IMG/VR virus record: IMGVR_UViG_3300031857_000156
Span: 1-64,000 of that record
Length of the DNA stretch: 64,000 bases
From: a virus
Strand: one strand, 5' to 3'
The notes under the pieces were generated by a model. That model did not search any database. It was given only the letters and a program-made list of their open reading frames with translations, and had not been told where the DNA came from. This document shows, piece after piece, positions 1 to 64,000 of the stretch (position 1 is the stretch's first letter; the number at the start of each line of letters is the position of its first letter). Position numbers and translations under genes: made by a program.

Positions 1-170
1 CTGGAGCCGGAGCGGGTGCAGGTGCTGGAGCCGGAGCGGGTGCAGGTGCTGGAGCCGGAGCGGGTGCAGGTGCTGGAGCCGGAGCGGGTGCAGGTGCTGG
101 AGCCGGAGCGGGTGCAGGTGCTGGAGCGGGTGCAGGTGCTGGAGCCGGAGCGGGTGCAAACGGCCTAATT
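1..170. repeat. 24-bp tandem repeat coding for Ala-Pro
   Basis: About six imperfect copies of a 24-bp unit (ctggagccggagcgggtgca plus ggtg). The minus strand encodes alternating Ala-Pro. The same unit ends the window at 63960-64000. Units are multiples of 3, so copy-number change would preserve the frame. Shorter gcgggtgctggagc copies recur at 400-440. Confidence 0.9.
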
Positions 171-2728
171 TCAGGAGCTGGGGTTTCCGTTGGCGTTTTA
201 ACAGGCGGCGGAGTATAAGGCTCGATAATTGGGGCTGGAGCCGGCGGTTTAATTACAGGCTCGTTTTCAGGAGCAGGCACTTCTTCCGGCGGAATTACAG
301 GTTCAGAGGGAGCGGGCACTAAATCTGGCTTTGGCTCATTTTCCGGTGCTGGTACATCTTGCGGCAAAATCACAGGCTCGGCAGGAGCCGGTGTTGGCGC
401 GGGTGCTGGAGCGGGTGCTGGAGCGGGTGCTGGAGCAGGCGCGGGCAAGCCAGCGGTGGGTGAAGAAACTATTTTTTGAACATCTTGCGAATATCTATTT
501 AATCTTGCAGTTTCAGCATCGGATTGGTTTGGAGTAAGTATGGGATTTACAACTGTTTCTCCCGACGAAGTTACAGTTAAGGCAATCCCTGCGGAAGCAA
601 GAAGCTGCTGCACGTATGGATTAGACGCAACAACCTGAGCAAATCTCGGATCGTTTGCTGCAAATCTAGCAATCTGTTTTGCTACTTCTGGGGCCGCCCG
701 AGCGGCAGTTTGTGTTGCTGCGCTTGCAGCAAGCGGTAACGCCAAAGCAGGAAGCGCGGCGGTTTGTTCGCCAGAGGTTACATCCTCAAATACTTGACGT
801 GCCATGGCTTCGCCAATGGCTCCAGCTTTTTCCTCATTAGAAAGAGGGCGATCTCCGACGGCAGCCTGAGCTATATTTAATTCATTCTGATAATTTGGGT
901 TTGCTTTTAATTCAGAATCAATTAGTTTATTTGAAACGGTTGCTTGTTTAGAAACATCAGAATTTATTTGAGAGACAGCATTTGCTGCGTTAGCAGCGTC
1001 TTCTGGTGTTGCACCAGCACTAATTGCGGATTTGTAAGTTGAACTCCAGAGATTTTCTTCCCCAGTTTTTGTTTCAAAGCTAGAATTTGCTGCATCAACA
1101 ATTGTTTTTGCAACTTCGGGGGTTTTTAATTTATCTGCCGCATCTAAAGTTCTTTGTAAACCGTTTGCAGCTGATATAGCACCCTGGATGTTTCCAGAAG
1201 AAATTGCCTCTACAACTCGAGCCGCAGCAGCTGCTGTTTGAAGATCCTGGCTTTTTGTTAATTGGCCTCCTATTTGAGCAACAGTTGTCCAATCATTTTT
1301 TGATACGGCATTTACCAAGTTAGCGGCTCTTGCAATATCTGAAATGTTAATGTTTCCAGAAACATTTATGCTTCCAACGCTATTAGAAATTGTTGGGTTA
1401 TTTATTAAAGAACTTACTACGCCAATTGGATCGTTGTTTTTAACTGCGTTAGCTACGTTTAAAGCGGTAGCTGTATTTGTGAACCCACCCACGCCGGCCA
1501 GTGACGCAAGGCCTCCCAAAACGTTTCCTTGTTTAATAGCTAAGGCCGCGCTTGCAACCTGAGCAAAAGGTTGAACACCTGGTATAAAAGAAGCAGCAGC
1601 AAGCGCAGTTGATATTAATTGTCCTTGGCCCGTGTCCTCGCCGTAAGTACTAAATTGTACTTTTCCAGTTATAGGGTTTACAAACATATTGTAACCCGTC
1701 ATGCCTGGACCGCTGTAAGTTTTACCGATGTCAATTCGATACGGCTCAGTCGCTTGTGTCCAACCCAAAGTTTGTGTTGGCGTTTTAACTATTTTTCCAA
1801 CTGACACATCCGGTAAATAGTATTGAGTAAAAAAGTTTCCTTCTTCGTCTCGAATTTGGCGACTTTGAACTTGTTTTAACTCTTCAGGAGTTAATTCACG
1901 ACTAATGCTGCTTCCACCTTCATCACCATAAGGGTTGTACGCCGACACCATGTATTTTGGTGTTGTTGAACCTTCCTCAAATCTTTGGGACACCGAGCCT
2001 TCACGCAGAATATCTTCAAGTTTTAATTGATCAAGATTAGTAATACCTTTGCCAATTAAACCGCGGGCCATATCTAAAACAACTTGTTCTCCGGCATTTG
2101 GATTTCGACCAAGCAATTTTGTTGCTTCATCATATCCAAAACCTACACTTTCTCCCGTTGTTCCAAAAATTCCTCCACGCAACTCTCCAAGGTTTTGGAC
2201 AATTTGTTGCGCCAATGGCAAAATTACAGTCTTGTCGTATATGTTTCCAGATCTGTCTACTGTTGCCTGTTCTGCAACATTCAATCCGGAATACTGCGGT
2301 GTCATGTTTTTTGCAATAAAATATGACGCTTGTTGCTGCGGTGTTAACCCTGTGGCTTTTTCAATGTCGCCAGCAGATACTTTAAATTGAGAAATTGCAT
2401 TTGCAATTGCTGCAGGATCATTTTGATTTTGTTCAAGAAAATTTTTAATCTGCAGGTTTGTTAAAGGCGCTATTGGAGCCGGAGCTGGAGTTGGGGTCGG
2501 GGCTACGGTCGAAGGCAACCCAGAATAGGTCGGCGTGATGTTTGAGGTTTGAAAATAAGAAGCTTGTTGGGCAGGTGTGTAGCCCGTGGCCGCAGCAATA
2601 TCAGACGCGGAAATGCCAAACTGCGCCGCAGCGTTTGAAATAGCTTGCGGGTCAGCTAGGTTTTGGGCGACAAAGTTGCTAATGTCAGCAGCTGAAAATT
2701 GCCCTTGATTTCCGAAAGTTTGGCTCAT
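1..2728 (-). CDS. Large virion protein, N-terminal 909 residues (continues past window start)
   Basis: Open from the ATG at 2728 to the window edge. Residues about 8-70 and 85-145 are two related helical repeats, both carrying a TGxTPxQxASYF signature and a YSGL end. Then come an Ala-rich helical region with GxxGGLASL segments and a C-terminal tract of Pro-Ala dipeptides interrupted by acidic PENEP motifs. It reads in frame into the piece at 63249-64000 when the ends are joined. It lies between the tail stabilisation genes and the internal virion proteins, so an ejected or tail-associated structural role is likely (inference). No enzymatic motif was recognised. Confidence 0.75.
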   Translation of the reverse strand, partial: MSQTFGNQGQFSAADISNFVAQNLADPQAISNAAAQFGISASDIAAATGYTPAQQASYFQTSNITPTYSGLPSTVAPTPTPAPAPIAPLTNLQIKNFLEQNQNDPAAIANAISQFKVSAGDIEKATGLTPQQQASYFIAKNMTPQYSGLNVAEQATVDRSGNIYDKTVILPLAQQIVQNLGELRGGIFGTTGESVGFGYDEATKLLGRNPNAGEQVVLDMARGLIGKGITNLDQLKLEDILREGSVSQRFEEGSTTPKYMVSAYNPYGDEGGSSISRELTPEELKQVQSRQIRDEEGNFFTQYYLPDVSVGKIVKTPTQTLGWTQATEPYRIDIGKTYSGPGMTGYNMFVNPITGKVQFSTYGEDTGQGQLISTALAAASFIPGVQPFAQVASAALAIKQGNVLGGLASLAGVGGFTNTATALNVANAVKNNDPIGVVSSLINNPTISNSVGSINVSGNINISDIARAANLVNAVSKNDWTTVAQIGGQLTKSQDLQTAAAAARVVEAISSGNIQGAISAANGLQRTLDAADKLKTPEVAKTIVDAANSSFETKTGEENLWSSTYKSAISAGATPEDAANAANAVSQINSDVSKQATVSNKLIDSELKANPNYQNELNIAQAAVGDRPLSNEEKAGAIGEAMARQVFEDVTSGEQTAALPALALPLAASAATQTAARAAPEVAKQIARFAANDPRFAQVVASNPYVQQLLASAGIALTVTSSGETVVNPILTPNQSDAETARLNRYSQDVQKIVSSPTAGLPAPAPAPAPAPAPAPAPTPAPAEPVILPQDVPAPENEPKPDLVPAPSEPVIPPEEVPAPENEPVIKPPAPAPIIEPYTPPPVKTPTETPAPEIRPFAPAPAPAPAPAPAPAPAPAPAPAPAPAPAPAPAPAPAPAPAPAPAPAPAPAP

Positions 2729-2738
2729 AGTTCTATAT

Positions 2739-2754
2739 CTACTTATACAAAAAA
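2739..2754 (-). promoter_or_regulatory. Candidate phage promoter motif
   Basis: The minus strand reads TTTTTTGTATAAGTAG just before the ATG at 2728. It matches the motif found at 8981, 22877, 33780, 49229 and 52451. No -35 element is evident. The start codon is only 11 nt away, so the leader would be very short. Confidence 0.5.
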
Positions 2755-2756
2755 CG

Positions 2757-3011
2757 CTATGATGTCGTCCCGTTAACTGAGCTTATTACAACCTTTGCCC
2801 AGTCTTGCCAAGTATCAAAAGTGTCTGGCCCCGGAAGAGCAAACACCGAAAACGTCGGAAGAGCCGCCATGCTATTGGCGAAATCTTTCCAGTTTGGCTC
2901 AGTGAGGTAAGGCAGCGGCTCCTCGCCAAAATAGTGGATCATGTTGCCGTTCCAGTTTTCCCACGTCATGTCATCGGTGAGAAATGGGATGCTTTGGTTT
3001 ATAACGGACAT
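2757..3011 (-). CDS. Small virion-associated protein, unknown function
   Basis: 84 residues, acidic and aromatic-rich (WENWNGNMIHYFGEEPLPYL), without signal peptide or membrane segment. It starts at the last base of the upstream stabilisation protein's stop codon region, so the two are translationally coupled. Small proteins of this type often accompany tail-completion genes. I recognise no domain, and function is unknown. Confidence 0.7.
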   Translation of the reverse strand: MSVINQSIPFLTDDMTWENWNGNMIHYFGEEPLPYLTEPNWKDFANSMAALPTFSVFALPGPDTFDTWQDWAKVVISSVNGTTS

Positions 3012-5185
3012 TACGGGCGCTCGTCGCCGTACTCGGCAGTAATTAAAACACGGCCCATTTCAAAGTTGCCGTTGACCGTATTAGAAGAAAACTTAATTTT
3101 TGATTCGCGGTTTTCGATTCGCAAATCAACTTTACCGTCATCTGGGCCAAACGTAAATATTGTTGAGTTAGACTGCTCGCCCCTAGCAAACTTTTTGCCA
3201 AGAATTTGCAAAGTCATGTCCCCGGTTTGCAAAAAGTCCGGTTCAATACGGCGAAGGTGAAGTCGCCGATTCACTCCTTTTGGTGCGTCTTGCGACGGGT
3301 CCCCGCCGACCCAGCTTATGTCGCAGGTGGTAATAGAAGCTGGTATAGCAAGCACGCCGTCATCGCTTTGGCTATTAACGCTGTATTCTTGCTGCCATAT
3401 TGTGTAACCATTTCTAACTGGATACACCGCGCTTCCTACAGCGGGCGGCGAAACAAACGCTGCGGTTGCCGTGATTAAGGTTGCGTTAACTGCTAAGATG
3501 TACTCCGCAGTGGCAACTGTGTAATAGTCATCTTGCGGGTTTGTATTAAACTGGAAGTTAGTGCCCGGCGGCAGATTTGATGTTGCGTCGCCATTTAAAT
3601 AAAACTGATCGTTGCCCGGGGCTGGCTCTCCGCCAGGGGTTGCGATAATCGTGATTGGCTGGCCGAAGGTAGCAAAGTACTCCCAGCCACACCAAATCGG
3701 TGTCGGAAACACCTCAGTCGTGTAACCACACGACCTACGCGCTCCGTCAGCCTGACCTGCATCGTACCAGAGCTTATCTTTAACGTTGTAGATGATCGCG
3801 TCCGTGCATTCTGTTGCCGTGCCGCGGGGATAAAAAAACCAAATCTCATTATATCTGGGCACTTTTGTAGCCCAAACTTTCTGGCGTTGCTCAAAGTTCA
3901 GATTGTCGTAGAACCAGTTTATGTTTTTATCGTTGGCTAACACCTGAACCGAGCCGTTGTATAGATAAAAACGGTCAACGCCAGCCCAGTAATAAAGACC
4001 GTCCATTTCTACGACGGCATTTGATGATAGTATTGAGGTTTGGCTGGAAATGATGTCGTACTTCCAATACTGCTGTGGATTGCCAGTAAAAGATACACGA
4101 ATAAGGCTGTCCGTTGCCCAAAACAATCCTGACGGAGAGTTAGTTCCGCCGCGCACCGGCATGCCCTTTACTATCTTACCCGCGGTCATGTTGACCCGGT
4201 TAGCCAGCGGACCATTCCAATCGTTAAAGTTTTGGTCCGCGTAGGTTGCTTCGACGTGGTTATTTGCTATAAAACCATTTGATCCGTAAACAAAGATAAA
4301 CGGATACAGCACGCACACGCCGCCGTCTACTTCGATTGGAGCATACGTTGGGTTTGTTCCATAGCTATCTGACAGCGCGGAAAAACTCCAAGTGTTTCCG
4401 GGTCCTGGTAAAATGTTTCCTGCGTACACCGGCGTTGGATTACCGTTGTCAATGTTTTCTAAATTTAATCCTGGATGAGCAAGGACCTGAAGCGCTCCGC
4501 CTTGCGGATTATATTGCATGTCAAATTGCCACAGTATTCTGTCGCTGCCAATTGGAAACGTGCTTGTAGCAATCCAAGCTGTTGACGGCGCCGATATTGG
4601 CATGGCCGGGCTGACTGTAACTGTAGTATAAATGTTAGCCGGAACAGCTACAATATTGTCACTATTCTCGGCATCAATTATGTCGCCGGCTTCGCTTAAC
4701 AAATACTGATTGGCAACATTGGCGTTTGAGGTAACTGCGGTTACCGTGTAAACTTGAGCGCCTGGAGTTTGACTAAAAACAATTTTTGTGCCAACTGGAA
4801 ACTTTGACACAAGATTACCCAGCACAGAAAAACTGCTGGCGTTTGAAAACATAATTGTAAAAGGGGAGTAGCCTACTTTAATTGTTGCCGGGTAAGGCCC
4901 GCTTCCCTGACCAAGTGTAGTGCCAGTAATAAAAGCGTCAACTGTGCTTTGATTACCCACAAACATGTAATTTAAACTGTTGTAGGCATTAATAATCATG
5001 CCTCGAGGAATGCCGCCCGGGTCGCGAAACATCTGCCGATAGCCGCCCATCTTCTTAGGCACGCCGCGCTGAAACCGAGTCCAAACACCGTCGGTAAACT
5101 CTCGCGACTCAAACGTAGTTCCGTCGCGTTTAATGCCAGGCTTTACACCCAGCGTGTAAATCAGCGCAAGGTTTTGGTCAGCCAT
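3011..5185 (-). CDS. Tail/virion stabilisation protein (P22 gp10-like)
   Basis: 724 residues. The N-terminus has the signature RDGTxFESREFTDGVWTRFQRG followed by KKMGGYRQ, typical of podoviral stabilisation proteins that seal the portal channel. The rest is beta-rich with WxGVD- and RYNEIWFFYPRG-type strand repeats suggesting a propeller. It is longer than P22 gp10, so extra domains are likely. It sits directly downstream of the adaptor genes. The family assignment is by motif recognition and moderately secure; no catalytic motif is seen. Confidence 0.7.
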   Translation of the reverse strand: MADQNLALIYTLGVKPGIKRDGTTFESREFTDGVWTRFQRGVPKKMGGYRQMFRDPGGIPRGMIINAYNSLNYMFVGNQSTVDAFITGTTLGQGSGPYPATIKVGYSPFTIMFSNASSFSVLGNLVSKFPVGTKIVFSQTPGAQVYTVTAVTSNANVANQYLLSEAGDIIDAENSDNIVAVPANIYTTVTVSPAMPISAPSTAWIATSTFPIGSDRILWQFDMQYNPQGGALQVLAHPGLNLENIDNGNPTPVYAGNILPGPGNTWSFSALSDSYGTNPTYAPIEVDGGVCVLYPFIFVYGSNGFIANNHVEATYADQNFNDWNGPLANRVNMTAGKIVKGMPVRGGTNSPSGLFWATDSLIRVSFTGNPQQYWKYDIISSQTSILSSNAVVEMDGLYYWAGVDRFYLYNGSVQVLANDKNINWFYDNLNFEQRQKVWATKVPRYNEIWFFYPRGTATECTDAIIYNVKDKLWYDAGQADGARRSCGYTTEVFPTPIWCGWEYFATFGQPITIIATPGGEPAPGNDQFYLNGDATSNLPPGTNFQFNTNPQDDYYTVATAEYILAVNATLITATAAFVSPPAVGSAVYPVRNGYTIWQQEYSVNSQSDDGVLAIPASITTCDISWVGGDPSQDAPKGVNRRLHLRRIEPDFLQTGDMTLQILGKKFARGEQSNSTIFTFGPDDGKVDLRIENRESKIKFSSNTVNGNFEMGRVLITAEYGDERP

Positions 5186-5187
5186 TT

Positions 5188-6456
5188 TTAAAACGTGCCG
5201 CCGGGAATTAAGCCTGCATTAAATGTTGCGGTGGTTGAGACTTGGGGCGACCCTGGGTTTGTGTTGTTAAAGCGCATCATGTCAGCGCCGTTGGTTGCGA
5301 CACGCATGTCGTTCGTGCCAGCCAAATACAAGCCGGTGTCGGTGTTGCTGGTAAACGTGAAGGACGGAGCAGACACGGAGCCGTTATCGGCGTAGTAAAC
5401 GCCGGTCGTGGATTGTGTCAGGATGTACAGGTCCACCCCATCGCTTAACAGGATGGCCGTGACGCCGTTTGCAAAGGACACCGGAGCTCCGAGGCCACCA
5501 TCAATTTGGAAAGTGATTGAATACCCGCTTTGTCCTGTGGCGTTATTGACCACATAAATCTGCGTAATGGCCGGCAGAGTAACGGCTAGGTTTTGAGTTC
5601 GCGTTCCCGATGTCGCAACATAAGTCTGAATGGTCGGCGCAAAAGTAATAAGACTTAATGTGTTTCCAACAATATTATCTACGTCGTAAACGGCGGAACT
5701 GTACGTAACAACAGACTGACTTGATAAACCTATTGTAAAAAAGTGCCCTGTGTTTTTATTAAGGCAAACAAGCGCAGAATCGCCGGGATAAAAAGTAACT
5801 GTTGAAGTGCCGTTAATTGTGTTGGCACCTTGAGATGACACTGATAATGATCCAGTGCCTCCGTTGCGGATCATTATGTACCAGCCTGTGCTTACAGATG
5901 CCGCGGTTGGGAGGGTAAACACACCGGCGCCGCCAGTCCAAACATAAGAATAAGCACGAGTAGCTTCATTGAGTGTGGGGGCTACGGCCGTTTCAATAGT
6001 TATTGTGGAGGTTTGCAATAACCCGTTTAGGTTAATTAGCCCGTTGCCGACTAACGACGCAGCATCGGCAGACGACGTGCCCGTTCCGTAAGTAAAGTTA
6101 CGATAAACGCCATCGGTTGTTGAATTGTTGGTTAGATAAAAATACCGAGCTTCGCCGGCCGGGATTGATACGGACGGTGAACCGGATTGCACTTGTACCG
6201 TAAAAGTGTTGCTACCAACGTTTCTAAACAGGATGTCTGTACCGACAGACTGCTGATTTCCTGGGGGCAGCGTGATGGTTAATCCGCCCGTAGTGGCGTT
6301 GCAATCCATGATCCGGGCCACTGCCACGGTCGTTCCGCCGGAGACCGTGTAGTCGGGCCAAGATAGCTCTTGGTTGGTGCCAAATGTTAGGGCACGGTAA
6401 CTGACGTCTGTAGGCTGTACTACGTCGCCTGTGAATGGTGAAGTGTATGTAGTCAT
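5188..6456 (-). CDS. Virion structural protein, fibre-like
   Basis: 422 residues, rich in Thr, Ser, Gly and Asn with alternating beta-strand patterning. The C-terminus (NTDTGLYLAGTNDMRVATNG) is a motif common in phage fibre and neck-fibre proteins, before a final PGGTF. It is 1 bp from the stabilisation protein and its start overlaps the end of the adaptor gene. It is probably a neck or tail fibre; the exact position in the virion is not visible. Confidence 0.65.
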   Translation of the reverse strand: MTTYTSPFTGDVVQPTDVSYRALTFGTNQELSWPDYTVSGGTTVAVARIMDCNATTGGLTITLPPGNQQSVGTDILFRNVGSNTFTVQVQSGSPSVSIPAGEARYFYLTNNSTTDGVYRNFTYGTGTSSADAASLVGNGLINLNGLLQTSTITIETAVAPTLNEATRAYSYVWTGGAGVFTLPTAASVSTGWYIMIRNGGTGSLSVSSQGANTINGTSTVTFYPGDSALVCLNKNTGHFFTIGLSSQSVVTYSSAVYDVDNIVGNTLSLITFAPTIQTYVATSGTRTQNLAVTLPAITQIYVVNNATGQSGYSITFQIDGGLGAPVSFANGVTAILLSDGVDLYILTQSTTGVYYADNGSVSAPSFTFTSNTDTGLYLAGTNDMRVATNGADMMRFNNTNPGSPQVSTTATFNAGLIPGGTF

Positions 6457-7079
6457 TACGGCTCCAACACGTTAGTGTTGCGGTCGATGTTACGGGAGGC
6501 ATTTTCTGCCTTGAGCGCGGTCATAGTGGCATCATACATTTGTTTCCAAAGTTGCAACTTGTCCGGACTCTTAAGGTAAGTCTGAGCTTGCAACAGCGTA
6601 CCAAACAAAAGTGCCTGCGGCGCTTCGCGTGTTATTAAATTTTCTTGGTTTGTCGAATCCAGTGGCTGGATTCTGCTGTAGTAAATAATCTCAACCGTGT
6701 AGGCCGCGTCCGGAACCGGGGCAAGCATCCAGTGGTTGTAATCATAGTCTGCGTAGTATTTAGGTTGCCCTTGTGCGGATTCTCCTTGATACTGCGCCAC
6801 GTACTCTTGGGAGCGATGCAATACCGGCTCGCCAGCAATCTTCATCGAAACAGTCTTTCTCCAGCGTGCCGGTTTAACTAGCACCGAACCTGGATTACCA
6901 GACGTTGTGGTTGTAGTAACTACACTTAGTTCCCACAGTGTTTTTACTTGAGCCGCAATCTCTTGCTCGGCCATAGCAATCAGACGCGGGATTTGCTCTA
7001 CAAAAGAGTCATCATCCCGCTCTGAATACCTGATCACGTCTTGGACCAGGCTGTCGTAAGTCATCACATAAGCTGACAT
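6456..7079 (-). CDS. Phage adaptor / head-completion protein
   Basis: 207 residues. The pattern MTYDSLVQDVIRYSERDDDSFVEQIPRLIAMAEQEI matches the N-terminus of the DUF6682-type adaptor proteins that join portal to tail. A middle beta region (KPARWRKTVSMKI) and a conserved YYxRIxPLD/EAPQALLFGTLLQA stretch follow. It overlaps its downstream neighbour by one base, consistent with a shared operon. Confidence 0.75.
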   Translation of the reverse strand: MSAYVMTYDSLVQDVIRYSERDDDSFVEQIPRLIAMAEQEIAAQVKTLWELSVVTTTTTSGNPGSVLVKPARWRKTVSMKIAGEPVLHRSQEYVAQYQGESAQGQPKYYADYDYNHWMLAPVPDAAYTVEIIYYSRIQPLDSTNQENLITREAPQALLFGTLLQAQTYLKSPDKLQLWKQMYDATMTALKAENASRNIDRNTNVLEP

Positions 7080-7082
7080 AAT

Positions 7083-8138
7083 TTACCTGGTGTAGTAATG
7101 GATGCTAGGTTGATAGTAGATAGGCGACTTATCGCGCTCTTCGTCTGCCGCCATTTGATACCATTGATCGGCTTGCTTCTCCAGGTACGCAACTCGATTC
7201 ATGTCCACGTTTGGTAACTGCAACGCAACTTGGTGTGAGAGCTGTTTTTGGACTGCGCCAATCCAGCGGTTGGGAATGTACAACTCATTTGTGAGTGTAC
7301 CAACATCTTGCAGCTGCTTCTCAATGATTAATTGAAAGAGCTGGAAATCATTATTAGGAATCGGCCACAGATACATCTGCGGCGTGATCTGGCGGTCAAA
7401 CCAAAACTGCAGCGAGCGCTGACTTTGAAACTGTTTGTTTGGGAGATTCCAATAATCGTCACGGTTTAGCCGCGACAGAGGAATGTCTTGTTGGGTGTAA
7501 GAAAAAGATAGCTGGCGCAACGAGAATGTTGACGCCACGGTTTCACGCAGCCGGTAGAAGTTTCTCAGCGGCGTCGGATCGATTGGGAAGTAATACCACT
7601 CACGATCTGCCAACGTGATGGTTGGCAGTGTCTCCCGCACCGTCCAGGTAATGCCGTCTTCGCTTGTCTCAAATACAAAATTATACGTCGAAGCGCCGTA
7701 AGCATTAAACCCAATCTGATAAATCCGCTGGCCCTGGGTGTACCCAGCGCCAAAAAAGTTAGCCCCGATTGTAGATGTGGCAAACGTATCTAGCGAATTA
7801 TCAAACAGATTACCCGCGTTGGGGTTACTCACCGGCAGCGCTTGGGAGATAGCCGGCGTGTCAATATAACGCCAGTTAGCCTCGCGCACATCAATGGTGC
7901 CCTCTGGCAGCGTGATGATGGTCTGGTCTTTTACAGTCCCAATCAGTTTATTTTCCAGCATCCACAGGTTGACCCCGCGGTTGGAAAGATTTTGGAGAAT
8001 GTAAAAGAGCGCCTGTTTGCCGGCGTCAATATACTGAGAAGTTTGCTCTTCGGCAGGCTTGCCCGCCTCTCGAAAAGCATACTCAATCAGTTGACCAACG
8101 TTTATTTTGGTCTGGTTGGTCGTGCCCGAGTAGGCCAT
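7083..8138 (-). CDS. Head-tail connector protein with carbohydrate-binding-like insert
   Basis: 351 residues. Residues 10-80 (INVGQLIEYAFREAGKPAEEQTS) and the C-terminal part (QFWFDRQITPQMYLWPIP) resemble P22 gp4-like head-completion proteins. Between them, about 95-225, is a beta-sandwich-like insert (FETSEDGITWTVRETLPTIT) resembling F5/8 discoidin-type modules. The insert may be surface exposed. The order connector, adaptor, fibre, stabilisation protein follows podoviral neck assembly. Confidence 0.65.
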   Translation of the reverse strand: MAYSGTTNQTKINVGQLIEYAFREAGKPAEEQTSQYIDAGKQALFYILQNLSNRGVNLWMLENKLIGTVKDQTIITLPEGTIDVREANWRYIDTPAISQALPVSNPNAGNLFDNSLDTFATSTIGANFFGAGYTQGQRIYQIGFNAYGASTYNFVFETSEDGITWTVRETLPTITLADREWYYFPIDPTPLRNFYRLRETVASTFSLRQLSFSYTQQDIPLSRLNRDDYWNLPNKQFQSQRSLQFWFDRQITPQMYLWPIPNNDFQLFQLIIEKQLQDVGTLTNELYIPNRWIGAVQKQLSHQVALQLPNVDMNRVAYLEKQADQWYQMAADEERDKSPIYYQPSIHYYTR

Positions 8139-8141
8139 GGA

Positions 8142-8321
8142 TTATCTCCCGCGGCCGGCTGCTCGCTTAGGGGCCTGGGATTTGACGCGCTCGGGAAGGT
8201 TCTTTTTGGCGGGGCCTGCTTTTACAAACTCTTTGCCAACTTTTTTGGGAATGCCAATATTGCTTTTACCCGCCGCTGCGGCGTACATAGCGCGCTGCTG
8301 TGCCTTTGATTCGATAGGCAT
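8142..8321 (-). CDS. Small basic protein, DUF3008-like
   Basis: 59 residues starting [20 protein letters not shown], the pattern of the small basic DUF3008 (ProM-like) proteins, with a Lys/Arg-rich tail. Its ATG overlaps the upstream stop in a TAATG arrangement, which fixes the start. It may be a minor virion or DNA-associated protein; function is unknown. Confidence 0.65.
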
Positions 8322-8947
8322 TATATCCTCCCTCCCATTGCTCGACCAACCGCTGTAAGGCCTCGCATTAGGTCTTCTTCAGCACCCATAGGATAAGCGT
8401 TGCCCATGCCGCCTGTGGCAGTAGCCGCACCCATACCACCTTGCGAAGCTTCAACCGCCCTAGCGGCGTCTGAAAGCAGGTTGCTCATGTCGTCTTCTCT
8501 ACCAGCACGCATCGTCCCGACAGAACTGCCTTCTGCGTACCCAATAGGCTCCTTGGATTTTTTGGCTGCTGCGGACGGAGCCGACGCCTTAGCAGCCTTT
8601 GTCTTTTTTACTTCAGCAACCTTTTTGCGATCTTCTTTGTCCATCTTCATGCTGATCGCGCCGCCGTCTTTCATGGGGTTGCACAAGCCACCGGTTTTGT
8701 ATTTATTAACCACGCCGCCGGTCTTTTTGACGCGCCGGCCAGTCTTAAGCTTAAGCTCCGTTTTGCCCTCGCCTTTGTGCTTGGCGCCCTCGTGCTGGCC
8801 GACAGCCTTTTTGATCATCGACTTATCTTTGGCGATGTCCTTGGCCTCTTCCTTTTCCTCAGAGTGTTTTTTACGGGAGACATAGCCGCCTTCTTTATAA
8901 CAGCTGATGTCAGACTTCATTTTGACATTTGGTTTAAATCCTTCCAC
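8321..8947 (-). CDS. Lysine-rich protein, unknown function
   Basis: 208 residues. Residues 20-130 are strongly basic with many Lys-Glu pairs. Several KxGG(Y/L/V) turns ([17 protein letters not shown]) resemble short segments seen in other phage virion proteins, including the GGEVEEMAGGG stretch of the 57.5-kb gene here. The C-terminal 60 residues are Gly/Ala/Met-rich. Preceded by a phage promoter motif at 8981-8998. No domain recognised. Confidence 0.65.
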
Positions 8948-8980
8948 GGCAGTGCTCCTTTTAAAAGTTGTGGATTCTCT

Positions 8981-8998
8981 TACTACTTATGCAAAAAA
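8981..8998 (-). promoter_or_regulatory. Candidate phage promoter motif
   Basis: The minus strand reads TTTTTTGCATAAGTAGTA, the best match to the recurrent motif. It lies in the only gap of this region, between the endolysin and the Lys-rich gene, so a new transcript for 8947 downward could start here. Confidence 0.6.
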
Positions 8999-9013
8999 CG
9001 GGGCCAAAATAGC

Positions 9014-9490
9014 CTAGCTTAGGTATAGAGCTTTCTCGTCTTTGCGGCGTTTTACCAGGCCCGGCAGCTCCTTGCCGCCTGCCTTAGTCCACGCCATGAA
9101 AGACTCGGCTGCCTCATCAAACTCTCCGCGGTTGTGCTTCATGCGGATGGTTGACCTCTGCAGGTTACCTAGACCAGCGTTGAAAGCGAATGAAACGAGT
9201 GCACCAAAGCGACCAGGAGTAAGGCCATTAGGACATAATCTGAGTACCCCTGTTTCAAACCTTGCCAGATCTTGAGCAAGAATCTGGTTAACCTCGTCCA
9301 TGCTGAGGGTTCGGTCCCAGCCGTCGGGGATGGGTAGATTTTTTCTATCCTCAAGCTTTACTCCAATGTGCCGCGGGTCAATTACATGGCCTACCGCAGT
9401 GGTCCAAAGTAGCGCCGGGCAGCGGTAAGGGCGTGTTCGCACGCCCTCGTGATGTTTTATCATCTCGATAACGCGCTGCTCTACTTTCAT
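9014..9490 (-). CDS. Endolysin, GH24 lysozyme (muramidase)
   Basis: 158 residues covering the full T4/P22-type lysozyme fold. It would cleave the beta-1,4 bond between N-acetylmuramic acid and N-acetylglucosamine. The catalytic pattern E-8aa-[D/C]-5aa-T is met by E15, C24 and T30 in HHEGVRTRPYRCPALLWT. The conserved SFAFNAGLGNLQRSTI and GLVKRRKDE segments follow. There is no signal peptide, so release depends on the adjacent holin. It overlaps the holin gene by 4 bp. Confidence 0.9.
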   Translation of the reverse strand: MKVEQRVIEMIKHHEGVRTRPYRCPALLWTTAVGHVIDPRHIGVKLEDRKNLPIPDGWDRTLSMDEVNQILAQDLARFETGVLRLCPNGLTPGRFGALVSFAFNAGLGNLQRSTIRMKHNRGEFDEAAESFMAWTKAGGKELPGLVKRRKDEKALYLS

Positions 9491-9969
9491 TTCTTAAACG
9501 ACTGAGTGCCAAACCAAAATGCGATTACGGATGAGAATATGATGGCGCTGTCCTCGTCCCATAGCACCTCCATGGCCATCTCAAACGGCACTCCCGTCTT
9601 CCATGCATAGAAGAACCCAAAAATGTTTACAAAGAGCAGCATCGAGAACATGCCGTAGGTAATTATTGGCCGCACGGAAGCTCTCAAATTTATCACCCAT
9701 TGCGATGCGCCCTTGCCAATCTCAATGTCGTGCTTGTAGAGCGCCTCTCGCTCCTGCACCGCGGTCTGCATCGCCACCTGATCTGTGCGGATCTCCTCGA
9801 TGCGGGCCTGGGCTACATACCCCGCAGCCAACATCTTTAACTCGCGCTCAGTTTGCATCTGGGCAAGCTCGAGCTCATGCTTCTTATCTGAGCGGTCCTG
9901 GAAGAAGTCTAAGATCTTGGGCAGACCGCCCATCAGAAAAGATATGAGGGTAGAAAGTAGCGTGATCAT
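9487..9969 (-). CDS. Holin, GTA-type three-helix family
   Basis: 160 residues. An N-terminal hydrophobic segment (about 2-20) is followed by a charged helical coiled coil (24-85). Two C-terminal membrane segments follow (about 100-122 and 137-154), with the RPIITYGMF motif typical of the GTA_holin_3TM family. It would form inner-membrane holes releasing the endolysin. Overlaps at both ends (4 bp each side) show a tightly coupled lysis cassette. Confidence 0.8.
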   Translation of the reverse strand: MITLLSTLISFLMGGLPKILDFFQDRSDKKHELELAQMQTERELKMLAAGYVAQARIEEIRTDQVAMQTAVQEREALYKHDIEIGKGASQWVINLRASVRPIITYGMFSMLLFVNIFGFFYAWKTGVPFEMAMEVLWDEDSAIIFSSVIAFWFGTQSFKK

Positions 9970-10310
9970 TTAGCGTCTCCCATGCTGACGGTGTCGTCAC
10001 CCTTACGTACGGTCACCTTACCGTCCTCAACGTCCACACGCATTGGCGGCTCTTTCTGATCGAGTCTGGCGATTAGGTTTTGTATTACCTGAAACTCAGG
10101 CTTCTCTTCCTTATCCTTGGTGCCGGTAATGCCACCGATCATGGAGATCAGCGCCATGATGACGCCAGAGGCCATGCCCACGATTGGAGTCAGCGCCTCG
10201 GAAGATAGCTGCATGGCCGAGTAGATTACCATGCCAACCATCAGCACAATGGCCGGGATGCCTATGACCCCGATAACCTTACTTGCCAGTTCCTTTGCAG
10301 TCTTTTCCAT
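9966..10310 (-). CDS. Two-helix membrane protein, possible second holin
   Basis: 114 residues from the ATG at 10310, chosen because it forms a TAATG overlap with the upstream stop; a longer reading from 10376 would overlap that gene. Two hydrophobic segments (about 12-36 and 41-62) and a charged C-terminal tail are visible. The position inside the lysis cassette suggests a holin or antiholin; the sequence alone does not prove it. Confidence 0.65.
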   Translation of the reverse strand: MEKTAKELASKVIGVIGIPAIVLMVGMVIYSAMQLSSEALTPIVGMASGVIMALISMIGGITGTKDKEEKPEFQVIQNLIARLDQKEPPMRVDVEDGKVTVRKGDDTVSMGDAK

Positions 10311-10768
10311 TACCAGACCTTTGTTATTTTTAGGATTGCGTAAATAATTAGAGCGCTTAGGCCGAGAATAAGCCACTCGTTTCTTGTGGCCCGCCTGTCT
10401 GAGTCGTACTCTTTTTGCAGCTCTTTTCTATCTTTTCTTATTCGATCTTCTAGCGCTTGGACTTCTTGGATGGCGCGCTTTCCAAACTCTTTTTCTATCT
10501 GCTTAAAGGCCTGCTCTTTTTGTCGCCTGATGTCAAAAAGGATTCGGTACTCGTTAATTGCGTCGATGTACATCATGTCGCCGCGTCGTTGTACCTCTTG
10601 CTGTCGGCGGCGCCAGGCGACGCGAGCGCGTGCTTCTTCATCAAGGAAGGTGTTAACCTCCTTGGCGGTCTCCTTTATCTCTCGGCCGGCGGCTATTGCC
10701 TCCTTGATCCCACCCAAGGCCGATTTGACAACCTGCGACGGATCGCCGGGGTCCGGTAGTTGTGGCAA
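10310..10768 (-). CDS. Coiled-coil protein with C-terminal membrane anchor
   Basis: 152 residues. A long, highly charged helix (about 20-125) precedes one membrane segment near the C-terminus (WLILGLSALIIYAILKI). It is located in the lysis cassette. The topology suggests a lysis accessory or spanin-like part, but it lacks an N-terminal signal or lipobox, so the role is uncertain. Confidence 0.6.
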   Translation of the reverse strand: MPQLPDPGDPSQVVKSALGGIKEAIAAGREIKETAKEVNTFLDEEARARVAWRRRQQEVQRRGDMMYIDAINEYRILFDIRRQKEQAFKQIEKEFGKRAIQEVQALEDRIRKDRKELQKEYDSDRRATRNEWLILGLSALIIYAILKITKVW

Positions 10769-10789
10769 GGTGAAGCTCCATTGTTGTTA

Positions 10790-11011
10790 TTATTTGTCTA
10801 CTTTGTCATCCAGGCGGTCAAAGATCCTGGTGAGCATGGCCTTAATCTCGTCTATGTCACGCTTGTAGTCGTCCTTTGTGACGTACAGGAGAGGCATCTC
10901 GGCAATCCGGTCCTCGATGCGGATGATGGATTTGGAGAGGCTGTTGACCACCCAGCCGCCAAAGAATCCCGCCAGGCCCACCGCGATGTTGATAATTGAT
11001 TGGGTTTCCAT
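10790..11011 (-). CDS. Small membrane-anchored coiled-coil protein
   Basis: 73 residues. There is one N-terminal hydrophobic segment (IINIAVGLAGFFGGWVVNSL), then an amphipathic helix with the conserved YVTKDDYKRDIDEIKxMLxRIFDRLDDK pattern. Small phage proteins of this type lie beside holins. Its ATG overlaps the TAA of a duplicated gene fragment just upstream, showing the ancestral neighbour was the 81-residue chaperone-like gene. Confidence 0.65.
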   Translation of the reverse strand: METQSIINIAVGLAGFFGGWVVNSLSKSIIRIEDRIAEMPLLYVTKDDYKRDIDEIKAMLTRIFDRLDDKVDK

Positions 11012-11058
11012 TATGGTTTCGAGTACTTAGCCTTTACTGCCAGACATGCGTCAATATA
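11011..11058 (-). pseudogene. Duplicated 3' fragment of the 81-residue gene
   Basis: The minus strand encodes YIDACLAVKAKYSKP and a stop, nearly identical to the C-terminus of the gene at 11160-11405. The fragment has no start of its own and lies out of frame inside the end of the 38-residue EF-hand-like gene. It marks an unequal recombination or insertion event. Confidence 0.75.
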
Positions 11059-11150
11059 CTCCCACCCTTTTTAAATACGCCCTTGCCTTTGAGGACATCG
11101 GCTTGAGTTACCTTGCCGTCGCCGGTCAGATCGGGGAAGTCTTTAGCCAT
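11034..11150 (-). CDS. Small EF-hand/dockerin-like peptide
   Basis: 38 residues, starting MAKDFPDLTGDGKVTQADVL, a calcium-loop pattern with D, T, D, K and D at coordination spacing. The last eight residues come from the duplicated fragment read in another frame, so the original C-terminus is probably lost. A ggagtaaatc ribosome site precedes the ATG at 11150. Function unknown. Confidence 0.55.
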   Translation of the reverse strand: MAKDFPDLTGDGKVTQADVLKGKGVFKKGGSILTHVWQ

Positions 11151-11159
11151 GATTTACTC

Positions 11160-11405
11160 CTATGGTTTCGGGTACTTGGCTTTAACGGCCAAGCAAGCAT
11201 CTATGTACGCCTGAACCTGTGCCTGATCGCCCTTAACAATGCCATCAAGGTAATCTTTGAAGTTGGGGTATTCGGCAGCGCGCTGGGCTTTATATCCGTT
11301 AGCGGCCTGCTCTGCGGCCCATGCAGCCTCTTCAGCGTCTCGGACGGCTTCTTCTTCTGGTGTAAATGGAATTTTTACACCGTCAACCATGTGATGTCGT
11401 GCCAT
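11160..11405 (-). CDS. Small fibre-assembly-like protein
   Basis: 81 residues. A basic start is followed by a TPEEEAVRDAEEAAWAAEQ helix and a C-terminus YIDACLAVKAKYPKP. This arrangement is typical of small proteins next to tail-fibre genes and proposed as assembly chaperones. It follows a fibre gene by 10 bp. Its 3' end is duplicated at 11011-11058. Confidence 0.6.
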   Translation of the reverse strand: MARHHMVDGVKIPFTPEEEAVRDAEEAAWAAEQAANGYKAQRAAEYPNFKDYLDGIVKGDQAQVQAYIDACLAVKAKYPKP

Positions 11406-11415
11406 GATTTATTCC

Positions 11416-12303
11416 TTAACTGTTTGCTACGCCGTAAAGACGAAATGTGCCAGATGTAATGTTTCCTGAACTCATCAAAAACCTAACTGCATCTACATCT
11501 GCTGCGGATAATCTTCTACCCAAACCTTGATCAACTACGAAAATTTGACCAGAATCATCTACACCATTTCCGCTGTAACCCACTGAAAAATAAGTTGCAT
11601 CCGATGGTTTCCACAAATAAATCCAACCATTAAACCCTAATTCATTTGATGCGTTTCCAAGTGAATAAGAAATTCTTATGAACGAATCTGTTGAGCCTGT
11701 GTTTCCAGAAGCATAACTACCACTTGATAAAATTCCAATACTTTGAATATAGTCATAATCTGATGCACCTGCATCATAAGATGATCCATTATTAGTTGAT
11801 GTTCTCATACGCAAAACTGCACCATCAGTAGCAGGCAATGCTTTTACTATTTGAATAGCATAAACATCGTAAGTTGAACTAATTCCAGTAAAGTTAATCG
11901 TTGCGCTATTTGATGCAGTTTGTGTTGAAATATAAACAAGCGCACCCGATGCTGGCGTAGCAAAACTTAGCGTCCCAGAGCCGTTAGTCTGAAGCACCTG
12001 ACCGCTTGTGCCGTCTACGCTAGGCAAGGTGAAGGTGACATTTGACGCAATACTATTTGCCGCTTTCAGCGCGACGTAGTTGCTGCCGTTGTCTGTGTCC
12101 TCTGGCAGGCGAAGTTCTGCGCCTGCGGTAGAGTTGCCTGTTACCGTGAGCGGGGAGGCGATGCCTCCGGAAATACTCACGCCGCTCGAGGAGACGGTCA
12201 GTTTGGTAGATCCGTCAGCCTGCAGTTCTAACTGGCCGGAGGCGTCCCCGGTCGAGATCAGGCCACCAGATCCGGTAGACGTTGCGTTAATAGTTGATGC
12301 CAT
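11416..12303 (-). CDS. Tail fibre / receptor-binding type protein
   Basis: 295 residues, Ser/Thr/Gly-rich. Residues 1-60 are a fibre-shaft-like repeat (STGDASGQLELQADGSTKLTV). The block RLPEDTDNGSNYVALKAA, which starts near residue 67, matches a block in the gene at 14191. A beta-rich C-terminal head ends SGTFRLYGVANS. It is probably a distal adhesin or a fibre tip. Confidence 0.6.
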   Translation of the reverse strand: MASTINATSTGSGGLISTGDASGQLELQADGSTKLTVSSSGVSISGGIASPLTVTGNSTAGAELRLPEDTDNGSNYVALKAANSIASNVTFTLPSVDGTSGQVLQTNGSGTLSFATPASGALVYISTQTASNSATINFTGISSTYDVYAIQIVKALPATDGAVLRMRTSTNNGSSYDAGASDYDYIQSIGILSSGSYASGNTGSTDSFIRISYSLGNASNELGFNGWIYLWKPSDATYFSVGYSGNGVDDSGQIFVVDQGLGRRLSAADVDAVRFLMSSGNITSGTFRLYGVANS

Positions 12304-12336
12304 AATTTACTCCACTAAAATCCAATAAGTTGTTGG

Positions 12337-12696
12337 TTACAACGGTTTTGCAATACCAGAATTTATTAAATTTAACCCATTTGGAATTTGATCTGGCATT
12401 AGTATTTCTGACTCTTTGCTTTCTGCGTTACGCAAAGCATGTACACAGTAAGCAACGGTATTGTCTTCAAGAGCTTCAATAAAGTGCCTTTTTCCGGCTT
12501 GGGTTAAAAATATATGAGGGGCTTTAAAAATTGTTTCATTTCCATCAACATTTACCTTTACGGAACCATTAGCTAATAAAGTTAAATGATCAAAATTGTG
12601 AATATGACCTTCGTTTTTATCTCCGGTTTTTGCAAAATACATTTGCCGAATCCATAAGTTTGCTGCAACCGTCATTTTTGTGTCCGGATAAGCCAT
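12337..12696 (-). CDS. Cupin-fold protein
   Basis: 119 residues from the ATG at 12696, which overlaps the upstream stop as TAATG; an ATG at 12702 adds two residues. GHIHNFDHLTLLANGSVKVNVDG followed by PHIFLTQAGKRHFIEAL gives the two cupin boxes, with the metal-type H-x-H and a later His. It could modify or bind a sugar or small ligand for the fibres. Cupins are known in phage tail regions; the substrate is unknown. Confidence 0.7.
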   Translation of the reverse strand: MAYPDTKMTVAANLWIRQMYFAKTGDKNEGHIHNFDHLTLLANGSVKVNVDGNETIFKAPHIFLTQAGKRHFIEALEDNTVAYCVHALRNAESKESEILMPDQIPNGLNLINSGIAKPL

Positions 12697-12875
12697 TACC
12701 ATTTACCTTTTGGACATTTTGCTACTTGAAATTGAATTTTTGTTTTTATTGGGCAACCACAAGCTCTACATTGCATGACTTTAACAATTGGCATCAGTCT
12801 TAATTGATCACATTCCATACAAGTTTTTAACCTTGTTGCTTGTAAATCTTTAACACTAATAATTTGTAAATTCAT
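12696..12875 (-). CDS. Small zinc-ribbon protein
   Basis: 59 residues with four Cys in two knuckles, CMEC at 19-22 and CRACGC at 36-41, plus a Cys near the C-terminus. This fits a zinc ribbon. It is AT-rich like the next gene upstream. The ATG at 12875 is preceded by a weak AT-rich leader. Function unknown; it may act with the neighbouring fibre genes. Confidence 0.65.
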   Translation of the reverse strand: MNLQIISVKDLQATRLKTCMECDQLRLMPIVKVMQCRACGCPIKTKIQFQVAKCPKGKW

Positions 12876-12878
12876 AAT

Positions 12879-13292
12879 TTATAAATTAGCAATTGGAATT
12901 TCTATTGGGTTATTTTGAATAATTCCAAATTCTACTAATACATCTCCAATTTGTTTTTTAAATTGAATTTGTTCCCACATTTCAGAATTTGCTATTACTT
13001 CTGGATCAAGTTCTTGAAGTAGTGATTCAGAATTTATTAAAGATTTTCTTGTTGTTGTGTATTCGGTTCCAACAAGAGGCGAAATGTATGACAGGTCGGC
13101 ATCTGGAGAGATTTGTGCCGCAATAGCCTCTACGGGAGAAGCAAATTGCTTGATGATATTTTCTAATTCTATTTGGTCTTTTGGTAATGGGTTAGTTAAT
13201 TTTATTTGCGCCCAAGACCCATCATCAAAAGTGACATCTACAATTTTTAATTGATCATCAAACTTTGTAATTATATATTTCAATTCATTCAT
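12879..13292 (-). CDS. Hypothetical fibre-region protein
   Basis: 137 residues, acidic and AT-rich, with no membrane segment. The N-terminal half is beta-rich (ITKFDDQLKIVDVTFDDGSWAQIKL) and the rest helical. Its start overlaps the glycine-rich adhesin by 4 bp, which suggests a dedicated assembly partner. I recognise no family. Confidence 0.6.
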   Translation of the reverse strand: MNELKYIITKFDDQLKIVDVTFDDGSWAQIKLTNPLPKDQIELENIIKQFASPVEAIAAQISPDADLSYISPLVGTEYTTTRKSLINSESLLQELDPEVIANSEMWEQIQFKKQIGDVLVEFGIIQNNPIEIPIANL

Positions 13293-14194
13293 GCTAATCC
13301 TCCGGCTACTGTGCCATTATTGTTTAAAGTTACGCTATTAGATCCTTTAACTAAATATCTGCCAGCGGTTCCAAATGTAGATCCAGAAGATCCAGCTACT
13401 CCACTTCCAGCATTTCCGTTTGCTCCGGTTGACCCAGTTGCTCCGGCGGTTCCCGAATTTCCAAATGTCCCGCCATTTCCACCTGTTCCACCTGTTCCAC
13501 CTGTTCCTGCGTTTGTTCCTCCAGCGGCTCCAGCAGACCCACTCAATCCGTTAGATTGAGATTGGCTGTATCCTTGTCCGGCTCCACCGTTGCCCGCAGC
13601 GCCGCCTGCTCCTCCGGATGTGGTAGTTAAGTTGTAGCACCAACCACTAGCGCAGGCGACACCACTTTTTTGTGGAAGGCAATGTCCTGTCTCGCAAAAC
13701 GAAAATCCGCCGTTATTACAACCTGCATTGCAGGTTGGCCCATCTGCGCCCGGGTTTCCGTAAGTTTTAGTTTGGCCTTGTCCTCCGGTTCCACCTGCTC
13801 CGCCCTTACCGCCACCGCCACCCCCGCCGCGAATGTTTGCGCCAGAATTGTTGTTGATTACAACAGTTTGGTTTGCATAATTAGCGTTAATTGCATCGCC
13901 GCCATTACCACCAACTCCACTTGTTCCAGCAGCCCCACCAAAACCATCAATGTTTCCGCTATTGTTAATAGTGATTGTTGATCCAGTTGGAAATTGACCA
14001 ACTGTAAGGGCTGTGCTACTTCCAGTTCCACCAACTGTTACGCCAGAGTTGATGTTTAAAATTACATTTTTTGCTTCTGTTGGCGATCCAGCAGCCGTGA
14101 ACAAATTGTAATTTGTTGTTGTCGCTGAAAGCGTCAATGTAATTGTTGGAAGCCCATAAGAACCTCCAACAAATGCACTAATAATTCCTGTCAC
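13289..14194 (-). CDS. Glycine-rich adhesin-like protein with Cys-rich insert
   Basis: About 301 residues from a GTG at 14194 that overlaps the upstream TGA (GTGA); an ATG at 14218 would add eight residues but a larger overlap. Tracts of GGxGG from about 115 to the end resemble polyglycine-sandwich receptor-binding domains such as T-even gp38. A patch of eight Cys interrupts them (CNAGCNNGGFSFCETGHC and CASGWC). It probably contacts the host receptor. Confidence 0.65.
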   Translation of the reverse strand: MTGIISAFVGGSYGLPTITLTLSATTTNYNLFTAAGSPTEAKNVILNINSGVTVGGTGSSTALTVGQFPTGSTITINNSGNIDGFGGAAGTSGVGGNGGDAINANYANQTVVINNNSGANIRGGGGGGGKGGAGGTGGQGQTKTYGNPGADGPTCNAGCNNGGFSFCETGHCLPQKSGVACASGWCYNLTTTSGGAGGAAGNGGAGQGYSQSQSNGLSGSAGAAGGTNAGTGGTGGTGGNGGTFGNSGTAGATGSTGANGNAGSGVAGSSGSTFGTAGRYLVKGSNSVTLNNNGTVAGGLA

Positions 14195-14679
14195 GAAACA
14201 TTCCCCGTAATTACACAAACCGTACCGCTGATAAACAAGATATTAGCCACACCGCGAGTTGCTAAAGTTACCGTTGCTTTGTCCGCATCTGTTCCACCAA
14301 TATAAGCGGTTGTAATCGTGCAGGTGATCGTAATGTTGCCTGTAGTGTTGTTAAAAATAACAATTGCATCACCTTCAGAAAAGGTAGCGTCAGGAATCGT
14401 AATCGACCCGCCGGTTCCGACCTGAACATACTTACCCACGTCCCCGGTTGCCAGGGTGTAGGAGCCGGTCTGAGTACCCACTGCTGGGACATTCAGAAAA
14501 CCCAGCGTCGAGGTCGTGGTCGGCATCGTGACGGTCACGTTAGACGCAACCGATGCAGGCGCGGTCAGCTCGATGTAGTTGGTGCCGTTGTCGGTGTCCT
14601 CAAACAGCCGAACCCGGCCCTGTGTTGTAGAGGTTCCCTCTACTGAGACTAAACCGTTGCCGTCAATAATTGTGGACAT
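14191..14679 (-). CDS. Virion/fibre protein
   Basis: 162 residues. Near the N-terminus it has RLFEDTDNGTNYIELTAPAS, homologous to the block in the gene at 11416. A beta-rich region follows (TGDVGKYVQVGTGGSITIPD) similar to fibre modules that cap collagen-like or glycine-rich stalks. It overlaps the adhesin by 4 bp, so the two may form one fibre. Confidence 0.6.
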   Translation of the reverse strand: MSTIIDGNGLVSVEGTSTTQGRVRLFEDTDNGTNYIELTAPASVASNVTVTMPTTTSTLGFLNVPAVGTQTGSYTLATGDVGKYVQVGTGGSITIPDATFSEGDAIVIFNNTTGNITITCTITTAYIGGTDADKATVTLATRGVANILFISGTVCVITGNVS

Positions 14680-14682
14680 AAT

Positions 14683-15132
14683 TTACTCCGGTTTCGTGGG
14701 CCACGTTACGTTGTGGGGAAAGCCTGCCTGCGCCGGTACATCACGCAGGGCTTGGCAATAATCTTTCCATGCCTGGCTGGGTGTCATGTCGCTACGGAAG
14801 CGCCAGTCGGTATCAGACAGTCTGCGGTTGCGATCTGACCGCACCGATCCGGCCACCTCGACGTCCTTCGCGGCCTTACCCTCGTCATCCAGCGTCTGGA
14901 CGACATACTTGGTGTGCCACTTATTCCCAATCTGCTCGACGCCCTGCCGAGCGACATACTCATACGGGCCGGAGGTTGAGGGTTGTGGGCCTTCAAAGAC
15001 CGGATCGACACCGATGGCCTCCATGACCTCGTCGGTCAGCCGGTCAAAGGACGGGCCGTTGTTGTCTTTTAGGTACTGGCGAAGTTCTGATTCGTACATC
15101 ACTGCGCCGGTTTGTCTGAGTCTGATTTGCAT
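14683..15132 (-). CDS. Tail fibre assembly chaperone-like protein
   Basis: 149 residues. The C-terminus WRFRSDMTPSQAWKDYCQALRDVPAQAGFP matches the phage tail assembly chaperone pattern. The N-terminal part contains YVARQGVEQIGNKWHTKYVV. It lies between fibre genes, as expected for a folding helper. Confidence 0.75.
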   Translation of the reverse strand: MQIRLRQTGAVMYESELRQYLKDNNGPSFDRLTDEVMEAIGVDPVFEGPQPSTSGPYEYVARQGVEQIGNKWHTKYVVQTLDDEGKAAKDVEVAGSVRSDRNRRLSDTDWRFRSDMTPSQAWKDYCQALRDVPAQAGFPHNVTWPTKPE

Positions 15133-15140
15133 GATTGTTC

Positions 15141-17138
15141 CTATGCTATTGCAAAAAACAAGAATGTTCCGCCATTTGCATTTAATGCCGCCGGGGCCGC
15201 TGCGGTGACTTGGAACCCGACCGATGTTGTGTCTACATAGTTAGTATTAGTAACTTCAGCCGCAGTGGAATTCAAGAACAGGTATGGATCGTTACCTGAC
15301 GATATGCCTCTGGCTGAGTCGTACACATACCAGTCACCAGTTGAGTCGGTGCGCTTGATAAGCACAAATCTAGCCCCACCGGTAAATCCGCAATTTACGG
15401 TTTGCAGTGCGCCGGTTCCTGTGTATGAACCTACTTTGCTGACGCCGGATACAGAGGCAAATAGGTATGCAACGTAAGTATATCCAGAGTTGTTTTGCGC
15501 TCCGGTTACAGATGAGTAGCCAGTTGTATTCCCAACATCAAATGTTGTTGAAGTTGCTGCACTTGGCAGACTACTACCATTTAATTTTCCAGAGGTGCTA
15601 TTTAATCTAATGTAAATATCTAATGAGGGTAAAAATACAGCCCAGTTATCTGCATTATTACGGCTCTTAAAAATTAACATTTCCGGTGTAGCGCCAAGAT
15701 TATGGCTTACATTGTTTGTATTAGCACCATCTCCTGTATAGCAAACCTCATCAAAGAATCCGGGGGCGCGGCGGAATTGCCAATTGATATAACTATCTCC
15801 ATTGCCGTTTACAGTACCAGCATCACCAAAAGATTCGCCTGTTTGATTAAATGAAGTAAGCGTTGTTGCGCCAGTTAATTCTGCATCGGTCCCAGATGTA
15901 ATTAAATACTTTGTAGCGCCCCTTAATTTGTCAAATACAACAGATTTGTCATTAAGGTTAGACGGACGATTGCGAGTGATCACCAGATCAGGAGGAAACG
16001 CCAACCCAGAAATAGAGGCGGTTGCTCCTGTGCCTGTTCTTACAGTTCCTTCGTAAACACTCGTCCCACTCGTAGGAGTCTTCATCGGCCCACGGCGAAT
16101 GGCGATGTAGATGTAGGTTGCTCCATTTATATTTGAATACCCGCCAAGCGGGTTAAAACCAGTAGCACTTAATTGACAAATACCATCAAGGTTTTCTGTC
16201 GCACTTGAGTTTGCTTCAAGAACAGCATCATTAGATGCAGCAGAATTTGATGTAACAATCCCGCGCATATTGTCAACCATTACCCAAGCACCGTTAGTGG
16301 ATGAATCACTTCTTTTAATTAATAACCACTGAGGTTCATAGCCGAGAGAAACAAATTTAGAACCGTCAGATGTTCCATCGCCCGTGTAACTACCACAACT
16401 AACTACATTATCTGATCCAGTTAAGCCAAAGCCACCTGCGTCATGGGCGAATAGGTAGGCTACGTAGGTTGCCCCATTTATATTCATCGTCGCATTTTGG
16501 TTAGTAGCCAGCGTAAAGTTAGTGCTACTAACTGCGCTGATCATCGGGTTTGCCCCGCTATCAGCAGCATCCGTATAGTTTAGATAGATATTTTTATTGG
16601 CAATACTACGATGCCAGCACCACCAATCACCTGTACTGTCGGTGCGCTTGATAATGATAAAGCCGGGGCTGGAGTCAAGATTGTGGCTGATATTGCGAGG
16701 AGCAGAGCCATTACCAGTATAAGTAACTATGTCATAAAACTTTGGCTGCTCGCGGAATGTCCAAGAGACATAGTTTGTTCCACTTTTATTAACCGCCTCA
16801 GTAACAGTATCCGCACCTAGAGTAAATCCGCTTGTTGTAAATCCAGTAAGCGCAGTAGTTCTTGCAAATTGCTGTTGAGTTAAATTGGTACATATATCAA
16901 ATGTTGCACCGCGAACGGTGTCATAAACTGATTTATTTGTTCCAACATTTCTTCCACCAAACCACACCATCCCACCTTTAGTGGACAAATCAATGTTGTT
17001 GGTAATGGTTTGTGTCGAACTATTGCCTGTATAAAGGTATGTGCTAAACACATCCTCGATGTATACCGGTGCTGCGGACTGGGCAAACTCCCCAAATCCC
17101 TGCGCTGATGCTGCTCCTCTTGTGGCGATCAACGGCAT
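15141..17138 (-). CDS. Large fibre protein with DUF7483-like repeats
   Basis: 665 residues built of repeated beta modules. Each carries a YTGxG-xxxNxSHNL segment, an (I/L)IKRTDSTGDW-type strand, and an end like GATYVAYLFA. At least four modules are visible, near residues 140, 245, 460 and 570. Such repeats occur in phage proteins annotated DUF7483. Probably a long receptor-binding fibre. The start is MPLIATRGAASAQGFGEF, a common fibre N-terminus. Confidence 0.7.
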   Translation of the reverse strand: MPLIATRGAASAQGFGEFAQSAAPVYIEDVFSTYLYTGNSSTQTITNNIDLSTKGGMVWFGGRNVGTNKSVYDTVRGATFDICTNLTQQQFARTTALTGFTTSGFTLGADTVTEAVNKSGTNYVSWTFREQPKFYDIVTYTGNGSAPRNISHNLDSSPGFIIIKRTDSTGDWWCWHRSIANKNIYLNYTDAADSGANPMISAVSSTNFTLATNQNATMNINGATYVAYLFAHDAGGFGLTGSDNVVSCGSYTGDGTSDGSKFVSLGYEPQWLLIKRSDSSTNGAWVMVDNMRGIVTSNSAASNDAVLEANSSATENLDGICQLSATGFNPLGGYSNINGATYIYIAIRRGPMKTPTSGTSVYEGTVRTGTGATASISGLAFPPDLVITRNRPSNLNDKSVVFDKLRGATKYLITSGTDAELTGATTLTSFNQTGESFGDAGTVNGNGDSYINWQFRRAPGFFDEVCYTGDGANTNNVSHNLGATPEMLIFKSRNNADNWAVFLPSLDIYIRLNSTSGKLNGSSLPSAATSTTFDVGNTTGYSSVTGAQNNSGYTYVAYLFASVSGVSKVGSYTGTGALQTVNCGFTGGARFVLIKRTDSTGDWYVYDSARGISSGNDPYLFLNSTAAEVTNTNYVDTTSVGFQVTAAAPAALNANGGTFLFFAIA

Positions 17139-17147
17139 CGTTATTCC

Positions 17148-17738
17148 TTAGGCAAACTTAGTCTGAGCGGCAAAGACCGTAAATGCGGCGTTGCCCGTTT
17201 TGATCAATGTATACGTGTAAGCGTCAATGCTGCTGGCGTTACCAGCCGACCACGCCGTCCCACCCTGATACTTGGGCGTAACACTCGATCCATCGACCTG
17301 CACCACATTGTTGTAGTAAGCCGTTGCACCCTGGGTCACAAAGAAGGCCACGGTCAGAGACTCGCCGGTTGCCATCAGGGTATTCAGGCTAGTGCCGCTT
17401 GATCCACGGAAGTTAACCGTCCAGTTGGCCGAGGCGTTTGATGTGTAATACAGCACCGCCTGGGTTGTTACATCGTAGTTGATCGTGCCGGTGGCTGCCG
17501 TAGCCGAGATTGTGGCGGTCTCCAAGACATCGGCAATCTTTGCTCCAGCTACGCTACTTGACCCAGTTAACGTAGCTTTACCAGAAATTGTTGCACTTCC
17601 AGCAAAAGTTGCCGATTGGTCTGTGCCTAATGTTAGTGCTGTAGTCGTTCCGTTGGTCTGTAGAACTAGCTGGCCAGTTGTATCGCCAGAGCTAACCAGC
17701 GCGGTGCCGGAGGTGAGTCCTGCTGCAATCGTACTCAT
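17148..17738 (-). CDS. Virion/fibre protein
   Basis: 196 residues. The N-terminus (TSGTALVSSGDTTGQLVLQT) is the same shaft module seen at 11416. The rest forms beta strands ending TYTLIKTGNAAFTVFAAQTKF, a common phage fibre C-terminal domain. It sits between other fibre genes. Confidence 0.65.
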   Translation of the reverse strand: MSTIAAGLTSGTALVSSGDTTGQLVLQTNGTTTALTLGTDQSATFAGSATISGKATLTGSSSVAGAKIADVLETATISATAATGTINYDVTTQAVLYYTSNASANWTVNFRGSSGTSLNTLMATGESLTVAFFVTQGATAYYNNVVQVDGSSVTPKYQGGTAWSAGNASSIDAYTYTLIKTGNAAFTVFAAQTKFA

Positions 17739-17748
17739 TCGTTACTCC

Positions 17749-18072
17749 TTAAATTACTACCCAGCGCTGGCCGCTGGAGACTGTTATCGTGATGCCCGAG
17801 CCGACCGTGATGGGCCCAACAGAAAATCCGTTTGTGCCGGCAGGAAATGTGTAGCTCTCTGTTGCCGTCGTTGTGTTTACCACAATCGCGCCGCCGGCCT
17901 TGTTGCCACTTCCGCCAATTGCCACAACAGTACCGCTGCCGTTTTTTGTGTAAAGTAGTTTATCCGTGACGTTAACTGCAAGCTCACCCACCAGCAAATT
18001 TGCCGCAGACGGTTGCGCTCCAGTTGTCGTGGAGTGATAGGTTTGTATCGGGGTGTAGCCTGCTTGTGCCAT
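17749..18072 (-). CDS. Fibre module protein
   Basis: 107 residues. The motif GYTPIQTYHSTTTGAQPSAA, followed by LVGELAVNVTDKLLYTKNGSG, is a widespread phage module with GELAxNxxDxxLYxK. It usually forms the N-terminal or shaft part of a fibre; here it stands alone. Confidence 0.7.
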   Translation of the reverse strand: MAQAGYTPIQTYHSTTTGAQPSAANLLVGELAVNVTDKLLYTKNGSGTVVAIGGSGNKAGGAIVVNTTTATESYTFPAGTNGFSVGPITVGSGITITVSSGQRWVVI

Positions 18073-18077
18073 GGTTG

Positions 18078-19124
18078 TTATGCCTCGTAAAACTTAAGGT
18101 TTGTTTTTAATCTTTCTATCTCGGGCGCCATAGCAACTGCTATTCGCCCGTGTTTAATTGCCTCATCTTTTAATTGCAAATTGTGAGCACTTAATGCCAA
18201 CAAATCATGCGGTAAATACCCCCACGCTGCCGCGTTGTACGTGTGCTGCGCAAGGTTTTGGGTTATGCTAAGTGCGGTTTTGACTGCTCCGTAGCATTCT
18301 GGCCACAAATCTTTTTTATAGCACCCGTAGGCCAGCTCGTACCAATTTTCTCTGAGCGATGGTTCTTCCGCGCACGCTATTCTCAACCACCGCATTCCAT
18401 CTTGATGCAAATTCTCTAATGACCCGCCAATCATTCTCATGGCGTGGCTTCTTTCAAGAGGCCAAATAGCGCCTTTGAGTGTCAGATAGCGCTGCAACTC
18501 TGACGTAGCCTCTTCCCACATCGCTCTGTAAGTGTACTCACGGCCTAGATAGTACGACATGCGAGAACAGTTGGGGTCTTCTTGCACGCCGACCTTTAAC
18601 ATCTCTAAATACTGCCCACGAGACTTTGTTGGGTCGGGGTGATGTGACATAAGCACATCGTTTGTCTGCGCGTAAATGTCTTTGTGTCTTGAGTCTGGAG
18701 TAATGTACTCGTGGCACATATACTTCCAGTAATACCCAGACCGAGCATGAATCCTAGACGGATAGAATATTAATCCGTTGCCAGAATCAAACCCAAAACC
18801 CATCCTGGTGTGGCCGTCATTAAATATTTTCTCGACGTAATCTCGCCAGCCTGGTTTTAACACCTCATCCAAATCCATCGACACGCACACGTCGACGTCT
18901 TTGGGCACTAAAGACAACGCGACATTTCTTGCCGCATCAAAGCGCCAGGGAGACACAAATATCTCGTAAACCTGAGCGCCGCACTCTTTTGCTACTTCAA
19001 CGGTCCTATCTTCCGAACCGGTGTCCGCTATTAATATAAGATCTGCATCTTTGGCGGAATCACAAAATCTTTTTACGTGCTGTTCTTCGTTTTTACTAAT
19101 TGCATATACAGCAATTTTCATCAA
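18078..19124 (-). CDS. Glycosyltransferase family 2-like with TPR-like tail
   Basis: 348 residues. The N-terminal GT-A-type fold has KIAVYAISKNEEQHVKRF, then LIADTGSEDRTVEVAKE, and MDLDEVL as the DxD-like metal/nucleotide-sugar motif. The C-terminal 170 residues contain helical pairs like tetratricopeptide repeats. It may glycosylate virion fibres or host surface sugars. An adjacent second ATG (19121) is an equally good start. Confidence 0.8.
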   Translation of the reverse strand: MMKIAVYAISKNEEQHVKRFCDSAKDADLILIADTGSEDRTVEVAKECGAQVYEIFVSPWRFDAARNVALSLVPKDVDVCVSMDLDEVLKPGWRDYVEKIFNDGHTRMGFGFDSGNGLIFYPSRIHARSGYYWKYMCHEYITPDSRHKDIYAQTNDVLMSHHPDPTKSRGQYLEMLKVGVQEDPNCSRMSYYLGREYTYRAMWEEATSELQRYLTLKGAIWPLERSHAMRMIGGSLENLHQDGMRWLRIACAEEPSLRENWYELAYGCYKKDLWPECYGAVKTALSITQNLAQHTYNAAAWGYLPHDLLALSAHNLQLKDEAIKHGRIAVAMAPEIERLKTNLKFYEA

Positions 19125-19135
19125 ACGCCTCTCTG

Positions 19136-21530
<2,395 letters not shown>

Positions 21531-21531
21531 T

Positions 21532-22044
<513 letters not shown>

Positions 22045-22045
22045 G

Positions 22046-22348
22046 TTACTTTATGCCAGCTTGAATTACAGTCAGCGCATCGCCAGACACACCAGCAGTA
22101 ACCCGAATGGCAGTAAATGGTTGGCCCAAAAAGTCAGGGCCGTTAGGAGCAGCTGTGGGGGCAGTGACCCATGAAAAAGTCGGAGCAACAAAATTCCCGT
22201 TTACAACAGGGAACGGGTCCGTCATGGATACTTGGACAATCCCCGTCCCTGTTGCTGTATAAGACACCATAAACGGCGCGATGTACTTATCCAGAACTAC
22301 AGGTTCTGTTGCGCCGCTCACCCCTGCTAATACAGTTGTTTGGCGCAT
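22046..22348 (-). CDS. Hypothetical virion protein
   Basis: 100 residues, beta-rich ([22 protein letters not shown]). The size and pattern match small phage capsid-region proteins. No motif recognised. It lies between the collagen-like gene and the 140-residue gene, in one operon. Confidence 0.6.
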
Positions 22349-22360
22349 TTTAGATCCTTA

Positions 22361-22783
22361 TTAGAGCGGAGTTGCGAGGGTGTTGACAACAGCAACCCAA
22401 GGAGCAGCCTGGTTGCCGTTTCCTTTCCATTGCACTACGGAGCTTGGGGGCACTTCGACGCCGGTTACCGAGCCGTTAATTGGCTGGCTGCCGTAGCCTT
22501 TGAGTGTGCCAGTAACAGCACCTTCGTTAAACACTGCGCCTTGTGCGCCGTCATAACGGGGGTCTGCGGGTTGGGAGGTTGTCGTAAATGTGCCGCTTTG
22601 AACTTGCGGCAGAGTCATCGTTACGGCTGCTGTGGGGCCGCCGTTAGCAGCAGACAGTAGAACGTAACTTCCAGTTGCATCGAGATTGGCAGCAGTAACG
22701 CCAGCGCCAATGATGTAGGCGGTCGATGCGCCCATGAAGCCGCCAATAGACCGGACTGGGCCGGAGAACGTGGTCATAGCCAT
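22361..22783 (-). CDS. Hypothetical head-decoration-like protein
   Basis: 140 residues, Gly/Ala/Thr-rich and beta-patterned. It is the first gene after the promoter motif at 22877 and the terminator behind the capsid gene, so it opens the fibre operon. It could be a capsid-decorating protein; not recognised by family. Confidence 0.6.
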   Translation of the reverse strand: MAMTTFSGPVRSIGGFMGASTAYIIGAGVTAANLDATGSYVLLSAANGGPTAAVTMTLPQVQSGTFTTTSQPADPRYDGAQGAVFNEGAVTGTLKGYGSQPINGSVTGVEVPPSSVVQWKGNGNQAAPWVAVVNTLATPL

Positions 22784-22876
22784 TATATTTTTCCTTATCT
22801 TAGAGGATGCCCCAAGCCGTCTCTAAGTCGTCAGCTGGGAAGTAACAGCTGTCTGAATGGGGCGATGATCTTCCTA

Positions 22877-22896
22877 TTACCACTTATGCAAAAAAG
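22877..22896 (-). promoter_or_regulatory. Candidate phage promoter motif
   Basis: The minus strand reads TTTTTTGCATAAGTGGTAAT in a 186-bp gap. It is placed right after the capsid-gene terminator, so it would restart transcription of the fibre region. Confidence 0.6.
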
Positions 22897-22917
22897 GGCC
22901 TAAATAGGCCCTAATGC

Positions 22918-22947
22918 AAAAAGGCCGGTCTTTCAACCGGCCTTTTT
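22918..22947. terminator. Bidirectional-looking terminator after the capsid gene
   Basis: GGCCGGT / ACCGGCC stem with a 6-nt loop, flanked by A5 and T5, 23 bp beyond the capsid stop. It would end the head transcript read on the minus strand. A second short palindrome (GGGCCTA/TAGGCCC) follows at 22896-22911. Confidence 0.75.
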
Positions 22948-22969
22948 GGTACTACACTTTTAACACCTT

Positions 22970-23887
22970 TTAGACACCGGCGGTGCCGAAGATGTTCCTT
23001 GCGTCATGCCAACCAGTAGCATAGCGCTCAGTTGCCTTGTAGCGCATGCTATCAGTTTCAAAGTCCCCCTCCATAGATTTCTCAAGAGGACGACGCATGA
23101 CCAGCATCAGACCGTTCTCTGCGTCGGTCTGGATCCACCAAGCTTTCGTGGAGCTCAGACGGGTCACAACGTGTGCGCCCTTCGGAAGCATACCAGTCGA
23201 CTTGATCGGGTTCAGATCGTTGTCAGCAGTGCCGGAACGAAGAACAGACTTCAGAATAACTTCAGCCTGGAACTCAAGTGCCGGGGGAACGATAAGCTGC
23301 TCTGCCTTCAGACGGATACGCTTACCATTGTTGTCAATGGCTCCGCGAATCTGAATGAGCATCTGCTCAACAGAAGTCTGCGACAGGTTAGCTGCAGTGG
23401 CCAGTGTGTTGCTGTAGGTCAGACCGTTAGCAACGGGGTGATTAGCGTTCACCAGAGTGACGCCATCGCCGCCGACATAGCCTGCGGTGAACGCGAAGTT
23501 CAGCAGGTTAGCACACAGGGTTTCCTTGGTTTCAATCATGGATTGAGCAAGGTGTTTGGCAAAAGTGCTGCCGATACGGATATGATCGCCGTCTTCCATC
23601 AGCACTTTGGTCAGGGCATAAGCCAGGCCATAGATTTGATAGATGAAGCGGGTGATATACAGCGTACCGCCTTGATCGTACGAAACCGGGGTTCCGTCGG
23701 GCATTGCGGGAGCTGCATTCATACCGAACAGCATTACTTCTTCGTGATAGTTGCGCGGAATGCCTTGGATTTGCTCAACAAACCCTTTCCACTCGTCATC
23801 ACGTTGTTCGTAAACACCATCAAAGACTTCGTTGATAATCGGCTCGACTACCGCACGAAAGTCTGTACTACGCATTGGGGCTGCCAT
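22970..23887 (-). CDS. Major capsid protein
   Basis: 305 residues. Position (after scaffold and a small head gene, before a terminator) and features fit a capsid protein of the HK97 fold. A long N-terminal helix (FRAVVEPIINEVFDGVYEQ) precedes a middle domain with LIVPPALEFQAEVIL and KGAHVVTRLSSTKAWWIQTDAENGL, as in Mu gpT-like capsids, ending GWHDARNIFGTAGV. No delta-domain extension is seen, consistent with the separate scaffold at 25163. Confidence 0.8.
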   Translation of the reverse strand: MAAPMRSTDFRAVVEPIINEVFDGVYEQRDDEWKGFVEQIQGIPRNYHEEVMLFGMNAAPAMPDGTPVSYDQGGTLYITRFIYQIYGLAYALTKVLMEDGDHIRIGSTFAKHLAQSMIETKETLCANLLNFAFTAGYVGGDGVTLVNANHPVANGLTYSNTLATAANLSQTSVEQMLIQIRGAIDNNGKRIRLKAEQLIVPPALEFQAEVILKSVLRSGTADNDLNPIKSTGMLPKGAHVVTRLSSTKAWWIQTDAENGLMLVMRRPLEKSMEGDFETDSMRYKATERYATGWHDARNIFGTAGV

Positions 23888-23911
23888 TTGCTAGTTTCCT
23901 TTCGTTGTTAA

Positions 23912-24580
23912 TTAAGCCTGTGAAGCCTTGGGGGCCACAAACGAGTTATTTGCAATCTTGACTTGCACGATTGTGTAGGTGTCACCCCACTGGTTTGTTT
24001 CACCAGGGGGATAAGCAACTTCACGACCAAGACCGACAACGCGGACTTGACCTTGCGAGCCAGAAGCAACCGGGGTTGCTGCCAGAGCCGTAGTCGAGAA
24101 TCCAGCTCCACCATTTCCAATAGACGTGCCGCTTGCGGTTGTGTAACCGGCGGTTGCGCTAAAGTTGTACTGGCGGCCCAGATAGGCAGTAGTGGCCGAG
24201 CCCTCAACTTGAGCCTCGTACACAACTTCCGGATCGGTCCATACCCAGAAAATGATGTCGGTGGAAGCATCTAGCGTGGCTTTAGAAGCAAACTTAGCCA
24301 CAGAGCGACGGCCCTGCGAATCAGTAAACTCTACGCCATCAAAGACGCCGAAGACTGGCGACGTGGCTGCTGCCGCAGCAGCAATCGTCAATTGGCCAGA
24401 AGCATTGAGACCTACAGGCTGATACTGATAAAAAGCAGTTGATACACTCAGCGAGTACGGTGCCGTATAAGTACCACTTCCGGGGCTGAAGGTGTTCGTG
24501 CCAACGAAGGCAGTCGCACGGTCCAGGCCACTGGGGTGGTAAATGGGCTTCAGACCAAAGGGTTTAAATGTTGTTGCCAT
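23912..24580 (-). CDS. Head protein, decoration-like
   Basis: 222 residues, starting MATTFKPFGLKPIYHPSGLDRATAF, a pattern common just before phage capsid genes. It is beta-rich with an Ala-rich stretch and ends in VKIANNSFVAPKASQA. Probably a capsid decoration or minor head protein. Confidence 0.65.
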   Translation of the reverse strand: MATTFKPFGLKPIYHPSGLDRATAFVGTNTFSPGSGTYTAPYSLSVSTAFYQYQPVGLNASGQLTIAAAAAATSPVFGVFDGVEFTDSQGRRSVAKFASKATLDASTDIIFWVWTDPEVVYEAQVEGSATTAYLGRQYNFSATAGYTTASGTSIGNGGAGFSTTALAATPVASGSQGQVRVVGLGREVAYPPGETNQWGDTYTIVQVKIANNSFVAPKASQA

Positions 24581-24608
24581 TTATTTATCCTTTGTTTGTT
24601 GAAGAATG

Positions 24609-25160
24609 TTATTCAAAGCGAACGTTAGCATTCGCCCTTGCGATCTCTTTCTCCATTTCCAAAATTCCGCCTTCAAGAATTGATCGCCCGCCTTTTCCTT
24701 CTTGCGAAGCGCTCCGAACTTGCGCAGTAATATTTTTCTGGTGTTCGAGCGGATCTTCCAGGTGCAGCATGCGCATCACTTCTTGATAGATCTCTTCTGG
24801 TAATTTGAAAAGGACCATCTCGTTACAACTAACACAGCCTTCAAACTTGCCTGAACTCATCTTGCCTAGCGATTCAAAGCCCTTGCCTAACTCGGCGGCT
24901 TTCACTGGCTCATAGCCTAAAGCTAAACGTTTGTCGATACTGTCGTACTGGTTAGTAGTGCTCAACCAGCACAAATGAAACCCAGGAATTACATCCTTAG
25001 GTATTGTTGGCAGTGCGCTATTCTGCCACTTATCACGAAACGCTTCTAGGCGTTCCCTGCGCTTGACATCTTCTTCGTTCGCAGTGTTGCGAGTCTTAAC
25101 CTCATTGACGCGCTCTTCTAGGCGGTCATCTAAGTCACGTTTAATTCTTGCGTTTGCCAT
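24609..25160 (-). CDS. Conserved head-region protein
   Basis: 183 residues, mainly helical. A FHLCWLSTTNQYDSIDKRLALGYEPV core and a CVSCNEMVLFKLPEEIYQEVM segment with a CxxC pair are visible. It lies between scaffold and head-decoration genes, 2 bp from the scaffold. The core resembles small phage proteins of unknown function adjacent to scaffolds. Confidence 0.65.
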   Translation of the reverse strand: MANARIKRDLDDRLEERVNEVKTRNTANEEDVKRRERLEAFRDKWQNSALPTIPKDVIPGFHLCWLSTTNQYDSIDKRLALGYEPVKAAELGKGFESLGKMSSGKFEGCVSCNEMVLFKLPEEIYQEVMRMLHLEDPLEHQKNITAQVRSASQEGKGGRSILEGGILEMEKEIARANANVRFE

Positions 25161-25162
25161 AA

Positions 25163-26158
25163 TTATCCTCGATTCTGTCTATCGTACGCGGCGTAAGCCT
25201 TAATCATCGCGTTGCGCTTGTTTTGGTCATCCCATGCGCCCGCGTCCTTAATTGCTTGGACACGCTCACGACTTAGCGTGATTGTGCTGGCGGACTTGGC
25301 TGACGGATTGGCTGTTCGACTTGATGCCGTTGGGCTAACCCGTTTAGCGCTTGTCCCCGTCCTTGCTGCGTACCTATGAGGCAAACGTACAGCCAATCGA
25401 TTATCCAGTTCGTCCCAATATTCCGGATCCGCTGGGTCCCATCCATCAGCTGCTAAATCTTGGTCGATCACTTTGGCGATGCGGCTGTCTGTGTCACGCG
25501 CCTGGGGGTCGTACCATTTATTCTTTTGCAACCAACCGGTTGCCAGCTCCTGTACCTCTGATCCCCTTGGAGTTGGCACGTTTTGAGCCGGCTGTTTAAC
25601 CTGCTCCAGTTGTTGCTTTTTATAGGCCTGCATATTGACAAGCCTATTTTTTGCTTCTTGCAACTGCTCCAGATATTCAACCTGTGCTGCTGCGTCGTTA
25701 CTCTGTGCTGCCTGTAGCAGCTTCATCTTGGCGTATTCGACCCGAGTTGCCTCGTCCTCGATTGCCTTGTCTACTTGAGCAAATTGGTAAGATACTGCGG
25801 TGTTTTCTACCGCAGCAAGGCGTCTAGCAAGCTCCTCATTTTTACGCTCAAGCGCGCTGATTTTGTGCTTCGCCGACGCTTCTCTTTGTTTAGCGAGCTC
25901 TTTTTTAAGCCTACGCTCTTCCCGACGAGCCTCGCGAATTCTTTGTCGATCTTCGTCGGTCTCTTCATCGTCGTCAGATCCGCTCTGAACATCCCCGGAC
26001 TCTTCCAAATCAGCGTCGTCAGAGGCTTCAGCATCGTCTTCGGTCTCCTTCGCATCAACTTTCTTGTCTTCATCGAAAGGATCCTCTTCCATCTCCACAG
26101 CCGCCATTACTCGACCGTCTTCCAGTTCTTTGACTGGGATATTCTTTTCTTCTGCCAT
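25163..26158 (-). CDS. Capsid scaffolding protein
   Basis: 331 residues with the usual layout: a strongly acidic N-terminal third (Asp/Glu runs at about 22-70), then long charged coiled coil (75-200), then a GWDPADPEYWDELDNRL segment and a basic C-terminal tail with likely capsid-binding role. It lies one gene from the decoration gene and two from the capsid gene. It should be absent from mature virions. Confidence 0.75.
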   Translation of the reverse strand: MAEEKNIPVKELEDGRVMAAVEMEEDPFDEDKKVDAKETEDDAEASDDADLEESGDVQSGSDDDEETDEDRQRIREARREERRLKKELAKQREASAKHKISALERKNEELARRLAAVENTAVSYQFAQVDKAIEDEATRVEYAKMKLLQAAQSNDAAAQVEYLEQLQEAKNRLVNMQAYKKQQLEQVKQPAQNVPTPRGSEVQELATGWLQKNKWYDPQARDTDSRIAKVIDQDLAADGWDPADPEYWDELDNRLAVRLPHRYAARTGTSAKRVSPTASSRTANPSAKSASTITLSRERVQAIKDAGAWDDQNKRNAMIKAYAAYDRQNRG

Positions 26159-26176
26159 ATCTCACCTTATACAAAG

Positions 26177-26617
26177 TTAATCTACAAAGGCTTTCATGCG
26201 CTGGGCATGCTCAAAGCTGCGAATCCGGCTGATTACTTCGCGCGCCTGGATGGTAATAAACACTACCGGAGCGCCCTCATCTTCTGGATTCACAACAAAC
26301 CGGTCGCCGCCATACTTGATGGTTCTTACCAGGTCGCCTACCTTGCACCACGGGCCCTCGGGCCAGGGTTCCAACGTATCAGGGCTTTTATATGCCAGGG
26401 GACCAATCTGTTTGACTTTGGCAACCGTCTCGTTAAAGCGCAACGTTGCTCTGGTCTCGTCTACAAGAATGATCCCGCCTTTGCTTGCGGTTTTTTCCCG
26501 GCGTAGCTGCACAAGCACGCGGTCGCCGGCTACATCAATCCCAGGGTCTATCTCCGGGAAACACTCGAGCTCGGTTCGCAAGTCCGGCTCATCTTTTTGC
26601 ACCAAATCAAATGCCAT
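26177..26617 (-). CDS. GroES-like co-chaperonin
   Basis: 146 residues. DRVLVQLRREKTASKGGIILVDET is the GroES core beta barrel with the mobile-loop GGIIL, followed by VAKVKQIGPLAY and KVGDLVRTIKYGGDRF. An extension of about 20 residues lies N-terminal to the barrel. Phage co-chaperonins (T4 gp31 type) help the host GroEL fold large capsid proteins; the location beside the scaffold supports this. Confidence 0.8.
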   Translation of the reverse strand: MAFDLVQKDEPDLRTELECFPEIDPGIDVAGDRVLVQLRREKTASKGGIILVDETRATLRFNETVAKVKQIGPLAYKSPDTLEPWPEGPWCKVGDLVRTIKYGGDRFVVNPEDEGAPVVFITIQAREVISRIRSFEHAQRMKAFVD

Positions 26618-26634
26618 ACGGCAGTCCTCCTAGG

Positions 26635-26826
26635 CTATTCAGCCTCGTCGTTCTCGGTTAAAATGTCATCTATGATGACGAGGGCTTTGGTTAAACCCTC
26701 TGCTTGACCCACAAGCCTTTGATACTGGTCAAAGCTGTGGATATTCGCTCCAGACGCGATACCCGCGTCCAAAATAATTTTTTGTTCTTTGACTCGGCGA
26801 ATTATCTCGCCGACAATATCTCGCAT
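26635..26826 (-). CDS. Small helical protein
   Basis: 63 residues, helical, with conserved QKIILDAGIASGANIHSFDQYQRLVGQAEGL. This pattern appears in small head-region phage proteins. Function unknown. A weak promoter-like motif lies just upstream. Confidence 0.6.
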   Translation of the reverse strand: MRDIVGEIIRRVKEQKIILDAGIASGANIHSFDQYQRLVGQAEGLTKALVIIDDILTENDEAE

Positions 26827-26829
26827 AAA

Positions 26830-26848
26830 ACAACCTATGCAAGACTTT
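26830..26848 (-). promoter_or_regulatory. Weak candidate phage promoter motif
   Basis: The minus strand reads GTCTTGCATAGGTTGTTTT; it differs from TTGCATAAGT at one base and lacks the T-run. It lies between the two small genes after the portal. Confidence 0.3.
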
Positions 26849-26880
26849 TTTAATTTACGCCCTAGACCTTAAAAATTACT

Positions 26881-27102
26881 TTAATACTTCGGTCCAAACT
26901 GATCGCGGACGTTGCTGTACGGGCCAACCTTGCCGGCGTTTTTCATTTTGGCCTGGGCTGCGCCGCGCTTCCAGTTATTGTCCCGGTGCGAGCCTGATGC
27001 GCCCGGATCGATGTCCGTTGCGCCGTTGCCGCCGCCATATCCGGGTTTGCCAGTCTCCTGATATGTCTGGCGGAAACCTTTGAGTTGCTGATCTGATGCC
27101 AT
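26881..27102 (-). CDS. Small hypothetical protein next to portal
   Basis: 73 residues, Gly/Asn/Lys-rich with GYGGGNGATDIDPGASGSHRDNNW. Its start overlaps the portal stop. It could be a minor head or portal-associated protein; no domain recognised. Confidence 0.6.
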   Translation of the reverse strand: MASDQQLKGFRQTYQETGKPGYGGGNGATDIDPGASGSHRDNNWKRGAAQAKMKNAGKVGPYSNVRDQFGPKY

Positions 27103-29849
27103 TAAACTACTCCTTGTGGTGGTTGTTGTGCTTCTATTTGTTGTTGAACTGCCTGCGCCTGCTGACGAAAGGCCTCTTGCTCTACCGCGATACCATGCTT
27201 GCGGATGTCTGCATCGGCCGTGTTAATTGCGTCAATTGCCGACATGATTTGCTCATTCTCAAGCTGCCGCTGCATGCCGTCTAGCTGAGCGCCTGTCTGC
27301 ATGGCCGCGATGCGCTCGCGCGATGCGTTGTTGATGTTAGCCGTGGCAATGTTGGTTGCGTTTTTCTGGCTATCAATTTGACTCTGGGTCTGGTATTTAG
27401 CCATGAGCTCTGTGACCCTCTGCTGCAGCTCGGCAACCTTGATTTCGTAGTCTTGCTTTTGCTGAGCCGCCTGCTGTTGCATCTTAATCATTGCTTCTTG
27501 TGCTTTGCGCTCAGTTTCTGCCATCTGCGTTTTCATCAGCACGTTTGCCGTTGGATCCATCGCCGCGGCCTGCTCCATAGCAGCCTGCTTAGCCTGCTGT
27601 ACCTTCTGCACCAGACCCATAATCGCAGGCTGCGCGCCCTGGAAAGTTGCCTCGGCGTCCTGACTTACCATTTCAGCTGCCAGAGCCAGTGCCTGCTGAT
27701 CTTCTAACGTCAGCGGTTTTTCTTCGTGCAGACGGAGCGTGTCCTGTCCGCCGGCTGCCTCGGCCACGTATGCGCGCATCGACTGCAGATAGTGCAGTGT
27801 CAGGTGCTGCTTGATGTGCTCCAAAGCGATAGGCGCAAATTGCGGCCCGATAAGGGGGCTGCCACCATAATTGGGGTCCTGAGCATACGCCAAGTGAACC
27901 TTGATGTGCGCTAAATGATCCTGATCCGGGTAGGCTGCCGCGGGGCGGCCCATGGACATTGCAACGTTCTCCAGGGCCGGGTTGGCCTCTTTTATTCCAT
28001 CTGGATCGGGCAATATCTCGCTAATCGCAGGCACTTTTAGCTGCTTCAGAACGCGCCGGTGGGCAGCGCGAAGATCGTACAATTGCGGCGCAGAATTAGC
28101 TATTTGCAAAATAGCTTGCGCCTGCGCCAGACGCTGTGTCTCTGAGAATATGTTTGGATCCGACACCGGACGGATGTCGTTATTTGACGCAAAGTCACGC
28201 ACTTCAATTTCGGTGCCCGATTGGTTGTCCATCTCCTCCAAATACCAATGATTGATACGAGAAAGGATCTTGAACGACTTAGCTTGCGAGCGGTGCAGCC
28301 GGGCATGGATGCTTGAGAACACCTTTGCACCTTGCTCAATCAGTGCTTGGGTGGTGCCCACTGGCGTGTTAGCGTTTGCGTCGCCAATCTTTTCCTCGGC
28401 GGTCGTCACCACGCCTTTTGCAGCAGTTGTTAACCATCCAAGGAGGTTGTATAAAACACTCGAGGGTTGGTTAAACGGCAACGGCATAGCCAACTTGCGG
28501 ACATCGTCCACACCAGGGGCACCTTCGATCTCTAGAACCTGCGTCGGTTCAATCCGGTCACTTTGGCCAGAGATGCGTCCACCTTTAAGCTTAAGCATCG
28601 TCTGACTGTTGTTAATGTGTGCAGAATCCAACAGAGCGCGAAGAGCGCCAGTAAGGGCGGCAGACAGACCACCAATAAGATGAGGAAGCCCAATGGCGTA
28701 CGCACCACGCCACGGGATAAACTTAAACTCAACGATCCAATCGAGCTTTGTAAGTTTTTCATCGCCGGATTCCCAGTTACGATAAAGCGACAGCACCTTG
28801 TTGCTGCTGTCATCAATGGTCAGAATGTAAGGAGCGCGGCGGCCTTCTGTTTCAGGATCGTCTTCTAAGCGCAAAAAGCAAGTGATCTCATAAACACGAC
28901 GGACGTTGTCGATGTTTTTCTGCGGGATTGACCGGCCTTCAATTTTGTTGTTTGCCATGGTTGAGCGCGTTTGTTCATCTTGCTCAATACCAGCGGGCGG
29001 AATGCTGTCAATGTCACGATAAAGACCCTGATCCGTGCGCTGACGAAACACGTCTTCTGTGATGTCTTGTTGCTCAGTTACTCGAGGCGAGGTGTAAAAG
29101 TTTGTTGTTGAGTAAGGCAGGAAGATGTTGTCAATCGGAATCCACTCGCAAGTGGGCCGAAGCTGTTCATTATCCCAACGCCATTTAAAGTACTGCGAGC
29201 CGCCAAGTGGAAGCTGCGTAAGGATCTGCTCCATCTCATCACGGTACTCCTCAACCTGCTCTGTAAGCTGCCAGTTAAGAAACTGTGATTTGCGCTCAGC
29301 AACATCTACACGCTTGCGGTCTGCCTCGCCTTTTATTTCCGACTTAACAATCCCTTCAGGCGGGAGTAGCTCTCTTGCGCTAGACGCCGCAAAGTCGACA
29401 CAAGCTTCCGCCATAACTGGATGCACAACTTTGGAAGCTCCGTCAAACGTTGCGCCACCAGGCGCGTCTTTGCCAAGTCCTGTCCTTCGTAGTCCTTCTT
29501 CATACTGTTTGTCCCTTTCTTTGCGTGCTTCGCGATCAACAGTGATGTACTCTTGATATTCGTTAGCAAGCGCTTCTAAGACGCCCTGATCCATCGTTTC
29601 AGCCAAGTTTGCATAAAACTCTGGATTTTCGTTGGGGCCTTCTTTTGGTGTGTAATTAATGACCACCGAGCCATCATCAAGCTCAATGACCTCTTCATCG
29701 CTTTCGCCCGGGTCCAAGCCAAGAACTTCTTCAATGTTTTCTATCTCTTGCTCTTGCATCAAAGACTCTTGAAAGTCTTCGTCTTTTTGCAAGTCAAGAG
29801 AAGTTAACGAGGCTCCTTGCTGTATCGGCATTTGGGGCAGTTGCGGCAT
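27102..29849 (-). CDS. Portal protein
   Basis: 915 residues, a large podoviral-type portal. The acidic N-terminus precedes the wing and clip region (SAREL LPPEGIVKSEI; WRWDNEQLRPTCEWIPIDNIFLPYSTTN). The segment DWIVEFKFIPWRGAYAIGLPHLIGGLSAALTGALRALLDS is the conserved portal stem. The Gln/Ala-rich C-terminal coiled coil (about 760-915) could form a barrel. It would form the dodecameric vertex for DNA packaging. Confidence 0.85.
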   Translation of the reverse strand: MPQLPQMPIQQGASLTSLDLQKDEDFQESLMQEQEIENIEEVLGLDPGESDEEVIELDDGSVVINYTPKEGPNENPEFYANLAETMDQGVLEALANEYQEYITVDREARKERDKQYEEGLRRTGLGKDAPGGATFDGASKVVHPVMAEACVDFAASSARELLPPEGIVKSEIKGEADRKRVDVAERKSQFLNWQLTEQVEEYRDEMEQILTQLPLGGSQYFKWRWDNEQLRPTCEWIPIDNIFLPYSTTNFYTSPRVTEQQDITEDVFRQRTDQGLYRDIDSIPPAGIEQDEQTRSTMANNKIEGRSIPQKNIDNVRRVYEITCFLRLEDDPETEGRRAPYILTIDDSSNKVLSLYRNWESGDEKLTKLDWIVEFKFIPWRGAYAIGLPHLIGGLSAALTGALRALLDSAHINNSQTMLKLKGGRISGQSDRIEPTQVLEIEGAPGVDDVRKLAMPLPFNQPSSVLYNLLGWLTTAAKGVVTTAEEKIGDANANTPVGTTQALIEQGAKVFSSIHARLHRSQAKSFKILSRINHWYLEEMDNQSGTEIEVRDFASNNDIRPVSDPNIFSETQRLAQAQAILQIANSAPQLYDLRAAHRRVLKQLKVPAISEILPDPDGIKEANPALENVAMSMGRPAAAYPDQDHLAHIKVHLAYAQDPNYGGSPLIGPQFAPIALEHIKQHLTLHYLQSMRAYVAEAAGGQDTLRLHEEKPLTLEDQQALALAAEMVSQDAEATFQGAQPAIMGLVQKVQQAKQAAMEQAAAMDPTANVLMKTQMAETERKAQEAMIKMQQQAAQQKQDYEIKVAELQQRVTELMAKYQTQSQIDSQKNATNIATANINNASRERIAAMQTGAQLDGMQRQLENEQIMSAIDAINTADADIRKHGIAVEQEAFRQQAQAVQQQIEAQQPPQGVV

Positions 29850-31126
29850 TATTTATAATCTTCCATTACGGATCTGTAACCGCCAGATCCAATTGCTGAG
29901 GGAGCGGCAGCTAAACCCAAGCCGCCCGCTGCTTGCCGGCCCTTAGATGCTTGGCCGGCAGCACGAGCCATCCGACCATACGGCAAAGCAAAAAGATAAT
30001 TAAAAGGGTCACCTATCAAACTTGCTACGTTAACACCGGTTTGATAGCCACCTCTTTGTGTGTCAAGCTGCGGTATAAATCGTCCTTGTGGCGCAGACAT
30101 ATACGTTTCTTCTGACTGCTTAGGCGTATACATGCCGGCCATCTCGCCAAGGTCCATGTAACCCTTAGCTGTTTGCATAGGCGCATCACGCATGCCGGAC
30201 ATAAAATCTTTTGCTGCTTGTAGTGTCTGCTGGTACCCGCGCATCTTTTTGGGCGCACGGTTAGCCATCGCCAGCTCAGCTTCCATGTCGCGCACTGACC
30301 TGCCGTCTGCCTTCTTAGGCACTTCACCTTGCAGCAGCATCAATTCATCTTTCAAATACTGCGGGTACTCTGACGGCGGGCGCTCGAGGTAACGCTCCTC
30401 GATGCCTTCCGTTCTCGCGCGCTGCTTCCAGTCTGCCATGCCGCGCGCAGTGGCTGGACGCTCGCCAACAATTGCCTGTCCCAGCTCGCCGTACTGGTGG
30501 CGCGATGGATTAAACTCCGCGATGATCATGTCAAGCTCTTCGTCTGTCGGGAAGCGCTTGTGACGAGAGAAAAAATCTTGCTTTAATTTATCAATCAGCG
30601 GCGTTTTGCCGGCCGACAATTTTGCATTCTCAATTCCCTGCGCCATGCGCGCCATGTAATCCGCGCTTGGGGTGATTGACGCTTGACCTTCTACAGGGAT
30701 TGCTTCTAAGGTGCCAGCTTCTTGCGCCCGCTCGATGTTTTGCATTACGTTTGGGTCGTTGATGTCTTGAACCTTAGGCTTTAGGTATGTGCCTTTGACC
30801 GTGCGCCCAGTCATAGCTTTTGTCAGGAAAGGATCCGGACCCGCGGGGAACATTAGGTTCGGGTCAGTGGCCAACTCGTGAAATGCGCGCGCCTCTGCCT
30901 GCGGTCCAGTACGAAGTGTAGACGATGGCCTTGACAAAGACATGACGTGCTTCTTTAGCTCTTGCACATCAGCTTCAGGAGGTGCCTTGCCATAGGCTTT
31001 TTTGTATCTGGCAATAGCCTTAGCAACCTGCTCGAGCATATCCTTGCCGACAAGCCTTCCTGCGGCCATGGACGGAATCCCTGCCATCTCCAGCATCATC
31101 TCACGTGGTGACTTAATTGGGTTCAT
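29849..31126 (-). CDS. Hypothetical protein between TerL and portal
   Basis: 425 residues from the ATG at 31126. A start at 31162 is rejected because it lies inside the promoter motif. The sequence is charged and helical. Residues near 195-220 (KQDFFSRHKRFPTDEELDMIIAEF) look like a helical bundle, and the C-terminus is Gly/Ala-rich and hydrophobic (SLIGDPFNYLFALPYG). A structural or packaging accessory role is possible; no family recognised. Confidence 0.65.
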   Translation of the reverse strand: MNPIKSPREMMLEMAGIPSMAAGRLVGKDMLEQVAKAIARYKKAYGKAPPEADVQELKKHVMSLSRPSSTLRTGPQAEARAFHELATDPNLMFPAGPDPFLTKAMTGRTVKGTYLKPKVQDINDPNVMQNIERAQEAGTLEAIPVEGQASITPSADYMARMAQGIENAKLSAGKTPLIDKLKQDFFSRHKRFPTDEELDMIIAEFNPSRHQYGELGQAIVGERPATARGMADWKQRARTEGIEERYLERPPSEYPQYLKDELMLLQGEVPKKADGRSVRDMEAELAMANRAPKKMRGYQQTLQAAKDFMSGMRDAPMQTAKGYMDLGEMAGMYTPKQSEETYMSAPQGRFIPQLDTQRGGYQTGVNVASLIGDPFNYLFALPYGRMARAAGQASKGRQAAGGLGLAAAPSAIGSGGYRSVMEDYK

Positions 31127-31147
31127 TATTTTTGGAGTCTCCCTAGC

Positions 31148-31162
31148 ACCACTTATGCACAA
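31148..31162 (-). promoter_or_regulatory. Candidate phage promoter motif
   Basis: The minus strand reads ATTGTGCATAAGTGGTGCT around this position. It is directly before the 425-residue gene and after TerL. One base of the upstream T-run is changed compared with the best matches. Confidence 0.45.
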
Positions 31163-31179
31163 TAGCCGCTAGGCGCGCC

Positions 31180-32619
31180 CTACTGGGCGTACGGGTTGTA
31201 CCGCTGCTTGCTTTTGTCATCCGCGTAGTCGTAGTCGCGCACCGGCAGGGGGTCCAGCTGTATCCAGCCCGAGTCGCGCAGCACACGCAAGGCCTGGGAT
31301 AAGCTGTCCACGTAGTCATCGTGCCCACCAGACTCCGGGAACGCACACACCTGGCGCAGGAAACGCTTTGCCCAGTCAGCAAACTCCCCATGCTTTTTCA
31401 CATCCTCCGGCACGTAGACCTTGCCCTTCGCTATAAGCGGAGCCACGATGTTGATACGCTGCACCTTGTCCGCTCGGCCAGGGTTGTACGCCCTGACCGG
31501 CACGCCGGCACCTTGCAGCTCCTGGATTAGCGAGATACCTGCCGACTTATCCTCCATGAGGATTAGGTCTGCCTTTCTGCCTTTTGCAAAGGTGTTGTCC
31601 GCGCCGTACACGACCTCCTTAAAGTCGTTGATTACCTTCTTGCGCAGCTCGGGATATGACAGGTGCGCATCCCACGCATCCAGAAGGATGATGCACGTCC
31701 CCTTGTCCTGGTTCTCAAACACGCCCCAAACCTCGCAAGCCGTCGGGTCGTTGTGTGTCTTCTCACTCGTTGCCGGGTCGTATGAGGCGATCACATACTC
31801 CAGTGTCGGCGTCTCCTTTTTCATCGGCCACATCTTAAACCACTTGCGCTTCACAATGCCGGCGTCTTCTGGGTTTAGGATTTCACCATAGATCTCCTGT
31901 TTACCCAGGTCAGTGCCTTCGTAGGTCTCAAGCTGCTTGAAAAACGTCGCCGATAGGTTCTGCCTGTTGTCATAAGACGAGGCATTTACCATGTACACGT
32001 CGCCGCCGACCTTACCCTCGGCCAGATCGACAATTAACTCCTTTGGCTTGGGTGTGGTGGTTATGATCTGCTGCACCCGGGCTATGCCTTGGTGCTTTAA
32101 GCGCAGCGTAAACTGCACCTGGTCGTACGCATCGTCGATGTACTCAAACGCACAGAGCTCATCGAACCAGGCGCCATGGAACTGCTTACCTCGATACCGC
32201 TCTGGCTCGGATCCTGGTATGCCCTGGATGATAGACCCGTTGATTAACGTGATTTCAAAGAGCGACTTGTTGTAATCCTTGATCAACGAGTGCGGAATGA
32301 TGTTAAGTAACCCCGAGTCGCCCTCAAAACACGTCGCCCGAATGTCGTTTGACGTCGGCGCGGTCACTAACCAGCGTGTGTCGGGGTGTTTCCACGCCCG
32401 AATCCCAATCCAATGGCTCGCGGTGTGCGTTTTACCTGATCCCCGGCCGGCAAGCATGAGGAAGGTGTCATATTCGCTGTCCTCCGGCTCTCTTTGGTGT
32501 CCAAGCGCGCTTAATTCCCATCGAACCTGCCACAAAGCCGCGTCCAGCTGCGGTTTTGGCCAGTGTTTGTTGTTTTTTGCAAAATCCGCCAGGATTTTTT
32601 CTTGTTTTTTGCTCAACAT
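31180..32619 (-). CDS. terL: Terminase large subunit (TerL)
   Basis: 479 residues. The ATPase has Walker A GRGSGKT at 58-64 and Walker B with the catalytic Glu in HGAWFDELCAF (E154), then a coupling motif in ITTTPKP. The nuclease has acidic residues in ASYDPAT, LMEDKSAG and HDDYVDSLSQAL. It packages DNA into the prohead and cuts concatemers. The start overlaps the Hint gene stop (ATGTTGA). The small subunit candidate lies far away at 50.4 kb. Confidence 0.92.
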   Translation of the reverse strand: MLSKKQEKILADFAKNNKHWPKPQLDAALWQVRWELSALGHQREPEDSEYDTFLMLAGRGSGKTHTASHWIGIRAWKHPDTRWLVTAPTSNDIRATCFEGDSGLLNIIPHSLIKDYNKSLFEITLINGSIIQGIPGSEPERYRGKQFHGAWFDELCAFEYIDDAYDQVQFTLRLKHQGIARVQQIITTTPKPKELIVDLAEGKVGGDVYMVNASSYDNRQNLSATFFKQLETYEGTDLGKQEIYGEILNPEDAGIVKRKWFKMWPMKKETPTLEYVIASYDPATSEKTHNDPTACEVWGVFENQDKGTCIILLDAWDAHLSYPELRKKVINDFKEVVYGADNTFAKGRKADLILMEDKSAGISLIQELQGAGVPVRAYNPGRADKVQRINIVAPLIAKGKVYVPEDVKKHGEFADWAKRFLRQVCAFPESGGHDDYVDSLSQALRVLRDSGWIQLDPLPVRDYDYADDKSKQRYNPYAQ

Positions 32620-33575
32620 ACTGAGATAAATCCCTCACTTGCCAAGAATGGTTTGTCAACAATGACATGAACGCACTGTTTCGGATCAATTTTCTTGATT
32701 TTTTGTATGTACCTGCGCTTTAGGCGCCCGTTTTTGTCTTCCAGCCTGAATGTCAGTCTATAATTCGGCCCAATCTCAGGCGTGTACAGCATGGTCTTAC
32801 ACCCCAGCGACTCAACCAGCGCCTGGTAGCGCCTAACTGTCGGGTAGTGGGGCTCGTAAATCGCGTATTTCTTCTCGTGGTTGTCCCACACCACATAAAA
32901 GCACGCGTCTATCAGACCCTCCAGCAGCTCCTCCCGTTGCTCGGGCGAGCTCTCCACGTAACTAAACGGCAGAGTCGTTGGGATGTCTGCGCCGGCAAAC
33001 AAAAACGTGTCCTTGATCGATGGCCGGAACTCAAACTTAAAGCGGCCCACGTTAAACTGTTTCACCTTCATAAAAAACCCGTGCCCGCGGCACCGCTTTC
33101 TCACCCGCTCCAGATCCATCTTGCCTACCATGTTCCTGCCTGACGGCCGCAACGACCCCAGCCAGATACCCATCACATAGGGCGGCACCGGCAGATCCTT
33201 CCACGTGTACTGCAGCGGCTCGCACACTTGTATGGACCAAGTCTCTGGTTCTTTTTTAACCAGCTCGTCCATTGACAAGAGCTTGATCTTCGAGCGCAGT
33301 GGCTTAGAATACTTCTTGCCGCGGTTCTTAACCCACCGCGACAAGTTGTCTCTATACGTCTTATCTTGCAGCGGGAGCGCCATGTGAGAGTCGCCCTCTA
33401 GCCCCAGCCCATCATCAAACGACACCTGATAGCACGCGCTCGGTATGTACTGCTGCACCGATCTCACCGGCTGGGCGCAGCCCGCTTGGTCAAACACAAG
33501 ATCTCCAGGGCGCAAGTCGATTGCCCGCCGCCAGCCACTAAGCGTGGGTATTGGCGTTGTCGCTGCTAGTCCCAT
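32613..33575 (-). CDS. Free-standing intein-like Hint/LAGLIDADG protein
   Basis: 320 residues showing intein architecture without flanking exteins. Block A is at 2-30 (GLAATTPIPTLSGW to GDLVFD), block B at 58-66 with H64, LAGLIDADG-like motifs at about 134-146 (degenerate) and 217-226 (LLEGLIDACF), and block F at 301-316 (VHVIVDKPFLASEGF). The first catalytic Cys is replaced (MGLA) and the terminal His-Asn is missing (ISVC), so self-splicing should be dead. It overlaps terL by 7 bp. It may be a homing-endonuclease relic or a recruited regulator. Confidence 0.75.
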   Translation of the reverse strand: MGLAATTPIPTLSGWRRAIDLRPGDLVFDQAGCAQPVRSVQQYIPSACYQVSFDDGLGLEGDSHMALPLQDKTYRDNLSRWVKNRGKKYSKPLRSKIKLLSMDELVKKEPETWSIQVCEPLQYTWKDLPVPPYVMGIWLGSLRPSGRNMVGKMDLERVRKRCRGHGFFMKVKQFNVGRFKFEFRPSIKDTFLFAGADIPTTLPFSYVESSPEQREELLEGLIDACFYVVWDNHEKKYAIYEPHYPTVRRYQALVESLGCKTMLYTPEIGPNYRLTFRLEDKNGRLKRRYIQKIKKIDPKQCVHVIVDKPFLASEGFISVC

Positions 33576-33762
33576 GTCTCTTTGTCTTTTTCCTAGTCCG
33601 GTCGTTTAGTAGGGCGCGCTGTGATGCGCCAGGAGACAGCCAAATCTCCTTGAAGTAACCATCGAGCTTGCGCTTATTGGTGTACGCAAAGAAGATGTAG
33701 CCATCCATCCTAAGATCCCCTCTGCGGAATTGGCTGTTTGTTTGTGGGTTAATTCGCTTCAT
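33538..33762 (-). CDS. Small basic hypothetical protein
   Basis: 74 residues. RRGDLRMDGYIFFAYTNKRKLDGYFKEIWLSP resembles the DNA-associated N-terminal module found in phage HNH proteins, here without an HNH motif. It has a ggagg ribosome site and overlaps the Hint gene by 38 bp. First gene of the late arm after the origin region. Confidence 0.6.
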   Translation of the reverse strand: MKRINPQTNSQFRRGDLRMDGYIFFAYTNKRKLDGYFKEIWLSPGASQRALLNDRTRKKTKRHGTSSDNANTHA

Positions 33763-33779
33763 ACCAGTGCCTCCATATA

Positions 33780-33795
33780 CCTACTTATACAAAAA
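33780..33795 (-). promoter_or_regulatory. Candidate late promoter, leftward
   Basis: The minus strand reads TTTTTTGTATAAGTAGG. It sits at the outer edge of repeat copy A and points to the terminase operon. Copy B has a matching outward motif at 42087. About 18 nt separates it from the first ATG. Confidence 0.6.
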
Positions 33796-33808
33796 ATAAA
33801 TGGGGACA

Positions 33809-34027
33809 GCTGTCAAGGGTTGCGGGGGTTGCGGGGGTCTAAACCAGGTCCCCCTCTCGGTTTATATTTTTTATTTTCAAAAAAAAAATAAAAGTGAAAT
33901 AGACCCCCGCAACCCCCGCAACCCTTGACAGCAAAAAAATTTTACCAACAAAATCAATAACTTACAAAAGTGCGGCATAGAGAAAAAAGGGCCTCAGACC
34001 CTTGACACGACCCCGGCAACCCTTGAC
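33809..34027. repeat. Inverted-repeat element, copy A
   Basis: A perfect 32-bp inverted repeat (33809-33840 and 33901-33932; arms rich in GGGGTTGCGGGGG) surrounds a 60-bp AT-rich spacer. A related arm follows at 33997-34027 with the text cccttgacacgaccccggc. The whole block recurs, inverted and diverged, at 41850-42067. It could act as origin structure, terminator hairpin, or recombination site. Confidence 0.85.
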
Positions 34028-34049
34028 AACTTGTCCGCACAAGCAAAAG

Positions 34050-34080
34050 TTATCCAAAGTTATCCACAGAGTTATCCACA
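34050..34080 (+). other. Three DnaA boxes (candidate replication origin)
   Basis: TTATCCAAA at 34050 and perfect TTATCCACA at 34060 and 34072, all in one direction. They follow an AT-rich run and precede the iteron array. Host DnaA loading near the divergent arms is a reasonable inference; no origin test is possible here. Confidence 0.65.
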
Positions 34081-34234
34081 GGTTGCCTATTTTTAGGGTT
34101 GTCTCTATACCTGTCTCTATACGCAAAAAAATATAAAAAAAATTGCAAAAACTGTCGATTTGGGGTGGGGCCACCACCGCCCTCCCCGACAGGACCCGTT
34201 CAGGTGGTCCGTCCCTATTTTCGACCCCCGTTAT

Positions 34235-34545
34235 GTTGCAGCGCACCAATTTGCTGCATTGCAGCACCCCCAGTTAGTGCTCACTAACTTTGTGCAGTGC
34301 AACAAGTAAGTGAGCACTAACTAACCTGTATGCGGCAGTGCAACACCCCCAGCGAGCGCACACTAACTTATATGCTGCAGTGCACCACCCCCAGTGAGCG
34401 CTCACTAACATATTGCAGCGCGGCAATTAGGTTAGTGAGCGCACACTAACATGCAGGCAGGCACGCGTCTTGCCTTAGCAAGAATCATGCCAAGCTGGCC
34501 ATGCAAGAATCGTGCCAGATTGCCGGCTAAGTTAGTGAGTGCTCG
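34235..34545. repeat. Iteron-like array of GTTAGTG/CACTAAC boxes
   Basis: Six sites end or start with CACTAAC/GTTAGTG (34272, 34307, 34351, 34392, 34430, 34531), several palindromic such as AGTGAGCGCTCACTAAC. They are interspersed with gcagtgcamcaccccc boxes. The region is free of genes. Such arrays bind initiators or repressors; which protein binds here is unknown. Two caagaatcrtgcca copies lie at 34479 and 34504. The segment 34081-34234 contains nothing else I can assign. Confidence 0.7.
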
Positions 34546-34611
34546 CGAGCGCGAGCTAGACATCTGGGCATAAAGTAACCACAACGACAGCAGGGAGAAT
34601 CCAGCAGGCAA

Positions 34612-34640
34612 AAACCACCCTGAAAAAACCAGTATATTGA
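34612..34640 (+). promoter_or_regulatory. Early promoter box 1
   Basis: A conserved box AACCACCCTGAAAAAACCAG, then a -10-like TATATT at 34633. The same layout recurs at 36123, 36539, 37703 and 38576. There is no TTGACA at -35, so the box itself may bind an activator. Confidence 0.6.
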
Positions 34641-34667
34641 GACCATTACATAACAGGAGATCTCACC

Positions 34668-34967
34668 ATGGCGGCATCCCCAGAATTTAAGCTTTACGAC
34701 GCAGCAGGCACCTATCAGGCAGCCTGCAAACAGCCTGAGCAGGCAGCAGCCCTTGTTTCTTTTTTAGGCGACGGCGCCACCATCCGCTACGGCCACACCA
34801 AAAAAGACATCGTGTGGACCGAGGGAGTGGACGGCGCAGCTTCCGACTCTTATGACCAAACAGCAAACAAGGTCGTTGACCGGCTGTTTGCGCGCAGCGT
34901 TGAGCGCCAACGTCAAAGGGATTTTGACCGATGGGGCGGCGAGCGCCGGCTGTATCCCTTAGATTGA
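34668..34967 (+). CDS. Early hypothetical protein
   Basis: 99 residues. FKLYDAAGTYQAACKQPEQAAALVSFLGDGATIRYGH is a small alpha/beta fold with no motif I recognise. The C-terminal third is Arg-rich (RQRQRDFDRWGGERR). It is the first gene rightward of the origin, behind promoter box 1 and with an aggag ribosome site. Hammerhead 1 begins 5 nt after its stop. Confidence 0.65.
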   Translation: MAASPEFKLYDAAGTYQAACKQPEQAAALVSFLGDGATIRYGHTKKDIVWTEGVDGAASDSYDQTANKVVDRLFARSVERQRQRDFDRWGGERRLYPLD

Positions 34968-34971
34968 CCCA

Positions 34972-35023
34972 GCATCACTGATGAGGCCTGAATGGCCGAA
35001 ACCCCGGCGACGGGGTCTGATGC
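34972..35023 (+). ncRNA. Hammerhead ribozyme 1 (type I)
   Basis: Stem I GCATCA (34972) with TGATGC (35018); core CTGATGA (34978-34984); stem II GGCC/GGCC with TGAAT loop; core GAAA (34998); stem III CCCCG/CGGGG with GCGA loop; A35001-U35016 pair and C35017 as cleavage site. Open-ended stem I defines type I. It sits between two genes; cutting would leave the next mRNA starting at 35018, 28 nt before its ATG. Confidence 0.9.
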
Positions 35024-35045
35024 AATCACAACAGGAGCACACACC

Positions 35046-35762
35046 ATGCATAAAACGTTACTCACCGTCGACACGAATGCCAAGACGGTTAAGGGTCAAA
35101 AATACGGGTTCATTACAGGCATTCTGTATATGGCGCCGTCGGATCTGTCGGGCCAGCAATTCTGCCCCATGGCCAAGCTGGCCGGCTGCGAGGCAGCTTG
35201 TTTAAATACAGCCGGCCGCGGCGCCATGTCGTCAGTGCAGCGGGCCCGTCTGTCGAAAGCCCGGTTTTTCATCCAGCAGCGCGACGATTTCATGGACGTG
35301 CTCGCTGCTGACGTAGCCCGGCTGCAGCGCCGCGCTGCCAAGCTTGGCATGACGCCGCTGGTCCGTCTCAACGGCACGTCTGACATTCGTTGGGAGTCGA
35401 TCCGCATGCGCGACGGCCGGACAATCTTCGAGGCATTTCCCGGCGTGCAGTTTTACGATTACACGAAGATTGCCAATCGACGCGACATTCCGGCCAATTA
35501 CGATCTAACGTTTTCATGGTCCGGCGTCGCAGCATTCGCCGAGTACGGCCGGCGCGCCATCGATGCAGGCATGCGCGTCGCCGTCGTATTCCAAGACCGT
35601 CGCAGCATCCCGGCGTCGTATCTTGGCATGCAGTGCGTCGATGGCGACGACAGCGACATTCGCCACCTTGATCCGCGCGGCGTCGTCGTAGCGCTGTATG
35701 CCAAGGGTAAAGCAAAACGCGACACGTCCGGCTTCGTGATCCCGATCAAGCTTGTGGCGTAA
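35046..35762 (+). CDS. GP88-like phage protein
   Basis: 238 residues from the ATG at 35046 behind acaggagcac. A longer in-frame reading from 34992 only translates the ribozyme. Features: TVKGQKYGFITGILYMAP, then a Cys pattern CPMAKLAGCEAACLNTAG, then FPGVQFYDYTKI and GVVVALYAKGKAKRD. This resembles the phage Gene product 88 domain, whose biochemical role is not established. The gene is bracketed by hammerheads 1 and 2. Confidence 0.75.
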   Translation: MHKTLLTVDTNAKTVKGQKYGFITGILYMAPSDLSGQQFCPMAKLAGCEAACLNTAGRGAMSSVQRARLSKARFFIQQRDDFMDVLAADVARLQRRAAKLGMTPLVRLNGTSDIRWESIRMRDGRTIFEAFPGVQFYDYTKIANRRDIPANYDLTFSWSGVAAFAEYGRRAIDAGMRVAVVFQDRRSIPASYLGMQCVDGDDSDIRHLDPRGVVVALYAKGKAKRDTSGFVIPIKLVA

Positions 35763-35766
35763 TCCA

Positions 35767-35818
35767 GCATCACTGACGAGGCCTCGATGGCCGAAACCCC
35801 GGAGACGGGGTCTGATGC
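35767..35818 (+). ncRNA. Hammerhead ribozyme 2 (type I)
   Basis: Same layout as hammerhead 1: stem I GCATCA/TGATGC, core CTGACGA (35773), stem II GGCC with TCGAT loop, GAAA (35793), stem III CCCCG/CGGGG with GAGA loop, cleavage after C35812. Loops differ from copy 1 while helices are kept. It lies 4 nt after the GP88-like stop and 22 nt before the next ATG. Confidence 0.9.
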
Positions 35819-35840
35819 AATCACAACAGGAGAAAACACC

Positions 35841-36065
35841 ATGGACGACAATTTAGGAATGGCCGGAAAATACAACGTCTACCGTTGCGAAGATAACGCC
35901 GGGTTTTATTTCGAGCACGAGCAGTACGGTGACGAGCGCTCTGTCCGGGTCAACATTGACCCAGCGACCAAGCAGGCCTTTGACTACGAGGGCATGTACG
36001 AGGTCCCCGCGACGTGTTTGGAGTGGCTCCGCGCCAACGGCGTGAACGTCTCAGACGTCGAATAA
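35841..36065 (+). CDS. Early hypothetical protein
   Basis: 74 residues from the ATG at 35841; the longer frame from 35787 lies in the ribozyme. Acidic, with YNVYRCEDNAGFYFEHEQYGDERSVRVNID beta strands and VPATCLEWLRANGV. The fold is unknown. It is flanked by hammerheads 2 and 3, so its message may be trimmed at both ends. Confidence 0.65.
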   Translation: MDDNLGMAGKYNVYRCEDNAGFYFEHEQYGDERSVRVNIDPATKQAFDYEGMYEVPATCLEWLRANGVNVSDVE

Positions 36066-36068
36066 TCA

Positions 36069-36121
36069 GCATCTCTGACGATGGGGTGATTCCCCGAAAC
36101 CCGCGAGAGCGGGTCAGATGC
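36069..36121 (+). ncRNA. Hammerhead ribozyme 3 (type I), slightly degenerate
   Basis: Stem I GCATCT/AGATGC, core CTGACGA (36075-36081), stem II GGGG/CCCC, GAAA (36096), stem III CCCGC/GCGGG with GAGA loop, cleavage after C36115. All three helices carry compensatory changes relative to copies 1 and 2. A single extra T at 36082 lies between the core and stem II and may lower activity. Confidence 0.8.
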
Positions 36122-36150
36122 AAAACCATCCTGAAAAAACCAGTACAATA
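36122..36150 (+). promoter_or_regulatory. Early promoter box 2
   Basis: AAACCATCCTGAAAAAACCAG with -10-like TACAAT at 36144. It begins right after hammerhead 3, so transcripts started here lack the ribozymes. Confidence 0.55.
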
Positions 36151-36177
36151 GCAACACCACAACACGGAGAAAACACC

Positions 36178-36342
36178 ATGAGCACACCACAAACCCCAAT
36201 CACTGTCAGCATGCTGTCCGAGTACATCGGCCAGCATTCGGCAGCGAGCTACTCAGCACTCGCGCTACTGGCTGAAATTCTGAACGGCGAGATCGATCTA
36301 GAGCAGATCCGCCTCGACGTACTCGCGGAGACACAGCCATGA
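36178..36342 (+). CDS. Small early protein
   Basis: 54 residues from the ATG at 36178 behind cacggagaaaa. Helical (VSMLSEYIGQHSAASYSALALLAEILNGEIDLEQIRLDVL). It overlaps the next gene as ATGA. No family recognised. Confidence 0.6.
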   Translation: MSTPQTPITVSMLSEYIGQHSAASYSALALLAEILNGEIDLEQIRLDVLAETQP

Positions 36343-36539
36343 ACATCGACACCATCCCGCAGCAAGTAATCCGCCACAGCAAAGGGCCCGAGGGCTGGGC
36401 CCGCGCCACCATGGGCCCGATCGACGGCCGGCACTGGGACGCCACCGATCGGCAGTGGATCCAGTGGCTGCAGGACCAGGGGCAGGACGTCGTCACGATC
36501 GGCGACACCATGTATCAGATCGTCACGCCGCGGGAATAA
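36339..36539 (+). CDS. Small early protein
   Basis: 66 residues, Trp- and Gln-rich (GWARATMGPIDGRHWDATDRQWIQWLQDQGQD). Translationally coupled to its neighbour through ATGA. Promoter box 3 begins at its stop codon. Function unknown. Confidence 0.6.
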   Translation: MNIDTIPQQVIRHSKGPEGWARATMGPIDGRHWDATDRQWIQWLQDQGQDVVTIGDTMYQIVTPRE

Positions 36540-36566
36540 AACCACCCTGAAAAAACCAGTATAATG
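36539..36566 (+). promoter_or_regulatory. Early promoter box 3
   Basis: AACCACCCTGAAAAAACCAG with the best -10, TATAAT at 36560. The copy drives the segment with a structured RNA or micro-ORF. Confidence 0.65.
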
Positions 36567-36576
36567 TAACGATCAC

Positions 36577-36683
36577 GGAGGCGGGAAAGTGTGGCTTATG
36601 ACGGTCCGGACAGCGGCGCAGGCATCAGACCCTGCGTTGAAACCCCGGCCGAAGCTGTCGGGATTCACTGCCCGCCCGCCTCC
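36577..36683 (+). other. Structured leader RNA candidate
   Basis: GGAGGCGGG (36577-36585) pairs with CCCGCCTCC (36675-36683). AGTG/CACT (36588/36666) extends it inward. GACAGC/GCTGTC (36609/36654) and CGCAGG/CCTGCG (36617/36631) form internal arms. The outer stem buries the ggagg ribosome site of the micro-ORF at 36589. It has GAAACCCC but no CUGANGA, so it is not a fourth hammerhead as written. Confidence 0.45.
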
Positions 36684-36690
36684 ACCATAA
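36589..36690 (+). CDS. Micro-ORF, 33 residues
   Basis: GTG start with GGAGG 7 nt upstream, encoding a basic, Pro-rich peptide ending FTARPPPP. It fills the gap between promoter box 3 and the next gene. The coding evidence is only the good ribosome site; the same bases also fold as a long hairpin, so it may be a regulatory leader instead. Confidence 0.35.
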   Translation: MWLMTVRTAAQASDPALKPRPKLSGFTARPPPP

Positions 36691-36711
36691 CCACAACACG
36701 GAGCACACACC

Positions 36712-36990
36712 ATGCAAAAAACGTTCTATTTTTACACAGACCCCGGCCACGGCTGGGTCAAGGTGCCAGTCAATCTGCTGCACACCCTCGGCATCGCCGG
36801 CCAAATTTCGCTGTACTCGTATCAGCGCGGCGACTCGGCGTATCTCGAGGAAGACAGCGACGCCTCGCTGTTCCATCGCGCATTCTTTGATAAGTACGGC
36901 GAATTCCCAGTCTACCGGGAGCGCAACAGCGCGCACAATTATTCGCGCATTCGCAATTATGACAATTACAGGAGCAATCACAATGGATAA
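36712..36990 (+). CDS. Early hypothetical protein
   Basis: 92 residues. KTFYFYTDPGHGWVKVPVNLLHTLGIAGQISLYSYQRGDSAYLEEDSD is a compact conserved phage fold of unknown function, with a basic, Asn/Tyr-rich tail (RNSAHNYSRIRNYDNYRSNHN). The ATG follows acacggagcac. It overlaps the next gene by 8 bp. Confidence 0.65.
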   Translation: MQKTFYFYTDPGHGWVKVPVNLLHTLGIAGQISLYSYQRGDSAYLEEDSDASLFHRAFFDKYGEFPVYRERNSAHNYSRIRNYDNYRSNHNG

Positions 36991-37195
36991 GACAATCAAC
37001 GACATCTTCGATCGATACTTCGCCGACTGCGAGGCCGGCTACATGGAGGCAGAGCGCCGGCGCCTCGAGCGCGCCCGGCGCCGCGCTGAGCACGACAATA
37101 ATCTGCACAGCTGCGGATACCCTCCGCCGGCTGTTATCGATTTAGGCTACACCGACTACGCAAAAGACAGCGCAGCCAGCCTCAACACAGATTAA
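36983..37195 (+). CDS. Small early protein
   Basis: 70 residues from the ATG at 36983 behind aggagcaatc. The first half is helical with an Arg/Glu cluster (EAERRRLERARRRAEHDN). The second half is YPPPAVIDLGYTDYAKD. No domain recognised. Confidence 0.6.
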   Translation: MDKTINDIFDRYFADCEAGYMEAERRRLERARRRAEHDNNLHSCGYPPPAVIDLGYTDYAKDSAASLNTD

Positions 37196-37210
37196 ATAGG
37201 GTCAGACACC

Positions 37211-37402
37211 ATGAACTTATATCAGCAAATCATCGCCAAGGCCACCGGCCTCACAGACATCGACAAGATCCGCATGGTGGAGGATTACATGCGACAGATC
37301 TACTTTCACTCAACCCTCAATTGGCAGACACAGTCCCAATTAAACCGCGCCGCGAAGGTCTCGGCCATCGAACTAGAGGCCTCCGGCTGGGATTTTAAAT
37401 AG
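37211..37402 (+). CDS. Small early protein
   Basis: 63 residues, helical (YQQIIAKATGLTDIDKIRMVEDYMRQIYFHSTLNWQT). Small phage proteins with this IxxIDxIRMVEDYMR-type pattern occur in early clusters. Function unknown; coupled by short spacing to its neighbours. Confidence 0.6.
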   Translation: MNLYQQIIAKATGLTDIDKIRMVEDYMRQIYFHSTLNWQTQSQLNRAAKVSAIELEASGWDFK

Positions 37403-37412
37403 GAGCAACACC

Positions 37413-37703
37413 ATGACAACGACACAACAACAGCCCAAGGTTCAGATGCTGGGCATCAAGATCAAGGCCAAGATCAACCTTACCGCGGACGACTGGCAGC
37501 TGTACAGCGCCATGTCCGGCCGCGAGACGGCAGCCCGGCGCATGAACCGGGCCATTGAGCGCAAGCTGGCCAAGGGCGAGATCGGGTCCCTGCTGGACGT
37601 GCTGCAACCATACGCCAAGTGGGGGGCCATGGACAGCGAAAGCTACCACACGGTGTACGAGATCCTGCGCCGGCTGGGCCTGGACGACGACAAGTTTATT
37701 TAA
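37413..37703 (+). CDS. Early hypothetical protein
   Basis: 96 residues, basic in the middle (SGRETAARRMNRAIERKLAKGEIGSLLDVL) and helical. It may bind nucleic acid but no fold is recognised. A ggagcaac site precedes the ATG, and promoter box 4 starts within its stop codon. Confidence 0.6.
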   Translation: MTTTQQQPKVQMLGIKIKAKINLTADDWQLYSAMSGRETAARRMNRAIERKLAKGEIGSLLDVLQPYAKWGAMDSESYHTVYEILRRLGLDDDKFI

Positions 37704-37730
37704 AACCACCCTCAAAAAACCAGTAAGATA
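37703..37730 (+). promoter_or_regulatory. Early promoter box 4
   Basis: AACCACCCTCAAAAAACCAG with -10-like TAAGAT at 37724, upstream of the DUF932 gene. Identical to box 5 for about 30 bp. Confidence 0.55.
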
Positions 37731-37753
37731 CTAACCACAAAAGGAGCAACACC

Positions 37754-38560
37754 ATGAAACGCTACACACAATCACGCAACGCCGACGGGTTTACGATGGA
37801 CCAGCTACGGGCCGTCGCGCCGTCTATTTTCGCGGAGCAGCCGGCCGGTAAGGTCTCGGAGCGCTACGGGTTCGTGCCAACCGTCAGCGTCGTCGAGGAG
37901 CTACGCGATCGAGGCCTGCGCCCGGTATTCGCGGGTCAGACACTTTCGCGCGACGTTGACAATCGGCCGTTTGCCAAGCACCTGATCCGATTCCGCCCGA
38001 CGTATGCGCCCACCATCGCCGAGCAGTCGCTGCCGGAAGTGGTCCTGATGAATTCGCACGACGGCACGAGCGGGTTTAGACTTTGGATGGGCATATTCAG
38101 GATGGTCTGCTGTAACGGCATCATCGTGTCCGACTCGGTCATGGGTCAGGTATCGGTGCCGCACCGTTCCAACGCCGCGCAAATTGTCGGCGATCGCTCG
38201 GTAGACTTTCTTGGCCGCGTCGATCACATCGAGGACCGTGTCCGCCGATTTATGGACCGCGTGCTGTCGCCGCTCGAGCAGGGCCAGCTTGCGGAGACCG
38301 CGGCGCAGCTTCGCTGGGGATCCAACCGGCCTGCGGGCCTGAAAAACGACGCGCTGCTACAGGCACGCCGTTACGAGGACGCTGGAGCTTCGCTGTGGCT
38401 GACCTTGAACCGCATCCAGGAGAACATCGTGCAGGGCGGCATGTCGCTCGGACGCCAGCGCCGCAGGCATTCGTACACCCGCGCGCTGGGATCGGTTAGC
38501 GAGAACGCGCGCATCAACGCGCAGCTTTGGGAGGCCGCCGATAAACTGGTGGCAGCGTAG
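37754..38560 (+). CDS. DUF932-like early protein
   Basis: 268 residues. The layout RYGFVPTVSVVEELRDRGLRPVFAGQ, then RPTYAPTIAEQSLPEVVLMNSHDGTSGFRLWMGIFRMVCCNGIIV, matches the DUF932 family found on phages and plasmids. The usual NSHDGT and R-CxNG elements are present. The C-terminal third is helical. Its biochemical role is unknown; such genes are commonly early expressed. Confidence 0.8.
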   Translation: MKRYTQSRNADGFTMDQLRAVAPSIFAEQPAGKVSERYGFVPTVSVVEELRDRGLRPVFAGQTLSRDVDNRPFAKHLIRFRPTYAPTIAEQSLPEVVLMNSHDGTSGFRLWMGIFRMVCCNGIIVSDSVMGQVSVPHRSNAAQIVGDRSVDFLGRVDHIEDRVRRFMDRVLSPLEQGQLAETAAQLRWGSNRPAGLKNDALLQARRYEDAGASLWLTLNRIQENIVQGGMSLGRQRRRHSYTRALGSVSENARINAQLWEAADKLVAA

Positions 38561-38574
38561 TGCAGGGGGTGGCC

Positions 38575-38604
38575 AAAAACCACCCTCAAAAAACCAGTAA
38601 GATA
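38575..38604 (+). promoter_or_regulatory. Early promoter box 5
   Basis: AACCACCCTCAAAAAACCAG with TAAGAT at 38598 in the gap after the DUF932-like gene. Confidence 0.55.
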
Positions 38605-38628
38605 CTAACCACAACAGGAGCACACACC

Positions 38629-38862
38629 ATGCAAGAAAAGAAACCAGATCCGTATATCCGCATGCTGGGCATGCCGGCCGAAGATCTGCGCAGGCAGATT
38701 GCCCGCCGACTGGACGAGGGCGAGGACCTGACGATGATGATCGCATCGATCCTGTCCGACGCGCAGGAACTTATCCAGGGCCGCGATCAAACGCGCGCGC
38801 TGCAGGCGATCAATCGCGCCAAGTGGATTTTATTCGAGCACCGAGAGGAGACACAGCTATGA
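38629..38862 (+). CDS. Small early protein
   Basis: 77 residues from the ATG at 38629 behind acaggagcac; the frame extends upstream only through the promoter box. Helical with PAEDLRRQIARRLDEGEDLTMMIASILSDAQELI. It overlaps the next gene as ATGA. Unknown. Confidence 0.6.
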   Translation: MQEKKPDPYIRMLGMPAEDLRRQIARRLDEGEDLTMMIASILSDAQELIQGRDQTRALQAINRAKWILFEHREETQL

Positions 38863-39227
38863 AAAGCTTTTGGAACAACGACAGCGATCTGCAGGACGTT
38901 GCAGATCGATTGGCAGAGTTAGTGCCGGCCATGGGGGCCGTCGAGCAGCCACGCAAGAACAAGGCGCTCGAGCGATTCCGTCGCGCATCGAACTGCTATT
39001 ATGACCTGTACAACAACGGCCTATGCAACCGCAGGCAGGAGTTTTATAGGATTTTCAAGGTCCGCGTGAGCAACTTCTACAAGTATAGGTATAGCCACAG
39101 CCTGCGCGGCCGCTACCGCGACATTGACTTCGACAGAATCATGCCAGTCGTCGAGCCCATCATGCGCGAAATCGTGATAATTGCGGCTAGCGAGCAAGGC
39201 ATCGAGGTGAAAGAGGCCACAGCATGA
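38859..39227 (+). CDS. Early hypothetical protein
   Basis: 122 residues from the ATG at 38859. Helical N-terminus, then a Tyr/Arg-rich core (NCYYDLYNNGLCNRRQEFYRIFKVRVSNFYKYRYSH) that could bind nucleic acid. Coupled at both ends by ATGA overlaps. No family recognised. Confidence 0.6.
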   Translation: MKSFWNNDSDLQDVADRLAELVPAMGAVEQPRKNKALERFRRASNCYYDLYNNGLCNRRQEFYRIFKVRVSNFYKYRYSHSLRGRYRDIDFDRIMPVVEPIMREIVIIAASEQGIEVKEATA

Positions 39228-39436
39228 CCAAAAAGACAGCCGGCATCCTCGAGGAAGAGCTGCAGCAGCTTTATTCGCGGCAGGAGGCCCTCGAGGCCTC
39301 GATTGACCCTTGGGACCACAAGGCCGCGGTAAAGTGGCAGCAGATCGAAAATAAGATTCAGCAAGTCACAATGCAGATCAACATACTCCACATGAAAGAG
39401 GCGCAACATGAAAGTGATTCTAACCGTCTGCTATAA
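39224..39436 (+). CDS. Small coiled-coil protein
   Basis: 70 residues, nearly all helical heptads (LEEELQQLYSRQEALEASID ... QQIENKIQQVTMQINILHM). Its end overlaps the next small gene by 29 bp in another frame. Function unknown. Confidence 0.6.
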   Translation: MTKKTAGILEEELQQLYSRQEALEASIDPWDHKAAVKWQQIENKIQQVTMQINILHMKEAQHESDSNRLL

Positions 39437-39581
39437 CCCCAACATCGAGCACGACAGCGATGAGGGCAAAAGCATAGTAGAATTTTATTACCCGCCACAC
39501 GTAAGGGACGCGCTCATAGAGTTACTGGGCGCCACCAGCGTGCAGGCCGTATCTGTATCAAGCCAGGACGAGGAAGAGTAA
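39408..39581 (+). CDS. Small acidic protein
   Basis: 57 residues, starting MKVILTVCYNPNIEHDSDEG and ending QDEEE. Beta-alpha pattern with EFYYPPHVRDALIELLGATSV. The ATG overlaps the end of the coiled-coil gene; gaggcgcaac precedes it. No family recognised. Confidence 0.5.
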   Translation: MKVILTVCYNPNIEHDSDEGKSIVEFYYPPHVRDALIELLGATSVQAVSVSSQDEEE

Positions 39582-39583
39582 CC

Positions 39584-39781
39584 ATGCCAGTGATTATTAC
39601 AGTAGAGCAATCAGGCCACGATCTATGGGTCTTCGGAGACGAGGGATCAGAGCACAAGGACTACGAAGAGCAGATGTACACGCTGCCGCGCTATGGGGAG
39701 GCTGTGCTTGCCCGCGACGCTGCGGACGAGTACGCCAACGCATGGGCCGCGGCAGTCGGCGGCACCGTTCAATACAAATAA
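39584..39781 (+). CDS. Small early protein
   Basis: 65 residues, acidic (ITVEQSGHDLWVFGDEGSEHKDYEEQMYTLPRYGEAVLARDAADEYA). It starts 2 nt after the preceding stop. It may be a small beta-alpha protein; unknown. Confidence 0.55.
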   Translation: MPVIITVEQSGHDLWVFGDEGSEHKDYEEQMYTLPRYGEAVLARDAADEYANAWAAAVGGTVQYK

Positions 39782-39794
39782 AGGAGCAGCACAA

Positions 39795-40013
39795 ATGCAC
39801 ACAAATTCCATTCGCACCAAAAACGGATTTAGCATTTTTGTGACAGTCACGGACCGCGGCTCAGTGCTGTCTTTTTACTCAGACGGCATGCACTCGAGCA
39901 TCACTTTTGATAACGTTGACGCAAGGGCCCTGGCTGAGCGTATAATTAACGCGGTAGACAATCACCAATTAACCACAATCAAGGAGCAAGACCATGCAGA
40001 ACTTCGGAATTAA
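39795..40013 (+). CDS. Small early protein
   Basis: 72 residues from the ATG at 39795 behind aaaggagcagc. It has an alternating strand pattern (GFSIFVTVTDRGSVLSFYSDGMHSSITF) and a helical end. It overlaps the next gene by 20 bp. Unknown. Confidence 0.55.
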   Translation: MHTNSIRTKNGFSIFVTVTDRGSVLSFYSDGMHSSITFDNVDARALAERIINAVDNHQLTTIKEQDHAELRN

Positions 40014-40260
40014 AATTGACCCAGTGCAATCCCGCGCGCTGGCCAAGCGCCTCGAAGAGGCAACGGGTTTCGTCACCGTGACGTTCCTGAAAAAAGACGG
40101 CACCATCCGCAAGATGAATTGCCGCATGGGCGTCACAAAGTATCTCAAAGGCGGCGAGTCAAAGCTCAACGCCAACGACTACGTGACGGTCTTCGACATG
40201 ACTAAGAGCTCGTATCGCGCGATCAACCGCGAGACGATACTCGAGGTCAAAGGAATCTAA
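39994..40260 (+). CDS. SH3-barrel-like small phage protein
   Basis: 88 residues. VTFLKKDGTIRKMNCRMGVTKYLKGG followed by NDYVTVFDMTKSSYRAINRETILEV matches the small phage proteins annotated as SH3 beta-barrel fold. The helical N-terminus may mediate binding. Followed directly by a terminator. Confidence 0.65.
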   Translation: MQNFGIKIDPVQSRALAKRLEEATGFVTVTFLKKDGTIRKMNCRMGVTKYLKGGESKLNANDYVTVFDMTKSSYRAINRETILEVKGI

Positions 40261-40267
40261 TTCGCTG

Positions 40268-40292
40268 CCCCGTTTGCGAGACGGGGTTTCTT
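40268..40292 (+). terminator. Rho-independent terminator
   Basis: CCCCGT / ACGGGG hairpin with a 7-nt loop followed by TTTCTT. It closes the first early operon. Confidence 0.7.
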
Positions 40293-40352
40293 ACGCGCCA
40301 GGGGCCTCGCGTGCGAGAATGGCCCCACCAATAACCACAAAGGGATAACACC

Positions 40353-40697
40353 ATGCGCTATTCAGTAACGACTCAGAAATCCGAAAACGCCGTGTATGAC
40401 CGCGACATCGACTGCTACTACATGAAGCAAAACGTCGTCGCGTTCACCGGCCTGTGCCAGGTCCGCGCAGAGCGGGACGACTACTTCGGCGGCGAGGACA
40501 GTAAGCCGTTTCGATCAAAGGTCCTGCTGGACCCGACATGGCGGCAGCTCTTCGCCATCGCCAAGAAACAGCAGCAGGCCACAAGGGACGCCCACCACGA
40601 CTTCTTCGAGGGCTTCTACGACACCGGCAAGGATGATCTGGCGGTGCACCCCAACAACCTGCCGGTGCGCATCATCGAGCTGGCGCTGGGGTCATAA
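40353..40697 (+). CDS. Hypothetical protein
   Basis: 114 residues. It starts RYSVTTQKSENAVYDRDIDCYYMKQNVVAFTGLCQVRAERDDYFGGEDSKPF and continues as an acidic alpha/beta protein. It begins the unit leading into the sigma factor. A ggggcc(N14)ggcccc palindrome lies just upstream (40303-40325). No family recognised. Confidence 0.6.
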   Translation: MRYSVTTQKSENAVYDRDIDCYYMKQNVVAFTGLCQVRAERDDYFGGEDSKPFRSKVLLDPTWRQLFAIAKKQQQATRDAHHDFFEGFYDTGKDDLAVHPNNLPVRIIELALGS

Positions 40698-40698
40698 G

Positions 40699-40788
40699 AT
40701 GCTAAACCTTGTCGAGTACATTCTTTACACATCCGTGACAATTGCAATTCTAATCGCAGCCGTTTCAACTATACTGGAGATGCTATGA
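40699..40788 (+). CDS. Tiny membrane peptide
   Basis: 29 residues that are almost entirely one membrane helix (ILYTSVTIAILIAAVSTIL). Translationally coupled to the next gene by ATGA. It may modulate the host membrane; unknown. Confidence 0.45.
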   Translation: MLNLVEYILYTSVTIAILIAAVSTILEML

Positions 40789-40919
40789 AGATATTAGGTT
40801 TTTGCATGATGCTGTTTGGGTTCCTGCTAACCACGCAGGGGACATCGTGGAACGCGCTGATGTTGATGGCCGGCGGATGCGCACTAATTTATGGAGCATA
40901 CCGACTTGAAAAGAGATAG
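40785..40919 (+). CDS. Tiny two-helix membrane protein
   Basis: 44 residues with two hydrophobic segments (ILGFCMMLFGFLL and ALMLMAGGCALIYGAY) and a KR end. It overlaps the sigma factor start by 29 bp. Unknown. Confidence 0.5.
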   Translation: MKILGFCMMLFGFLLTTQGTSWNALMLMAGGCALIYGAYRLEKR

Positions 40920-41478
40920 GACAGCGCTGTCAGACTACATCCGGGTGCTGTACAGGCACCCGGTGCTGCCGGTGCAGGAAGAGGAAAGGCTGTCAGGCAT
41001 GATACAGGCCGGAGACAACGCAGCGCTGGATAAACTGGTGCGGCACAATCTCCGGTTTGTTATTTCCGTGGTCAAGGACATGCCGATTTGGCAGAATGGC
41101 TCGGTGCCTTTCGAGGACATTGTGGCCATCGGCAACGAGTCCCTGCTCAAGGCAGCCAGGAAGTGGGTGCCTCGTAATGGCGCGAGGTTTGCAACGTACG
41201 CTAAGCCATTCATTGTCAAGGGTATCAGGAGGACCCTTGATAATGAATGGTCAATGATCCGCGTGCCGGTAAACATCCTCGAAGAGATACGCCGCATGAA
41301 GTATCTCGAGCGGGTTTTATCGCAAGAGCTCAGACGCGAGCCAACGCAGGCCGAGCTTGCCAATCGAATGAAAGTGCACGAGAGCCGGATAGTCGAGCTG
41401 CAAAACTTACTGACTCTCGAGCCAGTATCGCTTGAGGCATACAATCAGGAGAAATTCCACGAGGAGAGCGAAGAATGA
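40891..41478 (+). CDS. Sigma-70-type RNA polymerase sigma factor lacking region 4
   Basis: 195 residues. Region 1.2 is at about 11-43 (YIRVLYRHPVLPVQEEERL), region 2.1 at 44-62 (LVRHNLRFVISVV), region 2.2 at 72-92 (PFEDIVAIGNESLLKAARKW), 2.3/2.4 at 96-119 (GARFATYAKPFIVKGIRRTL), and region 3 at 122-176 (RVPVNILEEIRRM, TQAELANRM). It ends in an acidic tail without region 4, so it could read only -10-type elements unless a partner supplies -35 contact. It probably redirects host RNA polymerase to phage promoters. Confidence 0.85.
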   Translation: MEHTDLKRDRTALSDYIRVLYRHPVLPVQEEERLSGMIQAGDNAALDKLVRHNLRFVISVVKDMPIWQNGSVPFEDIVAIGNESLLKAARKWVPRNGARFATYAKPFIVKGIRRTLDNEWSMIRVPVNILEEIRRMKYLERVLSQELRREPTQAELANRMKVHESRIVELQNLLTLEPVSLEAYNQEKFHEESEE

Positions 41479-41678
41479 CACCGATCCAAAAAGAGGTGTT
41501 CGATGAGCTGGGAAACCTAAAGCTTATCGAGGTGATCGACTCAGAGACCAGCCAACACATGGCTGACTTTCTGTGGGATCCAAACGATGATCAGACCCCT
41601 GAGAATCGTAATAAGTTTAGAGACTGGGTTACTAACTGGGTGAATACCCGAATGAAAGGAAAGCAAAATGGAAACTAG
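41475..41678 (+). CDS. Small acidic protein
   Basis: 67 residues, ATGA-coupled to the sigma factor. Helical and Trp-containing (SQHMADFLWDPNDDQTPENRNKFRDWVTNWVNTRM). It could be a sigma partner by position, but no family is recognised. Confidence 0.55.
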   Translation: MTPIQKEVFDELGNLKLIEVIDSETSQHMADFLWDPNDDQTPENRNKFRDWVTNWVNTRMKGKQNGN

Positions 41679-41826
41679 GCAAGAACTAATCCTGAAATTT
41701 ATGCTGGCTTTGGCCAGCTCAACCGAGGTCACGAGGATGTTTGCGCAGAATGACAGCTACCTCGTAGCCAATCGAGTGTACCTCAATGCGGCAAAACTTG
41801 CCGATCAGTACCTCGACCAAATCTAA
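41668..41826 (+). CDS. Small helical protein
   Basis: 52 residues, overlapping its neighbour by 11 bp. Helical (LILKFMLALASSTEVTRMFAQN). It is the last gene before repeat copy B. Unknown. Confidence 0.5.
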   Translation: METRQELILKFMLALASSTEVTRMFAQNDSYLVANRVYLNAAKLADQYLDQI

Positions 41827-41849
41827 TGTAAATGAGAATCATTCGCATT

Positions 41850-42067
41850 TGTCAGGGGTTGCCGGGGTCGTGTCAGGGATATGGACACGAGTTTCCATAT
41901 ACCACGCCCTCTGCAACCCATTGATTTAATTGATGAAAAAATTTGCTGTCAAGGGTTGCGGGGGTAGCGGGGGTCTATTTCACTTTTATTTTTTATTTTT
42001 TAAAAAGAAAAATAAATTTAAGAGGGAAGTAGGTTTAGACCCCCGCAACCCCCGCAACCCTTGACAG
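41850..42067. repeat. Inverted-repeat element, copy B
   Basis: A 31-bp inverted repeat with one mismatch (41946-41976 and 42037-42067) and a 60-bp AT-rich spacer, the same spacer length as copy A. An outer arm at 41850-41879 matches the reverse complement of 33997-34027. It lies inverted relative to copy A, so the two frame 34028-41849. The whole 281-bp gap before the primase gene is this element plus the promoter-like motif. Confidence 0.85.
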
Positions 42068-42086
42068 AGTTAAAGTAAAACTTTAA

Positions 42087-42101
42087 GTTTGTATTAGTAG
42101 A
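42087..42101 (+). promoter_or_regulatory. Candidate phage promoter, rightward
   Basis: TTTGTATTAGTAGAGG differs by one base from the TTTGTATAAGTAGG at copy A. It points out of copy B into the primase-helicase gene, 8 nt before the ATG. Confidence 0.4.
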
Positions 42102-42107
42102 GGAACC

Positions 42108-44414
42108 ATGACCAGACCAACAGCACTACAAGTAAAATTCGACAACATACCCATGACCCTGAAGATGATTCCGCGGTGGGTTGTGTGGCAGTTTGTCGAG
42201 GTGGAAAATGGGGATGCCCGCAAATGGGCCAAAATTCCCCTACAAGCCGCTACTGGGCTTCGGGCTAGTAGCACCAACCCCGACACCTGGGCGGACTTCC
42301 TAACAGCCCAAAAAGCCTATTTGACGGGCAAGTACGACGGCATCGGATTTGTCTTCATAAATTCTGACAATCTGATAGGCATCGACTTGGACGATTGTTT
42401 GGACGCAAATGGGCAAGTCACAACCGAAGACGCAGCCACGATGCTCGAGAATATCGACGGCTACGCTGAGAGGAGCCCATCAGCGACGGGCGTGAAGATC
42501 TTCACCAGGACCGCGCTGCAGTCAGCGCACGTTGACCACGCCAAAGGCCTGGAGATCTACCCACACGCACGTTACTTCACAGTGACGGGCCATCACATCC
42601 AGGGTGCCATACCCGAGCATGAAATTGATCTGTCCCCATTTATTCCACCCCGCACGATCCATAGATCGGGGGACGACTTTGCGGACTACACCCCGCCGGT
42701 GGACGACTATGACCTGGCGCGGGTGGAGCGGGAGATCCTCACCCACCTGCCGCCCGACTGCGGTTACACGGACTGGCTGACGGTGGGCATGGCGATGCAT
42801 CACCAGTTCCAGGGCTCGGACGATGCGCTCGAGATGTGGGACAACTGGTCCTACCAAAATGGGGACTGTCCCTCGTACTCGCCCAACGAGTGCCGGCGCA
42901 AGTGGGCGACGTTCTCCAAAAAGGGAGGGGCGACGCTGCGCTCGCTGATCTTCAAAATCAACCAGACAAAAAAGCAGGAGGCCCTAGCCCGCGGCGAGAT
43001 CGTGCTAGATCAGGCCCCGCTGGACCACGCTCGCAACTTCTTGGAGGCTAACCACACAACCGAGGAGGGCGTGCGGCTGGTGCACTACGCGGAGGACTAC
43101 TTCGTGCACAGGGCCACGCACTACGAGGAGGTGGAGGAGGCGACAATCCGTTCGCAGCTGTACAAGTTTTTGGACAAGTGCAAAAAGACGGACCGCAGGG
43201 GCAATCTCGTGCCGTTTATGCCGACGCCGGCGACTGTCACGGCCGCGCTCGATGCGACAAAGGCGCTCACGCACCTTGAGAACCACGCCAACACCAAGCC
43301 GCCGGTGTGGCTGGACGGCTACGCGCAGGGCAAGCCCGCGGCGTCAAAGCTCATCAGCGTCAAGAACGGCCTCTTCCACCTGGAGGAGTCGGTGCTGCTG
43401 CCGCACAGTCTGGGGTTTTTTACGCAAAACAGTCTGCCGTTTGACTATGACCCGTACGCCAAATGTCCGACGTGGGAGATGTTCCTCACGCAGATATGGG
43501 GCCACGATCAGGAGTCAATCGACACGCTGCAGGAGATCTTCGGCTACGTGCTGTCGGGAGACACGCGCCAGCAGAAATTTTTTAACGTCATCGGTCCGCG
43601 CCGCTCAGGCAAGGGCACGATCAACAAGGTGCTGGTGGAGCTGCTCGGGCAGCACAACACCGTGGCGCCGGAATTAGGAGAACTTTGTGATACTTTCGGT
43701 CTTCAGCCTTGGCTGGGCAAGCTGCTCGCTAGTTTTACGGACGCAAGAGCACCGGAACGCAATCGAAGTGCTGTTGTCTCTCAGCTTTTACGGATTGTAG
43801 GGGGCGACACAGTCACGGTGAACCGCAAAAACAAAGAGGCCTGGAACGGCTATTTGCCAACGCGGATCATCGTGTACTCCAACGAGGTGTTGCAGCTGAC
43901 AGAAAACAGCAACGCGCTGACTGGTCGCATGATCGTGCTCAAGATGACGCAGTCGTTTTACGGCAAAGAGGATACCGAGCTTGCATCTAAGCTGATGAAA
44001 GAGCTCTCGGGCATCTTTAATTGGAGCATGGTGGGCCTGCGCCGGCGGATGGAGCGCGGGGGCCATTTCCTGCAGCCAACAAGTGGCGTGGACTTGCTCG
44101 AGATCATGGAGGATCTATCCAATCCGATCAATTTGTTTTACCGTGATGTCCTAATCGAGGACCCGGAGGGCACGGTGGACAAAGACGATCTGTTTAAGGT
44201 CTTCAAAAAATGGTCACAGGAAAAGGGCATGCACCCCGGCACTGATCTGTCGTTCAAACGTAAATTCCTGGCAGCAACGCAGGATAAGCCGATCTCAACC
44301 GCTGTCTCGAGGGTTGAGGGCCGACGGGAGAACGTGTACCGTGGCGTCAAGCTCACGGACAAGGCGCAGGGTTTCGTCAACAGTTTGAGTGAATTTAACG
44401 AAAGGATTTTCTGA
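42108..44414 (+). CDS. Primase-helicase (AEP primase with SF3/D5 helicase)
   Basis: 768 residues. The N-terminal archaeo-eukaryotic primase has GIGFVF, GIDLDDC (D93, D95) and ERSPSATGVKIF. A PriCT-like linker (YTDWLTVGMAMHHQF; RKWATF) follows. The C-terminal D5-type helicase has Walker A GPRRSGKGT at 496-504, then FTDARAP and a sensor-like RIIVYSNEVL. It would unwind and prime at the phage fork. An aggaacc site precedes the ATG. Confidence 0.88.
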   Translation: MTRPTALQVKFDNIPMTLKMIPRWVVWQFVEVENGDARKWAKIPLQAATGLRASSTNPDTWADFLTAQKAYLTGKYDGIGFVFINSDNLIGIDLDDCLDANGQVTTEDAATMLENIDGYAERSPSATGVKIFTRTALQSAHVDHAKGLEIYPHARYFTVTGHHIQGAIPEHEIDLSPFIPPRTIHRSGDDFADYTPPVDDYDLARVEREILTHLPPDCGYTDWLTVGMAMHHQFQGSDDALEMWDNWSYQNGDCPSYSPNECRRKWATFSKKGGATLRSLIFKINQTKKQEALARGEIVLDQAPLDHARNFLEANHTTEEGVRLVHYAEDYFVHRATHYEEVEEATIRSQLYKFLDKCKKTDRRGNLVPFMPTPATVTAALDATKALTHLENHANTKPPVWLDGYAQGKPAASKLISVKNGLFHLEESVLLPHSLGFFTQNSLPFDYDPYAKCPTWEMFLTQIWGHDQESIDTLQEIFGYVLSGDTRQQKFFNVIGPRRSGKGTINKVLVELLGQHNTVAPELGELCDTFGLQPWLGKLLASFTDARAPERNRSAVVSQLLRIVGGDTVTVNRKNKEAWNGYLPTRIIVYSNEVLQLTENSNALTGRMIVLKMTQSFYGKEDTELASKLMKELSGIFNWSMVGLRRRMERGGHFLQPTSGVDLLEIMEDLSNPINLFYRDVLIEDPEGTVDKDDLFKVFKKWSQEKGMHPGTDLSFKRKFLAATQDKPISTAVSRVEGRRENVYRGVKLTDKAQGFVNSLSEFNERIF

Positions 44415-44638
44415 TGGAGACATGGGCAAAACCTGATCGGTGGGTCAAAATTGTTGCCACCAAAAAGCTGGGCTGCATTCGTGCTGTTGATGAAAGAGGC
44501 CGACTGTCGATTGCAATCCCAAGCGAAAACGATTGGCCGTTTCCGACACGCGTATTTTGCGACATCGATAGCGTCGTGCCGGTAGGGGCTCCCAAAAAAC
44601 CAAAGGTTGTGCATAACTTTGAGGAGGCGTTACTGTGA
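44414..44638 (+). CDS. Small hypothetical protein
   Basis: 74 residues, beta-rich (RWVKIVATKKLGCIRAVDERGRLSIAI), with a WAKPDRW start. Its ATG overlaps the primase-helicase stop (TGATGG), and the next gene begins in its stop codon. Unknown. Confidence 0.6.
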   Translation: METWAKPDRWVKIVATKKLGCIRAVDERGRLSIAIPSENDWPFPTRVFCDIDSVVPVGAPKKPKVVHNFEEALL

Positions 44639-45216
44639 ATGATTTTGACAAAGTGCTCGAGGACATCACACCGCGGTGTGTAGACATGCATCAGCATTTC
44701 CCCACGCTGCGTCGGCTGGCTAGCGAATGTGAGTCGTTCGTGGAGATGGGCGTGCGCGGGGCGTGCTCGGTGTGGGCGCTTGCTGCGGGGCTGGCTGAAT
44801 CGCCGGCACCCAAAAAGTGGATGATCTACTTGGACATTGGTAACTGCAGGAGTCAGCTTCTCGAAGATACATGTGCAAAATACAACATCGACGCGCAGTG
44901 GATGCAGCACGACAGCCGCACCGTGTCTACGCCGCCAACAGACCTGTTGATGGTTGACACGCTGCACACTTACGGGCAGCTGGTGACCGAGCTTTTGCAC
45001 CACCACCAGTGGGTAAACAAGTACATTGTCATGCACGACACCGAGGCGCCGTGGGGCATGCAAAACGAAGCCAACGACGGATCGGCTAAGCAAGGTCTGC
45101 GTGCCGCGGTGCTGGATTTTTTGCTGATGTTCCCCAAAGAATGGGGCGTAAAAGAGCACCATTCTAATAGCCATGGATTAACTATATTGGAGAGAAAAAA
45201 TGCAAAAAGAACTTGA
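44635..45216 (+). CDS. Class I methyltransferase-like / CmcI-like protein
   Basis: 193 residues. FVEMGVRGACSVWALAAGLAES is a glycine loop like that of SAM-binding Rossmann folds. LLMVDTLHTYGQLVTELLHHHQWVNKYIVMHDT resembles Methyltransf_24/cephalosporin-hydroxylase-like proteins. GTG start with GTGA overlap. Such genes in phages may modify sugars or small molecules; the substrate is unknown. Confidence 0.65.
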   Translation: MNDFDKVLEDITPRCVDMHQHFPTLRRLASECESFVEMGVRGACSVWALAAGLAESPAPKKWMIYLDIGNCRSQLLEDTCAKYNIDAQWMQHDSRTVSTPPTDLLMVDTLHTYGQLVTELLHHHQWVNKYIVMHDTEAPWGMQNEANDGSAKQGLRAAVLDFLLMFPKEWGVKEHHSNSHGLTILERKNAKRT

Positions 45217-45394
45217 ACAATTTAGACGGATTGTTAACAACGTGTGGGCGCGCTCGCTTGCAGCCATGATCGCTGTTGTAATCGGATTTGTATCGGGCAT
45301 GCTGAGCGCGCAGTGGCGCATCATGGACGACTGCAAATTTATCAATAGCTTTCGGGTCGATAATCACGCATTCGCCTGCCAGCGCCGCATATGA
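45200..45394 (+). CDS. Small membrane protein
   Basis: 64 residues with one membrane helix (SLAAMIAVVIGFVSGMLSA) after a charged N-terminus; a ggagag site precedes the ATG. It overlaps genes on both sides. Unknown. Confidence 0.55.
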   Translation: MQKELEQFRRIVNNVWARSLAAMIAVVIGFVSGMLSAQWRIMDDCKFINSFRVDNHAFACQRRI

Positions 45395-45591
45395 AAAAGC
45401 CCCTACGGTTTGTAATTGAAACTGTGTTCTTGGCCGCTTTCTTGTTTGTTATGTTTGCATGGGGCATGCAACACGGCAAACGAGAAGCCCTGAAGACCGC
45501 GCTTTCGACTAACCCGGTGTCCGAAGAGCTCGAGATGGTTTGTCTCAGTATTTGGGCCACCGAACAAAACAAAAAGGTAAACCCAAAATGA
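45391..45591 (+). CDS. Small membrane protein
   Basis: 66 residues with an N-terminal membrane helix (FVIETVFLAAFLFVMFAWGM) and a charged soluble part. ATGA-coupled. Possibly part of a membrane pair with the previous gene; unknown. Confidence 0.55.
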   Translation: MKKPLRFVIETVFLAAFLFVMFAWGMQHGKREALKTALSTNPVSEELEMVCLSIWATEQNKKVNPK

Positions 45592-45722
45592 CCGTCATCG
45601 TGTTACACGCCAAAAGTTTAGATCCGATATTCTTTGCGCTGTTTGCTATCGGGGTTGCAATGTTTGCTACATGGAGGAGCTACCGTGAAGATAAAAGTGA
45701 GTGGCGTTCCCTACGAGGTTGA
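45588..45722 (+). CDS. Tiny membrane protein
   Basis: 44 residues from the ATG at 45588, overlapping the preceding stop as ATGA. One helix (DPIFFALFAIGVAMFATW) and a charged end. Unknown. Confidence 0.5.
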   Translation: MTVIVLHAKSLDPIFFALFAIGVAMFATWRSYREDKSEWRSLRG

Positions 45723-46002
45723 TAGTGAAAATTTAACGCAGGAGAGCAAAGTGAGCGACGGGGGCAAAGGCTCGGCGCCCAGGCCGATAGAAGATTGGGC
45801 GCGCTTTGAGAAGAACTGGGACGAGATATTTAAACCAGAAGTAAAGTCGCCATGCGTCGAGGTTTGCTTTTTAAACTTCGAGCAGGGCATGTGCATGGGC
45901 TGCAAACGCACACTGAATGAAATAGAAAACTGGTCTACGATGAACACAGAAGAAAAACGCGCGCTCATCGAGGCGTTGAAAACTAGGGAGCTTCATGGGT
46001 AA
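45685..46002 (+). CDS. DUF1289-type Cys protein with KGSxxRP segment
   Basis: 106 residues from a GTG at 45685 with ggaggagc 5 nt before. Residues about 27-50 (DGGKGSAPRPIEDWARFEKNWDEIF) match a short phage module usually found as its own gene. The C-terminus CVEVCFLNFEQGMCMGCKRTLNEIENW has the four-Cys DUF1289 pattern, probably a metal or Fe-S site. The fusion may link the two roles; both are unknown. Confidence 0.7.
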   Translation: MKIKVSGVPYEVDSENLTQESKVSDGGKGSAPRPIEDWARFEKNWDEIFKPEVKSPCVEVCFLNFEQGMCMGCKRTLNEIENWSTMNTEEKRALIEALKTRELHG

Positions 46003-46576
46003 AAACTGGGGGTACTATCACGTCGACTGCGGCCACTTTCCGGCCGAGATAAAGCTGTGCTTTTCCAACGAGATGTTCCAGCGTGTGCTGCTCGATCACG
46101 GCATCACGGTCAAGGCCACCGCGCTGGATGAAGGCATAGCGGAGACGCACTATCTTACCGATGGCAAGATGGGCGTGATTGTTATGGTGTTTGACTTAAA
46201 AGAATGCATCGACGAGGACCCGGCCTATCTAGCCGGAGTCATCGCGCACGAGGCCACACATTGCGTGTGCCGCGTGTTTGAGCACATTGGGGAAGAGCCA
46301 GACGAAATTGGCGAAGAGTCCCGCGCGTACCTCACCGAGCACATTGTGAAACAAATCACAACAGGCGTACGCATGGAGATGGAAAAGAATGTTAGAAAAA
46401 CAGATAGAGCAGTACCTGGGGAAAAAGGTAAAGGAAAACGGGGGGCTGAGCCTAAAGTGGATCAGCACAATAACGGGGGTGCCGGACCGAATAGTGTTCC
46501 TAAACCAAAAGATCCATCTGGTGGAGCTAAAAACAAGCGGCGGCGTATTGTCGGAAAGACAAAAGATAGTCTTTAA
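45995..46576 (+). CDS. Zinc metallopeptidase-like protein
   Basis: 193 residues. HEATHCVCRVFEHIGEEPDEIGEESRAYLTEHI contains an HExxH-like motif (HEATH) and the downstream Glu/Tyr pattern of small phage metallopeptidases. The core ends near residue 130. The remaining basic, low-complexity 60 residues are read across the VRR-NUC gene in another frame (188-bp overlap), which is unusual. The target is unknown. Confidence 0.7.
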   Translation: MGKNWGYYHVDCGHFPAEIKLCFSNEMFQRVLLDHGITVKATALDEGIAETHYLTDGKMGVIVMVFDLKECIDEDPAYLAGVIAHEATHCVCRVFEHIGEEPDEIGEESRAYLTEHIVKQITTGVRMEMEKNVRKTDRAVPGEKGKGKRGAEPKVDQHNNGGAGPNSVPKPKDPSGGAKNKRRRIVGKTKDSL

Positions 46577-46649
46577 ACAATTAGAACAACAGGGCTATCC
46601 AGTAACAATTTTGCGAAGCAAGGAGGAAGTTGATGGCTTTGTCACTTGA
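46389..46649 (+). CDS. VRR-NUC nuclease
   Basis: 86 residues, the full short virus-type VRR-NUC fold. LKWISTITGVPDRIVFL holds the PD, KIHLVELKTSGG gives the (D/E)xK, and LSERQKIVFKQLEQQGYPV the end. It would act on DNA structures such as flaps or junctions. It starts inside the metallopeptidase gene and ends 17 bp into the next. Confidence 0.8.
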   Translation: MLEKQIEQYLGKKVKENGGLSLKWISTITGVPDRIVFLNQKIHLVELKTSGGVLSERQKIVFKQLEQQGYPVTILRSKEEVDGFVT

Positions 46650-47085
46650 AAAACAATTGATGCGTAATTTTTTGTCTAATGCAAAAAGAAGAGCAAAAAG
46701 AAAAAATTTACCATTTAATCTTGACAAAGACTATTTAAAATCCATCGTTCAGACACATTGCCCGGTATTTAAAACATCGTTTGTATGGGAGTGTTCTGGG
46801 CTTGGTAAAGGATTTACAAAGCCAAATTCCCCATCACTTGATCGAATTATTCCTGAGCTCGGTTATGTGAAGGGAAATATGGTTTTTATTTCGCACCTTG
46901 CCAATAAAATAAAACAAGATGCAACCGAAAAAGAATTGTATGCCGTAGCCGATTGGCTGCACGATAAACGCAAAGAGGTGTTAAATGCTTTTAAAGACAA
47001 ATCTACATCCCTACCAGACTCGCCTGATACACCAGGCAGAAAAACTGCCGCACGTTGGCCTTTTCCTGGAGCCGGGCCTGGGTAA
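46633..47085 (+). CDS. HNH-like endonuclease
   Basis: 150 residues from the ATG at 46633 behind aggaggaag. CPVFKTSFVW, then SPSLDRIIPELGYVKGNMVFISHLANKIKQDA, matches phage HNH-type nucleases with a DR(I)xxxxGYVxGN core. AT-rich compared with neighbours, so probably acquired. Its last 34 codons overlap the helicase gene in another frame, suggesting the original end was lost on insertion. Confidence 0.7.
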   Translation: MALSLEKQLMRNFLSNAKRRAKRKNLPFNLDKDYLKSIVQTHCPVFKTSFVWECSGLGKGFTKPNSPSLDRIIPELGYVKGNMVFISHLANKIKQDATEKELYAVADWLHDKRKEVLNAFKDKSTSLPDSPDTPGRKTAARWPFPGAGPG

Positions 47086-48319
47086 ATCGGTCACGGCATT
47101 AACTATTTTTACAGAAAGCAAACCAGGACGGACCCTGGTGGTTGCGCCTAAACGTGTTGCTGAATCTGTATGGGCGCAGGAATGTCAGAAGTGGGAGCAT
47201 TTAAAAGATTTAAAAGTCACAAAGATCATGGGCACGCCGCGGGAGCGCCTGCTGGCATTGCACGGAAAATACGACATTTACATTATAAATGTCGACAATT
47301 TAGCGTGGCTTGTCGACAACTGGATACCAGGCAAATTTGATTATTTAATTATTGATGAAAGCTCTCGATTCAAAGACCCGAGCACAAAACGATTTAAAGC
47401 GCTTAAAACTGTGCTGAAGTCTTTCAAGCGCCGCATCATCACCACCGGCACGCCCACACCGCAAGGCCTTGGAGATCTGTGGTCTCAGGTGGCTATTCTT
47501 GATCTTGGTTCTAGGCTAGAAACAAGCCTTACAAAGTTTCGAGATAAATATATGCATGCCACCGAGCGCAATCGGCACACCAACGTGGTGTACAAATGGG
47601 AAGTGCGCCCCAATATGGACAAAGTAATTACAGACAAAATATCGGACATTTGTTTTAGTTTAAAAGCGGAAGATTATTTGACGCTACCCAAGCTGACAAA
47701 TCTCTACCACAAAATAGAGCTTGAGTCGGACACAATGGAAAAGTATAAATATCTCAAAAAGGAGATGGTCAGTGAGATCGATGGTCAGCAAATTACGGCG
47801 GTTACGGCGGCGGCGCTTGTCAATAAGCTTTTACAGTTTACCAGTGGCACCCTTTACACCGAAGACAACGGTCGTGCGTTCGCACACTCAGCCAAGATTG
47901 AATTTCTGGAGTCGCTTGTTGAAGAAAACAGCGCCCCGACTTTGGTCTTTTATCACTATAAATCGGCGTTAGAAAAGCTGCGGGAAACTTTTCCGGAGGC
48001 CGAGTTACTAACAGACGACAACATAGAAGGGTGGAGAGATGGCAAAATCAAGATGATGCTAGCGCATCCGCAGTCAGGAGGCATTGGATTAAACCTACAG
48101 TGCAACGTAGGCGATGTGGCGCAGTGTGTTTGGTACGACTTACCTTGGAGCTCAGAAAACTACATCCAGGCCAACGCGCGCATTTACCGGCAGGGACAAA
48201 CAAAGCCGGTGATCATTCATCATCTGATGATTAAAAAGACAATCGACGAGCAAGTTATAAAAGTGCTGGAGGGTAAGATCAGCCTGCAAGACGCGCTCAT
48301 GGATTCATTAAAAATATGA
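46985..48319 (+). CDS. SNF2-type DEAD-box helicase
   Basis: 444 residues. Motif I is FLEPGLGKSVT (Walker A, 28-38), Ia LVVAPKRV, II IIDESSRF, III TTGTPTP. In the second RecA fold are LVFYHYKSALEKL, AHPQSGGIGLNLQ and QANARIYRQGQTKPV (motif VI). It is shorter than chromatin remodellers and typical of phage recombination/repair helicases. Confidence 0.88.
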   Translation: MLLKTNLHPYQTRLIHQAEKLPHVGLFLEPGLGKSVTALTIFTESKPGRTLVVAPKRVAESVWAQECQKWEHLKDLKVTKIMGTPRERLLALHGKYDIYIINVDNLAWLVDNWIPGKFDYLIIDESSRFKDPSTKRFKALKTVLKSFKRRIITTGTPTPQGLGDLWSQVAILDLGSRLETSLTKFRDKYMHATERNRHTNVVYKWEVRPNMDKVITDKISDICFSLKAEDYLTLPKLTNLYHKIELESDTMEKYKYLKKEMVSEIDGQQITAVTAAALVNKLLQFTSGTLYTEDNGRAFAHSAKIEFLESLVEENSAPTLVFYHYKSALEKLRETFPEAELLTDDNIEGWRDGKIKMMLAHPQSGGIGLNLQCNVGDVAQCVWYDLPWSSENYIQANARIYRQGQTKPVIIHHLMIKKTIDEQVIKVLEGKISLQDALMDSLKI

Positions 48320-48624
48320 ATGTAATAAAATATAAAAAGAACGCAGCAGCCCCTCGTTTGTCCGACGAAGAGCCGGATCTGATGGAGCAGGAGGATGTCG
48401 AGGGGATAACGATCACGCAGGGGGATGGATGGCTGCCGTGGACTCACGATGACTTAATTGATATACGTCGCGTCATAGACGAACGTATGCCAATTAAGCA
48501 ACGTGAAATCATGGAAGCTTTTCTGATGGGCAACACAGCCGCGGACTTGGGGGTGACAGAGAAGTACTGGCGCTATCACTTCAAACGCGCGGTGGAGATT
48601 ATTAAAAAGGAGCTGGGGGTATGA
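48316..48624 (+). CDS. Sigma region-4-like HTH protein
   Basis: 102 residues. The C-terminal half, MPIKQREIMEAFLMGNTAADLGVTEKYWRYHFKRAVEIIKKEL, follows the region 4 pattern (xPxxQRExxxxxxxGxTxxxxxVTxxxxxxHxxRAxxxIK). The N-terminal half is acidic. No region 2 is present. It may be a stand-alone DNA-binding factor or provide the missing part of the sigma factor at 40.9 kb (inference). ATGA-coupled to the helicase. Confidence 0.55.
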   Translation: MNVIKYKKNAAAPRLSDEEPDLMEQEDVEGITITQGDGWLPWTHDDLIDIRRVIDERMPIKQREIMEAFLMGNTAADLGVTEKYWRYHFKRAVEIIKKELGV

Positions 48625-48869
48625 AACATTACAGCAGGCTAACGGAATTGGAAACTGTTTTTATAGACTTGGATATGATTGTCTCTACCATGCGCGCTAT
48701 TTCCGGCGGCGTCGAGGAAATCAACATGCGCGACACGGTAAACACGATGTATTTTTTGACAGATCAAATTGAAAAAGTTTCTAATCAAGGGATGGATTGT
48801 TTCCAAATACTTTTTGAGGAAATAAAAAATGAAAAGCCAGAAAAAAAGCCCGTTCGCAAAGCCAAATAG
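48621..48869 (+). CDS. Small hypothetical protein
   Basis: 82 residues, helical (ETVFIDLDMIVSTMRAISGGVEEINMRD) with a Lys-rich end. ATGA-coupled to the HTH gene and 41 bp overlap with the next. Unknown. Confidence 0.55.
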   Translation: MKHYSRLTELETVFIDLDMIVSTMRAISGGVEEINMRDTVNTMYFLTDQIEKVSNQGMDCFQILFEEIKNEKPEKKPVRKAK

Positions 48870-49092
48870 GTTTGATTTAGAGCAGGCGCTTCTGGTTTTG
48901 TGGGGGTCTGCAGAAGACGTAATGTTGTTTTTCGAGCACTACTATGAGCATCACGAATCCATGTCCGCGGATGATGTGGCAAACACGCTGCTGGGGTTGC
49001 ATCAGCTAATCCACATGCGCGGACAAAAAGCCTTTAACATTTTTGAAAGTCTTGTACATGAAAATCCCAAAAAATCTGTTGACACCATTTAA
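48829..49092 (+). CDS. Small hypothetical protein
   Basis: 87 residues, helical (DLEQALLVLWGSAEDVMLFFEHYYEHHESMSADDVANTLLGLHQL). It has overlaps on both sides. It resembles the preceding gene in its C-terminal FxxL pattern, possibly an old duplication. Unknown. Confidence 0.55.
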   Translation: MKSQKKSPFAKPNRFDLEQALLVLWGSAEDVMLFFEHYYEHHESMSADDVANTLLGLHQLIHMRGQKAFNIFESLVHENPKKSVDTI

Positions 49093-49234
49093 AAACCCTT
49101 TTGTTGAAGCCAAGCGCCAGGAGCTGGCCATAGCAATGACAAAGAAAATGATTAACGAGGCCATAAAGGACGGCAAAGGTCTGGCCAAACAACGTGATGA
49201 AATGCAGGGCAAAAAGCCTAAAGATTCTGCATAA
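49058..49234 (+). CDS. Small basic protein
   Basis: 58 residues from the ATG at 49058 (a start at 49043 is less likely). Lys-rich helix (AKRQELAIAMTKKMINEAIKDGKGLAKQRDEM). The promoter motif at 49229 overlaps its stop. Unknown. Confidence 0.5.
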   Translation: MKIPKNLLTPFKNPFVEAKRQELAIAMTKKMINEAIKDGKGLAKQRDEMQGKKPKDSA

Positions 49235-49243
49235 GTAGTAGTA
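49229..49243 (+). promoter_or_regulatory. Candidate phage promoter motif
   Basis: TGCATAAGTAGTAGTAAG, the exact core of the recurrent motif on the plus strand. It would drive the tmRNA-like RNA and the following genes. The transcript start region also forms a GTAGTAG/CTACTAC hairpin (49235/49262). Confidence 0.6.
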
Positions 49244-49327
49244 AGCACGTCGGGAGACGCCCTACTACCCCGGACGCCTCTAATGGGTTGCGACTACGCG
49301 GCCGGGCGCACCACCGGGGACCCCTAT

Positions 49328-49408
49328 GGGGTTGGAATAGTTTCGACGTGGGCCAAGGCCTAAGCGGCAACCTTGCGGACCTGGGTGCGATTCCCAGCAA
49401 CTCCACCA
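49328..49408 (+). ncRNA. Minimal tmRNA-like RNA (tRNA-like domain only)
   Basis: The 5' end GGGGTTG pairs with CAACTCC before ACCA, including the G3-U pair that marks alanine tRNA and tmRNA. The tmRNA signature TTTCGACG is at 49341-49348. The 3' part GGAC-CTGGG-TGCGATT-CCCAG-CAACTCC-ACCA has the same segment lengths as E. coli tmRNA. CAAGG/CCTTG (49354/49371) forms a P2-like stem. Only about 45 nt lies between the halves, so the tag-coding domain and pseudoknots are absent. It could be a decoy, a tRNA-Ala-like RNA or a degenerate gene. The rest of the 301-bp gap 49235-49535 has no other clear gene. Confidence 0.65.
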
Positions 49409-49535
49409 AAACATTGCCGGGGAAACCGGGGAAACCGGTGACATTTTTGATCATTGTAAATTTGAAATCTTATTTTTTAGTAATGAAAAAATACCCCGGT
49501 TTTACCGGTTTGCCCGGCGCGTGAAAGGAAACACT

Positions 49536-49724
49536 ATGGAAGACTTCAAAACATTGCCCAAGATGGCAACCGGAGGCTCCGCAAAGCCTGGCCTGTACGC
49601 CAACATCCACGCCAAGCAAGAGCGCATCAAGCGCGGCTCTGGCGAGAAGATGCGTAAGCCCGGCTCCCCTGGCGCCCCGACAGCTAAGGCATTCAGAGAG
49701 TCTGCCAAAACCGCTAAGAAGTGA
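49536..49724 (+). CDS. Small basic protein
   Basis: 62 residues from the ATG at 49536 behind gaaaggaaac. MEDFKTLPKMATGGSAKPGLYANIHAKQERIKRGSGEKM resembles short phage proteins of unknown function that contain GLYANIHAKRxRIxxGSGExM. It overlaps the next gene (GTGA). Confidence 0.7.
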   Translation: MEDFKTLPKMATGGSAKPGLYANIHAKQERIKRGSGEKMRKPGSPGAPTAKAFRESAKTAKK

Positions 49725-50389
49725 CGGCCATAGCAATAGCCAGCACCAGCGGCCAATGCCTGCCGGTGCTGCTAAAGTCTATTGAGTGTTATGTCCCTAA
49801 CGATGTGGACGTGTACATCTCATCGGCTTTCGATGTGCAAATGCCAGACCGCCGTGTTGTGTGCATGCCCAACACAGCGACCAACTTTGGCGACGCGTAC
49901 AACAAGGTAGTCAAAGTCGCGTTCATGGAGCACGACCTTTTGGTCGTGTCCAACGATGACGTGGTGCTAACGCCGACCAGCTACGACAAGCTGATGGCTG
50001 ACTACCGGCTGCTGAGCGAGCAGCACAAGGTAGGCTGGGTAGCAGCAAAATGCGACTACGCCAGGCCAGCCCAAAACATCCGGTCTTACAAACAACTAAA
50101 CGGGCCGCGGTTTCAGGAAGAAGATTGGATTTATGAATGCCAGGTAGTGGCCCCGATCTTCGGTGTAATTAGCCGAGCCGCATGGCAGGACTATGATCCG
50201 ATCAATTGGTTCAGTGATGATGTCCAGTGTTACGAGCTTGTTAAGCAAGGCTATAAAAATTTTGTTTCACGCTGTTACGTGCACCACGTGGGCAGCCAAA
50301 CAGTAGGCGAGGACTTTACGAAGTGCAGACAAGAGGCAGAGCCTTGGCTAAAGGCAAACAGGCCCGAATATCATAAACTTTGGTACTAA
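49721..50389 (+). CDS. Glycosyltransferase-like protein
   Basis: 222 residues from a GTG at 49721. IAIASTSGQCLPVLLKSIECYVPNDVDVYISS, then LLVVSNDDVVL with an acidic DD, and VAPIFGVISRAAWQDYD follow the GT2-type A fold. It is the second such gene in the window. The target could be a modified base, a host surface sugar or virion protein; unknown. Confidence 0.7.
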   Translation: MTAIAIASTSGQCLPVLLKSIECYVPNDVDVYISSAFDVQMPDRRVVCMPNTATNFGDAYNKVVKVAFMEHDLLVVSNDDVVLTPTSYDKLMADYRLLSEQHKVGWVAAKCDYARPAQNIRSYKQLNGPRFQEEDWIYECQVVAPIFGVISRAAWQDYDPINWFSDDVQCYELVKQGYKNFVSRCYVHHVGSQTVGEDFTKCRQEAEPWLKANRPEYHKLWY

Positions 50390-50391
50390 CC

Positions 50392-50781
50392 ATGGCAAAA
50401 TCAAAACACGAATTTAAACCAGAGATGTGCGATACGCTCATCGAAATGGGCAAGACCGGGGCATCACAAAAGATGATGTGGTCCGCGCTCGGCATCTCCG
50501 CCGGCGTGGCAGAGACCTGGAAGAAAAAGTATCCTGACTTCGCCGACGCGCTCGGTGTTGCGCTCGTCCACAGCCAAGCATACTGGGAGCGCGAGATGTT
50601 GGCCAACGTGGGCAACAAGGCATTTAACTCCCGCATCGCGGAGATCGCGCTGCGCGGCCAGTTTCCGGCCGACTACAAAGAGACCCGGGACCAGAAGCTC
50701 GAGGTCAAGGCCGACGTGGTGGTGGACTTCTCCGGCGCTGTCAATGACCTGATCAAAAGTCTAAAGGCCGCAAAAGAGTAA
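50392..50781 (+). CDS. Terminase small subunit-like protein (TerS)
   Basis: 129 residues from the ATG at 50392. A helix-turn-helix-like part (KTGASQKMMWSALGISAGVAETWKKKYPDFADAL) precedes a helical region (AYWEREMLANVGNK, FNSRIAEIALRGQFPADYKETRDQKLEVK) typical of small terminases that recognise phage DNA. It is in the early arm, about 18 kb from terL, and ends before a terminator. Confidence 0.65.
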   Translation: MAKSKHEFKPEMCDTLIEMGKTGASQKMMWSALGISAGVAETWKKKYPDFADALGVALVHSQAYWEREMLANVGNKAFNSRIAEIALRGQFPADYKETRDQKLEVKADVVVDFSGAVNDLIKSLKAAKE

Positions 50782-50804
50782 CCGGGAAAGTTACGGCTGT
50801 AACC

Positions 50805-50830
50805 AAAAGGGCACTTTTCAGTGCCCTTTT
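50805..50830 (+). terminator. Rho-independent terminator
   Basis: AAAAGGGCAC / GTGCCCTTTT with a 6-nt loop, directly after the TerS-like gene. The T-run runs into the next promoter motif. Confidence 0.85.
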
Positions 50831-50841
50831 GCATTAGTGGG
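50827..50841 (+). promoter_or_regulatory. Candidate phage promoter motif
   Basis: TTTTGCATTAGTGGG, one base from TTTTGCATAAGTGG, immediately behind the terminator and 35 nt before the DUF2800 start. Confidence 0.45.
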
Positions 50842-50875
50842 AATACTACTAACCCGCCTTACCAGGAGAACCGCC

Positions 50876-52009
50876 TTGACTGCGCACGCTATTCTTTCGG
50901 CATCTGCCTCCAAACGCTGGCTTACGTGCCAGCCCTCGGCCCGACTCGAGGCCAGCCTACCAGAACCCCCTCGCCGATCCGGCGACTTCGACTACAGCCA
51001 AGAGGGCACCATGGCCCACACCCTGGCTGAGATAAAGCTTCGCCACCACTTTGGACAAATTGGGATTGAAGAATATGAACGCGAATACGAAATCATCAAA
51101 AACACGCCGTACTACAACGAAGAGTTCGAGCACTACGTCGACGACTACGTCCTCTACGTTCGTAGCCAGATTGGCGAGGGCGATCAGCCATTCTTTGAGC
51201 AGCGTGTGGATTTTTCTGACTTCGTGCCTGACGGATTTGGTACTGCGGATGTCATTATTATTTCCAAGCACTCAATCCGAGTCATTGACCTCAAGTTCGG
51301 AAAAGGCATCTTCGTCGAAGCCAAAGACAACCCGCAGCTCAGGCTCTACGCGCTCGGCGCGTACTGCAAGTTCAAAGACGACTACCCGGACCTCAAAGAA
51401 GTCCACTACACGATCCACCAGCCAAGGGTAGAGAACATTTCCACCGACGGCACAACCGTCACAAAGCTGCTGGATTGGGCGCAGTATTTTGTAAAGCCAA
51501 AAGCCAAGCGCGCATGGGCGGGCACCGGCGAGTTCATCCCCGGCGAGCACTGCCAGTTTTGCCGCGCCAAAAGTACATGCAGGGCCCGCAGCGACTTTGT
51601 CAACGAGGTGGCTAAGCTCGAGTTTAGAGAGCCGGCGCTGCTGACTGATGAGGAGCTCGAGCTGGTGTTCTCCCGAGCAGGCGATCTGAAATCTTGGGTG
51701 AGCGATGTTGAAGGCTACTTCACCGAGCGCGCAATCAAAGACAACCTAGTGCCGGCCGGATATAAGTTAGTGAGTACTCGCACACATCGTAAGATCTCAG
51801 ATCAGCCGCTTGCAGCCCAGGTTCTTTTGGAGAATAATTTTAAAGAGGACGACATCTGGGAGCCGCGGACTTTGAGATCGATTGCACAGCTTGAAAAGCT
51901 GGCTAAAAAGGGCCATGTGGCCTCGCTACTGGGTGGGCTGATCGTCAGACCTGAAGGCGGCCAGAAGCTCGTCAAAGACCAAAATTTAGCCGCCGAGGAC
52001 TTTAAATGA
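50876..52009 (+). CDS. DUF2800 / Cas4-like PD-(D/E)XK nuclease
   Basis: 377 residues from a TTG at 50876 behind aggagaaccg; this fits the family start (AHAxLSxSxxxRWLxCxPSARLE). EGTMAHTLAE gives the early E/H motif, DVIIISKHSIRVIDLKFGKG the catalytic D and DLK, and CQFCRAKSTCRA a Cys cluster. DUF2800 nucleases accompany phage polymerases and DUF2815 ssDNA-binding proteins in one replication module, as here. Confidence 0.82.
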   Translation: MTAHAILSASASKRWLTCQPSARLEASLPEPPRRSGDFDYSQEGTMAHTLAEIKLRHHFGQIGIEEYEREYEIIKNTPYYNEEFEHYVDDYVLYVRSQIGEGDQPFFEQRVDFSDFVPDGFGTADVIIISKHSIRVIDLKFGKGIFVEAKDNPQLRLYALGAYCKFKDDYPDLKEVHYTIHQPRVENISTDGTTVTKLLDWAQYFVKPKAKRAWAGTGEFIPGEHCQFCRAKSTCRARSDFVNEVAKLEFREPALLTDEELELVFSRAGDLKSWVSDVEGYFTERAIKDNLVPAGYKLVSTRTHRKISDQPLAAQVLLENNFKEDDIWEPRTLRSIAQLEKLAKKGHVASLLGGLIVRPEGGQKLVKDQNLAAEDFK

Positions 52010-52176
52010 GCCCGCAGCTGTTTCTCAGCATGGTGGGGCTGATGTATATCGCCACCTGCTTGTCTTACTTTAAGATCCGTCGCATAGGCATGATGGTGGC
52101 TTTTATTGGTTATACTATCGGACAGATCGGTTTGATAATTGATGCCTATGAGATGGGCGGCGATGATAGTAGTTGA
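52006..52176 (+). CDS. Small two-helix membrane protein
   Basis: 56 residues with two hydrophobic segments (LFLSMVGLMYIATCLSY and MMVAFIGYTIGQIGLII) and an acidic end. ATGA-coupled to the nuclease gene. Unknown. Confidence 0.55.
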   Translation: MSPQLFLSMVGLMYIATCLSYFKIRRIGMMVAFIGYTIGQIGLIIDAYEMGGDDSS

Positions 52177-52420
52177 GCAGGGCAAAAAGTTTGAAGTGCC
52201 TGATAACATGATTGAAAATTACAAGAGTGATTTTCAGGATATGAAAATTAAGCACGACAGAGAGACGCTGACATTTTTTAGAAACGCGGTAATAATTATG
52301 TTGGCAATGGCCAAACAAGACGCCGGACGCTTGAAAGACCCTGACTTTGTTGGGGATATTATTAGGGCCCTTGCGGTGCGCGAGGCTTTAAAGCAGACTA
52401 ACATGCTGTACGATGCGTAA
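52163..52420 (+). CDS. Small hypothetical protein
   Basis: 85 residues from the ATG at 52163 (an upstream frame only overlaps the previous gene). Helical (NMIENYKSDFQDMKIKHDRETLTFFRNAVIIMLAMAKQDAG). It ends before a promoter motif. Unknown. Confidence 0.55.
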   Translation: MIVVEQGKKFEVPDNMIENYKSDFQDMKIKHDRETLTFFRNAVIIMLAMAKQDAGRLKDPDFVGDIIRALAVREALKQTNMLYDA

Positions 52421-52450
52421 TTCCATATCGTGCAACAAAAAAGTATGCAG

Positions 52451-52470
52451 TTTTTGCATAAGTAGTAGTA
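52451..52470 (+). promoter_or_regulatory. Candidate phage promoter motif
   Basis: TTTTTGCATAAGTAGTAGTA, matching the minus-strand sites base for base. It is followed by a CGGGATT...AACCCG hairpin and then the ssDNA-binding gene. Confidence 0.65.
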
Positions 52471-52526
52471 CGGGATTAAAGAGCTAACCCGATAAATCAG
52501 CTCAAACGTCTAACAAGGAAGCCAAG

Positions 52527-53039
52527 ATGGCAAAAGCAATCAAAGTAGTAACAGGCAAGGTTCGTTTCTCTTACGCTCATGTGTTTCAGCCCCAGACTCC
52601 CAACGAGGGCGGCACACCAAAGTACTCCGTGTCTTTGATCATTCCAAAGAGCGACAAAGAAACCATCGAGAAGATCAACAAGGCTGTTGAAGAGGCAAAG
52701 AAAGAGTACGCCACCATCTGGGGCGGCACTGTTCCTAAAGGCCTCAAAGGCGGTCTGCGCGATGGTGACGCTGAGAAAGACGATCCTGCTTATGAAAATT
52801 CGTACTTCATCAATGCAAACTCCACGCAAAAACCTGGAGTCGTTGACGCGGATCTAAATCCGATCATGGATGTGTCGGAGTTTTACTCCGGCTGCTTTGG
52901 TCGCGCTTCGATCAGTTTTTACGGCTACAACAGCAACGGCTCTAAAGGCGTTGGCTGCGGTTTGAATAACGTCCAGAAACTCGAAGACGGTGAAAAGCTT
53001 GGTGGTGCTACAAGCGCAACCGTGGATTTTGCGATTTAA
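52527..53039 (+). CDS. ssDNA-binding protein, DUF2815 type
   Basis: 170 residues. KVVTGKVRFSYAHVFQPQTPNEGGTPKYSVSLIIPKSD and FYSGCFGRASISFYGYNSNGSKGVGCGLNNVQKLEDGE are the OB-fold segments of DUF2815. It would coat single-stranded DNA during replication. The site aaggaagccaag lies before the ATG. It follows a phage promoter motif. Confidence 0.85.
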   Translation: MAKAIKVVTGKVRFSYAHVFQPQTPNEGGTPKYSVSLIIPKSDKETIEKINKAVEEAKKEYATIWGGTVPKGLKGGLRDGDAEKDDPAYENSYFINANSTQKPGVVDADLNPIMDVSEFYSGCFGRASISFYGYNSNGSKGVGCGLNNVQKLEDGEKLGGATSATVDFAI

Positions 53040-53133
53040 AAGACTAACCCCTGCAATCCGCGCTGCCATTTTTCGTGGCGCGCGGCTCGCTTCTGTACAG
53101 GAGAAAAAATTGAAAGTTAAAAAGGCAGAAAAA

Positions 53134-53469
53134 ATGAGTTTTTATCGATTCTTCCCCAACAACCAAAACTTTGTAGTCGCTTCGGGCGAAGCTCGTAGTC
53201 CTACAGATTTTTGGATGTCACTGGACTTTGGTGATGGTTCAGAAAAAGCCTCATTTTCATTCGGTGATTGGAACAATAAGGCTTCCATGGAATTGCTCAA
53301 GAGCATGCAACGTGCTGTTGAGGAAGCGATGGAGTTCTATGAGAAAGCCCTTAACCTGCCCCCGGTTACCAAAAATCTCTCCAAAGATTATGATAGTATG
53401 CTAAGCAGCCTTAAGCCCGTGGCTCCCAAAAAGAGGCCCGCGGTCAAGAAAGCAAAAGCTAAGTCGTAA
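53134..53469 (+). CDS. Hypothetical protein
   Basis: 111 residues from the ATG at 53134; a TTG at 53110 with aggag 7 nt before it is an alternative adding eight residues. FYRFFPNNQNFVVASGEARSPTDFWMSLDFGDGSEKASFSFGDW is beta-rich, then comes a helix and a Lys/Pro-rich tail. A CCGCGC/GCGCGG hairpin lies in the gap upstream. Unknown. Confidence 0.6.
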   Translation: MSFYRFFPNNQNFVVASGEARSPTDFWMSLDFGDGSEKASFSFGDWNNKASMELLKSMQRAVEEAMEFYEKALNLPPVTKNLSKDYDSMLSSLKPVAPKKRPAVKKAKAKS

Positions 53470-53485
53470 TTCTTTTCTGCAGTAA

Positions 53486-53563
53486 GCCGTCTTCGTCTAA
53501 CAATTAAGTGTCCCGGGCTACCCGGGAAGATGTGGTGTGAGAATCCCACAGGCGGCTTTTTTT
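53486..53563 (+). promoter_or_regulatory. Candidate cobalamin-type riboswitch
   Basis: CCGGGAAGATGTGGTGTGAG followed by AATCCCAC repeats the cobalamin riboswitch core GGGAA-N-GGUG-N-GAAUCC, with GTGG/CCAC as a P6-like stem. GCCG...CGGC closes it, and a T7 run follows (53557-53563), as in a terminating switch. It is 30 nt before the start of a B12-dependent reductase. The B12 box and other canonical parts are not seen, so this may be a small variant class. Confidence 0.45.
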
Positions 53564-53592
53564 ACTTCACCATTTACCAAAAAGAAAAATAC

Positions 53593-55458
53593 ATGGACCA
53601 GTATCAAGAATACATCGCAGCAAGCCGTTACGCCCGTTACATCGACGAAAAGGGAAGACGCGAGAATTGGAGCGAAACGGTGTGGCGTTATGTTGACTAC
53701 ATCTTTTCACGCACGCCGGCAATTGCAGAAAACCAAGATTTAAAACACCGCGTTTACAGTTCGATCTATGAATTAAAAGTTATGCCGTCCATGCGTGCTG
53801 TGATGACGGCAGGAAAGAGTGCAGATCGTGACAATACCTGTGTCTATAATTGTTCATATCTCCCCGTCGACGATCCGAAGTCTTTCGACGAAGCTATGTT
53901 CATCCTGCTCTGCGGTACTGGTGTCGGGTTCAGTGTTGAATCCAAATATGTTACTCAGCTGCCCGAGGTGCCGGAAAAACTTTTTAACAGCGACCACGTC
54001 ATCTCGGTCCACGACTCAAAAGAAGGCTGGGCGAAAGCGCTAAGGTTGTTAATCGCTCACCTGTATGCCGGCGAGATCCCGAAGTGGGATGTCTCGAGCG
54101 TCAGGCCCGCGGGCGCCAGACTTAAAACATTTGGTGGCCGCGCATCGGGGCCCGAACCCCTGGTTGATTTGTTCCAGTTTGTTGTCAACACATTCAAGCA
54201 CGCGACGGGCCGCAAGCTAAACTCGCTTGAGTGCCATGATGTTATGTGTAAAATTGGTGAGGTTGTAGTCGTTGGTGGCGTGCGTCGCTCCGCCATGATC
54301 TCTCTGTCTGATCTCGATGACGAAAGGATTCGCCATGCCAAAGCTGGTCCTTGGTGGGAAACTGCTCCCCATCGTGCACTCGCCAACAATAGCGCGGTTT
54401 ACAATGAGACTCCGACGGTTGGAAAGTTCATGGAAGAGTGGCTGTCCTTATACAACTCACATTCTGGCGAACGAGGAATTTTTAATCGTGAGGCTGCGCG
54501 TAAGACCGTTGCAAAATATGGGCATCGCGATCCCGACCATGAGTTTGGAACAAACCCCTGCTCTGAAATTATTCTTCGACCGTATCAGTTCTGTAATCTC
54601 ACAGAGGTTGTCGTTCGTGCAGATGACACGATTGATACGCTTAAAGATAAAGTGGAGCTGGCTACGATTCTTGGCACAATCCAGGCCACGTTTACAAAGT
54701 TCCCGTATCTCCGTAAAGTCTGGCAGCGCAACACCGAAGAAGAAAGATTGTTAGGTGTTTCGCTAACAGGCATCTATGACAATGACATGATGGTGCAGGG
54801 CAAAGAGGATGTGTTGTCCGTCTTGCGCGAGCATGCCAGAAAGGTAAATGACGAATATGCCACGCTCCTCGGAATACCTAAATCTGCTGCTATCACTTGT
54901 GTTAAGCCATCAGGAACAGTATCACAGCTTGTCGATTCAGCTTCTGGAATACACCCAAGACACTCCAAATATTACATCCGAAGAGTACGAGGAGATAAAA
55001 AAGATCCTCTTACATCTTTCCTCGTCGGACAAGGAGTTCCATCAGAAGATTGCGTCTATAAGCCGACCCAGACTACGGTGTTTAGTTTTCCCCAAAAGGC
55101 CCCCGCTGGGGTTGTCAGATCAGATGTGACGCCGATCTCCCACCTGGAAAACTGGCTGCGCTATCAGCGGCACTGGTGTGAACACAAGCCGTCTGTTACA
55201 ATCTCTGTCGAAGAGAAAGACTGGCCGACGGTTGGCGCGTGGGTCTGGGAACACTTTGATGAGATCTCCGGCGTATCGTTTTTGCCGTATGATGGTGGCA
55301 CGTATCGTCAGGCACCCTATGAGGAGTGTACTGAAGAGGAATACAACCAGCTAAAAGCTAAGATGCCAACGCTGGATTGGAGTAAGTTTCGTGAAGAGAC
55401 GGACAACGTCGAGGGAGCTCAAATGCTTGCCTGCGTTTCCGGAGTCTGCGAAATATAG
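53593..55458 (+). CDS. Adenosylcobalamin-dependent (class II) ribonucleotide reductase
   Basis: 621 residues from the ATG at 53593; a longer frame from 53530 would translate the riboswitch region. CVYNCSYLP (C83, C87), NPCSEI (C323) and a C-terminal CVSGVC pair (C614, C619) fit the radical-based class II enzymes. There is no separate beta subunit gene here, consistent with B12 dependence. It converts ribonucleotides to deoxyribonucleotides for phage DNA. Confidence 0.82.
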   Translation: MDQYQEYIAASRYARYIDEKGRRENWSETVWRYVDYIFSRTPAIAENQDLKHRVYSSIYELKVMPSMRAVMTAGKSADRDNTCVYNCSYLPVDDPKSFDEAMFILLCGTGVGFSVESKYVTQLPEVPEKLFNSDHVISVHDSKEGWAKALRLLIAHLYAGEIPKWDVSSVRPAGARLKTFGGRASGPEPLVDLFQFVVNTFKHATGRKLNSLECHDVMCKIGEVVVVGGVRRSAMISLSDLDDERIRHAKAGPWWETAPHRALANNSAVYNETPTVGKFMEEWLSLYNSHSGERGIFNREAARKTVAKYGHRDPDHEFGTNPCSEIILRPYQFCNLTEVVVRADDTIDTLKDKVELATILGTIQATFTKFPYLRKVWQRNTEEERLLGVSLTGIYDNDMMVQGKEDVLSVLREHARKVNDEYATLLGIPKSAAITCVKPSGTVSQLVDSASGIHPRHSKYYIRRVRGDKKDPLTSFLVGQGVPSEDCVYKPTQTTVFSFPQKAPAGVVRSDVTPISHLENWLRYQRHWCEHKPSVTISVEEKDWPTVGAWVWEHFDEISGVSFLPYDGGTYRQAPYEECTEEEYNQLKAKMPTLDWSKFREETDNVEGAQMLACVSGVCEI

Positions 55459-55486
55459 TTTTGTGGTGCATGGTGAGTAGTACTTA

Positions 55487-55587
55487 TAGGGGGCGTCAGG
55501 CAGGCATCAGAGGATGTGGCAAGCGGAGTATTTTCCTGCCTTCATAACCGCAAGTAGTAGCCACCAAATCTGGCCCCCTACTTTTTT
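55487..55587 (+). other. Pseudoknot-capable structured RNA with T-run
   Basis: TAGGGGGC (55487) pairs with GCCCCCTA (55573), followed by CTTTTTT. Inside, GGCAGG/CCTGCC (55499/55535), GTGGC/GCCAC (55516/55560) and GCGG/CCGC (55523/55548) are complementary and cross each other, so pseudoknots are possible. It lies between the reductase and polymerase genes. It may be a terminator with added structure or a riboswitch; class not recognised. Confidence 0.45.
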
Positions 55588-55623
55588 AACCGCCGATACG
55601 TCGGCTTGCCTTAGGAGCACAGC

Positions 55624-57522
55624 ATGTCAATTACAGCATCAATCGACTTCGAGACCCGCAGCACTGTAGACCTACCAGACTTTGGTTTGGATAAGTACTG
55701 CAAGGATCGCACTACCGAAGTCATCTGCATGGCGTATTCGATTGACGGAAACGCCGTCCGCATTTGGACACCGGACCAAATGCCTCCCGAGTGGCTCTTT
55801 GACCCCGAGACAAAATTCACCGCATGGAATGCGGCGTTCGAGGCCAACATCATGCGCCACGTTCTCAAGATCCCCGTCGCTTGGAGTCAATTCATAGACA
55901 GCATGGCCCTAGCCGCGGCCAACAATCTTCCACAATCATTGGAAGAGTGTGCGCTCGTGCTAAAAGTGACCGATCAAAAAGATCCCACCGGCAAGCGGCT
56001 CATTCAAAAACTCTCCAAACCAAAACGCAACGGGGAGTTTGAAAAGGATTCTCTCTTGCTCGCGCAGATGTATGAGTACTGTAAGCAGGACGTGCGCACC
56101 GAGATGGCCGTGGCACGCGAGCTACGCGCGCTGACGGATAGAGAGCAGCGTGTGTGGGAGATAACGCAGATGATTAACGACCGCGGCGTGCCAGTCGATC
56201 CTGCCGAGCTTAATCATGCGATTGCCGCCGTGACAATTAACAAGGCGCAAATTAACTCGGAGATCACTGCGCTGACCGGCGGCATCACGGCCAATCAGCC
56301 GGCGAAGTTAGCTGAGATCCTCCGGGCCTCTGGGGTCGCCGTCGATGACCTTACCGCTGAGACGGTCAGCAAACTCCTTGCTAGTTCCGATACACCAAAG
56401 CAGGTCCGGCGGATTTTGGAGCTGCGGCGGCTCGGTTCGCTCACCAGCGTAGCCAAGTATGAAAAGATGCTCGAGGTTCAAGTCGGCGGCCGTATCCGCA
56501 ACACGCTCGTCTACCACGGCGCCAGCACCGGCCGCTTCGCTTCCAGGGGCGGGCTTAATCTTCAAAACCTGGCCAGGCCAACATTGGACGATAAGGCCAT
56601 AGAGGAGGCCGTAGAGCGGATCTTAGTGCTGGGTAGAGGCGGCACCATGGACGAGCTATCCAGCCTCGTACGGAGCGCCATAAAGGCTCCTAGCGGGTAT
56701 GTTTTTGTGGACGCTGATTTCTCAAGTATAGAGAACAGGGTCGCGTCCTGGATTGCCGGCCAGAATGACAAGGTGGAGCTTTTCCGTCAGGGCTTAGATG
56801 AATACAAGACGTTTGCCGCTAATAGCCTGTATGGGGTGCCGTACGAGGAAGTTACCAAAGAGATGCGGCAGGTGTCTAAGTCGGCCGTTCTCGGGTGCAT
56901 GTTTGGGCAGGGTTCCCGCGGGCTGGTTGAGTATGCTGAGGGGATGGGTGTCACACTAAGCGAAGCCCAGAGCGAGAGGGCTGTTAAAGCTTACCGCCAG
57001 GAGTACCACATGGTTAAGTCCACTTGGTACGATTACGAAACTTGTGCGGTACAAGCTATACAGAATCCTGGCGAGGGCGTTAAGTCAGGCAGAGTGGCGT
57101 TTAAGGTTGCCAAGCACGCACTGTGGATGCAGCTACCCAGCGGGCGGCTTATCTGCTGGCGGGATCCAAAGGTCGAGGACCAGCTGACTCCCTGGGGCGA
57201 AATGAGGCCCGGGGTCACTGTTTTCAACCAAAACACTTTTACTAGGAAGTGGGGTCGAAACAAGCTTATTGGATCGAGTATATTTCAGAGTGCTGTGCAG
57301 GCTACTGCCAGGGATATGCTTACCGAGGCTATGCTTGCGCTTGACGAAAAAGGATTTGAAGTGGTCAACAGCGTTCACGATGAGGTTCTCCTGTTGGTTA
57401 AGCAGGCAGATGCAGAGTCCGCCTTGGGACGGGCGATCGATTTAATGACCACTCCTCCCAAATGGGCTCCTGATTTTCCTCTAGCCGCTGAGGGCTGGCA
57501 CGGCAAGCGCTACCGCAAGTAG
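55624..57522 (+). CDS. DNA polymerase family A with proofreading domain
   Basis: 632 residues. The 3'-5' exonuclease begins SIDFETRS (exo I, D8/E10), with TAWNAAFEANIMRH (exo II) and EYCKQDVRTE (exo III). The polymerase motif A is VDADFSSIENRV (D363), motif B RQVSKSAVLGCMFGQ (R415, K419), and motif C NSVHDEV (H585, D586). Phage-type replicative enzyme. A ttaggagcac site precedes the ATG; the stop faces the stop of the next gene one base away. Confidence 0.93.
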   Translation: MSITASIDFETRSTVDLPDFGLDKYCKDRTTEVICMAYSIDGNAVRIWTPDQMPPEWLFDPETKFTAWNAAFEANIMRHVLKIPVAWSQFIDSMALAAANNLPQSLEECALVLKVTDQKDPTGKRLIQKLSKPKRNGEFEKDSLLLAQMYEYCKQDVRTEMAVARELRALTDREQRVWEITQMINDRGVPVDPAELNHAIAAVTINKAQINSEITALTGGITANQPAKLAEILRASGVAVDDLTAETVSKLLASSDTPKQVRRILELRRLGSLTSVAKYEKMLEVQVGGRIRNTLVYHGASTGRFASRGGLNLQNLARPTLDDKAIEEAVERILVLGRGGTMDELSSLVRSAIKAPSGYVFVDADFSSIENRVASWIAGQNDKVELFRQGLDEYKTFAANSLYGVPYEEVTKEMRQVSKSAVLGCMFGQGSRGLVEYAEGMGVTLSEAQSERAVKAYRQEYHMVKSTWYDYETCAVQAIQNPGEGVKSGRVAFKVAKHALWMQLPSGRLICWRDPKVEDQLTPWGEMRPGVTVFNQNTFTRKWGRNKLIGSSIFQSAVQATARDMLTEAMLALDEKGFEVVNSVHDEVLLLVKQADAESALGRAIDLMTTPPKWAPDFPLAAEGWHGKRYRK

Positions 57523-57523
57523 G

Positions 57524-58705
57524 CTAACAGTTCCAGGCCCGCAGCGATTTGTTAATGCGGCTATCGGGATCGTTAGCCGTTTTGGCAGACGTAAGTTTCT
57601 TCTTCATGCCCGTCATCCGGGCACAGAATGACTTCTTGCGCGGGCCTCCCTCCGGCTGGGGACGCTTCAATGTGCCGCCGGTCTCTGCCTTATAAGATGC
57701 CCGTCCCTTGGCGTTTAGCCCGCCCTCTGGGTTCTTGCCCTCTTTGCGCTGCCATGCAGGCGTCTTGCCGCCTTCTTTGCGCTCAATTATCTGAGAGGAC
57801 ACAACATCGAGCGGGCTTAGCTCGCGCGCCTGCGTGGTGACATACTCGCGATTAAGCTGATCAATTGGCAGTGAGTGGCCATACCTGCGGCCGGCAAACG
57901 GATCCACCAGGACGGTCTCTAGGCCGGGCCTCTGACCCGTCTGCGCTGCCCGCTTGTCGGCGTAGTACTCAGCCACCCGACGCTGCGGTGACACAAAGAC
58001 GCGCTCTTTATCTGGCGCGCCAGCAAAGCCGCGGTACATTTGCTGCAGCATTTTGGCAGTGTGCCCACCGCCGGCCATCTCTTCTACCTCGCCGCCTTCT
58101 GCCTTCTTGCGGATCATGGCGCCAGCCGGGCCCAAGCCCAGTCGCTCGATGTCATAACCCTGGCCTAGCATATAACGGAGGTACTCCTGCAGCTCTGCCG
58201 GCGTGAAGCCTTTTTGGTAGGTGTCGCGCGATGTGATGATGGATGTCGGCTCGGGACCAGGGCGGCCCGTGGCTTTCATAACATCACCGCCGCGGGTTGT
58301 AATTATGCCAAGACCACCCGGCTCCATGACCCGGCCGATATCTCTCACAATCTCGTCTCTAGCCTCTCTGGGAACCACGTTCAAAACATTGAGGTTTGTA
58401 AGCCGATTGTAGGCGTCTGAAGGGATTTCACTGGCCTGCGAATAGGTAGGCGACCACCCACGCGCAAACGGCTCATAGGTCTCGTATTGACCTGGCATAG
58501 CCTGCGCGCCTTTTCCAAGGCCTGCACCATAGTCAAGCCCGCGACCCATGGCACCGCGCTGGGCAAAAACGTCCGCTGCCTTTTGGTAGGTAGGCAACGT
58601 GCCGGGGATCTGGGTGCGAGCTGCGTTGGCAGCGGGCGGAAGTTCCGCTTGTTTTCCTTGCGCAACAAGCTTAATTAAAGCATCTAATCCGCTTTTTGTT
58701 TTCAT
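57524..58705 (-). CDS. Methyltransferase-like virion protein with DUF6321 C-terminus
   Basis: 393 residues. Residues about 50-145 resemble a SAM-dependent methyltransferase (GLDYGAGLGKGAQAM, YEPFA, NVLNVVPREARDEIVRDI, LGIITTRGG). A middle part (KERVFVSPQRRVAEYYADKRA) follows. The last 75 residues (TPAWQRKEGKNPEGGLNAKGRASY, then KKSFCARMTGMKKK and DPDSRINKSLRAWNC) match DUF6321. It may travel in the virion. Confidence 0.7.
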   Translation of the reverse strand: MKTKSGLDALIKLVAQGKQAELPPAANAARTQIPGTLPTYQKAADVFAQRGAMGRGLDYGAGLGKGAQAMPGQYETYEPFARGWSPTYSQASEIPSDAYNRLTNLNVLNVVPREARDEIVRDIGRVMEPGGLGIITTRGGDVMKATGRPGPEPTSIITSRDTYQKGFTPAELQEYLRYMLGQGYDIERLGLGPAGAMIRKKAEGGEVEEMAGGGHTAKMLQQMYRGFAGAPDKERVFVSPQRRVAEYYADKRAAQTGQRPGLETVLVDPFAGRRYGHSLPIDQLNREYVTTQARELSPLDVVSSQIIERKEGGKTPAWQRKEGKNPEGGLNAKGRASYKAETGGTLKRPQPEGGPRKKSFCARMTGMKKKLTSAKTANDPDSRINKSLRAWNC

Positions 58706-60513
58706 ATATGCGCCAATCCACCGGATTTATAACCAGCATCTTCTAATTTTCTTAATAGCTCTTGGCTAAGAAATGCGTTTGGTTTTCCATGACCGCCTTT
58801 TACGCCCCTCATAAATTCCATGTACCCTGGTTGGCGGCCAGTAAAATCTTTCACTTGCTCGATCCAGTTACCTAACATCAATTCTTTAGGAACCGGACTA
58901 AAAGCAACACCTTTATCTTCCCCTTTTAGAATATAGGGAAAAGCTGAGTGAAGATCTGGTCTGTAATCCGTATCGCCAGTTAAAGAAAAAAGTCGAGTAC
59001 CAACAGAATGAGTTGGTTGCCCTAATGCCATTGGATCAGTCATTTCTTTCATAATACCAGGGTAATCAAATATCTGACCTTTACGACCACCAACGCCTTC
59101 TCCGCCAATAACTTCACTAATTGCTGCTCTACGATCAAAAGTATTGCCCATCTGTTTTAACATTTCCGGATTTGCAACATCCAAACCAGAAAGTTTTAAA
59201 GCAGAGTATTTTTTGTAATCTGAAAGCCTTTTGTTCATGGCCTCTCTTAGCTCTGGGGGCAACTTTCCCATAGCTGCTTGACGAGAAAATTCATCTGTCA
59301 ACATGTCGTAAACATGTTGATTAGATCTGTGTTGCGCTTCTGAACCAATAAAGGGAGACCAAATAATTTTATCTTCTGGGAATCGTTTGTTTATATTTGT
59401 TATTGAAGTGGCTTTTGGTTTTGACGCAACACCCCAAGCGGCTTTTGCTTCTGCATACCGTGGATCTTCTAATTGAAATTTAGAAAAACCCGGGCCTCCT
59501 AAATCGCCGCCCGTGGATCGCATGCGATCTGATTCCGTTACGTATAGATACTTATCTGCGTGTGGCCCCAAAGCCTCACTTGCTTTTACGACTTTTGTTT
59601 GCTTTGGGGCGAAAAACTTTTTTGCAGAATCTAAACCTCCAACTACGGCTTTTCCTCTAGCATAGCCCACTGGGCCGCCCATGGCCATGGGGTTATTCAC
59701 GCCGCCGGTTTCTTCTTTTTTATCTTCCATCATATTAAGCAACAGCGGTGCGCCAGCAGCCAAGGCTGTGCCCCCGATGCGGGTGATTGGGTGTGGGATG
59801 AAGGATAAAACGGAACCTAACGCGCCAAGCCCGCTAATGACCCCGCCGCTTACATCACCCTCACGCAGCCGGTTTATAGCATCAGTAGCCTGAAAGCCGG
59901 TGCTTGCGCCGGCAACTCCCCGGGCCGCCCAAGCCGGGAATTTACTTGCCGCGCCCTCAACTGCTCGCACAGCCGCCTGGCCCGCGGGAGGCAGCTTTTG
60001 TGAGAGCGGTGCATTCTTTGCCCGCATGCGAGCTTCCATTTCCTCGCGAGCTTTTTGCTCTTGGTAATCGGCAATTGTTAGCGGTTTGTCTTTGGTAATG
60101 GTTTTTGAAATCTTACCTTCACCAATTGGTTTACGCTGCTCTTTAAACTCTTCAACAACTTCGCGAACAGTTTCTCCTGGCCCTGCGCCGTACCCAGTTT
60201 TAGCTATGTACTTCTGACCGGGTGCTCGAGGGTCTACCGCCGCAGCTCCGGGCGAACCGCCAGGGATTTGCAAAGCTCTGCGGCCGGCCTCAGTGACCAT
60301 GGGGCCTAAAGTTAAACCACCCACCGCGCCAACGCCGCCCCACAGCAAAGGATCTTGCGCAGACAGACCAAGCTTGTCAGCCATTTGGCTAATAAAAGGT
60401 TGCGAAGACATCTGCGCGGCAATACTTTCTACCGTTTTTTGTTGCTGGTCTGGAGGCAGATTGGCAAAGCTGTCATCTACTTCGACAATGCGGCCGTTAA
60501 TTTCTAATTTCAT
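58702..60513 (-). CDS. Internal virion protein-like
   Basis: 603 residues from the ATG at 60513, chosen for its TAATG overlap. The N-terminus EINGRIVEVDDSFANLPPDQQQKTVESIAAQM is common in phage internal proteins. An Ala/Gly-rich hydrophobic stretch (about 195-270) could enter the host envelope. The C-terminal 300 residues (SALYVTESDRMRSTGGDLGGPGF-like part) form a globular domain with conserved His/Asp but no assigned activity. Probably ejected with DNA. Confidence 0.6.
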   Translation of the reverse strand: MKLEINGRIVEVDDSFANLPPDQQQKTVESIAAQMSSQPFISQMADKLGLSAQDPLLWGGVGAVGGLTLGPMVTEAGRRALQIPGGSPGAAAVDPRAPGQKYIAKTGYGAGPGETVREVVEEFKEQRKPIGEGKISKTITKDKPLTIADYQEQKAREEMEARMRAKNAPLSQKLPPAGQAAVRAVEGAASKFPAWAARGVAGASTGFQATDAINRLREGDVSGGVISGLGALGSVLSFIPHPITRIGGTALAAGAPLLLNMMEDKKEETGGVNNPMAMGGPVGYARGKAVVGGLDSAKKFFAPKQTKVVKASEALGPHADKYLYVTESDRMRSTGGDLGGPGFSKFQLEDPRYAEAKAAWGVASKPKATSITNINKRFPEDKIIWSPFIGSEAQHRSNQHVYDMLTDEFSRQAAMGKLPPELREAMNKRLSDYKKYSALKLSGLDVANPEMLKQMGNTFDRRAAISEVIGGEGVGGRKGQIFDYPGIMKEMTDPMALGQPTHSVGTRLFSLTGDTDYRPDLHSAFPYILKGEDKGVAFSPVPKELMLGNWIEQVKDFTGRQPGYMEFMRGVKGGHGKPNAFLSQELLRKLEDAGYKSGGLAHI

Positions 60514-62417
60514 TATGGCACCACCCTCCACTTTAACCCGCCGGGGGTTGTTCCCGATTTCGGCGCGCCGGCTGGCGGCTGTGCGGGAAAGGTAACTTTC
60601 TCTCGCTGGATTTGACGAAGCCGATCTTCGTAAGCTTTGACAGCATTCTTATACTGGTCTGTTGCTTTAAACTGCGAGTAAGTCATGCTTTCTGGTTTAC
60701 TTCTATACATCTCTCCAAGCTTTTGATCCAGCTCGGCTCTAGCCAGCAAACTTTGTTGGATCTTAACAATGTTTGCTGGTGTTGAACGAATTGAGCCGGC
60801 AACCTGTTGCAAGAGCGTACGTTCAAACTCAGTAACCTGGCCCTGGCCTTTAATAATTGTAGACAGGTGAAAAGCGGTCTTTTCAAGCAGCGTTTTTAGA
60901 CGGTCACGAGCTTCAATATCCTCTGGACTGGTGCCTGGCCTTGCTCTGAAGATTGCCTCGTCAAGGTCCTTCATGCCAATAGAATGACCACCGCTGATTG
61001 ACATTCCTGATTGCAATAGTACTGAAAGCGCACTGGCCACACCTTGGTTTTGCAAGATGCCAACCACTTGCGGCCGCCGTGTTGTAATGTCAATAACTTC
61101 TCTAGCTGTTTCTGCACGATCAATAGCGACAGGGGCTTCAGTGGCTGTTAAGAAAGATTCAAATTGCTTTGTTTCTTTTTCAGCCATTCCTTTAAGCTGT
61201 TCTTTTTGTGCTTCCATACGAGCTCGAGCTTCTGGCAGTGTCGGTCTTGTTGGGGGTTCTGTAGGAGCCTGTGCAACCTGGATGGGTTCTTGCGGCGCTG
61301 CGGGGGCCTGCCCAGAAACAGGAACCATACCCTCGTTTGCTGCGGTAAATGCTCTTTGCCGGACATTTAATGGATAGCTATTAAATCTCTCCGCGATGTC
61401 TGCCCTGCGTAATGTGTCGCGCGGGTCTACACCCATAGACTTCATCTGATTTTCTAAACCGGCAATCTGCTGCTCAGTTAGATTTTCAAATTTAAACTGA
61501 TCCGCTGTTGTGGTTTCGGGCCGAGGTAAAGGCGGGAGAGCAGCAGGACCAGCAGCCGGAGTTGGGGCGGCACCCGCAGCCGGAACAGGGGCAGGACCAG
61601 CAGCGGGCATAGGACCCGCAGCCGGAACAGGGGCAGGACCAGCAGCGGGCATAGGACCCGCAGCCGGAACAGGGGCAGGACCAGCAGCCGGAGTTGGGGC
61701 CGGGGTTGCAGTTCTAGCCGGGCCTGCTGCAGGAGGAACAATAACTCCTTGACCGCTCTCTGCCATACGTCGAGCAGTTAGTGGATCAACAATTTCAATT
61801 CTGCCATCGGGCAACACAACCTCAATGTTGCGTGCATACGTTGCAGGATTGGTTGTAAACTTAAGTTCTTCACCAATTTTTGTTTTACGGTAGTTATCTA
61901 AAATGGCTTGGGCGCCGGCAATGTCGCCCATGCCCATTTTTTCATTTATGGCTTGTAAAACTTCGGCCGGCAGTTGACCGACACCGGGAACTGCTACAGC
62001 GCCGGGAGCGCCGGGAGCGCCGGGACGGCCCAACCCCTGCAAAAATTCTGCTTGTTTGGCAAGCTGCTGTTGCTGTGCTTTGGCCGAGGCAATTTGAGAG
62101 CGCATTTGGAATAGCTCTGCTGCGCGATCTTCTTTTTCTTGCGCGCGTCGACGCACTGTCTCAAGCGTAGTGCCGGGTTGGCTCGTGCCTCCCCATGCCA
62201 AGACATCTTTGATGTACTCTTGAAACGGGCTCTGAGCGGCTATGCGCTGTTGATAAATGCGCTCCATATCTTCCAAAATGGAAGCTGGCAAAACACCAGT
62301 GGTTGGAGCCACAGGCAAGGTGTACCGCGCGCCTTTTGCTGGCGCCACAGGTTTACCTTGAATTATCGGTTGCTGCTCAGGCTCTTGTGGGAGGCCGCCC
62401 GTAATTTGATCAGCCAT
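60513..62417 (-). CDS. Internal virion protein with PAAGP repeats
   Basis: 634 residues. A helical N-terminal half is interrupted by a Gly/Pro/Ala tract (GRPGAPGAPGAVAVPG). Residues about 225-300 are PAAGP(A/M)P repeats. The C-terminal half is a helical, Gln-rich region (AEKETKQFESFLTATEAPVAIDRAETAREV). Composition and location fit ejection proteins such as those between head and tail genes in podoviruses. Confidence 0.6.
   Translation of the reverse strand: MADQITGGLPQEPEQQPIIQGKPVAPAKGARYTLPVAPTTGVLPASILEDMERIYQQRIAAQSPFQEYIKDVLAWGGTSQPGTTLETVRRRAQEKEDRAAELFQMRSQIASAKAQQQQLAKQAEFLQGLGRPGAPGAPGAVAVPGVGQLPAEVLQAINEKMGMGDIAGAQAILDNYRKTKIGEELKFTTNPATYARNIEVVLPDGRIEIVDPLTARRMAESGQGVIVPPAAGPARTATPAPTPAAGPAPVPAAGPMPAAGPAPVPAAGPMPAAGPAPVPAAGAAPTPAAGPAALPPLPRPETTTADQFKFENLTEQQIAGLENQMKSMGVDPRDTLRRADIAERFNSYPLNVRQRAFTAANEGMVPVSGQAPAAPQEPIQVAQAPTEPPTRPTLPEARARMEAQKEQLKGMAEKETKQFESFLTATEAPVAIDRAETAREVIDITTRRPQVVGILQNQGVASALSVLLQSGMSISGGHSIGMKDLDEAIFRARPGTSPEDIEARDRLKTLLEKTAFHLSTIIKGQGQVTEFERTLLQQVAGSIRSTPANIVKIQQSLLARAELDQKLGEMYRSKPESMTYSQFKATDQYKNAVKAYEDRLRQIQREKVTFPAQPPAGAPKSGTTPGGLKWRVVP
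61530..61735. repeat. 42-bp minisatellite coding for PAAGP
   Basis: Repeated units of ggaccagcagcgggcata and ggacccgcagccggaacagg, giving PAAGPxPVPAAGP on the minus strand. Multiples of 3, so length can vary without frame loss. Confidence 0.85.
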
Positions 62418-63248
62418 TATTCTCCCTCGCTTGTCCCATAAACTGGCGGGTAGGAACTGCCGCCTGAGCTGCCTGAGCTACCAGAACCAAGGCTTTTTAC
62501 CCAATCATACACACCGGATAAACCTCCTTTGATGTTGCTCAATTGTGTTGGTAGACCCCCAATAAGCGTGCCCAAGCCCCCTAATTGCCCAAGCAAACTA
62601 AGTTCTTTTGTTTGCTCAGTTGTTTTACCGGTGTAAGGACCAAGTCGACCAAAAATATTAGCTAAATTGACCAGGTTTGTATAGGGATAACCTTGCTCAA
62701 ACGTGCCGGTTTCAAGCGCACCTTTAGCTATTTGAGATCCAAGCGTCCCAAGACCTTGACCAGCCTGAACGCCCGTTTGTTGCGCTTGCAACGCCGCGGA
62801 CATTTGTTTTTGAAATAAGTCAGATGCAGCAGCAGCGCGAGCGCGCTGTAGCGCAGATAAATTCATGCTGCTACCAAAACCGCCGCCAGCGATAGATTTT
62901 GCTGTTTCCGCCGCACCAATTTCTGGCAAAATTTGGTTTAAGTAATCTTGTTGTGCACCAAATAGACCGCCAAGAGGAGTAGAAACATTTGGACGCACCG
63001 TCGTTTTGCCGGCAGCATCAGTGCTTGTAATCCAAGGATTAGCAGCTCCTGACCCAATTGCCTGCAGCGTGCTTTGAGCAGAAGAAAACGGCCCCTGAGC
63101 ACCAAACACATCAATGGCTTTTTGTGCCGTGGTTTGGCCAATAGCGGGGGTTTTTGCCTCCTGTGCGCTCTTTACTAGGCTTTCTTGAGCACCAGTGAAC
63201 CAAGAAGGCATTGTCTCCTTGGTTAGCGCTTTGTCAGTTAAAAATTCA

Positions 63249-63262
<14 letters not shown>
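62417..63262 (-). CDS. Internal virion / DNA-ejection-like protein
   Basis: 281 residues, Ala/Gln/Gly-rich and helical, with FGAQGPFSSAQSTLQAIGSGAANPW and ALQRARAAAASDLFQKQMSAALQAQQ. This pattern is typical of podoviral ejection proteins. The Gly/Ser-rich end (SGSSGSSGGSSYPPV) is flexible. It overlaps the end of the large Ala-Pro protein by 14 bp. Confidence 0.65.

Positions 63263-64000
<738 letters not shown>

What the first reader, a model, noticed from the sequence alone, without database searches (positions are those of the whole stretch)
34972..36121. Three type I hammerhead ribozymes between consecutive phage early genes
Each of three intergenic gaps has CUGANGA, GAAA, a conserved cleavage C and three helices in the right order. 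Stem I, II and III all show compensatory changes in copy 3 and loop changes between copies 1 and 2, which is strong evidence of selected RNA structure. Hammerheads are known in phages and bacteria, but a tandem set that could cut a polycistronic early message into single-gene pieces, with 5'-OH and cyclic-phosphate ends, would be unusual. Copy 3 has one extra T at stem II.
Basis: partly seen in the sequence, partly recalled or inferred. Interest (0 to 1): 0.92.

Follow-up and report, generated by a model that had tools for sequence, protein, structure and literature searches.

The report
Phage hammerhead ribozymes between accessory genes
Three small self-cutting RNAs sit between neighbouring genes of an uncultivated phage and very probably cut its long messages into single-gene pieces; the idea dates from 2011, but these belong to a large phage family that the Rfam models miss, and the family's strict gene spacing gives a detailed clue to what it does.

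Summary
Window 34972-35023, 35767-35818 and 36069-36121 are three type I hammerhead ribozymes. A covariance model built only from other viral contigs finds exactly these three (E = 9e-19, 2e-17, 1e-13). Rfam 15 misses them at its gathering thresholds.

They belong to a compact phage hammerhead family (open 6-bp stem I bordered by A and AA, 4-bp stem II, UNNNU loop). I collected 503 distinct copies from 300 viral loci. The extra U of copy 3 is a widespread, specific variant rather than damage.

Placement is stereotyped. Adjacent copies share a strand in 203 of 203 pairs. In 418 of 473 cases the copy lies between a stop and a co-directional start. The leader from cut to start has a median of 26 nt (28, 28 and 62 here). 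In sister phages, gene-plus-ribozyme units are the insertions.

Best explanation: co-transcriptional self-cleavage turns read-through transcripts into single-gene mRNAs with short 5'-OH leaders and ribozyme-capped 3' ends. No cleavage was measured here.

Tandem prophage hammerheads and this same hypothesis were published in 2011 (PMC3088659). What appears new is the family, its placement, the U-insertion class and stem I sequences shared within a phage.

The parts
34972..35023 (+). Hammerhead 1, type I. Stem I 34972-34977/35018-35023, core CTGATGA 34978-34984, stem II GGCC/GGCC with loop TGAAT, GAAA, stem III 35001-35016, cleavage after C35017. Conserved A at 34971 and AA at 35024-35025.
   Evidence: 76.3 bits, E 9e-19
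35767..35818 (+). Hammerhead 2, type I. Cleavage after C35812. Stem I identical to copy 1; loop II TCGAT; stem III loop GAGA.
   Evidence: 71.8 bits, E 2e-17
36069..36121 (+). Hammerhead 3, type I, with the extra U (36082) between core A9 and stem II. Cleavage after C36115. Differs from copies 1 and 2 by paired changes in all three stems.
   Evidence: 58.3 bits, E 1e-13; the variant is widespread
34611..34649 (+). Promoter-like repeat AAAACCACCCTGAAAAAACCAGTATATTG in front of gene A (one of 5 copies)
   Evidence: function inferred from position
34668..34967 (+). Gene A, 99 aa, no family match; its stop ends 4 nt before stem I of hammerhead 1
35024..35045 (+). Leader of gp88 after the stem I arm; the 5'-OH leader from the predicted cut (35018-35045) is 28 nt and holds AGGAG
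   Evidence: same leader in front of other genes
35046..35762 (+). Gene B, gp88 family (PF17338, phrog_1617), 238 aa. The longer frame from ATG 34992 starts inside the ribozyme and is not the likely start.
   Evidence: homologues start at the equivalent of 35046
35841..36065 (+). Gene C, 74 aa, flanked by hammerheads 2 and 3. A small gene with a similar C-terminal motif is also hammerhead-flanked in L002 (resemblance by eye).
36122..36160 (+). Promoter-like repeat directly after hammerhead 3, in front of gene D
36178..36342 (+). Gene D, 54 aa; leader from the hammerhead 3 cut would be 62 nt and contains the promoter-like repeat
36538..36576 (+). Promoter-like repeat between gene E (36339-36539) and the next gene. 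At the equivalent gap the sister phage G004 carries hammerhead-X-hammerhead-ArdC before this repeat.

Best explanation
These are self-cleaving type I hammerheads that act as RNA-processing joints between accessory genes of a phage operon. RNA polymerase reads through from an upstream promoter. Each hammerhead folds as it is made and cuts after its C17. The upstream mRNA keeps the ribozyme's two hairpins and a 2',3'-cyclic phosphate as its 3' end. The downstream mRNA begins with a 5'-OH and a short leader (6-nt stem I arm, AA, ribosome-binding site) of about 26 nt. The result is single-gene mRNAs of the same form that a separate promoter would give. A gene plus a hammerhead can therefore be inserted into an operon without its own promoter or terminator and without burdening the next gene with a long structured leader. 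Shown by sequence: the ribozymes, their covariation, strand, placement, and gene-plus-hammerhead indels between sister phages. Inferred: cleavage activity here, co-transcriptional timing, the chemical ends, and the benefit.
For: Held-out covariance model hits. In pattern hits not selected for stem I, 288 of 306 have a perfect 6-bp stem I. Covariation: 160 two-sided changes against 43 in shuffles, 100% of cells paired against 32-37% when slid. Of 503 copies, 203 of 203 adjacent pairs lie on one strand; 418 of 473 lie between a stop and a co-directional start (random positions 19%, antisense 6%); cut-to-start distance is 26 nt median, 23-33 quartiles; the upstream stop codon lies within the ribozyme sequence in 266 of 452. 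Sister phage comparison: window P-A-HH-gp88-HH-C-HH-P-D-E-P, G004 P-gp88-HH-P-D-E-HH-X-HH-ArdC-P. L002 gaps hold either hairpin plus promoter-like repeat or a hammerhead. Downstream proteins belong to no single family, which fits a generic role. A triple array of hammerheads from Agrobacterium cleaves in vitro and in E. coli (PMC3088659).
Against: No cleavage, transcript-end or expression data exist for this phage. The promoters are assigned from repeats and position only; a sigma-70 consensus scan did not find them. Only 3 of 79 loci with a relative of gp88 carry such ribozymes, so the device is dispensable. Predicted folding says the ribosome site is about as open before as after cutting (0.60 against 0.62), so cutting is not needed to expose it. 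In hammerhead 3 the following promoter-like repeat makes processing redundant for gene D.
Confidence: 0.75

Rival explanations
1. Insulator or attenuator: the ribozymes cut to destroy or limit read-through RNA, lowering expression of downstream genes or ending an operon, rather than to make useful mRNAs.
For: Hammerhead 3 stands directly before a promoter-like repeat, and the same order occurs in L006, L217 and L218, where cutting separates two transcription units.
Against: Most copies are followed by a short leader and a start codon with no promoter repeat in between; hammerheads 1 and 2 have no promoter-like repeat behind them. A cutter meant only to destroy RNA would not need a tight 26-nt spacing to the next start.
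Confidence: 0.12
2. DNA-level exchange sites: the repeated hammerhead sequences mainly serve as homology for swapping gene cassettes between phages, and RNA cleavage is secondary.
For: Gene-plus-hammerhead units are the indels between sister phages, and one G004 copy is identical to hammerhead 1. Stems assort independently within a locus, and stem I, the only stem that spans the whole motif, is shared within a phage, as would be needed for recombinants to keep working.
Against: Strong covariation in every stem and an intact catalytic core show selection on RNA. Strand and start-codon spacing are far stricter than homology needs.
Confidence: 0.06
3. Circular or spliced mRNAs: ends made by two neighbouring hammerheads are rejoined, giving circular single-gene RNAs or removal of the gene between them.
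For: Because stem I is shared within a phage, the 3' arm of one copy can pair perfectly with the 5' arm of the next in 57% of adjacent pairs, against 7.4% between phages.
Against: Adjacent copies are no more compatible than distant copies in the same locus (57% against 52%; order shuffles p = 0.37). In the window copies 2 and 3 mismatch at pair 1.1. Perreault et al. looked for such products and found none.
Confidence: 0.05
4. Chance or decayed motifs without function.
For: Rfam gives no hit at gathering threshold.
Confidence: 0.01

Closest known systems
Clustered hammerheads of prophages (Perreault et al. 2011, PMC3088659)
   Same: Several hammerheads flanking single genes of phage origin, proposed to cut long phage transcripts into operon- or gene-length mRNAs; anti-restriction genes among the neighbours (ardA there, ArdC-like here).
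   Different: Those were described in bacterial chromosomes and mix types I, II and III. Its placement is quantified here.
Rfam RF00163 Hammerhead_1 (type I)
   Same: Same permutation, core and cleavage site.
   Different: Not reported for the window even at E up to 10; in relatives it reaches at most 26 bits against a threshold of 34. Here stem I is open and only 6 bp, with no outer stem beyond A1.7/A2.7.
Rfam RF03152 RAGATH-1-hammerhead
   Same: Best Rfam score for the window copies (20.9 bits); type I core with a short open stem I.
   Different: Far below its threshold of 56.3; it has a 25-nt 5' part that is absent from the window match and models only one stem II pair.

Membership tests
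Hammerhead ribozyme, type I | Core CUGANGA...GAAA...UH with cleavage base H17 | tested here: met
   All three copies
Hammerhead ribozyme, type I | Three helices in the type I order, stems II and III capped, stem I open | tested here: met
   Minimum-free-energy folds; covariation in all three helices
Hammerhead ribozyme, type I | G10.1-C11.1 directly next to A9 (no insertion) | tested here: inconclusive
   Met by copies 1 and 2. Copy 3 has U inserted there, as do at least 109 other stem-I-intact viral copies; A/C/G insertion is rare, 20 stretches in the whole collection and 8 with stem I among the 16 checked
Hammerhead ribozyme, type I | Stem I / loop II tertiary contact | tested here: inconclusive
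   Conserved A and AA at the end of stem I and U...U in loop II fit the known A-U contact, but loop II U's were part of the search pattern and no 3D test was possible
Hammerhead ribozyme, type I | Self-cleavage giving 2',3'-cyclic phosphate and 5'-OH | not testable with these tools
   Needs in vitro transcription
Rfam RF00163 Hammerhead_1 | Score at or above the gathering cut-off | tested here: not met
RAGATH-1 hammerhead | Score at or above the gathering cut-off | tested here: not met
   20.9 and 19.0 bits against 56.3
Clustered phage/prophage hammerheads | Several sense-strand hammerheads between consecutive phage genes | tested here: met
Clustered phage/prophage hammerheads | Demonstrated cleavage of the polycistronic RNA | not testable with these tools
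   Shown for other arrays in PMC3088659

The most novel reading that the evidence does not exclude
Phages carry a virus-specific class of hammerheads that works as an exchangeable mRNA-end module: accessory genes travel as gene-plus-ribozyme cassettes without promoters, and each phage keeps one stem I sequence across its set, so that every processed mRNA carries the same 5' tag and the halves of different ribozymes are interchangeable (for recombination at DNA level or rejoining at RNA level).
Probability: 0.25. Interest if true: 0.85.

Novelty: new variant of a known kind. Interest (0 to 1): 0.62.

Why it matters
The biological role of hammerheads in bacteria and phages is described as an open question (PMC6155905). 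This family gives a directly testable answer: fixed strand, fixed distance to the next start codon, stop codons built into the ribozyme, and matched sister phages with and without the unit. It also shows that a large phage ribozyme family goes unannotated by Rfam, and it offers a natural model of promoter-free insertion of single-gene mRNAs.

Tried and rejected
Rfam at gathering and at relaxed thresholds: no family reached. Chance origin: rejected. Link to gp88 as such: only 3 of 79 gp88 loci carry these ribozymes. Link to one function of the downstream gene: none; 112 downstream proteins match scattered families. Ribosome-site exposure by cutting: negligible predicted effect. Circularisation of the gene between two copies: stem I compatibility is not higher for neighbours than for distant copies. 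A common 5' tag also used by promoter-made transcripts: the excess of the tag outside scored copies came largely from hammerheads missed by my strict scan. Ribozymes in the nearest named phages (Mesorhizobium Lo5R7ANS, Limnohabitans DC31, Caulobacter GB2A, two Manatee Spring viruses): no convincing copy (the single GB2A pattern match did not reach the model). RNA-repair enzymes in the window: none among the 25 of 32 Pfam families shown. A first genome-contig scan with the GGCC stem II gave nothing.

Full report
What is there. The window is nearly all of an uncultivated 64,078-base viral contig. Its terminase is 53% identical to an uncultured tailed virus from Manatee Spring and 44% identical to those of Caulobacter phages such as GB2A. 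Structural genes lie on the minus strand up to about 34 kb; a block of small plus-strand genes starts at 34,668. In the first three gaps of that block lie the three hammerheads. Copies 1 and 2 differ at six positions within the motif, all in loops or at N7; copy 3 differs by paired changes in all stems and one extra U.

Is it real. The catalytic core is perfect in all three apart from the extra U of copy 3. The hammerhead is the predicted fold in each. The strongest test is a covariance model built from 31 viral loci unrelated to the window's close kin: 76, 72 and 58 bits, and no other hit in 64 kb. Rfam 15 reports nothing at gathering threshold here or in five other loci that together hold many copies.

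The family. These are lower bounds, not a census, and copies are not phylogenetically independent. The pattern fixed CTGANGA, G10.1, C11.1, the outer U's of loop II, GAAAC and GTC; it did not fix stem I or the inner pairs of stems II and III. Without selection on stem I, 288 of 306 pattern hits had all six stem I pairs. On the 31-sequence alignment all 496 cells pair; 160 cells changed on both sides against 43 in shuffles (those 31 had been chosen for paired stems). Beyond pair 1.6 stem I stops: the next position is A opposite A in about 90%. The family is close to virus-confined: a narrower pattern gave 2 hits in 257 Gb of prokaryote genomes, while the same pattern is met at 110 sites in 98 of the viral loci held here.

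With A, C or G at that place the whole collection holds 20 stretches; of the 16 checked, 8 keep stem I. The U is a specific, maintained variant. Its structural reason is unknown.

Placement. By my own ORF heuristic, 418 of 473 evaluable copies lie between the stop of one frame and the start of another on the same strand, against 19% of random positions and 6% on the opposite strand. The distance from cut to start has a median of 26 nt and quartiles of 23 and 33. All 203 adjacent pairs of copies share a strand. In 266 of 452 cases the upstream stop codon lies inside the ribozyme: in the stem I arm, in the UGA of the core, or in loop II. An example is gene X of L217, whose last codons and stop run to loop II. 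Type I order suits this, because the cut is at the 3' side: the whole ribozyme stays with the upstream message and only a 6-nt arm stays with the next. In near-complete relatives of 38-98 kb the copies cluster in one region on one strand, up to seven together.

Sister phages. The closest relative, contig G004, has promoter-like repeat, gp88, hammerhead, promoter-like repeat, D, E, hammerhead, X, hammerhead, ArdC-like gene, promoter-like repeat. The window has promoter-like repeat, A, hammerhead 1, gp88, hammerhead 2, C, hammerhead 3, promoter-like repeat, D, E, promoter-like repeat. The units gained or lost are gene plus hammerhead. Genes after a promoter-like repeat and genes after a hammerhead have near-identical leaders, ACAACAGGAG...ACCATG. 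In L002 each gap holds either a hairpin with a promoter-like repeat or a hammerhead. I read the hammerhead as a substitute for a terminator-promoter pair. The promoter role of the repeats is inferred from position only.

An unexplained pattern. Within a phage, copies share stem I much more than stems II and III: normalised excess identity 0.60, 0.12 and 0.31, with bootstrap intervals for the differences excluding zero. The sharing does not depend on adjacency, and stems are unlinked within a locus. Simple duplication would couple the stems. Either recombination among copies keeps stem I uniform, or the 5' end of all processed mRNAs is constrained. I cannot decide.

Known and new. Tandem phage hammerheads, their proposed role in cutting phage transcripts, and cleavage of a triple array in vitro and in E. 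coli were published in 2011 (PMC3088659). A 2017 review still calls the role an open question (PMC6155905), and a 2023 paper says the reason for the gene associations is unknown (PMC10085705). Literature was searched only in an open-access library; other reports may exist. New here, as far as I could find: the compact virus family missed by Rfam, its stereotyped stop-ribozyme-26 nt-start placement, the U-insertion class, and phage-specific stem I.

What is not shown. No cleavage, transcript ends, expression or fitness was measured. The mechanism is inferred from sequence.

Noticed in passing
window 49328-49408 (+): Rfam tmRNA hit (53.3 bits) covering both ends of the model but lacking the whole mRNA-like middle; ARAGORN calls no tRNA or tmRNA there. 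A free-running fold did not favour the tRNA-like shape.
   Followed up: partly
window 34309-34452: Four copies of an AGTGAGCG(C/T)(T/A)CACTAAC repeat, one a perfect palindrome AGTGAGCGCTCACT, about 42 bases apart, just upstream of the plus-strand gene block; looks like an operator or origin array.
   Followed up: no
window 34611-34649, 36122-36160, 36538-36576, 37702-37740, 38576-38614: Five copies of a 39-nt repeat with AAAAAACCAGTA(T/C)AAT, each about 20-50 nt before a start codon; probable phage-specific promoter, perhaps for the phage's own sigma factor (40891-41478).
   Followed up: partly
window 32613-33575 (-): 320-aa frame next to the terminase that starts like a Hint/intein domain (TTPIPTLSGWRRAIDLRPGDLV) and ends in Cys; no Pfam match; a relative lies in L002 at 4697-5656.
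   Followed up: no
window about 33817-33924 and 41953-42060: A ~110-nt element that occurs at both ends of the early gene block and matches one L002 element, in both orientations for one copy; possibly a bidirectional terminator.
   Followed up: no
L217 2294-2500; L218 about 2111-2306 (-): Gene X is hammerhead-flanked in two sister phages and its C-terminus (..KW(V/I)S..DEA) and stop codon are encoded by the ribozyme itself.
   Followed up: partly
L361, L441, L260, L265, L243, L283 and others: Further hammerhead-like copies with altered cores (for example CCGA for CTGA, or H17 = A) beside canonical ones; possible natural core variants.
   Followed up: no

What the first reader, a model, noticed from the sequence alone, without database searches (positions are those of the whole stretch)
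49328..49408. An 81-nt tmRNA-like RNA without an mRNA-like domain
It has both ends of tmRNA: acceptor stem with a G3-U pair, UUUCGACG, GGAC plus a T-arm with segment lengths equal to E. coli tmRNA, and CCA. Only about 45 nt remain for everything else, so no tag sequence or pseudoknots fit. A stripped tRNA-like domain could be charged with alanine and engage SmpB or the ribosome as a decoy, or alter trans-translation during infection. I do not know a described phage example of this form.
Basis: partly seen in the sequence, partly recalled or inferred. Interest (0 to 1): 0.8.

Follow-up and report, generated by a model that had tools for sequence, protein, structure and literature searches.

The report
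Mini-tmRNA widespread in phages
The phage carries an 81-nucleotide stripped-down copy of tmRNA, the RNA bacteria use to rescue stalled ribosomes; the same kind of RNA turns up in at least 140 viral genomes and is so strictly kept that it probably interferes with, or bypasses, the host's ribosome-rescue system.

Summary
Window 49328-49408 (+) is a complete tmRNA tRNA-like domain (TLD) with CCA. A 28-nt hairpin insert replaces the tag ORF and pseudoknots. Rfam tmRNA matches it end to end (53.3 bits, E 3.8e-18); ARAGORN misses it. The kind is not new: mycobacteriophage DS6A has a "TLD only" tmRNA, and the literature reports that such a molecule inhibits tmRNA in E. coli. New, as far as I could find, is the breadth and the constraint. 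A strict signature finds 137 IMG/VR contigs; together with cultured phages and one metagenome bin this is 143 records, 87 unique RNAs and 40 insert clusters, against only 2 of ~85,000 bacterial genomes (one of them a viral contig). Acceptor, T-stem and P2 helices covary. The alanine identity pair G3·U70 is present in 87 of 87, and a control scan with U70 excluded found none. In three relatives the RNA is 78-81/81 identical, while coding DNA is 70-85% and the immediate flanks are mostly unrelated. No SmpB gene was found in 43 phage records. Best explanation: an alanine-charged TLD that uses host SmpB and EF-Tu to compete with, or short-circuit, trans-translation. The RNA is well supported; the mechanism is inferred. 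New member of a known kind.

The parts
49328..49408 (+). mini-tmRNA: TLD-only tmRNA, 81 nt including encoded CCA
   Evidence: Rfam RF00023 1-374, 53.3 bits; 87 unique homologous RNAs; conservation stops at exactly these ends
49328..49334 (+). acceptor stem 5' strand GGGGUUG (G3 of the G3·U70 pair = 49330)
   Evidence: 7/7 pairs; positions 4-7 covary across homologues
49335..49348 (+). D region and UUCGACG motif (no D stem)
   Evidence: matches the RF00023 consensus GGaUUCGACg
49347..49352 (+). P2 helix 5' strand (CGUGGG)
   Evidence: P2 pairs covary in 40 insert clusters; a relative changes G·U to G-C here
49353..49371 (+). P2 internal loop and apical hairpin GCC-UAAGC-GGC; takes the place of the tag ORF and pseudoknots
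   Evidence: family pattern of purine-rich loop, CC..GG hairpin, AAC; the hairpin in the window itself is inferred by analogy
49372..49377 (+). P2 helix 3' strand (CUUGCG)
49377..49380 (+). GGAC motif before the T-arm
   Evidence: RF00023 alignment
49381..49397 (+). T-arm CUGGG-UGCGAUU-CCCAG
   Evidence: 5/5 pairs; T-stem pairs 1-2 covary
49398..49408 (+). acceptor 3' strand CAACUCC, A73, CCA
   Evidence: CCA encoded in 73 of 128 copies
49043..49234 (+). upstream small ORF (63 aa), a syntenic neighbour kept in relatives
   Evidence: blastn of L128, L076, L030
49521..49724 (+). downstream small ORF (67 aa, PHROG 16028, unknown function), a syntenic neighbour kept in relatives

Best explanation
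It is a functional mini-tmRNA: a tmRNA reduced to its tRNA-like domain plus a short capped P2 helix. It is probably transcribed with the surrounding rightward genes and trimmed like a tRNA (inferred). It is charged with alanine by host AlaRS (inferred from the invariant G3·U70). The charged RNA then binds host SmpB and EF-Tu and competes with host tmRNA for stalled ribosomes (inferred). Having no tag or resume codon, it cannot complete trans-translation, so it acts as a charged decoy or dead-end acceptor that lowers tagging and ribosome rescue during infection. Shown here: the RNA, its architecture, its helices, its strict conservation and its virus-restricted distribution. Inferred: expression, charging, SmpB binding and the effect.
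For: Full-length Rfam tmRNA match. 143 records, 87 unique RNAs and 40 clusters with covarying acceptor, T and P2 helices: for example acceptor pair 6 is standard in 40/40 (shuffle mean 18) and P2 pair 3 in 36/40 (shuffle mean 17). G3·U70 in 87/87, though position 3 was not fixed by the search, and 0 hits when U70 is excluded against 119 or more when it is required. Between phage lineages with 70-85% coding identity the RNA is 78-81/81 identical with mostly unrelated immediate flanks, and a compensatory U6-A72 to C6-G72 change occurs. Nearly absent from bacterial genomes: 2 of 84,980. No phage SmpB in 43 records, so host SmpB would be used. 24 of 75 RNAs have no stop codon in any frame of the insert, so no tag ORF is conserved. 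Published: the TLD-only DS6A form inhibits tmRNA in E. coli (PMC11915505, PMC4131195).
Against: No transcript, charging or binding data. The literature says inhibition occurs whether or not the RNA can be charged, so invariant G3·U70 is not explained by simple SmpB titration. Streptomyces phage Tomas carries a full tmRNA as well as a diverged mini-like RNA, which is odd if the aim is to block trans-translation. The nearest cultured relatives of the window phage that I tested lack any RF00023 match, so the RNA is dispensable in that wider group.
Confidence: 0.5

Rival explanations
1. Tagless ribosome rescue: Ala-TLD with host SmpB enters the A site of a stalled ribosome and takes over the nascent chain. 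The peptidyl-TLD is then released without tagging, freeing ribosomes for the phage and sparing phage proteins from degradation.
For: Invariant alanine identity pair and CCA. Tag-less tmRNAs persist in mitochondria together with SmpB and in two plastids (PMC11915505).
Against: No known step would release the ribosome without a resume codon and stop. Reported inhibition of endogenous tmRNA by TLD-only RNA points to interference instead.
Confidence: 0.22
2. Uncharged sponge: the RNA only titrates SmpB (or another TLD-binding factor); alanylation is irrelevant.
For: A TLD-only molecule is reported to inhibit tmRNA whether chargeable or not (PMC4131195).
Against: Absolute retention of G3·U70 while acceptor pairs 4-7 drift freely.
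Confidence: 0.13
3. A non-ribosomal role for a tRNA-like RNA (regulator, decoy for an RNA-targeting defence, alanine donor), with the TLD kept for stability or processing.
For: A conserved internal loop and hairpin in P2 across unrelated phages could be a ligand site; most copies stand alone, away from tRNAs.
Against: It would not by itself require UUCGACG/GGAC and G3·U70 together.
Confidence: 0.1
4. A non-functional relic of a deleted tmRNA, or an attachment-site fragment of host ssrA.
For: Phages do carry ssrA fragments as attachment sites (established); the Validus locus found here looks like one, beside an integrase.
Against: Both ends complete, compensatory changes, 97-100% identity inside 70-85% identical genomes, covariation over 40 clusters.
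Confidence: 0.03
5. A diverged tRNA-Ala rather than a tmRNA derivative.
For: Same G3·U70 identity; RF00023 also scores some tRNAs near threshold.
Against: No D stem or anticodon arm, UUCGACG and GGAC present, P2 closes directly onto the T-arm; tmRNA beats tRNA in Rfam clan competition; ARAGORN makes no tRNA call on any of 127 copies.
Confidence: 0.02

Closest known systems
TLD-only tmRNA of mycobacteriophage DS6A (tmRNA Website 11587; PMC4131195, PMC11915505)
   Same: Phage-borne, standard order, little more than the tRNA-like domain, no tag CDS
   Different: Direct sequence comparison was not possible (record not held). The window RNA lies in a different phage, whose closest cultured relatives infect Caulobacter.
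Standard bacterial tmRNA (Rfam RF00023)
   Same: Acceptor stem with G3·U70, UUCGAC, GGAC, T-arm, start of P2, CCA
   Different: Lacks the mRNA-like domain, tag ORF and all pseudoknots; 81 nt against about 350 nt
CDS-less plastid tmRNAs of Mallomonadaceae, about 65 bp (PMC11915505)
   Same: Same reduction to a TLD
   Different: Organellar, not viral
Phage-encoded full-length or permuted tmRNAs (Bxz1-like, Wildcat, HTVC008M, Melnitz)
   Same: Phage-borne tmRNA genes; the Wildcat tmRNA is its most highly expressed lytic gene (PMC7474061)
   Different: Those keep a tag-coding domain; the window RNA does not

Membership tests
TLD-only (no-CDS, standard order) tmRNA, DS6A type | complete tmRNA TLD: acceptor, UUCGAC, GGAC, T-arm | tested here: met
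TLD-only (no-CDS, standard order) tmRNA, DS6A type | no tag reading frame or pseudoknots | tested here: met
   28-nt insert; 24/75 family inserts have no stop codon in any frame
TLD-only (no-CDS, standard order) tmRNA, DS6A type | sequence homology to DS6A itself | not tested
   DS6A record not held
TLD-only (no-CDS, standard order) tmRNA, DS6A type | inhibits host tmRNA | not testable with these tools
   literature only
canonical tmRNA | alanine identity G3·U70 and A73 | tested here: met
   G3·U70 in 87/87; no hit with another base at position 70; A73 was fixed by the pattern
canonical tmRNA | tag ORF with resume codon and stop | tested here: not met
canonical tmRNA | binds SmpB | not testable with these tools
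   TLD motifs present; no binding data
permuted tmRNA | 3' piece precedes 5' piece in the gene | tested here: not met
   standard order; RF04321 only 22.4 bits
tRNA | D stem and anticodon arm | tested here: not met
attachment-site ssrA fragment | 3' fragment only | tested here: not met
   both ends complete; conserved unit is exactly the RNA

The most novel reading that the evidence does not exclude
Alanine-charged mini-tmRNAs are a widespread, overlooked phage tool against (or short-cut through) bacterial trans-translation. They were gained or kept in many unrelated phages and work on the ribosome as charged RNAs rather than as passive SmpB sponges. Annotation misses them because ARAGORN does not call them.
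Probability: 0.4. Interest if true: 0.85.

Novelty: new member of a known kind. Interest (0 to 1): 0.63.

Why it matters
One phage (DS6A) was named in the literature I could read as having this form, and only 9 of 97,179 curated tmRNAs are 'standard, no CDS'. A set of 143 records with invariant alanine identity suggests that phages commonly intervene in ribosome rescue with a minimal RNA. It supplies natural variants, and cultured phages (Streptomyces GiJojo, LuckySocke, pSt2308, Alone3 and BRock; Stenotrophomonas Jojan60; Pontimonas phiPsal1), in which to test this directly. It also shows what a TLD needs in order to act without the mRNA-like domain.

Tried and rejected
Permuted tmRNA: RF04321 only 22.4 bits, wrong order. 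tRNA: no ARAGORN call, no D or anticodon arm. A tiny tag ORF: the window has GCC UAA in the insert, but a third of family members have no stop in any frame. Phage SmpB partner: none in 43 records. Attachment site: rejected on conservation. A host-matching test on T-loop sequence was only partial: actinobacterial hosts are UUC in 24/24 parsed, but the sampled alphaproteobacteria mostly have another loop, so I draw no host conclusion from it beyond compatibility. Two early collection patterns were mis-spaced and found nothing (diagnosed, corrected). Six of the first 134 pattern matches failed the acceptor-stem check, and L145 was excluded by hand as a probable standard-tmRNA 3' end. DS6A could not be fetched. 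RNAalifold on an automatic alignment of the P2 region recovered only the apical stem because the alignment slipped; the anchored test was used instead.

Full report
What is there. Window 49328-49408 (+) reads GGGGUUG-GAAUAGU-UUCGACG-[28 nt]-GGAC-CUGGG·UGCGAUU·CCCAG-CAACUCC-ACCA. Rfam's standard tmRNA model matches it from first to last position at 53.3 bits, above its gathering score of 47, E 3.8e-18 over the window, with 312 model positions replaced by 19 nt. ARAGORN finds nothing in the window. The signature does not occur in 100 dinucleotide shuffles. Minimum-free-energy folding of the single sequence is not informative (z -0.31), and RF00023 sometimes scores probable tRNAs near its threshold. 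I therefore relied on comparison.

Homologues in cultured phages. BLASTN found 81-83-nt RNAs of the same form in Streptomyces phages GiJojo, LuckySocke and pSt2308 and in Stenotrophomonas phage Jojan60; all score above the Rfam gathering threshold over the full model. Further members are Streptomyces phages Alone3 (36.8 bits, below threshold) and BRock (64.5 bits) and Pontimonas phage phiPsal1 (54.6 bits, between prohead protease and major capsid protein). None is annotated as an RNA in its record; in GiJojo a hypothetical protein is called over it. Other BLAST hits were ordinary full-length or permuted tmRNAs (HTVC008M, Rb1, Bajun, GMA2, QDWS359).

Homologues in metagenomic viruses. After requiring at least 6 of 7 acceptor pairs, 137 IMG/VR contigs remain, and 143 records in all with the window, four cultured phages and one metagenome bin: 87 unique RNAs of 69-97 nt, 40 clusters whose inserts differ by more than 25%. 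The same signature in 84,980 bacterial and archaeal species genomes gave 8 matches. Inspection leaves two mini-tmRNAs: a Prochlorococcus single-cell contig of the same length and RNA position as IMG/VR contig L071, and a 50-kb contig in a Mycobacterium bin whose origin I could not settle. The class is strongly tied to viruses. ARAGORN overlaps only 2 of 127 copies, and only 16 of 127 have a tRNA within 1.5 kb (this set counts the window and one contig twice). Most copies therefore stand alone and are not passengers of a tRNA array.

Selection on structure. Across the 40 clusters, acceptor pairs 4-7 are standard in 39-40 of 40 with 3-4 pair types each. T-stem pairs 1-2 are standard in 40 of 40 with 4-5 types. 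P2 pairs 2-4 are standard in 35-36 of 40 with 6 types, against shuffle means of 17-19. The pair G3·U70 is invariant: position 3 was not fixed by the pattern yet is G in 87 of 87, and a scan requiring any base other than U at position 70 found nothing, where the matching U70 scan reached its limit at 119. I checked that the ambiguity code works in gapped patterns. The insert of the 80-83-nt members has a common plan: P2 helix, purine-rich internal loop, short CC..GG hairpin, AAC, P2. Shorter members (69-73 nt) have one P2 hairpin, often with a tetraloop.

Selection in the window's own lineage. Eleven contigs carry nearly the same RNA. L128 is about 85% identical to the window in coding DNA, and its RNA is 81/81 identical. 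L076 is about 70-78% identical, RNA 79/81; one change turns a P2 G·U into G-C. L030 is about 72-77% identical, RNA 78/81, including the compensatory change U6-A72 to C6-G72. The 100 nt on either side align no better than shuffled sequence against the window, except part of the upstream side in L030 (0.64), while the neighbouring genes stay in order. The conserved unit is exactly the 81-nt RNA.

The phage. G000 is a 64,078-bp IMG/VR record. Its major capsid protein is 65-66% identical to Caulobacter phages RW, RLK, KcrB and GB2A and to a spring-water phage. Six cultured or named relatives tested, including Caulobacter phage RW, have no RF00023 match. No SmpB gene is present in 43 phage records searched.

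How it most likely works. [quoted passage not shown] the mRNA-like domain then supplies tag and stop. The window RNA keeps what the first steps need and lacks what the later steps need. Earlier work reports that a TLD-only molecule inhibits tmRNA in E. coli, perhaps by titrating SmpB, whether or not it can be charged (PMC4131195; PMC11915505; the primary paper, Mao et al. 2009, was not available to me). My data add that natural copies never give up the alanine identity pair, which a pure sponge would not need. I infer a charged decoy or dead-end acceptor that competes with host tmRNA. Tagless rescue is the main rival. Expression, charging and binding are not shown.

Novelty. The kind is known: DS6A is listed as 'TLD only', and the 2025 tmRNA database holds 9 'standard, no CDS' entries among 97,179. 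The window is a new member. The breadth across phages, the capped P2 architecture and the invariance of G3·U70 are not described in the papers I could search. The library lacks most subscription journals, so this is not proof of novelty.

Noticed in passing
L012:1475-1555, L013 same place, L011:1500-1580: Streptomyces phages Tomas, Naboo and Riptide have a diverged relative in the slot after tRNA-Val: acceptor with G3·U70, T-arm and the GAAAGCC..GGAAC hairpin are kept, but UUCGAC and GGAC are eroded. Tomas also encodes a full-length tmRNA (record 97147-97421, 104 bits).
   Followed up: partly
window 49234-49262: The stretch gtagtagtaagcacgtcgggagacgcc upstream of the RNA is conserved in relative L030 and folds into hairpins; unknown element.
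   Followed up: no
window 49411-49520: An imperfect inverted repeat with 15-nt arms lies just downstream of the RNA, present only in the window's closest relatives (L056, L107).
   Followed up: partly
window 32613-33575 (-): ORF beside the large terminase that looks by eye like a Hint/intein-type domain; no Pfam match.
   Followed up: partly
L017:1342-1398: Gordonia phage GMA2 has a Pistol ribozyme match (56.8 bits) within its tRNA cluster, near a full tmRNA.
   Followed up: no
L007:519-937 (-): Brevundimonas phage Bajun has a GOLLD RNA match (104 bits, below its gathering score of 150) near its permuted tmRNA.
   Followed up: no
L033, L054, L079, L080, L099, L102, L108: A mini-tmRNA subtype with a 44-nt insert made of repeated UGUCACAGUGUCAC units.
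   Followed up: no
window 40891-41478: The phage encodes a sigma-70-like factor with regions 2 and 3.
   Followed up: no
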